Assembly (NCBI GenBank): GCA_020427345.1
Contig: JAGQOO010000005.1
Coordinates: 1-37,327 of the forward strand
DNA from: Phycisphaerales bacterium
GTDB taxonomy: Bacteria; Planctomycetota; Phycisphaerae; UBA1845; Fen-1342
Reading direction: 5' to 3'
Length of the DNA stretch: 37,327 nucleotides
Numbering within the stretch: the first letter of the stretch is position 1; every line of letters begins with the position of its first letter. Positions 1-37,327 of this stretch are shown piece by piece. Made by a program: the position numbers and the translations under genes. Under the pieces are notes generated by a model that was not told the origin of the DNA, did not search any database, and saw nothing but the letters and a program-made list of their open reading frames with translations.

Positions 1-92
1 CCTATGGATCCGCAAAGCCCACATTTGAAGAGCTTGAGAAGGTCATGGAAAAGTGTACCGAGAGTTCCCGCTTCCGTGAGGGCATATGGTAG
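1..92 (+). CDS. C-terminal end of an upstream gene, unidentified
   Basis: An open frame enters at the left edge (first full codon at base 3) and stops at TAG 90-92. The visible 29 residues include FEELEKVMEKCTESSRFREG and look like a genuine amphipathic protein end. The stop overlaps the start codon of the next gene (ATG at 86) by 7 bases, so the two are probably translationally coupled. If the next gene is an immunity-like protein, as its sequence hints, this tail could be the end of the matching toxin. That is inference from position only; too little is visible to name a family. Confidence 0.5.
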   Translation, partial: YGSAKPTFEELEKVMEKCTESSRFREGIW

Positions 93-1093
93 ACGCGTGG
101 CTTGAGATACGCCTAGACTTGGATGTGGCGGTTGCAAACTCGCTTCCACACAAGGTAATAGACGTGGCCCTGAACCTCGCACATGTAAGCGCTAGGATTG
201 AGTCAGAGGAGTACCGGCAGCTTGGGGCGATCCGAACGCGTTGCCCGGAGGCGTTCGGAGGCTGGCATATCCGGCGCAAATACTCGGCCAAGGACATTAG
301 GGAAGCGAAGCTCTTTGAAGTGACCCCAAAGTCGTTTGAACCGGCCGGTGAGGACTGCGGTACGGACTACGACTACAGCGCGGCTTGTTCGGTCTGCGAA
401 ACACCCCGCAGACTCAGTGGCCCATTGACACTCGACCTGCGTCGTGCTCCACGCCGCGTCGGACTCGCCTGCACGATCGCGGAAGACGAGATAGTCGTGT
501 CCGAGCACGCCCTTCGTGAGCTTATCAGTGAGAATTGTTTAGGGTTTGATGTCGAGCCTGCCCAACATAAATCGAATGTGGTCCCTCCAATGGACCTGCG
601 CCGCGTTGCGTCGGGACGCGCTCTGCTAAGGCAAGCGCTTAGTCTCGGACTTACCCAGAATCAGGGTTCATTCCATAGGTGGCTCAATTCCGATCCTCAG
701 CACTCGCTCTTTGATGCAGCGTGGGCCGAGTGGACAGCATTGTCAGAGCAAAAGGCCCGTGGGCTCCCAATTCCGCGCTGGTACCGGCTGATCGTCACGT
801 CATCTCCCGTTGACATTGCGCCTGAGACACGAATTGGCAATCACATTCTGGACTCAATACATCCATGGCAACCCTGTCCTTGCAAAAGAACGCTTGGCTT
901 GAATCTGCTCTCGCGACTCGCCCTTCGGGGGTGGGATGGAGCCGATGTGTGTCAAACCAGACAGCGAATCGGCTGTCGGCGAGGGCTATTGATCCCGAAA
1001 TCGCTGCTCCTTCTATCAGCAAGGGCGCGGACTGCACTGCTACGCGCAGGCTGTAAGTCGCTCAAGTGGGAAATCCCGTCGCTCGTTGCATAA
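86..1093 (+). CDS. Hypothetical protein, weakly like double-CXXC immunity proteins (SitI6-type)
   Basis: This 335-residue soluble protein has no signal peptide or membrane segment. A Cys-rich patch lies at residues 91-104 (C91, C101, C104 in ACSVCE). A second lies at 264-266 (CPCKRTLGLNLLS), followed by a segment rich in GLL/PKS-type turns near 299-306 and a short C-terminal strand. From memory this layout resembles the myxobacterial double-CXXCG proteins, some of which are immunity partners of Sit lipoprotein toxins, but the exact CXXCG motifs are not intact. The ATG at 86 has a GTGAGGG stretch just upstream and overlaps the preceding stop. The first 40 residues look less protein-like than the rest, so the true start may lie further in. 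Base composition looks less GC-rich than in the neighbours, which would fit acquired DNA. Confidence 0.5.
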   Translation: MVDAWLEIRLDLDVAVANSLPHKVIDVALNLAHVSARIESEEYRQLGAIRTRCPEAFGGWHIRRKYSAKDIREAKLFEVTPKSFEPAGEDCGTDYDYSAACSVCETPRRLSGPLTLDLRRAPRRVGLACTIAEDEIVVSEHALRELISENCLGFDVEPAQHKSNVVPPMDLRRVASGRALLRQALSLGLTQNQGSFHRWLNSDPQHSLFDAAWAEWTALSEQKARGLPIPRWYRLIVTSSPVDIAPETRIGNHILDSIHPWQPCPCKRTLGLNLLSRLALRGWDGADVCQTRQRIGCRRGLLIPKSLLLLSARARTALLRAGCKSLKWEIPSLVA

Positions 1094-1435
1094 CGCCGGC
1101 CCGTGCTGCGACCGTCGTGCCAGGGCCGCGTAGCAGCCCCTCGACGCGACCGTCAGCCCGTGGCGCGCTTTCGCCGCAGGCGTAAGCATGTGGCGCGCGC
1201 GAACTCCTGACGCGTGACGACGCCGATCCGGCGACGCTGGCGGCGGAAGCCGGGTCGCGACGAACTCGCTTCCAATTCCGAGACGCCGAGTCGATCGGCG
1301 TCGCCTTCACCCGGATCGTCGCAAGCCCGTATCTCGCCGCGGCCGCCCAGGTCAAGTGGGTATAGACAAGTAGTCTATCAACCGGCCAACAGGACCTTGC
1401 TCAACGGGCCCCGGACGCCGCAGGAGGCTGCAGGC
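1094..1435. other. Intergenic stretch with a possible coding remnant
   Basis: No complete gene is convincing here. One short forward frame (1186-1365, ending TAG 1363-1365) translates to a plausible protein tail containing RTRFQFRDAESIGVAFTRIV. It is closed upstream by TAA at 1183 and has no good start codon, so it may be a decayed gene end. The neighbour on the right ends at 1436 reading leftwards, and I see no clear terminator hairpin with a T-run between them. Confidence 0.3.
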
Positions 1436-3238
1436 CTAATCAGTGTCCGCCGGTCCTGCTTTGACGATGTCTGATCGCGACGACACGCCGTTCTCGTTGA
1501 ACGCCTCGATCTGAAAGTAGTGCGGCTTGTCACGATCAAGCGCCCGGAAGTAATAATCGTTGGCGCCGAGCACCATCACGCTCGTGTACAGCTTGCTGGC
1601 ATCCACGCCCGCGTAGATCACGTATCCGGTTGCGGCGTTGACGGTTTGCCACTTCAACCAGGCGTTGCGCGGCTCCGACACGCCGCGAAAAGCGGAGAAG
1701 CCCTCGACAGCCGGCGGCGGATCGCCGTAGCCCGTTCCGAACACACGCAGCCCGCTCAGTGCGAACTTGCCGGTTGGGACGTGGACATTCTCTATGCGAA
1801 CAAAACGCGCGTCGATCGGCTCGGTCAACTCCACATAGTCGTGCGGCGTGTCGGCGACACTGGCGCTCTTGTCGACGATCACGTCCCAATGCTCGCCGTC
1901 GAGCGACGCGAGCAGCCGGTATTGGTGACAAATGCCCGGCCCGGACGCCTTGCCGATGAACGTGGCGTCCTGATCGGCGTAGTTGATCTGAATCGCGCAC
2001 ACGCGCTGACGGGCGCCCAGATCGCTTTCGAACCACTCGCCGGCGCGCGACGTTTTTGCGCTCCAGTATGTCTTGATGTCCTCGTTGACGGCGAAGTTCG
2101 GCGTATGCCCGCCGAGCGTCGACGACGCCCGCGCCGGCCTGGCGTAGTTGAGAATCATCCAACCCGGCCTGCGCGAACCGCTTCGCTTGCCGTCCGCGGG
2201 CGGCGCATACAGCGGAAAGTCGCCATACGCCGTATCGCAGTACATGACCCCGTCGGCGTCGAATCCCGCCGGCCACAATCCGATGCGGCGCTCGAAGTTG
2301 TCCTTCACACCGATGGCGATTGTGGCAACGTGCCACCAGTCGCCGTTATTGCCCTCGAATGACGAGCCGTGTCCGGCCCCGCGCGCGAATCCGCCGGTCT
2401 TGTACGAAAACGGGTTGTGCGCCTGATAGGTAAACGGCCCCAGCGGCTTGTCGCCGACATACACGCCGTCGCCGTAGCCGCTGAATTCGGTTCCCGGCGC
2501 GCCGTATTGCAGGTAGTAGCGGCCGTTGTGCTTGTTCATCCACGCGCCTTCGATGAACGGGCGCAGCCAGGTGTTGTCGTTCGCCTCCCCAAATCGCTCC
2601 CAGCCGTGAATGTCGGGGTGCAGGCCGATCATCTCGCGCGGCTCGCCGATCGGGCGCATCGTGTGGCGATCGACTTCGACGCCGAACAGCGGCTTGCGGT
2701 TATTTGAGCCCCAATACGCGTACACGCGGCCGTCATCTTCAACGAAAAAGGCCGGATCCCACGCTGCCAGCTCGCAGCCCGGAATGAGTTCCGACCAGTC
2801 GTTGACTTTGGGGTTGCGGCTGGTCCAGATCGGGAAGTCGGTCGTGTAGGTAGAGCCGATGACACACAGGGCGTCATTCATGACCCATGCGGCGGGCGCA
2901 CAGAGTTCGTCAAAGACTTTGTGCTGCGGCTTCAGAAAGCGGCGCGTTACGAAGTTCCACGTGACGAGGTCCGGGCTCCACCAATAACCCCATTGGTTCG
3001 TCGAGAACAGGTAATAGTCGCCATGATAGCGCACAATCACCGGGTCGGCGGTCGCGCGGTGCGGCGCCTTCTCGTATGCGCCGGGGATCGGCGTATAGGC
3101 GTAGTCGAGATTCATCGGATTGCAGAACGTGCGCGGGTGGAGTGTGATAGTCGATCGAGAAGCGGGTCTCGTGGCACAGCCGACGAGGCCCGATAGGAAC
3201 GATGCGATCAGAGCGCATGGGATGGTTTTGTTGAGCAT
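1436..3238 (-). CDS. GH43-like glycoside hydrolase lipoprotein with F5/8-type C and fibronectin III domains
   Basis: This 600-residue protein probably attacks arabinose- or xylose-containing polysaccharide at the cell surface. Residues 1-21 form a lipoprotein signal with lipobox LVGC (Cys21). Residues about 40-345 match the five-bladed propeller of family 43. The general-base Asp is D65 (TADPVIVRY), the pKa-modulating Asp is D161 (AAWDPAFFVEDDG), the acid Glu is E230 (RPFIEGAWM), and a GAGHGSSF motif at 287-294 supplies the usual metal-site His. Residues about 365-503 look like a discoidin (F5/8 C) carbohydrate-binding domain (WSAKTSRAGEWFESDLG, then RFVRIENV). Residues 505-595 look like a fibronectin III fold. 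The gene stands alone, and no transporter or second carbohydrate enzyme lies beside it. Substrate is not predictable from sequence inspection. Confidence 0.85.
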   Translation of the reverse strand: MLNKTIPCALIASFLSGLVGCATRPASRSTITLHPRTFCNPMNLDYAYTPIPGAYEKAPHRATADPVIVRYHGDYYLFSTNQWGYWWSPDLVTWNFVTRRFLKPQHKVFDELCAPAAWVMNDALCVIGSTYTTDFPIWTSRNPKVNDWSELIPGCELAAWDPAFFVEDDGRVYAYWGSNNRKPLFGVEVDRHTMRPIGEPREMIGLHPDIHGWERFGEANDNTWLRPFIEGAWMNKHNGRYYLQYGAPGTEFSGYGDGVYVGDKPLGPFTYQAHNPFSYKTGGFARGAGHGSSFEGNNGDWWHVATIAIGVKDNFERRIGLWPAGFDADGVMYCDTAYGDFPLYAPPADGKRSGSRRPGWMILNYARPARASSTLGGHTPNFAVNEDIKTYWSAKTSRAGEWFESDLGARQRVCAIQINYADQDATFIGKASGPGICHQYRLLASLDGEHWDVIVDKSASVADTPHDYVELTEPIDARFVRIENVHVPTGKFALSGLRVFGTGYGDPPPAVEGFSAFRGVSEPRNAWLKWQTVNAATGYVIYAGVDASKLYTSVMVLGANDYYFRALDRDKPHYFQIEAFNENGVSSRSDIVKAGPADTD

Positions 3239-3323
3239 GCGCGGGATCGTACCCGCTGACAGGCGTTTCGCCGACGGCCGCCAGTAGCGCGGTCGGGAGG
3301 TAGGTGAGAAGAAGGTGATTCGG

Positions 3324-3704
3324 ATGAAACGACATGGTGTTTACGCGGCGTTTGTGTTCGGGATTGCGCTGCCGGCGATGGAGACGGTGCGGCGCGGGAC
3401 GGACTTCAGCGACATTCCCGCGTACATCGACGATTACATCGCGGGTGGATTGCTGCTGTTTGCCGCGTGGTCACGTCTGCGCGGGAAGCCGGCCGGCGCC
3501 GCGCTGCTGATCGCGGCGTGGGGGATCGTCTGCGGAGGCGGTTACTACAGCTTTTTCGGGCAGCTTCGACATCTCCACGACGCGGATCCATCGGGATTGC
3601 CGGGCGTCGTAGTGTTGGCGGTGAAAGGCGCGTTGTTCGCGATCGCGATAATGTGCCTGCTGTTGTCAGTCAGCGCTGTTGCTGAACGGGACATGGTCCC
3701 CTAG
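3324..3704 (+). CDS. Small integral membrane protein, unknown function
   Basis: A 126-residue hydrophobic protein with about four predicted membrane segments (roughly residues 5-20, 38-52, 57-75 and 96-118 of the ATG form). I recognise no family. I prefer ATG 3324 over the in-frame GTG at 3315 because AAGGTG at 3312-3317 gives a Shine-Dalgarno six bases from the ATG. The gene is divergent from the GH43-like gene and convergent with the Spy-like gene, sharing the palindromic CTAG at 3701-3704 as stop codon for both strands. The short divergent gap 3239-3323 must hold the promoters of both divergent genes, but I see no strong consensus there. Confidence 0.6.
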   Translation: MKRHGVYAAFVFGIALPAMETVRRGTDFSDIPAYIDDYIAGGLLLFAAWSRLRGKPAGAALLIAAWGIVCGGGYYSFFGQLRHLHDADPSGLPGVVVLAVKGALFAIAIMCLLLSVSAVAERDMVP

Positions 3705-4216
3705 GGCGGCCCGTGCCCGCGGCCTGATCGCCTCCCACCAGGACCGCGCCCCGCGCCGGCCCCGGCCGCCCCGTGTCGCCAGCGATAGCCGCCCGCCTCG
3801 CGCACGCCGCGCGCGCAGCGGATGAACAGCGTTGCCCGCTGGGCGTCGGTCAGGTGTGGGCGAATGGCGAGCAGATAACCGGCGATGTGTCGCTCCAACT
3901 TGTCATGCGCGACGATCACTTTTTCGACCTGGCCCTGGATGTCCTCATCGGAGGCGGACATATCCTCGAACATCGTCGCCAGCCGCTCGCGCTCCCGCGC
4001 CAACTCCGCCTCGAGCGTCGCTCGTTGCGCGTCGAAGTCGGCGTCGACCTCGGCCAGCGACTCCATCTGTCGCGGCGACAGCAGCAGCCACGCGCCGAGC
4101 GCCTCATGGGCTGACATCTCGGTCCGGTTCGCATTCGACTGCCACGCGCCGGCGGCGATCAAACCGCCAGATACGCCGATCGTCGCGACCGCGAGTAGTT
4201 TGAGGTTGACTTTCAT
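3701..4216 (-). CDS. Spy/CpxP/CnrX-like periplasmic protein
   Basis: A 171-residue protein with an N-terminal membrane anchor or uncleaved signal (residues 5-24), then a highly charged, mostly helical domain. Two LTxxQ-like motifs are visible (LSPRQ 46-50 and LTDAQR 122-127), the hallmark of the Spy/CpxP/CnrX/ZraP group of periplasmic chaperones and metal or stress sensors. The last 25 residues are an unusual Gly/Arg-rich tail. Its ATG overlaps the anti-sigma stop (ATGA, 4213-4216), so it is translationally coupled as the third gene of a sigma/anti-sigma/Spy-like set. By analogy with CnrYXH it may sense an envelope signal for the anti-sigma factor; the sensor role is inferred from context. 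Confidence 0.65.
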   Translation of the reverse strand: MKVNLKLLAVATIGVSGGLIAAGAWQSNANRTEMSAHEALGAWLLLSPRQMESLAEVDADFDAQRATLEAELARERERLATMFEDMSASDEDIQGQVEKVIVAHDKLERHIAGYLLAIRPHLTDAQRATLFIRCARGVREAGGYRWRHGAAGAGAGRGPGGRRSGRGHGPP

Positions 4217-4668
4217 TGCGTCCCCTCCGCGTCAGGCGCGGGCAGGATGTCGTTCAACAGCCCCGTTGACGATGGGTCTTCAATCAGGCCGAATCCGATC
4301 GCATCGAGTGCTGCGTCGGCGGTGATCTGCGCCGGGGCGATCGACCGGCCAACTCCGGCCAGGCGCCCGGCTCCGAAGCCGAGGCCGACCGAAATGACCA
4401 GGACGGCGGCGGCGCGGCCTAGCCCGGCGAGCATGGCCCAAGGGAGCCGCAATGTGGCGCGACGGTCGAGCGCCTGCTCGATCGCGAGCCACATATCGAC
4501 ATTGGGGCCGACGTCCCAGGCGTCGAGCGCCGCGTGGACCTCGCGTTGTCGAGCTAGCGCGGCGGCACAGTCAGTGCAGGAGGCCAGATGCGCGGCCACA
4601 TCATCGGGGCGCCTTACCGGTTCGCCTGAGGCCAGTCGAATCAGATCCAGTTCACTCACGTGCTTCAT
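4213..4668 (-). CDS. Membrane-anchored zinc-finger anti-sigma factor
   Basis: A 151-residue protein. The N-terminal half carries the ZAS zinc-binding pattern H27-x3-C31-x2-C34 (AAHLASCTDCAAAL), which in this family binds the cognate ECF sigma factor in the cytoplasm. One membrane segment follows at about residues 78-106, then a short outer domain with no recognised fold. GAGGGA about eight bases upstream of the ATG serves as ribosome site. It lies 68 bases behind the sigma factor gene and overlaps the Spy-like gene by four bases, so the three form one operon. Confidence 0.85.
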   Translation of the reverse strand: MKHVSELDLIRLASGEPVRRPDDVAAHLASCTDCAAALARQREVHAALDAWDVGPNVDMWLAIEQALDRRATLRLPWAMLAGLGRAAAVLVISVGLGFGAGRLAGVGRSIAPAQITADAALDAIGFGLIEDPSSTGLLNDILPAPDAEGTQ

Positions 4669-4736
4669 GGTTTTCGTCCCTCAACCGGTTGAACGATCGC
4701 CGGCCCGGCGACCTGCGGTGATTTTCGATTTTTTTC

Positions 4737-5282
4737 TTACGTCCGCTCCGTGCTGGTCAGCGATCCGCGTAACGTGGCGTACGCTCGCACCAGGCAGGAT
4801 TCGACTGCGGACTGGCTCCAGCCGGTCGCGGCGGCGATGTCCGCGTGGCTCATGCCGTGATATCGATGCAGCACCAGTGCCAGTCGCTGCCGCTCGGGCA
4901 GGGCGGCGACGGCTTGGCGGACGGTTTCGCGCAATTCGGCGCCTTCCAGCCCGACAGACGCCGGTTCGTCCATGGCATCGGTCGGGGCCGGCCGGGGAGC
5001 GCGGCGGGCGCGGCGGCGCTGGTCCCACGACAGGTTTGCCACAATTCGGTATAGCCATGTTGTAAATCGGGCGGTCGGCTGATACGCGGCGGCGCTGCGC
5101 ATCACGCGCAAGAACGTCTCCTGACACACGTCCTCGGCCAGAATCGCGTCGCCGAGAAAGCGCGTCGCGAGCGCAAGAACGCGCTCCTGATGGCGGCGCA
5201 CAAGATCGCCAAGTGCGGCGCGATCACCCTGCGCGACCCGGCGCATCAGTTGTTGATCGACATCGTCCTGATCGGGCGGCAT
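4737..5282 (-). CDS. ECF-family RNA polymerase sigma factor
   Basis: A 181-residue protein with the two standard ECF domains. Sigma-2 lies at about residues 21-95, with region 2.2 as DVCQETFLRV (51-60) and region 2.4 as FTTWLYRIVANLSWDQRRR (from 73). Sigma-4 lies at about 116-174, with helix-turn-helix MSHADIAAATGWSQSAVES (144-162). I chose the ATG at 5282 (MPPDQDD) because the family normally starts close to sigma-2; a longer frame to 5381 and an ATG at 5288 also exist. It heads an operon with its zinc-finger anti-sigma factor and a Spy-like protein, which suggests an envelope or metal stress regulon. The divergent DUF2202 gene is a candidate target because the two share the upstream region 5283-5472. 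Confidence 0.9.
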   Translation of the reverse strand: MPPDQDDVDQQLMRRVAQGDRAALGDLVRRHQERVLALATRFLGDAILAEDVCQETFLRVMRSAAAYQPTARFTTWLYRIVANLSWDQRRRARRAPRPAPTDAMDEPASVGLEGAELRETVRQAVAALPERQRLALVLHRYHGMSHADIAAATGWSQSAVESCLVRAYATLRGSLTSTERT

Positions 5283-5472
5283 GAACATCTCAAAAGAAAA
5301 CTGAAACGCGTCCGCAGGCCCCGCGCTTGGCCGGCGTTCAACCAGTGTAGTGAGGTTGCTCAGCGGAAGCACGACGAGCAACCGCCGGCGGAAGGGCGGA
5401 TGGCTGCGAACAGCCGTTGCCGGTTAGTGAGTGAGGCGCGCTATCGCGCGCGGTGAATCAAGGAGGCTGCTG

Positions 5473-6174
5473 ATGTTCACAAAACGCACAATCATGGCGA
5501 CGATGACGGGACTGGTGACGTTGGCCTCAACCCTGATGGCGCAGGCGCCGCAACAGCGTCCGCTGAGTCCGGCGGAGCGCCAGGATCTGCTATACATGCG
5601 GGAGGAGGAGAAGTTGGCCCGCGATGTCTACCTGGCCATGCTCGAGCGCTGGGAGGTCCGCATTTTCGAGAACATCAGCCAGTCAGAGCAACGGCACATG
5701 GACGCGCTCGGTGGTCTGATCGAACGCTACGGGCTGACCGATCCGGTAACGGACATCACGCCGGGCGTGTTCACGAATCCCGATTTGGCGGCGCTGTATG
5801 ACGAACTGGTGGCCCGCGGCTCAGCGAGTCTTGCCGAGGCGCTTCAGGTGGGCGCCTTCATTGAGGACCTCGACATCGTTGATCTGCGCGAGGCGATGTT
5901 GCGCTCGCGGCATACCGACATTACGCAGGCGTATGACGATCTTGAGTCGGGCTCGTGCAACCACCTGCGGGCGTTTGTGCGGCAGATCACGAACCTTGGC
6001 GGGACCTATACGCCGGAGTTCCTGACGCTGGCGGAATACGAGGCGATATTGAACGGGACCGAGGCCGGGTCCGGTCAAAGGAAAGCCAACGCAGAGCGCG
6101 CTGCGTGTGACGGCGCGTGTCGACGGCAACTGTGTGGACAGGGGCGCGGCTGTGCGCGTAAGGCTCGTAAGTAG
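5473..6174 (+). CDS. Exported DUF2202 ferritin-like protein with Cys-rich tail
   Basis: A 233-residue protein. Residues 1-24 are a signal peptide ending near MAQA. Residues about 30-195 match DUF2202, a four-helix ferritin-like fold. Candidate metal ligands are the EEE run at 44-46, E72 and H75 (SEQRHMDALG), E131 and H164 (SCNHLRAF). The last 25 residues are basic and carry four cysteines (212, 216, 221, 227), which is not part of the core domain and could bind metal or form disulfides. A perfect AGGAGG at 5461-5466 six bases before the ATG fixes the start. The gene is divergent from the ECF sigma operon and ends at a strong terminator. Biochemical role is unproven for the family. Confidence 0.8.
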   Translation: MFTKRTIMATMTGLVTLASTLMAQAPQQRPLSPAERQDLLYMREEEKLARDVYLAMLERWEVRIFENISQSEQRHMDALGGLIERYGLTDPVTDITPGVFTNPDLAALYDELVARGSASLAEALQVGAFIEDLDIVDLREAMLRSRHTDITQAYDDLESGSCNHLRAFVRQITNLGGTYTPEFLTLAEYEAILNGTEAGSGQRKANAERAACDGACRRQLCGQGRGCARKARK

Positions 6175-6219
6175 CTTTAGTCGTGACGCGTCGCGATCGC
6201 GATGATTGAGCCATTAGCG

Positions 6220-6249
6220 GGGCCGACTGGGATGTCGGCCCTTTTCTTT
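6220..6249 (+). terminator. Rho-independent terminator after the DUF2202 gene
   Basis: An 8-bp GC-rich stem (GGGCCGAC, 6220-6227, with GTCGGCCC, 6234-6241) encloses a 6-base loop and is followed directly by TTTTCTTT. It lies 45 bases after the DUF2202 stop. The T-run is only on the plus-strand side, so it should act mainly on forward transcripts. Confidence 0.88.
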
Positions 6250-6273
6250 GCGCGAGACGAAAATGACGCCGCG

Positions 6274-6765
6274 TCAGGGCGGGCTGGCTTCCTTCGCGGC
6301 CTTCGGACGATTCTCCGCCGCGACGCGCAGCAGCAGGATCGTGAACTCCTTGGCGGACGGCTCGCTGGAGGGCCAGCGGACGAGGCGGACTTTGTCGCCT
6401 TTCGTGTCTCGGGCGTTGCCAAATTCGTCCACGGTCAATCCGTCGAGTTGGGCGCCCCAGTTGATCTTGAACGGCTCCAGCGACGGGATCCACAGGCCTT
6501 TGTCGCCGTGCGTTGGTTTGCGATACTTCGTTTGCTCCGGCGAGAGGATGCGAACGCCCTGCGGCCCGGTTTCGACAAACGGGGAGGCCTCAAACTCTTC
6601 CTGGGATTGCGGGAACCGGCCCTCGTTCTTTTCGAGGAAGTAGATGAGGCCGGTGACGACGTCCTCGACTTGGACGAGTTCCCCACGATAGCGACCGGCG
6701 AGCACGACGCCGGCGACAATGCTGACGGCAAGGCAGATTCCGACGACGATCAGTCCACTCCGCAT
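6274..6765 (-). CDS. Single-pass membrane-anchored protein, unknown function
   Basis: A 163-residue protein with one N-terminal membrane segment (residues 5-24) and a hydrophilic outer domain. The segment FLEKNEGRFPQSQEEFEAS looks like the start of the periplasmic domain of pilin- or pseudopilin-like anchored proteins, but I see no prepilin peptidase site and no further family signature. AAGGAA about eight bases upstream supports the ATG at 6765. It is convergent with the DUF2202 gene and appears monocistronic. Its upstream region holds the REP-like hairpins. Confidence 0.6.
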   Translation of the reverse strand: MRSGLIVVGICLAVSIVAGVVLAGRYRGELVQVEDVVTGLIYFLEKNEGRFPQSQEEFEASPFVETGPQGVRILSPEQTKYRKPTHGDKGLWIPSLEPFKINWGAQLDGLTVDEFGNARDTKGDKVRLVRWPSSEPSAKEFTILLLRVAAENRPKAAKEASPP

Positions 6766-6817
6766 GAATCAGATTCCTTTTTGAGTATTCCGCAGAGTGT
6801 ACGCGAAAGCGGCGCGT

Positions 6818-6896
6818 CGGCCCTCCGGGCCGGTCGTTTGCAGACTACAACCCGGGGGTTGAAACCCCCGGCAAGCGTCGTTCGCCCTTCGGGCGA
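6818..6896. repeat. Cluster of three REP-like palindromes
   Basis: Three perfect inverted repeats stand within 79 bases. They are CGGCCC-TCC-GGGCCG (6818-6832), CCGGGGGTT-GA-AACCCCCGG (6852-6871) and TCGCCC-TTC-GGGCGA (6882-6896). None is followed by a T-run. Extragenic GC-rich hairpins of this type are typical of REP elements mobilised by RAYT (Y1) transposases in Planctomycetota and other bacteria. No transposase is present here, so this would be a non-autonomous copy. The rest of 6766-7059 shows no gene. Confidence 0.55.
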
Positions 6897-7059
6897 TTGC
6901 GCCGCCAACCGCTGCCTGATCCTACCGCTTTGTTCGGCGATCTGTTGATGCGCCGAGTTTGCGTCTAACGCCCAACGTCTGATGTCGGGCCTTGCGCTGA
7001 CTATGCGGTTCGCGCCAAAACCGCGATACTGCCGAGCCGGTTCATGATTGGAGGGCAGA

Positions 7060-7644
7060 ATGTCTGAGACGCCGTTGATCGACATGCCATTGCGGGGATT
7101 TCTGGAACGCCTGGGCTCGGTCGAGCCGACGCCGGGTGGCGGGGCGGCGGCGGCGCTGGCCGGGGCGATGGGGGCGTCGCTCGGGCGGATGGTGTGCGAA
7201 CTGACGCGCGGGCCGCGCTTCGCGCCCGTTGCCGAGCAGATCGACCAGCTGGCGGACCAGTTCGGGCGAACGGCGGCGGTCCTGCGGCGGCTCGTCGATG
7301 AAGACGCGTATGCGTATCAGGGGCTGAGCGCGGCGCTCAAACTGCCGAAGGATGACGCGACCCGCGCGGCGCGCCTGCGCGAGTCGGCGACGCTCGCCGC
7401 CAGCGTGCCGCTTCAGGTGGCGGTGTTGAGCCGCGCGACGATCGGCGACATCGAACGCCTGCGGCCGATCGCGAACCCGAATCTGACGGCGGATGTGACC
7501 AGCGCGGCGGCGCTATCGCATGCGGCGATTGTCGCGGCCTGCGCGAACGTCGAGGCGAATCTGCCATTTGTGGACGACGCGCTGCGGCCGAAACTGGCGG
7601 CGGAACTGGCGGGCCTTGTCGCATTCGCCAATGAGGCCCGGTAG
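7060..7644 (+). CDS. Cyclodeaminase/cyclohydrolase (FTCD_C fold) family protein
   Basis: A 194-residue, all-helical cytoplasmic protein. The diagnostic PTPGGGAAAALAGAMGASL motif is at residues 24-42, and a second conserved stretch PNLTADVTSAAAL lies near the C-terminus. The length equals the stand-alone formimidoyltetrahydrofolate cyclodeaminase / methenyltetrahydrofolate cyclohydrolase (FchA-like) family, so a role in one-carbon folate metabolism is likely, although no other folate gene is nearby. GGAGG at 7050-7054 sits six bases before ATG 7060 and decides the start over the upstream TTG at 7048. TerC follows after 55 bases on the same strand. Confidence 0.82.
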   Translation: MSETPLIDMPLRGFLERLGSVEPTPGGGAAAALAGAMGASLGRMVCELTRGPRFAPVAEQIDQLADQFGRTAAVLRRLVDEDAYAYQGLSAALKLPKDDATRAARLRESATLAASVPLQVAVLSRATIGDIERLRPIANPNLTADVTSAAALSHAAIVAACANVEANLPFVDDALRPKLAAELAGLVAFANEAR

Positions 7645-7699
7645 GGTCCGTCACGACCTCCCCAAGCAAAACACGCGACTGTTCGCGAATGAGAGTGAT

Positions 7700-8485
7700 A
7701 TGGAAGCGCTGTTCTCGTTGGACAACTTGTTTACGGTTCAAAACGGCCTGGCGCTGCTGACGCTGACGCTGCTCGAGATCGTGCTTGGCGTGGACAACGT
7801 CATCTTCATCGCGATTCTGGCGGACAGGCTGCCAAAGGCGCAGCGCGGCCGAGCGCGCGTCATGGGGCTTGGGGCGGCGATGGGTACGCGCATTCTGCTG
7901 CTCCTGGCGATCGCGTGGATTGTCGCGCTCGACGCCTACGTCCTGTTCACGATTGACGATCACCAGATCACGCCGAAGAGTCTGATCCTGATCGGCGGCG
8001 GTCTGTTCCTGCTGGCGAAGGCGACATGGGAAATCCACGAGAAGCTTGAGACGCCGGATGGGGATGAGAAGGGCGGCAAGCCGGTGAGTTTCGGGGCCGT
8101 CATTCTGCAGATCATGCTGCTCGATCTGGTGTTCTCGCTCGATTCAGTGATCACGGCCGTCGGGATGGCGGAATCGATCTGGGTCATGATCGCGGCGGTG
8201 ATGATCGCGGTCGGCGTGATGATGGCGTTTTCGGGCACGATCAGCCACTTCGTCGAACGCTACCCGACACTCAAGATGCTCGCGCTGGCGTTCCTGCTGC
8301 TGATCGGCCTGACGCTGATTGTCGACGCCGTCGGCGTGCACGTGCCGAAGGGGTACATCTACTTCGCGATGGGCTTTTCGTTCGGCGTGGAGATGTTGAA
8401 CATCCGGATGCGGAAGGCGCGGCGACCGATCCGCCTGAACGCGCCAAGACCGCCGACGCCGCAGGACGAGCCGACGACGGATTAG
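7700..8485 (+). CDS. TerC-family integral membrane protein
   Basis: A 261-residue protein with about seven membrane segments. The two TerC signature motifs are present: EIVLGVDNV (26-34, with E26, D32, N33) and LLDLVFSLDSV (140-150, with D142 and D148). These acidic residues in membrane helices fit the metal (manganese) exporter role assigned to several TerC/Alx/MeeF proteins. The C-terminal 25 residues are Pro/Arg-rich. ATG 7700 is preceded by GAGAG. The stop overlaps the end of the convergent regulator gene by four bases (TTAG at 8482-8485). Confidence 0.9.
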   Translation: MEALFSLDNLFTVQNGLALLTLTLLEIVLGVDNVIFIAILADRLPKAQRGRARVMGLGAAMGTRILLLLAIAWIVALDAYVLFTIDDHQITPKSLILIGGGLFLLAKATWEIHEKLETPDGDEKGGKPVSFGAVILQIMLLDLVFSLDSVITAVGMAESIWVMIAAVMIAVGVMMAFSGTISHFVERYPTLKMLALAFLLLIGLTLIVDAVGVHVPKGYIYFAMGFSFGVEMLNIRMRKARRPIRLNAPRPPTPQDEPTTD

Positions 8486-9654
8486 CCGGGGCGGCCGGAC
8501 TCCGCGCGATCCGGCTCTTCGGCTCCATCCTCACCCGCAACGGCATTGGCGAGCGTGTCGACATCGTCGACTGTGTCGAACGACACGGTCGCCGGTCGGG
8601 CGGCGAGGCACAGGTTGACGACGCGGGCGACCTGGGCGCGGATCTGCGTTTCGGGGGCGTTTTCGGTCAGCAGACGTTCGAGGGCGCCGGTCGCGTCGGT
8701 GAGCGGCTCGAATCCGAAGCCGGACGCCTCGCCCTTCAGTTTGCGGGCTTCGATCTGCAGGTCGGACATGCTGTCCGTCGTGAGCGCGGTTTCGAACGCG
8801 CGCACGCGCTGGGGCAGGTCCTTGACAAACTCGTCGATCAACGGTTGCATCGAGACGTCATCCAACATGGAACTGACGAGTGGCGTGGGCTTGTTCGCTT
8901 CGATCACCTCGGCCAGCATCGAGCGCAGTTGCGACTTTGGGACATACCCGTCGAAGCCCGCCTCCGCGCATTTCCGTTCAATGCCTTTTTCCTCCAGCGC
9001 GCTCAGGGCGATGATCTTGCGAAGATAGCCCTTGTTGCGGAGCATGCGAACAACCGTCCATCCGTCCATGTCCGGCATTTCAATGTCGAGCAGCACGACG
9101 TCATAGACGTTGTCGCGCGCCAGTGACAAGGCATCGACGCCACCGCTGACGGTTGTCACGTCCGCGTTCAGAGCTTCGAGCACGTGGCGGATGAGCTTGA
9201 CGGCCATGGCGCTGTCGTCAGCGGCGAGGACGCGGGCGCGCACCGCCGATCGGGCGAAGGAAGCCGGGTCGATGGGGCGATCGAAGCGGATTTCAGTTTC
9301 GTGGATGCTGGGGCTGCCCTGGACGTAGCGGCAACTGCGGACGATTCCATGCACCGTCTGCCACGTGCCGCCGACAGTCTGGAGTCGGACTTCGCAGGAG
9401 CGACCGGTATGCACGAGGCCGCCGACGATGAGGGATACGCCGTCCTGTCCGATGCTGCGCGTCAGCGTTTGAAACTCGAGCATGACATCGCGCGACTCGC
9501 GCACCAGAAACTGCGTATTGGGCACGCGGTAGCGGAACCGCCGGTTGAGGCAGAATCTCTCCAGCCGCGCGACGCCGTCCTGAGCGTCAAGCTCGTCCAG
9601 CATCGCGCAGAGAGCGCCATCGTCGAGTTTCAGTCGTGCCGCCTGTTGTTGCAT
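8482..9654 (-). CDS. PilZ-like, response-regulator and degenerate Hpt protein
   Basis: A 390-residue cytoplasmic signalling protein. Residues about 35-130 look PilZ-like: the segment FCLNRRFRYRV supplies the Arg-rich stretch and a beta-barrel-like region follows, suggesting cyclic-di-GMP binding. Residues 140-252 are a complete receiver domain with acidic pair D146/D147, phosphoacceptor D190 (VVLLDIEMPDMDGW), S218 and K240. Residues 265-345 look like a histidine phosphotransfer helix bundle, but the HxLKG phosphorylation motif reads R304-K-L-K-G308. The essential His is therefore replaced by Arg (codon CGC, one transition from CAC). It sits 73 bases behind the lipase gene on the same strand. 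No sensor kinase is nearby. Confidence 0.82.
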   Translation of the reverse strand: MQQQAARLKLDDGALCAMLDELDAQDGVARLERFCLNRRFRYRVPNTQFLVRESRDVMLEFQTLTRSIGQDGVSLIVGGLVHTGRSCEVRLQTVGGTWQTVHGIVRSCRYVQGSPSIHETEIRFDRPIDPASFARSAVRARVLAADDSAMAVKLIRHVLEALNADVTTVSGGVDALSLARDNVYDVVLLDIEMPDMDGWTVVRMLRNKGYLRKIIALSALEEKGIERKCAEAGFDGYVPKSQLRSMLAEVIEANKPTPLVSSMLDDVSMQPLIDEFVKDLPQRVRAFETALTTDSMSDLQIEARKLKGEASGFGFEPLTDATGALERLLTENAPETQIRAQVARVVNLCLAARPATVSFDTVDDVDTLANAVAGEDGAEEPDRAESGRPG

Positions 9655-9727
9655 CTCGTCCGCCCGGGAGAACGCCGATCCGTATTATTCAATCGGCGAA
9701 ACGCGGGGCGGCTTCGCGGAGCGTGCC

Positions 9728-11143
9728 CTAATGGGGCTCCTCCAGCAGGGAATACAAGACGTTATCGGAAAAGGCCTGGGCTCGCGTGAGGCCGAGGTGA
9801 TCTTCGAACAGGAACGTGGTCCGATACCAGTCGATCGGCGTCCGGACGCGCGGGTCCCACTGTCCGCCCCGCCGCTCATCCATCAGGGCGCTTTGGCGCG
9901 TCACGGTCCCGTCGCCCGGGGTTGTCTCTGAGATCCGCAGTTCGCGGTTCTTCCGCGACCATTCGAGTTGTGCCGGCGTGTCGACGGCGTCCCCGACATA
10001 GAGCGACAGCCGCACTCCCGCTGGCGGCGTCGCAGGCGAATCCAGCGCCGCAAAGAATCGCCGCGCCCGCGTCAGGCATTTGTCGAGGTGCTCTTCCGCG
10101 ATCGCTCGGCGTTCGTCCGCGGATGCGATATCGGGCAGCAGTTGTTTTAACACGGCGTCGGCGTTCGGATTGGCGAGTCCCCATCCCTCGGCCTTCCAGC
10201 GTTCGAGCGAGAGGGCGTCGTCGATGGACTCGCCGGAATCCGCGATCAGCGCGCGATGGCGCGGGCGCGTCAGCAGTTGATAGATCGAAGGCATCGTGCC
10301 GAGGATCGCGGCGTCATATCTCGGCAACAGTGGCGAGTAGCTCGTTCCCTCGACGAGTTGCTTCAGCGCCAGCGCCGAACCCGCATTCGGTGTGCCGACG
10401 ATGATGACCTGGCGCACATGCTCGGCGCCGGCCCATGTAATTGGCGGGGGAGTGTCGCCGTCCGGCAAATCCGCGTCGCCGTAGCGGAGGAAGTAACGCG
10501 TCACCAAACCGCCCATCGAGTGCGCGACAATGTCAAACTTGATATCGGCGTTCTGAATGCCGAATCGCTCCGCGTACTGCTTCTGAATGAATGCGTGTTT
10601 CTCATCGATGAACCGCTTCAAGGCGGCGGCATTCTCGACATTGTCACGACGCCAGTCATACGCGAATTGGAAACACGTAAAGTGGTCCGAGCCGTAATTG
10701 ACCGCGCCGGCTTCGGCGAGTTGCTGATCTCGAAAGCCCCCGGCGCCGAGCGTGCCGAGAATCTGCGCATACGCCGCCAGTTCAATCGGCAGGCCCAGCA
10801 GCTCGATTTTGGCGCGATCGAGCACGCCCGCGGTTCGCACATCGTCCCGCAATTCGGCAAGCGCGGCGCCGCGCCGCATGGGCAGCGCGAGCAGACGGGC
10901 GCCGTCCGGCGCTTCGGGGTCGATGCTGTGCCCGCCGAACGCGCCCCAAACGATCTGGTCGCCTTCGGGATCGACCAGTCGGCTGCCCAGAATGCCCGGA
11001 ATCACAATGACGGGGTGACGATCGAGGTCGTCGAGTTGGGCCGCGCGGTCATACAGCGCGCCGAGATTCGGCCCTTTCACTTCCATCGCGCATCCGGCGA
11101 GGATAATCGCCACTGACGGCAGAACCCTGAAGACGTGTCGCAA
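9728..11143 (-). CDS. LCAT/PGAP1-type alpha/beta hydrolase lipoprotein
   Basis: A 471-residue protein, probably a lipase or acyltransferase of the envelope. The signal ends in lipobox LAGC (Cys18). The oxyanion-region motif PVIVIPGILGSRL is at 44-56. The catalytic triad is visible as S209 in the elbow AHSMGG, D411 in PGDGTV, and H449 in FEDHLGLT. The order and spacing match lecithin:cholesterol acyltransferase-like lipases. The start is a TTG at 11143, chosen because GGGAGG lies about six bases upstream and the residues that follow form the needed signal peptide; the next ATG lies after the lipobox. It is divergent from the peptidyl-prolyl isomerase gene. Natural substrate unknown. Confidence 0.85.
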   Translation of the reverse strand: MRHVFRVLPSVAIILAGCAMEVKGPNLGALYDRAAQLDDLDRHPVIVIPGILGSRLVDPEGDQIVWGAFGGHSIDPEAPDGARLLALPMRRGAALAELRDDVRTAGVLDRAKIELLGLPIELAAYAQILGTLGAGGFRDQQLAEAGAVNYGSDHFTCFQFAYDWRRDNVENAAALKRFIDEKHAFIQKQYAERFGIQNADIKFDIVAHSMGGLVTRYFLRYGDADLPDGDTPPPITWAGAEHVRQVIIVGTPNAGSALALKQLVEGTSYSPLLPRYDAAILGTMPSIYQLLTRPRHRALIADSGESIDDALSLERWKAEGWGLANPNADAVLKQLLPDIASADERRAIAEEHLDKCLTRARRFFAALDSPATPPAGVRLSLYVGDAVDTPAQLEWSRKNRELRISETTPGDGTVTRQSALMDERRGGQWDPRVRTPIDWYRTTFLFEDHLGLTRAQAFSDNVLYSLLEEPH

Positions 11144-11220
11144 ACGCCGCCTCCCGGACCGTGTCCACGTAGGTGTTCCGCCCGCTGTCTCCGTCCGTGA
11201 GCACGGGCGAGAGGCGTTAT

Positions 11221-11249
11221 TTGAGCGGGTCGGCGGCGGAGTTTACACT
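11221..11249 (+). promoter_or_regulatory. Candidate sigma-70-type promoter for the isomerase gene
   Basis: TTGAGC (11221-11226) and TACACT (11244-11249) are separated by exactly 17 bases, with good matches at the key positions of both hexamers. Transcription would start near 11256, giving a leader of about 70 bases before ATG 11328. Confidence 0.4.
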
Positions 11250-11327
11250 CCGGGGCTATTGGACGCACGACATCGGCCGTGGACGCCGACGGGCGGGCTT
11301 CCTTGACTATGCGTGAGGCGATTAGGC

Positions 11328-12434
11328 ATGAATCGATGGATCGCGGCATTCGGGCTTGCGGCTTTGCTCGCCGTCCCGGCGTTCGCTCAAGACGAAAAAG
11401 ACAAAAAGGACGAGAAGCCGGCTGAAAAGCCGAAGGCGGAAGGGGACCTGAAGGCGACGGTCAAAATGAAGACGTCACTGGGGGACATCACGCTGGAACT
11501 CGACGCCGAGCGGGCGCCGATCACGGTTGCGAACTTCTTGTCATATGTGGACAAGGGTTTTTACAAGGGCACGATTTTCCATCGTGTCATTAAGGGTTTC
11601 ATGATCCAGGGCGGCGGGTTTTCGCCGGACTTGGACGAGAAGTCGGACGGGTTGCAGCCTCCGATCAAGAACGAATGGAAGAACGGGTTGAAGAACGGGC
11701 GTGGAACGATCGCGATGGCGCGGACCAATGACCCGGATTCAGCGACAGCGCAGTTCTTCATCAACGTCGTGGATAACAGCCGCCTCGATCGGCCGATCAG
11801 CGGCGGCGCGGCGTATTGCGTGTTTGGCAAGGTCGTCGACGGCATGGATGTCGTCGACAAGATTCGAGACGCAGAAGTAGTAGTCCACCCCAAGTATCCG
11901 TCCGGCAACCAGGCGTGCGTGCCGGCGACGACGGTCGTGATCGAGGATGTCACGGTTGTGACGGACTGCGACCGCGGCAAGCTGGCCAAGGCGAAGACTG
12001 AAAAGGAAGCGCAGATCAAGGCAGAGGAGAAGGCGGAAAAGGGGCCCACGATGGACGAACATGTAAAGGCCCTGGAGGACAAGCTGGGCCAGAAGGCGGA
12101 GCATAGCGACAGCGGGCTCACGTGGTTTGTGCTTCAACCGGGCGACGGCGATGTGCCGGCGCGCACGAGCCGCGTCAAAGTCCACTACACGGGCTGGCTG
12201 TTGAATGGCAAGGAGTTCGACAGCTCGGTGAAGCGCGGCACGCCGGCGGAATTCGGGCTGAACCAGGTGATCAAAGGCTGGACCGAGGGTGTCAGCATGA
12301 TGCGCGTAGGGGAAAAGCGAAAGCTGATCATTCCGGCCAACCTCGCGTACGGTCCGCAGGGGCGCCCGCCGGTGATTCCGCAGAATGCGCCGCTGGAGTT
12401 TGACGTGGAACTGCTGGAGATCGTCAGCAAGTAA
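11328..12434 (+). CDS. Exported cyclophilin-FKBP fusion peptidyl-prolyl isomerase
   Basis: A 368-residue periplasmic folding factor joining two unrelated isomerase families. Residues 1-20 are a signal peptide (AVPAFA). A Lys/Glu-rich linker follows (21-40). Cyclophilin spans about 43-212, with active-site stretch IFHRVIKGFMIQGG (83-96, Arg86) and AQFFINV (141-147). A charged helical linker covers 215-258. An FKBP domain covers about 262-368, with VKVHYTGWLLNGKEFDSS (283-300, Tyr287 and Asp298), VIKGW (314-318) and a final FDVELLEI. Both active sites look intact. ATG 11328 follows a GAGG-containing stretch; an in-frame GTG at 11313 is the alternative. The gene stands alone and ends at a hairpin shared with the convergent antiporter gene. 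Confidence 0.9.
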   Translation: MNRWIAAFGLAALLAVPAFAQDEKDKKDEKPAEKPKAEGDLKATVKMKTSLGDITLELDAERAPITVANFLSYVDKGFYKGTIFHRVIKGFMIQGGGFSPDLDEKSDGLQPPIKNEWKNGLKNGRGTIAMARTNDPDSATAQFFINVVDNSRLDRPISGGAAYCVFGKVVDGMDVVDKIRDAEVVVHPKYPSGNQACVPATTVVIEDVTVVTDCDRGKLAKAKTEKEAQIKAEEKAEKGPTMDEHVKALEDKLGQKAEHSDSGLTWFVLQPGDGDVPARTSRVKVHYTGWLLNGKEFDSSVKRGTPAEFGLNQVIKGWTEGVSMMRVGEKRKLIIPANLAYGPQGRPPVIPQNAPLEFDVELLEIVSK

Positions 12435-12464
12435 TCGCCACCGCAAGAGCGGTCTGGAGATATC

Positions 12465-12498
12465 AAGCGGCATACTCGCGCATGTGGGTATGCCGCTT
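12465..12498. terminator. Long perfect hairpin between convergent genes
   Basis: AAGCGGCATAC (12465-12475) pairs perfectly with GTATGCCGCTT (12488-12498), an 11-bp stem with a 12-base loop. It lies between two gene ends (12434 and 12525), so it probably terminates both transcripts. The T-tract is short (CTTCTGTT), so efficiency is uncertain. Confidence 0.65.
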
Positions 12499-12524
12499 CT
12501 GTTATGGGTGTGTCGGTCGTCGGC

Positions 12525-14066
12525 TTACACGAAGAAGACGAAGGTCATGATGATGAACGCCGGGATCAGGATCGCGCCGGAGTACATCATGTAGCCGAAG
12601 AAGCTGGGCATGCGCACGCCCGCCTGCTCGGCGATGGTCTTGACCATGAAGTTCGGGCCGTTGCCGATGTAGCTGTTCGCGCCCATGAAAACGGACGCGG
12701 CGGCGATCGGGACAAGCAGAGTGGCGCTGATCGCGCCTCCGCCGGCCAATTCCAGCGCGCCCGTTTCCGGCAGCGGCAGCGTGCGCGCGGTTTCGAAGAA
12801 CACGACGTAGGTCGGGGCATTGTCGAGGAAGCTGCTCAGCACGCCGGTCGCCCAGAAGAACTGCCAGGGCTCGGTTAGACCGAGTTGCGAACCGTAGGTG
12901 TTCAGGATTTCCAGCGGAACCTGCATCGTGATGAAGATGCCGATGAACAGGCACGCGACCTCGAGAATCGCGGCGTAGTTGAACTCGTTTTCCTTGCGCA
13001 GGACTTTGGATGTCAGCGCCAGCGAGGCGCCGGTCAGCGCGAGTTGGACGAGTTCCCGGAAGTATGGGAACGGATGCCAGTCAGTGCCCGGAAACGCCTT
13101 GCTGGAATCAAGCGTCGCAACCGCGAAGACGACACCGAGCAGGAGCGGGATGTTGATCGCCCCGGCGAGGCGAAGCGGCTGACGTTCCGTATTGTCGCGC
13201 TGAAGATCCTTCACGCTTTCGTGGCGATACGCGTACGTATCGATGGCAAAGTACACGACCAGCAGCAGGACGATCAGGAACAGCCACTCGCGATACAAGC
13301 CGAGCGTCCAGAAGAACGGAACGCCGCGCAGATAACCGAGGAATAGCGGCGGGTCGCCAATCGGCAGCAGTGTGCCGCCAATGTTGCTGACGATGAAGAT
13401 GAAGAAAACCACCGTGTGAACGACGAACTTTCGTTCGGCGTTGGTCTTCAGGAGGATGCGGATCAGCACCATCGACGCGCCGGTCGTGCCGATCAGGGAC
13501 GCCAGCAGGCCGCCAACGCCGATGATCGCGGCGTTGGTCATCGGCGTTGCCCGCAGGTCGCCGCGCACGACAATTCCGCCCGCGATGACATAGAGGCTGA
13601 ACAGCAGTGTCAGGAACGGGACGTACTCTTTCAGCACAGCGTGATCGACAATGGCCCAAACGGTCGCGAAACCGGGCGTTGTGTAGGCGTGCTCCGCGTG
13701 GGTGGTCTCCGTCGCATACGTTAAGGCCGGATCGACGTCGGACTGGGGTGCGTCATGTTGTGCCGCGGCGCGGTGGGCGTCGGCCGGATCTTCATCGTCA
13801 GCCGCGGACGCCGGGTCATGTGTTGCGCTAGCATGCTTGGAAGCTCCGGCGCTGTGGTCGACGACGCCGTAACCGCGGAAGCCGTAATACAGCAATGTGC
13901 AGGCGGCGAGGCTGGCGGCGACGAGCAGCCGATTGAGGTTGTGTTCCCACCAATGGTGCGTCGCGCGGATCAGCGGCAACAGTGCGATGCAGCCGAGCAG
14001 GGCGACAAACGGCCATACCCAGAACACGTGCGGTGTGGGGTGCCCGCCGGCCGCTTCGGATGTCAT
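12525..14066 (-). CDS. NhaD/CitMHS-type ion transporter (putative sodium:proton antiporter)
   Basis: A 513-residue membrane protein of the ion-transporter superfamily with roughly a dozen membrane segments. Two helical-hairpin re-entrant motifs characteristic of the fold are visible: IGTTGASMVLIR with NIGGTLLPIGDPPLFLGYL in the first half, and LSSFLDNAPTYVVF with GANSYIGNGPNFMVK in the second. A long hydrophilic loop near residues 70-130, after the second membrane helix, is rich in His, Asp and Ala and is not part of the transporter core. I chose ATG 14066 because the peptide upstream of it (to 14162) is not membrane-protein-like, although no strong ribosome site is visible. Family membership suggests Na+/H+ or carboxylate exchange; substrate is inferred. 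Confidence 0.8.
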   Translation of the reverse strand: MTSEAAGGHPTPHVFWVWPFVALLGCIALLPLIRATHHWWEHNLNRLLVAASLAACTLLYYGFRGYGVVDHSAGASKHASATHDPASAADDEDPADAHRAAAQHDAPQSDVDPALTYATETTHAEHAYTTPGFATVWAIVDHAVLKEYVPFLTLLFSLYVIAGGIVVRGDLRATPMTNAAIIGVGGLLASLIGTTGASMVLIRILLKTNAERKFVVHTVVFFIFIVSNIGGTLLPIGDPPLFLGYLRGVPFFWTLGLYREWLFLIVLLLVVYFAIDTYAYRHESVKDLQRDNTERQPLRLAGAINIPLLLGVVFAVATLDSSKAFPGTDWHPFPYFRELVQLALTGASLALTSKVLRKENEFNYAAILEVACLFIGIFITMQVPLEILNTYGSQLGLTEPWQFFWATGVLSSFLDNAPTYVVFFETARTLPLPETGALELAGGGAISATLLVPIAAASVFMGANSYIGNGPNFMVKTIAEQAGVRMPSFFGYMMYSGAILIPAFIIMTFVFFV

Positions 14067-14283
14067 TGCAAGCAAGATCACGCTTTGCTTATCGGTTAGC
14101 TGGCGGCAATATCGCGTAGGTAGGCATTTGTGCGCGCTTACGACGCGAAAAACAGGTGACACGGGCGGCGCAGACGATGCGCGTGCGACGCCCTTGCCAC
14201 ACAGGCGACCGTCGCCGAGACTCTAGGCGGGCGGCTGTCAGCGAAGCCCCATTGGCGTCGAGCCGGGAGTTGTCAGGACCCGT

Positions 14284-15243
14284 ATGTTGGTTGACCTAGG
14301 GCTGTTGGCGCTGGGGCTTGTCATCCTGTGGTTCGGCGGAGAAGTTCTCGTCGCCGGCGCGGCCGCGCTGGCTCGGCGTGTGGGCGTGTCGAGCCTGCTG
14401 GTGGGGCTGACGGTCGTCGCGTTCGGCACATCGGCTCCGGAGGTCGCGGTCAGCGTTCTGGCGGGCGCAAAAGGCGCCGACAGCATCGCGATCGGCAATG
14501 TCGTTGGCAGCAACATCAACGCCAACATCCTGCTGATTCTGGGGCTGGCGGCGCTGGTGCGGCCATTGCAGGTGTCGCGCGAGATCGCCCACACGGACGG
14601 GCCGATCATGGTCGGCGTGTGCGCGGCGTTTATTCTCTTTGCGATCGATGATGACCGGATCGGACGCGGGCACGGGGTTGTGTTTCTGATCGGGCTGCTG
14701 GCCTACACCTTGTTCTCATATCAGTTGTCCAGACTGCGACCGCCCCCGGCGACTGAAGAGCCGACATTCGCGTTTGTCGATCGTGGCGGGTTGCTCGTTC
14801 AGATTCCATTGATCATTGGGGGCATCGCGTGCCTGGTCTACGGGGCGGATCTGATGGTCGGCGCGGGCACGCGGCTGGCCGAACGACTTGGCGTGCCGGA
14901 TCGAATCGTCGGGCTGACGATCATCTCGATCGGCACGAGCCTGCCTGAGTTGTCGACATGTCTGGTCGCGGCACGACGCGGTCAGGCGGACTTGGCGATC
15001 GGCAACGTCGTCGGCAGCAACATCTTCAACATTCTCTGCGTACTCGGCCTGGCGAGCGTTGTGCATCCGCTGAACGTCGAAAAGGCGATTCTGTATGTCG
15101 ACAGCGCGGTAATGCTTGCGGCGGCGGTGCTGCTGTTGCCGATTATCCGGCGGGGGCATGTGATATCACGGCGCGAGGGCGCGGTGTTGTTTACGCTCTA
15201 TTGCGCGTACCTGGGCCTGCTGGTTATTGAGAAGGCGATGTAG
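14284..15243 (+). CDS. Calcium/sodium (CaCA, YrbG-like) antiporter
   Basis: A 319-residue inner-membrane exchanger with ten predicted helices in two inverted repeats. The alpha-1 repeat carries AFGTSAPE (47-53) and GNVVGSN (71-77); the alpha-2 repeat carries SIGTSLPE (215-222) and GNVVGSN (240-246). The acidic residues of GTSxPE are the ion ligands in this family. CAGGA six bases before ATG 14284 marks the start. It is divergent from the NhaD-like gene, and its end overlaps the convergent NTF2-like gene by 20 bases. Confidence 0.92.
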   Translation: MLVDLGLLALGLVILWFGGEVLVAGAAALARRVGVSSLLVGLTVVAFGTSAPEVAVSVLAGAKGADSIAIGNVVGSNINANILLILGLAALVRPLQVSREIAHTDGPIMVGVCAAFILFAIDDDRIGRGHGVVFLIGLLAYTLFSYQLSRLRPPPATEEPTFAFVDRGGLLVQIPLIIGGIACLVYGADLMVGAGTRLAERLGVPDRIVGLTIISIGTSLPELSTCLVAARRGQADLAIGNVVGSNIFNILCVLGLASVVHPLNVEKAILYVDSAVMLAAAVLLLPIIRRGHVISRREGAVLFTLYCAYLGLLVIEKAM

Positions 15244-15697
15244 ATTCGTTCGCCGGGCCCCACAGCAGTCGGGTCACGCGCCAATTGGAGCCGCTGCGCG
15301 TCAGGATCGCGACGAAACGATCCTCGACGAGCTTGGCGTCGCCGCCGTCGAGTGGTGTCAGTGCGCCGCGCGTGATTCCCTGCACATAAGCCAGATTACC
15401 GTCGGTAGTTTCGGCCTCGACTGACATGGTCAAGGTGACCCGAAACTGGCCGTACATTTCGCGGTACCGCTCGAGAATCGCGGCTTTTCCGACGACGCGA
15501 AGCCCGCCTGGGCCGATCCACTCGATGTCGTCACTGTATAGCGGAGCGACGGCCTCAAGATCACGCCGATTGTCGGCGTCGATAATCGCGGCAACGACCT
15601 GACTTGGCGTAATGGCGGCGCGCTCCGCTGCGCAACCGGGCGCCAGCGCGGTGAGGCCGCAGATCAGCCAACGCGTCGAACGGCGCGACGGCTTCAT
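15224..15697 (-). CDS. NTF2/SnoaL-like (DUF4440-type) putative lipoprotein
   Basis: A 157-residue protein. Residues 1-22 resemble a lipoprotein signal, but the lipobox LAPGC is weak. The rest matches the cone-shaped NTF2-like fold: VVAAIIDADNRRDLEAVAPL, YSDDIEWIGPGG, then GKAAILERYREMYG and WRVTRLLWGP at the end. Such domains bind small hydrophobic ligands or act in catalysis; the specific role is unknown. Its ATG lies one base after the stop of the giant GreA-like gene (TGAGATG), so the two are translationally coupled. Confidence 0.72.
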   Translation of the reverse strand: MKPSRRSTRWLICGLTALAPGCAAERAAITPSQVVAAIIDADNRRDLEAVAPLYSDDIEWIGPGGLRVVGKAAILERYREMYGQFRVTLTMSVEAETTDGNLAYVQGITRGALTPLDGGDAKLVEDRFVAILTRSGSNWRVTRLLWGPANESTSPSQ

Positions 15698-15698
15698 C

Positions 15699-17909
15699 TC
15701 ATTGTCTGACGGGTGAATCGGCAAGGCCGTTTTCCACCGCGAGAATCTCGTACTCCTGCTCGCCGTTGCCGAGATTCGCCAGCAGCGTCGTCCCGACCTT
15801 GGTTCCCATGAACTTCTGCCCCAGCGGAGCGCGGTAGTTGAATACGTCACGATCGGCGTCGGCTTCAAATGGGCCAACAAAGAGGATGACACGCTCGTCG
15901 CCGGTCAGGCCACGAATCCTCACGCGCGAACCCACACCGACGTAGTCCGATGGAACATCGTCCGGCTGGATGGTCTGTGCGATCGACAGTTCGTTGTTGA
16001 GCGTGGCCAGGCGGCCGCGCAGCAGGTCGCGCTCTTCGAGGGCGAATTTGTACTCGGAGTTTTCGCTCAGATCGCCCAGGGCCGCGGCTTCGCCGATGCG
16101 CTGGGCATTTTCGCGCATCTTGACGTTGACCAGATCGTCGCGTTCGTCCTGTCGGCGACGAAGTCCCGCGGTCGTGCACAGGATGATGTTGTCGTCCTCC
16201 CACGGAGCCAGCTGGACCTGCTTCTTGACCCACAGGCGCGGATGCGCTTCGCGGAGCGCTTCGGCCAACCGGTCGCGGGCGGTGTCACCGATGCCGTCGA
16301 GACGGAGCAATTGCTGGCGAACCGTGACTGCGCGATCCGCTTCGATCCCTTTCAAACAGTCGGTCGCGCGCGAAAAGTCGCGCAGCCCGAGCGCGGCGCG
16401 GATGCGCGTACGGAACGTCCGCATTTTGGACGCGGCAGGAATGAGTGTGCGGCCGAGCGCGTCGAGCGTATCGAGAATGATCGCGAACAGGTCGGCGTCG
16501 GCCGGCAGGTCGAGCCCGTCGGTCTGCTTCGGCCCCTTCCAGAGCCAATACATGATCTCGGGATAGTCGACCGGGGCGTCCATCGCGGTTCTGGCGATCG
16601 CCGCCGCCTCTGCCGCCCGCCCGCCGGCATAGACCGACGCGTACAACTGGTCCAGCACATTCGCCGGCGCGAGAGGCATCAGCGTCAACCCGACGCCGGG
16701 GGCCGCTTCCGGGTTGGCGACTTCCAGGGCCTCAAAACCGAGCTCCCAGAGGTTGTTGTCAGGCAATCCCGCCAGCAGTTTGGCCGCGTCATCCGACTCC
16801 TTGAGCATGTCGATGGCGAGGGTCTTGGCGGCATCGTCGGAAATGCCCGCCTGACGATCCATCCGTTCGACGACGAGCGCGCTGGCCAGCGCCTCCGAAG
16901 GCCGGTACTTCCGAATGTTCTTGATGTGATCGACGATCCGTCCGTGCACGCGATCGATGAACTCCTGCGCAGGCTCCTCACTGAGGGCGCGCTTATCGCG
17001 GAGGTAGCTCTCGATTGTCGCCAGCCACTGCTCCGGCTCCTTCTGGCCCTCCAATCGCTCCCACACTTCGTCTTCCAGCGTGCGGGCCTGCGCGGAGTAC
17101 TCGATATACACCGGCGCCCGGCCGGACAGCGTGATGTACTGCGACTTCTTGAGCTTCGCGCGGGCTTTCGTCCACCACTTGGCCCACTCGTCCGGCGCGA
17201 GAAAACGCGGCGTCAGTTCGTACTTCAGCGAATCCTGATCCATGCCGCCGCCGTGCGACTTGAGGATGTCGATGACGACAGTGACGGGGTCGCTGTCGAG
17301 CATGTCGCGCAGGCGGTCTGGATAAAGCTGCTTGAGAACGCGGAAATCGTCGCGCTCGACGCGCTCGAATTCGCGCGACAGGTCGATGGCGGGCAAGACC
17401 GACGGCCGCCCGGCGCCGCGCCGCACGGTGAACAACCCGCTGGCAAGGTCGACGTCCATCACTTCCACGGCCTGCTCTTCCGTTCGGCTGAGTAGTGTGT
17501 CACCCTTTTTCAGCGTCAGGCACAGTTCGAGCAGTCGGACAGCGTTTCGCGCCGGCCGATCCCCGGTCAGGCCGGAGACATCCAGCAAGCGATCGAATCC
17601 CGGTTTTTCACCGTGGGTCTGGCGGTAGAGCTCGATCGTTTGGGTGCGAAGCGTCTGATCCTGGGGGCTGGCGAGCAGCGATACGCGCGTCACACACAGC
17701 AGCGCGTCCGAATCGGCCTCGGCCGCGCCCTCGATGATGGTCTGCCCGAGCGTCGCGACACGCTCATCGCGCACCTTTGCCCCGAGAAGTTCGAACGGCG
17801 CAACGAGTTCGGCCAGCCTGGCTCCGCTTCCCAGCAACTCAACGCAACGCGACTCAAACGCCGCCAGGTCCCCGCTTTCCGCCAGCCGCAACAATTCGCT
17901 TTGAGACAT
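15699..17909 (-). CDS. Giant GreA/GreB-type transcription elongation factor
   Basis: A 736-residue cytoplasmic protein, more than four times the usual 158-residue GreA. Residues 1 to about 570 are helical and acidic without a recognised domain name, perhaps TPR-like. The Gre module occupies the C-terminus. The coiled coil at about 575-650 contains the tip LGDLSENSEY with the catalytic acidic residues D613 and E616, which insert into the polymerase secondary channel and stimulate cleavage of backtracked RNA. The FKBP-like C-domain at about 655-728 includes GSRVRIRG and NYRAPLGQKFMG. Chlamydial GreA has a similarly enlarged form. ATG 17909 is preceded by AAGGGGA. The VWA gene lies 125 bases upstream on the same strand. 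Confidence 0.85.
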   Translation of the reverse strand: MSQSELLRLAESGDLAAFESRCVELLGSGARLAELVAPFELLGAKVRDERVATLGQTIIEGAAEADSDALLCVTRVSLLASPQDQTLRTQTIELYRQTHGEKPGFDRLLDVSGLTGDRPARNAVRLLELCLTLKKGDTLLSRTEEQAVEVMDVDLASGLFTVRRGAGRPSVLPAIDLSREFERVERDDFRVLKQLYPDRLRDMLDSDPVTVVIDILKSHGGGMDQDSLKYELTPRFLAPDEWAKWWTKARAKLKKSQYITLSGRAPVYIEYSAQARTLEDEVWERLEGQKEPEQWLATIESYLRDKRALSEEPAQEFIDRVHGRIVDHIKNIRKYRPSEALASALVVERMDRQAGISDDAAKTLAIDMLKESDDAAKLLAGLPDNNLWELGFEALEVANPEAAPGVGLTLMPLAPANVLDQLYASVYAGGRAAEAAAIARTAMDAPVDYPEIMYWLWKGPKQTDGLDLPADADLFAIILDTLDALGRTLIPAASKMRTFRTRIRAALGLRDFSRATDCLKGIEADRAVTVRQQLLRLDGIGDTARDRLAEALREAHPRLWVKKQVQLAPWEDDNIILCTTAGLRRRQDERDDLVNVKMRENAQRIGEAAALGDLSENSEYKFALEERDLLRGRLATLNNELSIAQTIQPDDVPSDYVGVGSRVRIRGLTGDERVILFVGPFEADADRDVFNYRAPLGQKFMGTKVGTTLLANLGNGEQEYEILAVENGLADSPVRQ

Positions 17910-17957
17910 GGTTCCCCTTGGTCGCCGGTTTTCTCCGGCCAATTTACAACCGCCGCC

Positions 17958-18011
17958 GAGCGACTCTTCGCTCGAACGGGCCAACCCGTCTGAACCCGGC
18001 GATCCGCCGGG
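17958..18011. other. Two hairpins in the gap before the giant greA-like gene
   Basis: GAGCGA-CTCT-TCGCTC (17958-17973) and CCCGGCG-ATC-CGCCGGG (17995-18011) are perfect inverted repeats between the VWA gene end and the GreA-like start. Neither has a T-run, so they are more likely attenuating or mRNA-stability structures, or chance GC-rich palindromes, than classical terminators. Confidence 0.35.
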
Positions 18012-18034
18012 GGTATCTCCAAACTGGGACGGCG

Positions 18035-21028
18035 TCAGGTCTCGTCGCCGTCATCCTTCAGATCATCCCGCGCTTTGCGTTTCGCGCGCAGCAGGCGCGA
18101 AGTGTAATCGGTTTCCGACTGCGGCGCCGCTTTTCGCGTCGGCTTGGCCACGACTGGCTGGTCCTGCTCGGTCGCCCCGCCCAAGGCCTTGGACAGCTGC
18201 TCACTGACCTGACCCGGGGTTTGCGGGGCATCGTAGCGAGCCCCCTTTGACGGCGCATCGCCGGTTTCGGTCGGCGGACGCTGCTGACGGACGGTTTTCA
18301 GGGAGCCCAAGGTAGCGGCGCTGGCCTCCGCCGCGGCCCGCGGGCGTCCGACTTCGGCGATGCGCTGCCGCAGTTTGCGGACCAGTTCGAGCGGGTTGAT
18401 CGCGATTCGGCGCACGGCGACGTCGATCAGGAACAGCAGCAGCATCAGGCGAATGAGATCTTCCCAGATAACCTGTCGGCGCTCCGCCAGTGGCAGGCCG
18501 GCCCGCGCAAACGCGGCTTTCGGGTCTGTCTTTTCGAGCACGCGGCCGCCGGTACGATCGGCCAACTCGTCGAGCAGACCTTCATTCGCCTTGAGTTCGC
18601 GATATTCGGGCGAGTAGGCGACGGACAGCGTCGAGTGTGCCCGCTGCACGCCTTCGCGGCTCTCGGCGCTCAGATTGAAGATGTAGCTGCCCGCGTCGCG
18701 GGCGTCGAACTCGGGCGACACATACTGCCCGGGGCCGACCTGGGTCAGTTGCAATTGCTCGACATCCTGGTTCGGTCGAACCAGCACGCCGTTCATGGCG
18801 ACTTGCGTGCGCGCGGCGGCGGTCTGGTCGCGAGCCGTGACGCGGACACGGGCCTTTCCGCCACGGACGATCGTCTGAATGTCATATTGTGCCGACTCGC
18901 CCGGGCGGGCCGCCCAACGGACGATCTGACCCCACAGCGTGGAGAACTCCGACCACGACGACCAGTGCGTGCCCCACTTGGCCCACATGCCGCTGGTGAA
19001 TGCGACGGACTTGCCGAGGCCGACCTGCCACAACGCCAGCACCGGGTCATCACCGTCCTTCGTGTGACGGATCAGTGGGACTTGGGCGAGCGGCTTGCCG
19101 GTTGTCAGCACGAGGCCGCGCAGGTTCGGCATCGTGTCGATGCCGTCGAGGACTTGCGAGAACGTCGCTCGTTTGACGGGGGTGAAGTCCTTTTCGTCGA
19201 TCAGCGAACGGCGAACGATCTGCGATTCTTTGATGAAGATCTGCGGGAGCTTTGAATAGTCCTTCACGGCGTAGAACTTTCCGCCGGTTTTTTGAGCGAT
19301 GTCGCCCGCAAGCCGCTCATCAATCCAGTGCCCGCCGTATCCGATGCCGACTGTCGAGCACGAGATGTTGTTCGCTTTCATCTTCGCGAGCAGATCGGCG
19401 CCGGGCGGGCTCGGGTCGAAGTCCGAGATCACGATCATGTGTTTGGCGCGGGCGTCGGATTTGAGCAGCGCTTCGACCCCGGGGCGCATGACGGCGTCGA
19501 GGTCGGGCATGTCGCCCATCTGCATCTTCTGAACGGCGCGGATCACGCGCGACTTGTCCCCGACCGGGCCCAACGGCCAGATCCAATGGCCGTTCTGCGC
19601 GCCGGTCCATTGCCACGACAGGATGCCGACATCATCCCGGCTGGAGAGTGTCTTGATCGCGGCGACGGCGACGCGCTCGCCCCAGTAGTTGCCCTGCGGG
19701 ATTTCGCAGGCGTGCATGACCAGCGCCAAGGCGCCTTTTGGAATGATGCGCTGGGCCTTGATGTCGAAACTGACCGGCATGATCTTCTCGACCTCGCTGC
19801 CGAGCCAGCCGCCGGCGCCGTACGACTTGTCGCCGCCGACCATGATCAGGCCGCCGCCGAGCTCGCGGACATAGACCGACAGCGCCTTTTGCTCGCGCTC
19901 GGTCAGACGGTGGGCAGGCACGTTCGACAGGATCACGAGGGAGTACCGGTTGATCACTTCGTCAAGCGGCGCGGCGCCGGCCGTCATGACCTCGACGCCT
20001 TCGATTTTCTCGCGCAGCAGCGTCTGGCCCAGGAACCGGGCGTCCGCGTACTCCCTACCGTTGTTCGGGTCGGAGCTTTCGCCCTCCAGGCCGGATGTAA
20101 CGATCAGCACGCCGCCGCGGCTGTCGACCATCGTCGCGGCGCGGCCTTCGTTGTTGGCGGCGATCGTGTCGTTTTTGAGGTCATCGGGCACAAACTCGGC
20201 CCGGAAACGAAAGTCGTGACGATCATCGATCAGGACTTTGCGCTCCAGCCGATTCGGGCCGGCATCGAGCGTGACTTCGGCGCTGTCGATCAGGTTGTCG
20301 TTGTTGTAAATGCTGAGCTTGCCACGGACCGGACGCTGCGCGCGAACCACCATCTGCAGGTTGATGGTCTCTTCGAGTTCGGCGGTCGGCGGGGCGATCA
20401 GCTGTTCGAAAATCACTTCATTGTCATGCCGGAATTTGAGCGGAACAACGTCGACGGGAATGCCGGTTGCGGCCAGTTGATCGGCCTCGGTCAGCACGGA
20501 ACCGACGTTTTCGTTCCCGTCGGTCAGCAGCACGATTCGGCGCGACGTGTTTTCGGGGAAGAGCGCCGCCCCGAGGCGCAGGCCGCCGGCGAGGTTGGAC
20601 AGATCGGGGTCGATCGGCGCGCTCACACCCGCCAGCTCGACGGTGTTATCGAATAGCTGCTCGACCGAGGCGACGCCGTCGACGGCGACAATGCTGAGCG
20701 CGTCTTTGTCGGGCCGCAGGGCTTCCTTTGATTCGCGGATGAAATCAAATGCCGCCGCCTGCTGGTCGCGTGGGACACTGTTGGAGCGATCGAGCACGAA
20801 TACGACGGCGATATTGTCGTCAGTGCGGACGGACTGCGCGCCCGCAAGTGCCAGCACCATGGCCGTTACGACGATGCAGCGCACGACAATCGCCACCCAG
20901 CGGCGAATCGGCCCGAGCCCCGCGAGTGAGCGAACAGAGAAGACAATCAACAGGGGGAGGAGGGCTAATAGCGCAAGATAACCCGGCGTCTCAAAGCGGA
21001 GGAAAGGGACCGCCAGCGCTATGGGCAT
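18035..21028 (-). CDS. Membrane protein with VWA domains and a glutamine-amidotransferase-like domain
   Basis: A 997-residue inner-membrane protein. Two membrane segments (about 16-34 and 45-65) precede a first VWA domain (72-200) with an intact MIDAS pattern D80-R-S82-N-S84 and LLTDG (167-171). A GATase-like region spans about 305-410 (GGVLIVTSG, LVILSNVP, GGGLIMVGGDKSYGAGG) but lacks an obvious catalytic Cys-His pair. A second VWA-like region (about 430-600) has lost the DxSxS motif (ALVMHACEIPQG). A last membrane segment at about 858-872 leads to a charged cytoplasmic tail. This is the BatA/CoxE-like type common in Planctomycetota, usually beside MoxR ATPase and DUF58 genes, which are absent here. 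Function unknown; probably metal-dependent protein assembly at the membrane. Confidence 0.8.
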   Translation of the reverse strand: MPIALAVPFLRFETPGYLALLALLPLLIVFSVRSLAGLGPIRRWVAIVVRCIVVTAMVLALAGAQSVRTDDNIAVVFVLDRSNSVPRDQQAAAFDFIRESKEALRPDKDALSIVAVDGVASVEQLFDNTVELAGVSAPIDPDLSNLAGGLRLGAALFPENTSRRIVLLTDGNENVGSVLTEADQLAATGIPVDVVPLKFRHDNEVIFEQLIAPPTAELEETINLQMVVRAQRPVRGKLSIYNNDNLIDSAEVTLDAGPNRLERKVLIDDRHDFRFRAEFVPDDLKNDTIAANNEGRAATMVDSRGGVLIVTSGLEGESSDPNNGREYADARFLGQTLLREKIEGVEVMTAGAAPLDEVINRYSLVILSNVPAHRLTEREQKALSVYVRELGGGLIMVGGDKSYGAGGWLGSEVEKIMPVSFDIKAQRIIPKGALALVMHACEIPQGNYWGERVAVAAIKTLSSRDDVGILSWQWTGAQNGHWIWPLGPVGDKSRVIRAVQKMQMGDMPDLDAVMRPGVEALLKSDARAKHMIVISDFDPSPPGADLLAKMKANNISCSTVGIGYGGHWIDERLAGDIAQKTGGKFYAVKDYSKLPQIFIKESQIVRRSLIDEKDFTPVKRATFSQVLDGIDTMPNLRGLVLTTGKPLAQVPLIRHTKDGDDPVLALWQVGLGKSVAFTSGMWAKWGTHWSSWSEFSTLWGQIVRWAARPGESAQYDIQTIVRGGKARVRVTARDQTAAARTQVAMNGVLVRPNQDVEQLQLTQVGPGQYVSPEFDARDAGSYIFNLSAESREGVQRAHSTLSVAYSPEYRELKANEGLLDELADRTGGRVLEKTDPKAAFARAGLPLAERRQVIWEDLIRLMLLLFLIDVAVRRIAINPLELVRKLRQRIAEVGRPRAAAEASAATLGSLKTVRQQRPPTETGDAPSKGARYDAPQTPGQVSEQLSKALGGATEQDQPVVAKPTRKAAPQSETDYTSRLLRAKRKARDDLKDDGDET

Positions 21029-21124
21029 GTCCGGATTCTAACCGATTCTGCTGGTTAGGGGGAGAGCCTCGGTCAGCTGGCCGCCCCTTGCCGCCGAAGG
21101 AGTTTGTCCCGCGCCCGCTGCCTG

Positions 21125-22414
21125 TCAAGCGACTCGGCGGCCGCGTCGGCGATAGAGTTTCGCGCCGACGAGGAAGAGTGGCGTCAACATTACGCTGCCG
21201 AAAATCGGCGCACAACCCGGGGCCGCAGTCTGTTCTTCGGGGACGCTGCCGTCCCAGCTTTTTTCGAAACCCTCAGCTGTCGCGACTCGCAACTGTGGAG
21301 CGTCGTACGCGCCGCCGCGTTCCGTGGACGTCAGGCGGATTGCGACCGATTCGCCTTCGGCCAGTTTCGGCAGCACGAAGTACGCATAGCGTCGGCGACT
21401 GATCGTGATGGTCTGGCCGACGGGCGTAATGGTACCGTCCAACGTGATCGCGAGATCATCGAAGCTCGCGTCTGAATACACCCAGCATTGGATTTGGGTC
21501 GCGTCTCCGGGGCCGATGTTCTCCAGTTCGACCAGAAAACTGGTGTTCTTTTCGCTGTAGAAAGCGAGATTGAATGGCCCTTCGACACTGCCTTCGAGCG
21601 TTGCCGGTGTCTCTTTGTCGTCGGTCGAATCGGCATCGTCGGGGCTGTTCGCGTCGTCGCCGGACGTGTCGCCGCTATCGTCCGTCATGTCGTCGTCCGC
21701 GGGTTTGTCATCTTTGCTGTCAGTTTCATCGGCGGCCGCGGTACGCGTGACGTCGGCGCTCGTGGCGAGAGCGTTGCCGTTGCCAGCGGAGTCGGTGAGC
21801 GCGTCAGCCGGCAGTTTGAGGCTGAGCGTGCCGCCACCGAGCAGGCCGCTGACGATCACTTTGTGTGTGATACTGTCCTCTTCCTCGATTATGACATCCG
21901 AGTGGCTCGTGCCGTCGTGGACGACTTCAATGTCGTTTGGCTCCAAGCCGACGATCTCGTCATTCGCTTCGATCCAGAATTCGGCGCTGGTTGCTGTGCC
22001 GACGTCGGCCATGTCGGGTGTGATCGTGATCGTCGGCGGCGTGTTGTCGACAATGACGACCACGCTGCTGAACGTGTCGGCGTTGGGACTGCTGCCACCG
22101 TCGAGGACGGCCCCCGGGCCGACGGCGATGCTGAGACCGCCGTCGCCGGCGACATTTGCGACTTCGACGGTGTAGCTCGAGCCGGAGCCCGTCACGGTCA
22201 CGGCTCCGTGGGTTGTGCCGAAGTCGTCGACATCCACATCGTCCGCGGCGAAGCCTGTGACGTTTTCGCTGAATACGACGGTGAATGCCAGCGTGTCGAG
22301 GTTCGTCGGGCCGAGTTCGGCCGGCGTAATCGACGTGATGGTCACCGCGTGGGCGCTGGCGGCGAGCACCAGACCAGCGAGCGCGATCCGCATTAACCGG
22401 CCGAAAGTCCGCAT
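21125..22414 (-). CDS. Ig-like-domain surface protein with C-terminal membrane anchor
   Basis: A 429-residue exported protein. A signal peptide (about 1-23, ASAHA) precedes two tandem Ig-like domains (about 25-122 and 125-225) resembling the bacterial SbsA/Big type (FTVVFSENVTGF then VVIVDNTPPTITIT). A strongly acidic Asp/Ser-rich linker at about 228-272 could bind calcium. A further beta-rich domain covers 275-390. The end has the tripartite look of a sorting signal: a Pro-Gly-Cys stretch (APGCAPIFG), a hydrophobic helix and RRRGRRVA. GGGAG seven bases before the ATG at 22414 decides that start. It is divergent from another exported protein gene. Confidence 0.72.
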   Translation of the reverse strand: MRTFGRLMRIALAGLVLAASAHAVTITSITPAELGPTNLDTLAFTVVFSENVTGFAADDVDVDDFGTTHGAVTVTGSGSSYTVEVANVAGDGGLSIAVGPGAVLDGGSSPNADTFSSVVVIVDNTPPTITITPDMADVGTATSAEFWIEANDEIVGLEPNDIEVVHDGTSHSDVIIEEEDSITHKVIVSGLLGGGTLSLKLPADALTDSAGNGNALATSADVTRTAAADETDSKDDKPADDDMTDDSGDTSGDDANSPDDADSTDDKETPATLEGSVEGPFNLAFYSEKNTSFLVELENIGPGDATQIQCWVYSDASFDDLAITLDGTITPVGQTITISRRRYAYFVLPKLAEGESVAIRLTSTERGGAYDAPQLRVATAEGFEKSWDGSVPEEQTAAPGCAPIFGSVMLTPLFLVGAKLYRRRGRRVA

Positions 22415-22558
22415 AACCAACTCCCACAATCAGGTTCGCGCATGTGATGCGCCCGACTTGGGAGCATCGCGTGGTGGAGCCATCGGCCATCCGCGTGATG
22501 GGCTGTCGTATCACGCCAGGCGTGGCCGGACGCACGCGGTGCGACGTGCGCGACTCGC

Positions 22559-22564
22559 TATGAT
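22559..22564 (+). promoter_or_regulatory. Candidate -10 box for the dockerin-type protein gene
   Basis: TATGAT matches the -10 consensus at five of six positions and lies 32 bases before ATG 22597. No convincing -35 box stands at the expected distance, so this is only a weak candidate in the 182-base divergent gap. Confidence 0.25.
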
Positions 22565-22596
22565 GGGCTGGTTCGAGACCGCTGAGTGGAGTGAGT

Positions 22597-23523
22597 ATGA
22601 GGCTCGGAAAAAAAGCGGTGTGGGTAAGCGTTCTGATGGCCGGCTCCGCGTCCGCTGCGCCGCTGTTCGACGCGTCGCTCGGCACAACGCCGTCGGCGCA
22701 GGGCTGGCCGTTGTTGCGCGATCCGATCCTCGGACATTCGGTCAGCGAAACGCTCGGGGCGGGCTTCACGGCGCTCGACTCGCGCAACCCGATCTCGGAC
22801 AAGGGCGGCTATTTCAGCGAAGATCCGTTCTTCGGCGTGCTGCGGCATCCGGCGTTCCCCGCCACGCTTGATCGGGTCGCCGGCTTCACGGTTCGCGTGG
22901 ACCTGCGTATTGTGGGCGAGAACCATCCGCCGCGCGACGACAACGGCGATGGCCTGGACGATCGCGCTGGGTTCAGCCTGATTGTCGTTACGGACGACCT
23001 GTCCGCCATCGAGATTGGCTTCTGGGATGATCAGGTGTGGGCGTACGAGGACGACGCATTTGTGGCGGGCGACTTCTTCACGCACGCCGAGTCGGCGTTG
23101 CTCGATACAACCGCGCAGTTGCGCAGTTATGCGCTGACAATTCTTGGTGATCGCTACACACTGCGCGTCGACGGCGCAACGCGACTCAGCGGGCCGCTCC
23201 GCGATTATTCAAGCTTCACCGGTTCGCCGAACGTGTACGCGATCGCGAACTTCGCGTTTTTTGGCGACGACACGAGTTCGGCCGAGGGCGCGGTCGAGTT
23301 GGCGTACTACGACATCACCGATGACGCGCCGCCGCATTGTCCGGCCGATCTAAACTTCGACGGCGTTGTGGACCTGTCGGATCTGGCGGGGTTGCTCGCG
23401 GCGTTTGGCGCCTGCGCCGGTGACGCGGCCTATTCCATCAGCGCCGACTTGAACAACGACGGCTGCGTAGAGCTTGCCGACCTGGCCGGGTTGCTGGCGG
23501 CCTTCGGAACGAGTTGCGGTTAG
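22597..23523 (+). CDS. Exported protein with C-terminal dockerin-type Ca-binding repeats
   Basis: A 308-residue protein. A signal peptide covers about 1-21 (GSASAAP). Residues about 25-240 look like a concanavalin-type beta sandwich with a Ca-loop DDNGDGLDD near 106-114. The C-terminus starts with CPADLN at 248 and holds two near-identical Asp-rich EF-like repeats (DLNFDGVVDLSDLAGLLAAF from 251 and DLNNDGCVELADLAGLLAAF from 284), ending in Cys-Gly. This paired dockerin-type module is widespread in Planctomycetota exported proteins. ATG 22597 is preceded by a GGAG about eight bases away; an in-frame GTG lies at 22591. No cohesin is visible in the window. Confidence 0.8.
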   Translation: MRLGKKAVWVSVLMAGSASAAPLFDASLGTTPSAQGWPLLRDPILGHSVSETLGAGFTALDSRNPISDKGGYFSEDPFFGVLRHPAFPATLDRVAGFTVRVDLRIVGENHPPRDDNGDGLDDRAGFSLIVVTDDLSAIEIGFWDDQVWAYEDDAFVAGDFFTHAESALLDTTAQLRSYALTILGDRYTLRVDGATRLSGPLRDYSSFTGSPNVYAIANFAFFGDDTSSAEGAVELAYYDITDDAPPHCPADLNFDGVVDLSDLAGLLAAFGACAGDAAYSISADLNNDGCVELADLAGLLAAFGTSCG

Positions 23524-23601
23524 GACGTTTGAGCCCACGCGCGCTGATGCATTACGATGCGGGCAATCGACGCCTGAAGTCGAAGTCGGTCGTTACGAGG
23601 A

Positions 23602-24864
23602 GTGTCGCCGCTGACCGCAATCGCCATTAAGCGAATTCGCCGTGCCCGGCTGCTCGATCGAGACGGTCTGTTCCGAATCGACATTTCGGCGGGGCGCATC
23701 GCGGCCATTGAGGCTGAGCCGGAAGCGGAAGCGCCCGTCGCGCCAAGCGGCGAAGAGATCGATGGCGGCGGCATGGTCGTGACGGGCTGTCTGGTTGATC
23801 CGCATTTGCATCTCGATCTCGCGTATTCGCAGGACCTCGTCGGCCCGAATGAATCCGGAACGCTTCGTGAAGCGATTGGCCTGTGGTCCATCGCCAAGGC
23901 GACGATTTCGGCGGAGGACACGCGCCGGCGTGCGGAGAAGGCGATTCGCGCGGAAGTTGGCTTTGGGACGGGGCTGATTCGGAGTCATGTGGACGTGGCC
24001 AGCAACGCCGGTTTGCGTTTGACCGAGGGCGTGCTGGCCGCGCGCGAAGCGACGCGGGCGCTATGTGAGATCGACCTGGTCGCGTTTCCGCAGGATGGGC
24101 TCACTCGCGATCCGGGCGCGCTCGAAAACTGCGGCGCCGCGATCGACGCGGGCGTCGATCGAATGGGTGGCATTCCGCATGTCGAGGCCACGCGCGAAGA
24201 CGGCTTGCGCCATCTCGACGCGGTCTTCGATCTCGCGATGAAGAAAGACGTCGGGATCGATGTGCATATTGACGAAACCGACGACCCGAACAGCCGCTAC
24301 ACCGAGGCGCTCGCGGCCAAGACGATCGAGCGCGGCTATCAGGGTCGTGTAACGGCGTCTCACGTCTGCGCCCTTGCCAGCTATGACGAAGCCGGCGCCC
24401 AACGCGTGATGGATTTGATCGCCGAGGCTCGCATCAGTGTCGTGACCAATCCGGGCGTCAATCTGCACCTGCAAGGGCGGTATGATCGATATCCGAAGCG
24501 TCGTGGTCTGACGCGTATCGTCGACCTGCTGGCGCGCGGCGTCAGGTGCGCCGCCGGTCAGGATTGCATCCGCGACCCTTTCTATCCGTTCGGCAATGGC
24601 GCGATGCTGGACCAGGCCTGGCTGCTGGCGCACGCCGAGCACATGAGCCGGCCGGGGCAGATTCGGCAGGCCTTCGGTATGGTCTGCGAAATGGCGGCTG
24701 CCGTCGTTGGACGGGAGCATGGCGTGGAAGTCGGTAAGTCGGCGCGACTTGTCGTTCACGGCGCGGGCAATATCCAGGAACTCGTACGTTTGCGGCCGAC
24801 GCCAAGAGGCGTGTTATTTGACGGGATTATGACAGCGGGGGCGTCTATCGGGGGGCGAGGGTAA
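23602..24864 (+). CDS. CodA-like (cytosine deaminase family) amidohydrolase
   Basis: A 420-residue cytoplasmic zinc or iron hydrolase. Key residues of E. coli CodA are matched: DPHLHLD (H68, H70), VHIDETDDPNSR (H222 metal ligand, E225 catalytic), TASHVCAL (H254) and AGQDCIRDPFYPFGNG (D321). The stretch NLHLQGRYDRYPKRRGLTR is also CodA-like. The residue after the catalytic Asp, Asp314 in CodA and important for substrate choice, is Cys322 here, so the substrate may not be cytosine. The start is GTG 23602; GAGG lies too close for an ideal ribosome site, and a CTG at 23611 is an alternative. Its TAA is directly followed by the lpxA ATG. Confidence 0.85.
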   Translation: MSPLTAIAIKRIRRARLLDRDGLFRIDISAGRIAAIEAEPEAEAPVAPSGEEIDGGGMVVTGCLVDPHLHLDLAYSQDLVGPNESGTLREAIGLWSIAKATISAEDTRRRAEKAIRAEVGFGTGLIRSHVDVASNAGLRLTEGVLAAREATRALCEIDLVAFPQDGLTRDPGALENCGAAIDAGVDRMGGIPHVEATREDGLRHLDAVFDLAMKKDVGIDVHIDETDDPNSRYTEALAAKTIERGYQGRVTASHVCALASYDEAGAQRVMDLIAEARISVVTNPGVNLHLQGRYDRYPKRRGLTRIVDLLARGVRCAAGQDCIRDPFYPFGNGAMLDQAWLLAHAEHMSRPGQIRQAFGMVCEMAAAVVGREHGVEVGKSARLVVHGAGNIQELVRLRPTPRGVLFDGIMTAGASIGGRG

Positions 24865-25668
24865 ATGGCGATCCACGTGATGGCCGTTGTTGACCGTAAG
24901 GCGCACGTCGATTCGTCGGCGTCTGTCGGCGCCTATGCGGTGGTTTGTGCCGGGGCCGAGATTGGGGCCGGCGCCGAAATCTACCCGCATGTGTACATAT
25001 CCGAGGGCGCGCGGATCGGCCCACGGACGCAGATCCATCCATTCGCGGTGATTTCGCATCACCCGCAGGATGTGAAGTGGAAGAAGACGCCGAGCTACGC
25101 GCGAATCGGCGCTGATTGCGTCATTCGAGAGCACGCGACAGTGCATCGCGGCACCGAGCCGGAGAGCGAAACGATCATTGAGGACGGCGTCACGATGTTC
25201 GCCGGGGCGCATGTCGCGCATAACTGCCACGTGGAGGCCGGCGCATTGCTGATGAACCAGGCATTGCTGGCGGGGCACGTTCGCGTGGGGCGCAAGGCCA
25301 TCATTTCCGGCGGCACGGGCGCGCATCAGTTCTGCCGGATCGGGGAGATGGCAATGCTGGCCGGCGGATTGCGGGTAACGGGCGATGTGCCGCCCTTCAT
25401 GATGCTGGGGCCGGCGGGCGTGATGGGGCCGAACACCGTTGGGCTGCGACGGGCCGGCGTTGACGCGGAAACCCGGCAGGAATTGCGGCACGCCCATCGG
25501 CTGTTGTATCGATCGGGATTGCCGCTGTCGGACGCGATCGCGCGGGTGACGGCGGAAGTTCGGACCGACCTCGGCAAACGGCTGGCGGCGTGGTTGAATG
25601 AGCCGCGCAAGCGCGCGCTTGCCACGGGGCCAAGACATCGTGGCGTGGCCGTGACCGGCGAAGATTGA
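24865..25668 (+). CDS. lpxA: Acyl-ACP--UDP-N-acetylglucosamine O-acyltransferase
   Basis: A 267-residue cytoplasmic enzyme for the first step of lipid A synthesis. Residues 5-200 form the left-handed beta helix of hexapeptide repeats (GAYAVVCAGAEIGAGAEI and onward). The catalytic His equivalent to E. coli H125 is H119 in GAHVAHNCHV, followed by LLAGHVRVG, GAHQFCRIG and DVPPFMMLGPAG as in LpxA. The C-terminal helical bundle contains GLRRAGVDAETRQELRHAHR. Length is close to the usual 262. The ATG abuts the stop of the CodA-like gene with no gap. No other lipid A gene is nearby, so the pair looks like a coincidental or lineage-specific operon. Confidence 0.93.
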   Translation: MAIHVMAVVDRKAHVDSSASVGAYAVVCAGAEIGAGAEIYPHVYISEGARIGPRTQIHPFAVISHHPQDVKWKKTPSYARIGADCVIREHATVHRGTEPESETIIEDGVTMFAGAHVAHNCHVEAGALLMNQALLAGHVRVGRKAIISGGTGAHQFCRIGEMAMLAGGLRVTGDVPPFMMLGPAGVMGPNTVGLRRAGVDAETRQELRHAHRLLYRSGLPLSDAIARVTAEVRTDLGKRLAAWLNEPRKRALATGPRHRGVAVTGED

Positions 25669-25691
25669 CCGGGGCCGATATCCGCCGTACG

Positions 25692-25719
25692 TTGACAAAC
25701 TCGGGTTTTTCTCAACGAT
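25692..25719 (+). promoter_or_regulatory. Weak candidate promoter ahead of the amidohydrolase array
   Basis: A perfect -35 hexamer TTGACA (25692-25697) is followed 16 bases later by AACGAT (25714-25719), a poor -10 that keeps the important A2 and T6. Start of transcription would fall only about eight bases before ATG 25734, implying a very short leader, which agrees with the absence of a good ribosome site there. Confidence 0.25.
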
Positions 25720-25733
25720 CTCAACGGGTGTGT

Positions 25734-27242
25734 ATGAACACAATGACACACGTTTCACGGGCAGCCGTCGTCGCCCTGACGCTCGGAAGCCTGAGCGGTT
25801 TCGGCTTTGCCCAGCCCAGCCCGGCAACTGTGATTGACGGCGCGACCATTCTCATCGGCGATGGCAAGACGATCGACAAGGGCGTGATTCAGATTCGCAA
25901 CGGCAAGATCAGCGCCGTCGGCGCGCATGTGCCGCCGGCGATGATGGCCGAGACCTTTTATGCAGACGGCAAGTTTGTAACGCCCGGTTTGATTGACGTG
26001 TGGACGACGCTGGGCGCATCGGCGGCGGCGTCCGGCGTTGGCGGCGACGCGGCTGACGCGATCAATCGCTATGACCGCGACGACATGATGGCCGCTATCC
26101 GCCATGGCGTGACGGCGGCGTATGTTCCAGCCGAGGCGGGCGATGGTGTAGGCGGGGTCGGCGCGGTTGTGCGGTATGCGCCGAAGGCCGGCGGCGTGTC
26201 GGTGTTGAAGGACCGCGCGGCGCTGCACGTCAGTGTCGGCGCCGGGCAGACGGCATTGCAGCGGCTCGCGTCGATTCAGAAGTTTGAGTCGATGTGGCGC
26301 AACGCGCTGGACTATCGCGACGCGCAGGAACGCTACAAGGAAGACCTCGAAGAATACGAGAAGAAGATCAAAGAGCGGGCGGAAAAGGCGGAGAAGGAAA
26401 AGAAGACCGACGAGGGCAAGGATAAGGCGGAGAAGAAGCCCGACGAGCCCAAGCCCGAGGAGAAGAAGGAAGAAAAGCCCAAACCGGACAAGCCGAAGAA
26501 GGGGCGCAAGCCCAAGACCGACGTGGCTCCGTTCGGGCTGGATTTGAGCGATATCGTCGCCGGCGGTTTTGACGAGCAGCCGCCAAAGCCGGAACAGAAG
26601 CCAGGCGAGGAAGGTAAGCCCGGCGAAAAGGCCGACGAGAAGAAGGAAGAGATCAAAAAGCCAGAGGCGCCGCCTAGGAATCCGGAGGCCGAAGCGCTGT
26701 TGGATGTGATTGACGGAAAGATCCGCGTGCGTGTGCATGCCGAGCGACCGGCTGAGATCGTCGCCGTGATCGAGGCGGCGAAGCGCTACAATCTTCCGTT
26801 GGTGTTGGAGGGCGCGAGCGGCGCCCGGTTTGTCGCCAAGTCGCTCAAGAAGCTCGAAGCGCCGGTCGTGTTTGGTGTAGAGCCGCAGACGATGCTCGAA
26901 TCGCCCGGCCCGATGCGCTACAACAGCTTTGACGCGGTCGTTCATGCGCGGCAAGCGGGCATCGAGGCCTACATGGGGTCCGGCGTGCCCGAGCAGACGC
27001 CGCAACTCGTGTCGCGAGCGGCTGCGGCGGTCGCCGCCGGGCTGCCGGAACGCGAGGCGCTGCCGATGATCACGTCGAAGGCCGCCACGCTGCTAGGTGT
27101 CGATGAGGAGATCGGCACGATCGAGGGCGGGCGCTCGGCGGACCTTGTGGTGTGGAGCGGCAATCCGTTCGCTCCGGGGGCGCAGGTGGAGCGCGTCTAT
27201 ATCGCCGGCGAGCTCGTGTACGACATCGAGGAAAACGAATGA
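25734..27242 (+). CDS. Array gene A: exported amidohydrolase-like protein with long Lys/Glu-rich insertion
   Basis: A 502-residue protein with a signal peptide (to about residue 27, GFGFAQ). The composite beta domain (ILIGDGKTIDKGVIQIRNGK) and the C-terminal GTIEGGRSADLVVWSGNPF (461-479) are those of imidazolonepropionase-like amidohydrolases. The metal HxH is absent: PGLIDVWTTLG (84-94) stands where PGxIDxHxH is expected. A His at the beta-5 position may survive (VRVHAERPAEI, H335), but the beta-6 position reads LVLEGASGA and the final Asp is missing (YMGSGVPEQ). Residues about 197-315 are an expanded Lys/Glu/Pro-rich, coiled-coil-like insertion. I chose ATG 25734; a second ATG lies nine bases on. 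It overlaps gene B by ATGA. Most likely a pseudoenzyme. Confidence 0.82.
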   Translation: MNTMTHVSRAAVVALTLGSLSGFGFAQPSPATVIDGATILIGDGKTIDKGVIQIRNGKISAVGAHVPPAMMAETFYADGKFVTPGLIDVWTTLGASAAASGVGGDAADAINRYDRDDMMAAIRHGVTAAYVPAEAGDGVGGVGAVVRYAPKAGGVSVLKDRAALHVSVGAGQTALQRLASIQKFESMWRNALDYRDAQERYKEDLEEYEKKIKERAEKAEKEKKTDEGKDKAEKKPDEPKPEEKKEEKPKPDKPKKGRKPKTDVAPFGLDLSDIVAGGFDEQPPKPEQKPGEEGKPGEKADEKKEEIKKPEAPPRNPEAEALLDVIDGKIRVRVHAERPAEIVAVIEAAKRYNLPLVLEGASGARFVAKSLKKLEAPVVFGVEPQTMLESPGPMRYNSFDAVVHARQAGIEAYMGSGVPEQTPQLVSRAAAAVAAGLPEREALPMITSKAATLLGVDEEIGTIEGGRSADLVVWSGNPFAPGAQVERVYIAGELVYDIEENE

Positions 27243-28408
27243 CCGCCCCGCGCGTATGCTGGATCATCGCAGGTTTCGCGCTTGGCGCGGTTGTCGCTCG
27301 GGGTGACACGCTCCGCATTACTGCGGATGGATGGATCGATCCGACCGGCAAGCTTGTCAAAGGGCCTGTCGCGGTGGAGGTCGCCGACGGCTACTTCAAG
27401 GCCGCTCCCGCGCCGATCGAACCGGGCTCGCCCGTGGCGGACAAAACAACGACGTATGAGGGCGCCATCCTATGTCCGGGACTGGTCGACGTGTCGGCCG
27501 CGCTCGGCGCCCTGAGTCAATTGACGGAAGACGCCGATTCGTTTCAACCGGATCTGACGACGCGAGACGCGTTCGATCGGTTTGGTCCGCGCCTGCATCG
27601 GGCACTGGAGGCCGGTGTAACGACTTTCGGTCTGGCGCCGGACGATCAGAATGTCATCGGTGGTCGCATCGCTGTTTGCAAGACGTTTGGCGAAGACGGA
27701 AAACCGCGCGTCATCGACGCATACGGGCCGCTCAAACTTTCACTTTCGCCCGCGGTGTTCCAGCGAGATCGGGCGCCGACGTCGCGCAGCGGCGCGCTGG
27801 GGATGCTGACCCACGCCGTCGACGGCGCCCATCACAAGGCGACGACGGCGCAAGACGATGATCCCAAAGACGCGCTGATGTTGTTTTCGTATGGGGCGCT
27901 GCAGGGTGTGATTTCGGCGCCGTCAGCCGCGGATGTGCTCTACGCGCTTGACTTGCAGTCCAGATACGGTCTGAAGTTGGTGATTGCCCACACCATGGAC
28001 GCGTTCGAAACCGCCGACTTGCTCGGCAAGGCCGAGGCGACGGTGATCGTCGGGCCGCTAACCTGGTCCTCAACGGAGCGCGAGCAGCGCGCGCCCGGTT
28101 TGTTGAGCAAAGCCGGCGCCGATGTCGTCGTTGCGGGCGGGCTGCCGCTTGCGCCGGCGAATGCGCTGCGGATCGGCGCGTCTCTCGCCAGCCGATGCGG
28201 GCTGGAACTGAACGCCGCGCGCCGCGCGATCACGATCGAACCGGCCCGGGCGCTGCGCATCGATGATCGTGTCGGCTCAATCCAGGGCGGTCGATCGGCG
28301 GACTTCGTGGTATTCAGCGGCGATCCGCTCGATCTGCGATCGCGGGTTCTCGCCGTGTATGTCGACGGCGCGCCGGCTTTTGTCGCGCCGAAACAAGATG
28401 TGGAGTAG
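27239..28408 (+). CDS. Array gene B: exported amidohydrolase-like protein, metal site degenerate
   Basis: A 389-residue protein with an N-terminal hydrophobic export signal (about 6-21). It is the shortest complete member and carries no charged insertion. The HxH region reads CPGLVDVSAALG (79-90). The beta-6 His appears kept (LVIAHTMDAFETADLL, H251), while the final Asp position reads VVAGGLPLA. The end has GSIQGGRSADFVVFSGDPLD (346-365), the shared family tail. Its ATG overlaps the stop of gene A (ATGA at 27239-27242), which implies coupled translation. Catalysis by the usual mechanism seems impossible; a structural or regulatory role is inferred. Confidence 0.8.
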   Translation: MTAPRVCWIIAGFALGAVVARGDTLRITADGWIDPTGKLVKGPVAVEVADGYFKAAPAPIEPGSPVADKTTTYEGAILCPGLVDVSAALGALSQLTEDADSFQPDLTTRDAFDRFGPRLHRALEAGVTTFGLAPDDQNVIGGRIAVCKTFGEDGKPRVIDAYGPLKLSLSPAVFQRDRAPTSRSGALGMLTHAVDGAHHKATTAQDDDPKDALMLFSYGALQGVISAPSAADVLYALDLQSRYGLKLVIAHTMDAFETADLLGKAEATVIVGPLTWSSTEREQRAPGLLSKAGADVVVAGGLPLAPANALRIGASLASRCGLELNAARRAITIEPARALRIDDRVGSIQGGRSADFVVFSGDPLDLRSRVLAVYVDGAPAFVAPKQDVE

Positions 28409-28412
28409 TACG

Positions 28413-29993
28413 ATGTTGAAGTCACGAGAAATCACAACCGTGCGATCGGCGATAGCGCTGATTGCGACGGCGCTTGTCGCGTTCCCTGCGTTCGCCGGGG
28501 TCACCGCGATCAAGGCGAAGCGCATCCTTACTGGCGCCGGCGAGGCGATCGACAATGGCGTCATCGTCATCACCGATGGCAAGATTACCGCGATCGGACC
28601 GGGCCTCGCGGTCCCGAGCGGCGCCAAGACGATCGACTGCGGCGACAAGACGATTACGCCCGGGCTGGTCGACGCCTGCTGCGTGCTGAATTTCGATGTG
28701 CAGCAAAGCTGGGGCTGGCGCGGTGGGGCAGCGGCCGAAGAGGCGCCGAAACTCGCGTCTCGCGTCGTCGGTCCGGAAGGCGCATTGATCGACACCGGCG
28801 CTGAAGCGCCGCCGCATCGGGACCTCGAAGGCGACGACAGCTACTACATCGAGCCCGATCCGCGCCCGGCGGCGACGGATACAACGCTTTGTGGCCCATG
28901 GTCGCGCATTGCCGCCATCGCCGCCGAGCATGCGCGACACACGCTGCTTGGCGAACCTTGCGTTTGCGGCTCGTCGCAGCTTGCGCCGGAGGGCGAAAGC
29001 TCGTTTGCGCCCTCGGTCGGCCCCTATTTCATCTGGGGCGACAACGAGGCCGAGGTGATTCCGCATCGGCGCGTGCTCGATTCGGTGAACCTGATGTCGC
29101 TGGATTTTCAGCGCTTACTGAGCGAAGGCGTGACGACGGTGTTCGTTTCGCCCGATTCGGCGAGTGTGATCGCGGCGCGCGGCGCAATCGTAAAGACTGG
29201 TGGGGCGCTGGGCGATCGCGTTGTTCGCGCCGAAGACGCGGTAAAGGCGTCGATGGGCGCGGATCCGAGCCGGCGCGGCTGGAGCAATCAACTGCCGTAC
29301 GGCGGGCGCGCCACGATGTATACACGACGCCCGACGACGCGCATGGGTGTTGAGTGGGTGTTTCGCAAAGCGTTTTTCGATGCGCGTCGTTACGCTGCCG
29401 GGCTGGCGTTGACCGGCGCTGACGTCGCCCCGACCGAGGCCTTCGATGTGCTGAATTCCGTGCTTGCCGGTGAGACGCCGCTGCGGATTCAAGTTCGCAA
29501 GCAGCACGATATGTTCACGGCGCTGCGTCTGGCGAAGGAATTCGGGATCAAGCCGCTGCTCGAAGAGGGCACTGAGGCGTATCAGACGATTCCGCTATTG
29601 AAGGAATCGCACACGCCGATCGTATTCGGCCCGTTGTATATGGAATCTGACGGTTATCGCGCGTTCAGTGGTGAGACGGACGAGGCGCGGCTTTCTACGC
29701 CTAAGCTGCTGCAGGACGCGGGTGTGGAGTGGGCGCTGACAGCGCAGGAAGGGCGCGGCGAAGAGAGCCTGCCGCGCCAGGCGATGATCGCGATCCGCTA
29801 TGGGCTGGAGCCCGCGCAGGCGTTGACCGCGGTTACGTCTTCGCCGGCAAAGCTGATGAATCTGGAAGGCCGCGTCGGCGCGTTGAAGGTCGGCGCGGAT
29901 GCGGATCTGGTGGTGTGGTCGGGCGAGCCGTTCGCGGCGACAAGCCGGCCGGAAAAGGTGTTGATCAACGGACAGGTGGCCTATGAACGATAG
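28413..29993 (+). CDS. Array gene C: exported amidohydrolase-like protein, metal site lost
   Basis: A 526-residue protein with a clear signal peptide (residues 1-28, FPAFA). The HxH site reads PGLVDACCVLN (83-93). The insertion between beta-1 and the barrel is longer than in its neighbours (about 95-225) and holds three closely placed Cys (160, 183, 185). The beta-6 segment LLEEGTEAYQTIPLLKES has Glu where active relatives have LEHGTEAY. The final Asp region reads ALTAQEGRGEESLP. The tail GALKVGADADLVVWSGEPF is typical. GGAG at 28402-28405 supports ATG 28413, four bases after gene B; an ATG at 28398 is a weaker choice. It overlaps gene D by 11 bases. Confidence 0.8.
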   Translation: MLKSREITTVRSAIALIATALVAFPAFAGVTAIKAKRILTGAGEAIDNGVIVITDGKITAIGPGLAVPSGAKTIDCGDKTITPGLVDACCVLNFDVQQSWGWRGGAAAEEAPKLASRVVGPEGALIDTGAEAPPHRDLEGDDSYYIEPDPRPAATDTTLCGPWSRIAAIAAEHARHTLLGEPCVCGSSQLAPEGESSFAPSVGPYFIWGDNEAEVIPHRRVLDSVNLMSLDFQRLLSEGVTTVFVSPDSASVIAARGAIVKTGGALGDRVVRAEDAVKASMGADPSRRGWSNQLPYGGRATMYTRRPTTRMGVEWVFRKAFFDARRYAAGLALTGADVAPTEAFDVLNSVLAGETPLRIQVRKQHDMFTALRLAKEFGIKPLLEEGTEAYQTIPLLKESHTPIVFGPLYMESDGYRAFSGETDEARLSTPKLLQDAGVEWALTAQEGRGEESLPRQAMIAIRYGLEPAQALTAVTSSPAKLMNLEGRVGALKVGADADLVVWSGEPFAATSRPEKVLINGQVAYER

Positions 29994-31383
29994 GGCGGGT
30001 GGATCGAGTCGAACGCGTTGCGCGGCCATCGCGGTTCCGGTATTGGCGGCGTGGCTTGCCGCATCCACGTTTGCGCAGGCGCCCGAGCGCGTCGCGCTAA
30101 CCGAGGCGCGTGTGCTTCCGATTTCTGGCCCGCCGATCGAGAACGCGACCGTTCTGATCGAGCGCGGCAAGATCAAGGAAGTCGGGCGCGACGTGGCGAT
30201 TCCGTTCGATGCGCGCGTCTTCAAACTCAAGGGCAAAACGATCATGCCGGGCATGATCAACCCGGACGATTGGCGCGGCCTGGACACGCCGAATGAGTCG
30301 CGCCCGGTGACCGCCCACCTTGACGCGTTTGACGCGATCGATCCGTCGCGGTTGTTTTTCGAAGACGAACTGCGGCTGGGGATCACGGCGATCCACACGC
30401 TGCCCGCGGGAAACTGCACGATCGGCGGCATCGGCCGCGTTGTGCGACCGATCGGGCTAAGTCCGGCGGAAATGGTGTTCGGCGAGGGCGAGTTCCTCAA
30501 AGTCAGCGTGTCGCCGCGCGGCGGGGCCGACCGCATTGTCCAATTGGGGCTGCTGCGTGAGACGTTCCGCGAGTTGCAGGACTATCAGGACCGGCTCGCC
30601 GAAAAACGCTACGAAGAGAAACTGAAAGAAGACGAGAAGGACATCGACGTTGGGCCTGAGGAAGCGAAGAAGCGCGGCCGCGATCTGATTCGCGCGCAGG
30701 ACATCGACGAGGAACATCGCAATCTGCTTCGCCTCACCGGCGGTAAGGTCAAGGTGCTGGGTGAGGAGGGGCCGCAAGTGTTCGAGCCGCTTGGCGCGTT
30801 CATCGAATGCGCCGGCGCGACGGATGTCGGCGCGGCGGTGCGCATCGCGCGCGATAACGGCTTTATCGACCGCACTGTGTTGTGTCTCGGGCCGGAATGT
30901 TACAAGGCGATCGACGAGATCAAGGAGTCGGGGCGGCCGGTGGTGCTGCCCGGCAACCTTGTCTATGAGGAAACCGATCCGCTGACCGGAAAACGCAGCG
31001 AGACGTTCGTTGTGACGAGGTTCGCGGACGCTGGCGTAAAATTCGCATTGTCGCCGGGGAGTAACAGTTCCCTGCCGGAACGGATGCTGACCTATCAGGC
31101 GGCGAGGTGCGTGCGCGAGGGCGTACGCCGCGACGTCGCGCTAAAGGCGATCACGCTGAATGCGGCCGAGATCATCGGCCAGGCCGATCGACTCGGCTCG
31201 ATCGAAGCCGGTAAGGACGGCACGGTTGTGGTCTTCAGCGGCGACCCGCTCGATTTCAGCAGCGTCATCGAAATGGTCTTCATCGAGGGCATCCCGGTTT
31301 ACAACCGCGCGACCGACCGCCGGATTCAGCGTCTGATCAGCCACAGCGACACCCCGGAAGGCGCCGATGACAAGCCGGAATAA
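29983..31383 (+). CDS. Array gene D: exported amidohydrolase-like protein, metal site lost
   Basis: A 466-residue protein with an export signal ending near STFAQA (33). The motif position reads MPGMINPDDWRG (88-99), so HxH is gone. A Lys in FLKVSVSPRGGADRIVQLG aligns with the candidate ligand Lys of gene F. A charged helical insertion at about 195-250 (YQDRLAEKRYEEKLKEDEK) matches the insertion site in A and G. Beta-6 reads LCLGPECYKAIDEI with no His, and the Asp region reads ALSPGSNSSLPERM. The tail GSIEAGKDGTVVVFSGDPLD is kept. The start ATG lies within the end of gene C; the end overlaps gene E by 17 bases. Probable pseudoenzyme. Confidence 0.8.
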   Translation: MNDRAGGSSRTRCAAIAVPVLAAWLAASTFAQAPERVALTEARVLPISGPPIENATVLIERGKIKEVGRDVAIPFDARVFKLKGKTIMPGMINPDDWRGLDTPNESRPVTAHLDAFDAIDPSRLFFEDELRLGITAIHTLPAGNCTIGGIGRVVRPIGLSPAEMVFGEGEFLKVSVSPRGGADRIVQLGLLRETFRELQDYQDRLAEKRYEEKLKEDEKDIDVGPEEAKKRGRDLIRAQDIDEEHRNLLRLTGGKVKVLGEEGPQVFEPLGAFIECAGATDVGAAVRIARDNGFIDRTVLCLGPECYKAIDEIKESGRPVVLPGNLVYEETDPLTGKRSETFVVTRFADAGVKFALSPGSNSSLPERMLTYQAARCVREGVRRDVALKAITLNAAEIIGQADRLGSIEAGKDGTVVVFSGDPLDFSSVIEMVFIEGIPVYNRATDRRIQRLISHSDTPEGADDKPE

Positions 31384-34174
31384 ACGCGGCATGGCGCCGA
31401 TCGCGCTGGCGTGCCTGCTTGCGATCAGCGCATCGGCGAGTTCGCTCGCCGCTGATTCATTTGCGATTCGCGCCAAGCGCGTCTACCCATGCGGGGATCG
31501 CGGCGCGCAGGCGATCGAAAACGGCGTCGTCGTGGTTCGCGACGGCCGCATCGTCGCGGTCGGCGCCGATGTGCCAATTCCAAGTGACCTGCTGTTGATT
31601 GACCTGCCAGATGGCGTTGTTTGCCCCGGGTTCGTGGACGCGGGAACCGATCTCGTCGGTCCGCACTATGGAGACGAGTCGGTTTCAGGCGTCTATCGCG
31701 CGATTGACGGGTTTGATCGTTACGGCGACTACCGCACGCTGCTGGAAACGGGCGTGACGACGGCGAGTATCGATCCCGGCTCGCATCGGTTGATCAGCGG
31801 CCGGGCGGCGGTGGTGCGGCTTGGCGGCGATCCGGCGTCGCGTGTGCTGGTGGCGGACGGCGCGATCACGATCAACCTTGGCGTGTTCGGCGCGCAGCCG
31901 ATCGTGCATGTGCCGTTTTATGCGTCGTCTGATGAGATGATTCAACCCGGTCGCGCGCAGCGTCCGTCGTCGCGACTCAGCGCGCTGGCCGAGGCGCAGG
32001 ATCAGATTCGTCGGGCGGCAATGGGGATGCCGCAGAAGCGCTACGACATTCACGAACTCGCCTTCGCCGAGGCATGGCGATCGCAGGCGCCGGTTCGCGT
32101 GCAGGCGCGCGAGGCGGTGGATATCGAAGGCGCGATGCGGCTCTTGAGCGGCCAGCAGCGCGCATGCTGTGTCGTCGGGCTGACCGAAGCGGACGATGTG
32201 GCGAACGAACTGATCGCCAGCGGTCTTCCGATCGTGCTATCGCTTGAGTCGAGTTATCGCTGGCCGGCCCGCGACCTCGGGCCGAGCGAGGACGCGATGA
32301 CCGATGGCGCCGAGAGCGCCGGCGCGGTTGGCCGCGCCCGCGCGGGTGATTCGCCGATCGCGCTGACGGGCCGCGGGCAAGGGCCCATTGCTGATCTGCG
32401 CATGATCGCGGCCTTGGCGATGCGCGGCGGCATGCCGCGCGATCTGGCATTGCGCGCCATCACCTCGGCCCCCGCGAAGATCCTCGGTGTGGAGGATCGC
32501 GTCGGCGCCATCGCGCCCGGGCGCGATGCGGACATTCTGGTGCTCTCCGGCGACCCGCTGGATATCAACTCGCGCGTGCTGCGCACGTACATCGCAGGGA
32601 AGGTCGCGTACGAGGCGCCGCGCGGCAGCGGCGCGCTGGTCGTGCGAGCTGGACACGTTTGGACCGGCGAGTCGATGATGACCGATGCGCAGGTCCTCGT
32701 TGAAAATGGAAAAATCGCGGCTGTTGGCGCGCGTGTGCCGCATCCGCGCGACGCGCGCATCATCGACGCGGGCCCGGACGCCTTTGTTACGCCCGGCTTC
32801 ATCGATGGGCACGGTCATCTCGGCTTTGAAGGCGATCGCGGCGCCGCCGGCCCGGATGTCAGTCCGCACTTGCTCGCTGCCGTGGCGAATCGCGAGTTTC
32901 ATCGCGTCGCCCGCGCCGGCGTAACGACGGTGATGCAAACGTCATATGGCCCGAGCCAGGCCGGTTCGCGCATCTCCGCGATCAAGACGTGGGGCGTCGG
33001 ATACGAGCGCATGGTGGCCCAGGAACTGGCCGGCATGTACTTCTCGATGACCGGCCAGGAGCCGAGCCAGGGCGCCAGCCGGATCAAACAGGCGCTGGAA
33101 GCCGGCAAGAAGTATGAGGAGGAGTGGAAGAAGTACTACGACGAGTTGAAGAAGTGGAAGGAAGCGAAGGCCGCCGGCAAGAAGGTTGAAGTCAAAGACG
33201 AGAAACCCAAGGAAGAAAAAGAAGAGAAGGTCGATCCGATTACCGGCTTGTGGGACTACAGCGTAACGGGCGATCCACTGCCTGAGCCGGTGGAAGGACC
33301 AATGACGCTGGAGCTCGACGGCACGAAGATTACGGGCAAGTTGAGCGATCCGATGGGCGAGGCGGAGGTTGAGCTCAGCGGGACGCTGAACGGCACGTCA
33401 GTGCGGCTCGAAGTGGAGGCCGACACCGACCTCGGCAAACCGGTGATTAACGCCGAGCTTGACGTCGAAGACCACATGAAGGGCACGGCCGGGCTCGGCG
33501 ACATGTTCACGTTCCAGTTTGAGGCCACGCGCGTCGAGCGCGGGAAGGTGCAGATCACAATGAAGCGCAGTCGCTCGCGCGGCAAAGACGGCAAGCCGGT
33601 CCCGCCGAAGATCAACGAAGCGCTGGAGCCGATTCGCATGCTGCTCAAGGGTGAGATTCCCGCGCTCGTCGCGGCGGACACTCCGGCGGAGATCAGCGCG
33701 GCGCTGGAACTGCTGGTGGACGAATACAAGATACCCGTCGTGCTGCTTGACGCGACGGAGGCGACGGCGGTTGTCGAGGACTTGAAGAAACGTGCAGAGA
33801 ATGTCGGCGTTGTGGCGCCGACGCGCGTCGAGCGCATGCGCGATGAGCGTCCCTATGCCGAGGCGGTCGATCTCGCGGGGCAGGGCGTGCGCGTCGCATT
33901 GCAGAGTAACGCCGAGGACGGCGCGCGGAGCCTGCCCAACATGGCGCTGTTCGCCGTCAGCCTGGGAATGGGCGGCGACGCGGCGTTGCGGGCGCTCACG
34001 ATCGACGCCGCCCGCATGTACAGAGTGGATGACCACGTGGGCCGGCTCGCGCCGGGCTGCGATGGCGACGTGTTGATTTTCAGCGGACATCCGTTCGACG
34101 CCGATTCGCGCCTGGAGCGCGTCATCGTTGGTGGCGAGGAAGTTCCTGAGCACTACGAAGAGATTTTCGAATGA
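31367..34174 (+). CDS. Array gene E: double amidohydrolase-like protein with inserted beta-rich domain
   Basis: A 935-residue exported protein (signal to about residue 29, SSLAAD) made of two amidohydrolase-like units in one chain. Unit 1 (about 30-417) has CPGFVDAGTDLVG (86-98) without HxH and ends with GAIAPGRDADILVLSGDPLD (380-399). Unit 2 (about 423-935) keeps HxH in PGFIDGHGHLGFEG (H482, H484). Its beta-6 segment reads VVLLDATEATAVVED and its Asp region LQSNAEDGARSLP, so it still lacks a full site. Unit 2 is interrupted by a Lys/Glu-rich helix (578-622) and a separate beta-rich domain (about 625-735: GLWDYSVTG, MTLELDGTKITGKL). It overlaps genes D and F at its ends, the latter by ATGA. 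Confidence 0.82.
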   Translation: MTSRNKRGMAPIALACLLAISASASSLAADSFAIRAKRVYPCGDRGAQAIENGVVVVRDGRIVAVGADVPIPSDLLLIDLPDGVVCPGFVDAGTDLVGPHYGDESVSGVYRAIDGFDRYGDYRTLLETGVTTASIDPGSHRLISGRAAVVRLGGDPASRVLVADGAITINLGVFGAQPIVHVPFYASSDEMIQPGRAQRPSSRLSALAEAQDQIRRAAMGMPQKRYDIHELAFAEAWRSQAPVRVQAREAVDIEGAMRLLSGQQRACCVVGLTEADDVANELIASGLPIVLSLESSYRWPARDLGPSEDAMTDGAESAGAVGRARAGDSPIALTGRGQGPIADLRMIAALAMRGGMPRDLALRAITSAPAKILGVEDRVGAIAPGRDADILVLSGDPLDINSRVLRTYIAGKVAYEAPRGSGALVVRAGHVWTGESMMTDAQVLVENGKIAAVGARVPHPRDARIIDAGPDAFVTPGFIDGHGHLGFEGDRGAAGPDVSPHLLAAVANREFHRVARAGVTTVMQTSYGPSQAGSRISAIKTWGVGYERMVAQELAGMYFSMTGQEPSQGASRIKQALEAGKKYEEEWKKYYDELKKWKEAKAAGKKVEVKDEKPKEEKEEKVDPITGLWDYSVTGDPLPEPVEGPMTLELDGTKITGKLSDPMGEAEVELSGTLNGTSVRLEVEADTDLGKPVINAELDVEDHMKGTAGLGDMFTFQFEATRVERGKVQITMKRSRSRGKDGKPVPPKINEALEPIRMLLKGEIPALVAADTPAEISAALELLVDEYKIPVVLLDATEATAVVEDLKKRAENVGVVAPTRVERMRDERPYAEAVDLAGQGVRVALQSNAEDGARSLPNMALFAVSLGMGGDAALRALTIDAARMYRVDDHVGRLAPGCDGDVLIFSGHPFDADSRLERVIVGGEEVPEHYEEIFE

Positions 34175-35427
34175 GAAGTGGCTTGATCAAAACGAATCTG
34201 ATAGGAATCGCGTTCGGGTTCGCGACGGCGATCGTGGCGCCGGCGCTGGCGGACCAGGCGCCCGTCGGACACGCGTTTGTTGTCGCAAAAGTCGTCTCGA
34301 TGGATGACAGCGACACCGTAGTCAATGACGCGGTCGTCCTCGTGCGCGACGGCAAGATCGAGACCGTGGGTGAAGCGGATCAGGTCACAATCCCCGCCGG
34401 CTATGCCGTGCATCATTTCGAGGATCGCTGGCTCGCGCCGGGTCTTGTTGAGGGCCACAATCACACGTCCGGTGGGCTCGGCGACCTGAACGACATGGTG
34501 TACCTGACGAATCCCGGGCTCGATACGCGTTCGGCGATCGATCCGGACAATGACCTGATCAAACGCGCCCGCATGGGCGGCGTCACGACGGTCATGCTGA
34601 TTCCGGGCAGCGGCACGAACATGAGCGGGCTCGGCACGTTGACCAAGACCGCCGGCAAGGACCCGTGCGACGTCATCATCCGCTCGCCCGGTTCGCTGAA
34701 GATCGCCCAAGCCGGCAACCCCGAATGGTACTTCGGCGGCGTCGGGCGCTCTTTCATGAACTGGAATACGCGTCAGACACTGCTGAAGGCGCGCGACTAT
34801 CACCTCGCATGGGAGCGCTTCGAGAAAGGCGAGACGACCGTCAAGCCGGAGTTCGATCCGACTTTTGAGCCATTCCGCGGATTGTTCCGAAAGGAGTACC
34901 CCGCGACGGTCCACACGCAGATCTATCAGGTGTTGATGACCACAGTCGACATGGTCGCCAACAAACTCGACATCTGGACGGTGCTGGATCACTGCACGTT
35001 CGACGCATGGAAAGTCGCGCCGCTCGTCAACAAGTCGTCGTGCTGGACGATCAACGGCCCGCGCCAATACCAGTTCGACCGCACCGCCCGCCGGATGATC
35101 GGCAACGCATCCGGCTGGTGGAAGAACGGCGTGCACAAACTCGGCATCAACACCGACGCGCCTGTCGTACCGGAGGCGGAATTGAGCTACCAGGCGGCAA
35201 TGGCGTGCTGGTATGGATGGGAGCCCTATCCGGCGTTGCGCGGCGTGACGGCGGTGCCGGCGAAAGCGCTCGGAGTTTACGATCGCGTCGGCAGCATTCA
35301 GGTCGGCAAGGACGCGGACTTCGGCATCTGGACGGGCAACCCGCTCGATCCGCGCTCGGCCTGTCTGATGTTGATGGTCAACGGCAAAATCGCGTATGAC
35401 GGCACAACCGGCGTTCGCCGCTTCTAA
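34171..35427 (+). CDS. Array gene F: exported amidohydrolase, the only member with a complete metal site
   Basis: A 418-residue protein with a signal peptide (about 1-28, APALAD). All ligand positions of a binuclear amidohydrolase are present: HxH at H96 and H98 (LVEGHNHTSG), a Lys candidate for carboxylation at K177 (SLKIAQAGNPEWYFG), H248 (ATVHTQIYQV), H274 (VLDHCTFDAW) and D329 (GINTDAPV). The segment around K177 resembles the LKMAxGENPK stretch of imidazolonepropionase-like exported hydrolases. It lacks the long charged insertion of its neighbours. The tail GSIQVGKDADFGIWTGNPLD is standard. Its ATG overlaps the stop of gene E (ATGA). Likely hydrolyses a cyclic amide or peptide-like substrate in the periplasm; substrate unknown. 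Confidence 0.85.
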   Translation: MRSGLIKTNLIGIAFGFATAIVAPALADQAPVGHAFVVAKVVSMDDSDTVVNDAVVLVRDGKIETVGEADQVTIPAGYAVHHFEDRWLAPGLVEGHNHTSGGLGDLNDMVYLTNPGLDTRSAIDPDNDLIKRARMGGVTTVMLIPGSGTNMSGLGTLTKTAGKDPCDVIIRSPGSLKIAQAGNPEWYFGGVGRSFMNWNTRQTLLKARDYHLAWERFEKGETTVKPEFDPTFEPFRGLFRKEYPATVHTQIYQVLMTTVDMVANKLDIWTVLDHCTFDAWKVAPLVNKSSCWTINGPRQYQFDRTARRMIGNASGWWKNGVHKLGINTDAPVVPEAELSYQAAMACWYGWEPYPALRGVTAVPAKALGVYDRVGSIQVGKDADFGIWTGNPLDPRSACLMLMVNGKIAYDGTTGVRRF

Positions 35428-35448
35428 TCAAAGGACGACTTGAACCGT

Positions 35449-36948
35449 ATGAATGCTGGCAAGACGCAACACCTCTTGATTCGGGCCATCGCGACGGCGG
35501 CGCTGCTGACGGCGCTGCCCGCGTCCGCGGACGAGCCGCCGAAACCGGCTGAGGCGCCCGCTGCGGAGGCCGCCAAGGCCGAACCGCAGGTCGAGTTGAC
35601 CGCGGAAGATCTCGCCGAAGACAACCCGATCGAGCGCGTCGTCGTCATTCGCGCCGGCAAGGTCATCACGAACAATGGCGATGACGTCGAGAACGGGATC
35701 GTCGTCATCAAGGACGGCGTGGTATCGGCGGTCGGTCGTCTGGTGGAGTACCCGCTGAACGCGAAAGTGATCGACGCGCGCGACCAGGTGGTCATGCCGG
35801 GCATGATTCACGTCGTCAGCACGTACTATGGCGAGGACACGCCGCGCATCCGCTACAACCGCAACGGCAACAACGCCAACCGCACCGTCAAGGACGATCT
35901 CGCGAGCTTCGATCACGATTTTTCGCCATTGCTGAAGAGTGGCTTTACTGCGCAGGCGCTGCTGCCAGTCGGCGGGGGCATCATCGGCAAGAGCACGCTC
36001 ATCCGCACGGACGGGCCGGCGGACAAGCGGGAAGTCGACACGAAACGCCAGTATGTGTACGTTTCGAATGACAAGTCGGCGTTGCGCGACGCTCTCAAAG
36101 GCGCGAAGAAGGAAATCGAAAAGCGCGAAGAGGCCAAAAAGAAGTGGGAAGAGCAGCAGAAGAAGATGAAGGAAGAGCAGGAGAAAAAGGCGCGGGAGCA
36201 GAAAGAGAAAGAGGAAAAGGAAAAGAAGGGCGACGGCAAGGACGACAAGAAGGCGCCTGCCGAGGCGTTCTCGCTTGATACGCCGCCGCCCACACCGCCA
36301 CCGAATCCACAACCAGCCGAAGCCCCCAAGAAGGACGAGCCGGCCGAGTTTCAGCCGCCGAAGATTCCGCCGCCGCTCGAGCCCTTTGTCGACCTGATCG
36401 AAAAGAAAGAAGGCCTGTTCGCGCTGATCGAGTTAGATCGCGCGTCTGACCTGCTTCATATGAATGACGCGATGCGCGGGTTTGAAATCGCGCATGAGTT
36501 CCTTCTCGAGAATGACCCGCAAAGCGACTTCTACTACGTCCAGGACAAGCTGATCGAATCCAAACCCAAGCTCGTCCTTTGGCCGCGCCACAGCGCGATC
36601 CCGTCGTCGACCGAACTGCTCGATCTTGCCGGCGACCTGGCCCGTGGCGGCTGCGAACTGAGCTTCATGCCGCTCGCGGACAACGAGCGCGAGTTTGAGC
36701 GATTTCTCCCGCGTGTCGCGGAACTCGTGCGCGAGGGGCTTTCGCGCGAAACGGCGCTGAAAGCAATGACGCTCAACCCTGCCCAACTGCTCGGGGTGGA
36801 TGAACAGTTCGGCTCCATCCAGGAGGGGCGGCAGGGCGATCTGATCGTGCTTGATGGCGACCCGCTCGACGGGCTTTCCCGCGTTCAAAAGGTGCTGATC
36901 GCCGGTGAAGTCGTCTTTGATCGCGCGCGACAGGAGGACGACGAGTGA
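35449..36948 (+). CDS. Array gene G: exported amidohydrolase-like protein with Lys/Glu- and Pro-rich insertions
   Basis: A 499-residue protein with a signal peptide (to about residue 26, LPASADE). The motif position reads MPGMIHVVSTYYGED, with one His but no HxH. A highly charged helix (GAKKEIEKREEAKKKW and onward, about 60 residues) is followed by a Pro-rich stretch (PPPTPPPNPQPAEAPKKDE) at the same position as the insertions in A and D. Beta-6 and Asp positions are lost (LVLWPRHSAIPSS; SFMPLADNEREFE). The tail GSIQEGRQGDLIVLDGDPLD is present. I used ATG 35449; TTG 35440, closer to AAGGA at 35431-35435, is equally possible. It is the only array member with a gap over 20 bases (21) to the previous gene. 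Probable pseudoenzyme. Confidence 0.8.
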   Translation: MNAGKTQHLLIRAIATAALLTALPASADEPPKPAEAPAAEAAKAEPQVELTAEDLAEDNPIERVVVIRAGKVITNNGDDVENGIVVIKDGVVSAVGRLVEYPLNAKVIDARDQVVMPGMIHVVSTYYGEDTPRIRYNRNGNNANRTVKDDLASFDHDFSPLLKSGFTAQALLPVGGGIIGKSTLIRTDGPADKREVDTKRQYVYVSNDKSALRDALKGAKKEIEKREEAKKKWEEQQKKMKEEQEKKAREQKEKEEKEKKGDGKDDKKAPAEAFSLDTPPPTPPPNPQPAEAPKKDEPAEFQPPKIPPPLEPFVDLIEKKEGLFALIELDRASDLLHMNDAMRGFEIAHEFLLENDPQSDFYYVQDKLIESKPKLVLWPRHSAIPSSTELLDLAGDLARGGCELSFMPLADNEREFERFLPRVAELVREGLSRETALKAMTLNPAQLLGVDEQFGSIQEGRQGDLIVLDGDPLDGLSRVQKVLIAGEVVFDRARQEDDE

Positions 36949-37327
36949 TCCGGCGTTTCATACTGTCGATCGCGGTAGTGACGTTTGCGGCGCCGGCGCT
37001 GGGCGAATCGCCGACGCCACGGCAGGGATTACCGAATCCGGAACCGCAGGTTTCGCCGATCGACAAGCCGCCCGAGGGTGAACAGAAACCGGCCGAGGAC
37101 GAAAAGCCGGATGAGAAGAAGAAGAAAAAAGAGGATACTTGGTTTGCGGTGGTGAACGGGCGCGTGCGGACCATCACGGGGCCGTCGTACGAGAACGCGA
37201 CGGTGCTATGCCGTAACGGCGACGTTTTTGCCATCGGCGCGGATGTCAAGCTGCCGGAAAAGTGCGAGACGCTCGACGCGCGCGGGATGTTCGTTTACCC
37301 CGGCCTCGTCGCGGCCGGCGCGGGCGG
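36945..37327 (+). CDS. Array gene H: amidohydrolase-like protein, 5' part only
   Basis: The frame starts with GTG 36945, overlapping the stop of gene G (GTGA), with AGGAGG at 36932-36937 seven bases upstream. It runs off the right edge after 127 codons. The visible part has an export signal (ILSIAVVTFAAPALGE), a Pro/Glu/Lys-rich spacer ending in KKKKKED (about 40-65), then the composite beta domain (VVNGRVRTITGPSYENATVL). The last residues read YPGLVAAGAG where PGxIDxHxH would be, so HxH is already lost. It shows that the array continues beyond the window. Confidence 0.8.
   Translation, partial: MIRRFILSIAVVTFAAPALGESPTPRQGLPNPEPQVSPIDKPPEGEQKPAEDEKPDEKKKKKEDTWFAVVNGRVRTITGPSYENATVLCRNGDVFAIGADVKLPEKCETLDARGMFVYPGLVAAGAG

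Follow-up and report, generated by a model that had tools for sequence, protein, structure and literature searches.

Pseudoenzymes are usually seen singly beside an active relative, and the pseudo-subunits of other heteromeric enzymes replace catalytic ones. Among the amidohydrolases, isoaspartyl dipeptidase and Sgx9260b/c, which are relatives of the intact protein F described below, are homo-octamers (PMC11511702). In the aspartate transcarbamoylase dodecamer of Pseudomonas, the inactive amidohydrolase-fold protein pDHO is needed for both assembly and activity (PMC7053772). The secreted metal-dependent bile salt hydrolases of Bilophila are exported enzymes of the amidohydrolase superfamily that occur in two or three tandem copies (PMC13081902).

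The locus presented here lies in a window of 37,327 b, by which we mean the whole stretch of DNA that was analysed. It belongs to a gene array in which eight ligand-free units are kept in fixed order with one predicted catalytic family across much of the phylum Planctomycetota. The automatic annotation 'amidohydrolase' wrongly implies eight or more active enzymes.

Gene layout of the array

The window corresponds to one entire contig (C411) of a 3.52-Mb assembly in 455 contigs. Within positions 25734-37327, eight open and co-directional genes, A to H, overlap or almost touch each other, and together they encode nine amidohydrolase-fold units (Table 1). The overlaps are 4 bases at A/B, E/F and G/H, 11 bases at B/C, 11 bases at C/D and 17 bases at D/E, and F and G are separated by a 12-base gap. 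The co-directional arrangement and the overlaps reported in the first-pass annotation for A/B, C/D, D/E, E/F and G/H all match these values. Genes A to G score above the cut-off for Pfam Amidohydro_1/3. Gene H is cut by the contig end, and its remainder was located on another contig of the same assembly (C448:3-1172); this part is likewise above the Pfam cut-off and, compared with the array genes of relatives, matches H best. It aligns about five residues past the window piece of H, and an unrelated gene on the opposite strand then follows. Thus, the array ends at H and comprises eight genes and nine units, so that the initial description of eight or more genes was correct for the eight and not for any further ones. 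A continuation of the array on contig C433 was also considered and rejected, as H continues on C448 and C433 carries a separate three-unit gene from another locus.

The surroundings of the array were inspected as well. Directly upstream, A is preceded in the same orientation by an LpxA-like acyltransferase gene (24865-25668), and in eight distant loci an LpxA-like gene adjoins A on the opposite strand. Downstream of H, 23 loci (among L097-L142) carry a TrpD-like glycosyl transferase family 3 gene in the same orientation as H. Both genes are recurrent and neither is universal, and no conserved partner gene was found outside the array. The window further contains a separate amidohydrolase-family gene outside the array (23602-24864; Amidohydro_3, 1.2e-29) and a gene for a putative exported protein whose C-terminus carries a dockerin type I-like repeat that falls slightly short of the Pfam cut-off (22591-23523).

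Table 1. Features of the amidohydrolase array, in window positions
Feature	Position	Strand	Description
Gene A	25734..27242	+	amidohydrolase-fold unit with predicted export leader, ligand-free (DVWTTLG), K/E-rich insert
Gene B	27239..28408	+	ligand-free unit (DVSAALG)
Gene C	28398..29993	+	ligand-free unit (DACCVLN)
Gene D	29983..31383	+	ligand-poor unit; window copy NPDDWRG
Gene E, whole	31367..34174	+	two fused amidohydrolase units
Gene E, unit 1 (E1)	31367..32620	+	ligand-free (DAGTDLVG)
Gene E, unit 2 (E2)	32627..34174	+	GHGH = HxH retained in window; K, H, H, D lost; fused to E1
E2 insert	33245..33541	+	eight-stranded beta domain, protein residues 627-725 (AlphaFold2 model)
Gene F	34171..35427	+	intact predicted catalytic subunit, all six ligands
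F ligands H96 + H98	34456..34464	+	HxH, strand beta-1
F ligand K177	34699..34701	+	strand beta-4, candidate carboxylated lysine
F ligand H248	34912..34914	+	strand beta-5
F ligand H274	34990..34992	+	strand beta-6
F ligand D329	35155..35157	+	end of beta-8
Gene G	35440..36948	+	ligand-free (HVVSTYYG), K/E-rich insert; start TTG 35440 or ATG 35449
Gene H, first 127 codons	36945..37327	+	ligand-free (AAGAG); continues on C448:3-1172

Conservation of the array across Planctomycetota

A scan of 84,980 species with a profile of F resulted in 115 confirmed loci, 80 of which were kept for analysis; their labels name Planctomycetota or one of its groups, or read simply 'bacterium' or uncultured 'bacterium'. 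In all 80 loci the genes share a strand and follow the order A-B-C-D-E-(F)1-4-G-H, without inversion or reordering, which places the pattern far beyond chance and bears out the conserved synteny that had been anticipated for a functional set. The array is complete in 55 of the loci and cut by contig or locus ends in the others, except for one locus that consists of a lone F (L112). This locus was rejected as a case of F without the array, since the same genome (G432) has the array on another contig. The presence of a lone extra F away from the array suggests, on the other hand, that F may also work alone.

The number of F copies differs between the loci: 41 of the 80 have one, 23 have two, eight have three and eight have four. 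Many of the three- and four-copy arrays (L095-L142) show an HTHIH motif in the copy that adjoins G. In multi-copy arrays, the last F, beside G, forms a clade of its own (35/36, support 0.99), indicating that the F copies are old and probably specialised. The G-adjoining copy is probably a catalytic subunit with a specialised role.

In an even sample of 392 genomes of the phylum, F was found in 104 (E<=1e-60), and the best F places were compared in 103 of these. Among the 100 genomes in which both F and D were listed, 90 have D on the contig and strand of F, upstream of it, and in the remaining 10, all of them fragmented assemblies, D is located on a different contig. Array parts are present also in the three genomes without a listed D and in the genome with the lone F locus, mostly at contig ends. 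The intact and the inactive genes are co-inherited. They are also tightly coupled, with 451 of 499 junctions overlapping or at most 30 bases long, a figure that is an upper estimate because the gene starts were chosen automatically. The exact 4-base overlap recurs at 44 of 67 G/H junctions and at 42 of 70 E/F junctions.

A hydrophobic leader was detected in 132 of 144 F sequences and in 67-94% of the orthologues of the other genes, depending on the gene. These leaders were identified by a hydropathy scan, and to that extent they support the export signals proposed in the first-pass annotation.

Metal sites, fold and related gene arrangements

F is the sole array gene with all six metal ligands (H96, H98, K177, H248, H274 and D329), which are located on or beside strands beta-1, 4, 5, 6 and 8 of the model, as the binuclear amidohydrolase superfamily requires. 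The six ligands are invariant across 42 diverse F sequences and, gaps aside, are kept in every copy (F1 from 80 loci, F2 from 39, F3 from 16 and F4 from 8). The F model (pLDDT 90.2) shows the barrel and beta-sandwich fold of the family, and its closest PDB match is 3ooq (TM 0.80/0.87), which is also the best solved relative of F by sequence (E 1.4e-50). This structure is that of a Thermotoga maritima amidohydrolase, for which the entry names no more specific function.

None of the units A, B, C, D, E1, E2, G and H has the complete set of six ligands. The HxH motif is absent from A, B, C, D, E1, G and H in all 58-74 orthologues per gene (58/58 for A and 60/60 for B); the alignment has gaps at the beta-6 position for A, E1 and H and at the second His for D. 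In the window copy of E2, HxH is kept, and the Lys, both later His and the Asp are changed to Y, A, D and N, respectively. As four of the six ligands of E2 are gone, eight of the nine array units are ligand-deficient. The seven broken sites counted originally are those of the units that lack HxH, and the count was too low by E2. The first-pass annotation had also regarded the locus as a set of pseudoenzymes. Ligand-free paralogues are indeed kept, but the set is built around an intact F that had been overlooked, which shifts the reading towards an enzyme with pseudoenzyme partners.

In profile-profile comparisons (hhalign), A, B, C, D, E1, E2, G and H matched the F family over the whole domain with Prob 100 and E-values of about 1e-63 or lower (A 1.4e-63, B 1.2e-69). 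The model of the ligand-free E1 likewise has 3ooq as its top match (Z 42.5, 356 residues, 2.9 A), so the fold outlives the metal site. In the AlphaFold2 model of E2, a long helix (residues 566-602) precedes the inserted beta domain; the insert gave no significant Pfam match and has no second copy in the source genome. The C-terminal tail that had been pointed out as common to the members is shared, but it is a motif with which amidohydrolases ordinarily end. Many NCBIfam families match the same region, and the idea of a tag peculiar to the array proteins was rejected for this reason.

Intact and degenerate units are combined in two further gene arrangements. The gene on C433 (C433:153-4385, minus strand; genome G000, locus L009) encodes a putative exported protein of 1410 residues with three amidohydrolase units. 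Its middle unit has all six ligands and its outer two lack HxH (6/6 orthologues), and the protein is present in 14 of 41 relatives, both with and without the array. In addition, relatives carry two-gene amidohydrolase pairs (L028-L032, L038-L043). The first gene of the pair (PGLVDTHSHIGG) has all six ligands (10/10), and the second (PGLIDAHSVVGL) retains neither the second His nor the Lys, the beta-5 His or the Asp (10/10). Altogether, three gene arrangements mix intact and degenerate units, and in two of them, E and the three-unit protein, units are covalently fused. These natural fusions and the pairing of intact with degenerate units imply physical association.

Selection on the ligand-free genes and alternative readings

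The dN/dS ratios were estimated by the Nei-Gojobori method from up to eleven close pairs, not all of which are independent. The medians for the F copies were 0.061 (F1), 0.068 (F2), 0.056 (F3) and 0.062 (F4), and those for the other genes were 0.075 (D), 0.080 (C), 0.085 (H), 0.098 (E), 0.122 (B), 0.122 (G) and 0.132 (A). The ligand-free genes are thus under purifying selection nearly as firm as that on F, with A, B and G somewhat looser, and none of them is neutral. These values bear on the notion that tandem duplication of F gave rise to the ligand-free genes and that these are now decaying. Such an origin could be suspected from genes that are paralogous, adjacent and devoid of catalytic residues, but the ratio stays within 0.03-0.25 for every gene in every close pair, the frames are open in the 80 loci and the order is conserved across many families. 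Therefore, decay was rejected, and we give it practically no credence. The only irregularity was a gene C spread over two frames in a single locus (L087:3699-5343), which could be a sequencing error. Apart from this, the scattered, frame-shifted or absent members that the first-pass annotation had named as signs against a functional set were not seen, and its preference for such a set over decay is upheld by the synteny and the selection data.

It is a different matter whether the ligand-free members act with F or beside it. They could be stand-alone exported binding proteins that use the barrel as a ligand-binding cup, so that F would be the sole enzyme, no stable complex would form and each gene would bind, buffer or present a different compound. 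Several former ligand positions now hold other, conserved residues, which fits re-used pockets: in C, the beta-5 His is replaced by Gln in 50 of 62 orthologues and the beta-6 His by Glu in 37 of 62, in G the second HxH position is Arg in 51 of 74, and in A one former position is Gly in 51 of 58. A TRRPTTRMGVE motif is moreover near-invariant among the C orthologues. Strict order, overlapping-gene coupling and all-or-none presence nevertheless exceed the needs of independent binders, and the fusions of degenerate with intact units point to physical association, so we regard independent binding proteins as unlikely. Even less probable, in our opinion, is that the operon encodes a degradation pathway of several steps in which a number of the 'broken' members are enzymes of altered chemistry, with a single metal, different ligands or no metal. 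Mononuclear members do exist in the amidohydrolase superfamily, D mostly keeps just the first His (52/65) and the Lys (56/65), and the E2 orthologues have the second His in 48 of 77 cases and the Asp in 29 of 77. However, no ligand-free group retains enough residues for any known metal site of the superfamily, and in A, B, E1 and H the residues at the former ligand positions are highly variable.

Proposed assembly and comparison with described systems

The explanation that we favour, and hold to be probable, is that the array is an operon whose products form a hetero-oligomeric, exported amidohydrolase: F would be its catalytic member and the eight pseudo-units its scaffold or regulators. F, in one to four paralogous copies depending on the lineage, is predicted to be the binuclear-metal catalytic subunit. 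A, B, C, D, the fused E1-E2, G and H, which have kept the barrel fold and lost the metal site, could occupy places in the assembly around F, where they would serve as scaffold, recognise the substrate or regulate the enzyme. The complex would be exported to the periplasm or the outer envelope; an envelope complex, offered as an example in the first-pass annotation, would be plausible. Its substrate may be a small amide, such as a dipeptide or an N-acyl amino acid, because the nearest characterised relatives are Cc2672-type carboxypeptidases, prolidases and imidazolonepropionases. We infer with moderate confidence that units encoded together are also assembled together, and separate proteins that serve a common process would be consistent with the observations as well. 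As the unit number varies from 9 to 12 with the F copies, a simple replacement of positions in an octamer does not give matching counts.

More tentatively, and with somewhat more doubt than trust, the array can be pictured as a phylum-wide exported machine of at least nine different units of one fold, eight of them pseudoenzymes, with room for one to four catalytic subunits that can stand in for each other. To our knowledge, such a machine, if real, would be the most subunit-rich single-fold pseudoenzyme complex in bacteria. The cell envelope biology of Planctomycetota is poorly understood, and the array gives the phylum a conserved, putatively exported system. Together with the three-unit fusion and the two-gene pair, it offers a clear example from nature in which to study why enzymes take on inactive copies of themselves.

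No published description of such an array was found in the literature searched, in which subscription journals were thinly covered. The fold and the use of pseudo-subunits are of known kinds, and the number of pseudo-units, their fixed order and their phylum-wide spread are new to us. In its full fold and ligand set, F resembles 3ooq, the Cc2672/Sgx9260-type M38 carboxypeptidases, prolidases and imidazolonepropionases. Those amidohydrolases are homo-oligomers of intact subunits, whereas the array encodes eight site-less units of the same fold in a fixed order with F. The tandem copies of Bilophila are described as enzymes, and the available text of that report describes no ligand-free paralogue set (PMC13081902). 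In the case of pDHO, too, a catalytically inactive amidohydrolase-fold subunit supports a partner enzyme; for the array, such a partnership is proposed. pDHO is a single pseudo-subunit that serves an unrelated partner enzyme in the cytosol (PMC7053772), while the array combines eight different pseudo-units with a putative catalytic member of their own fold and carries predicted export signals.
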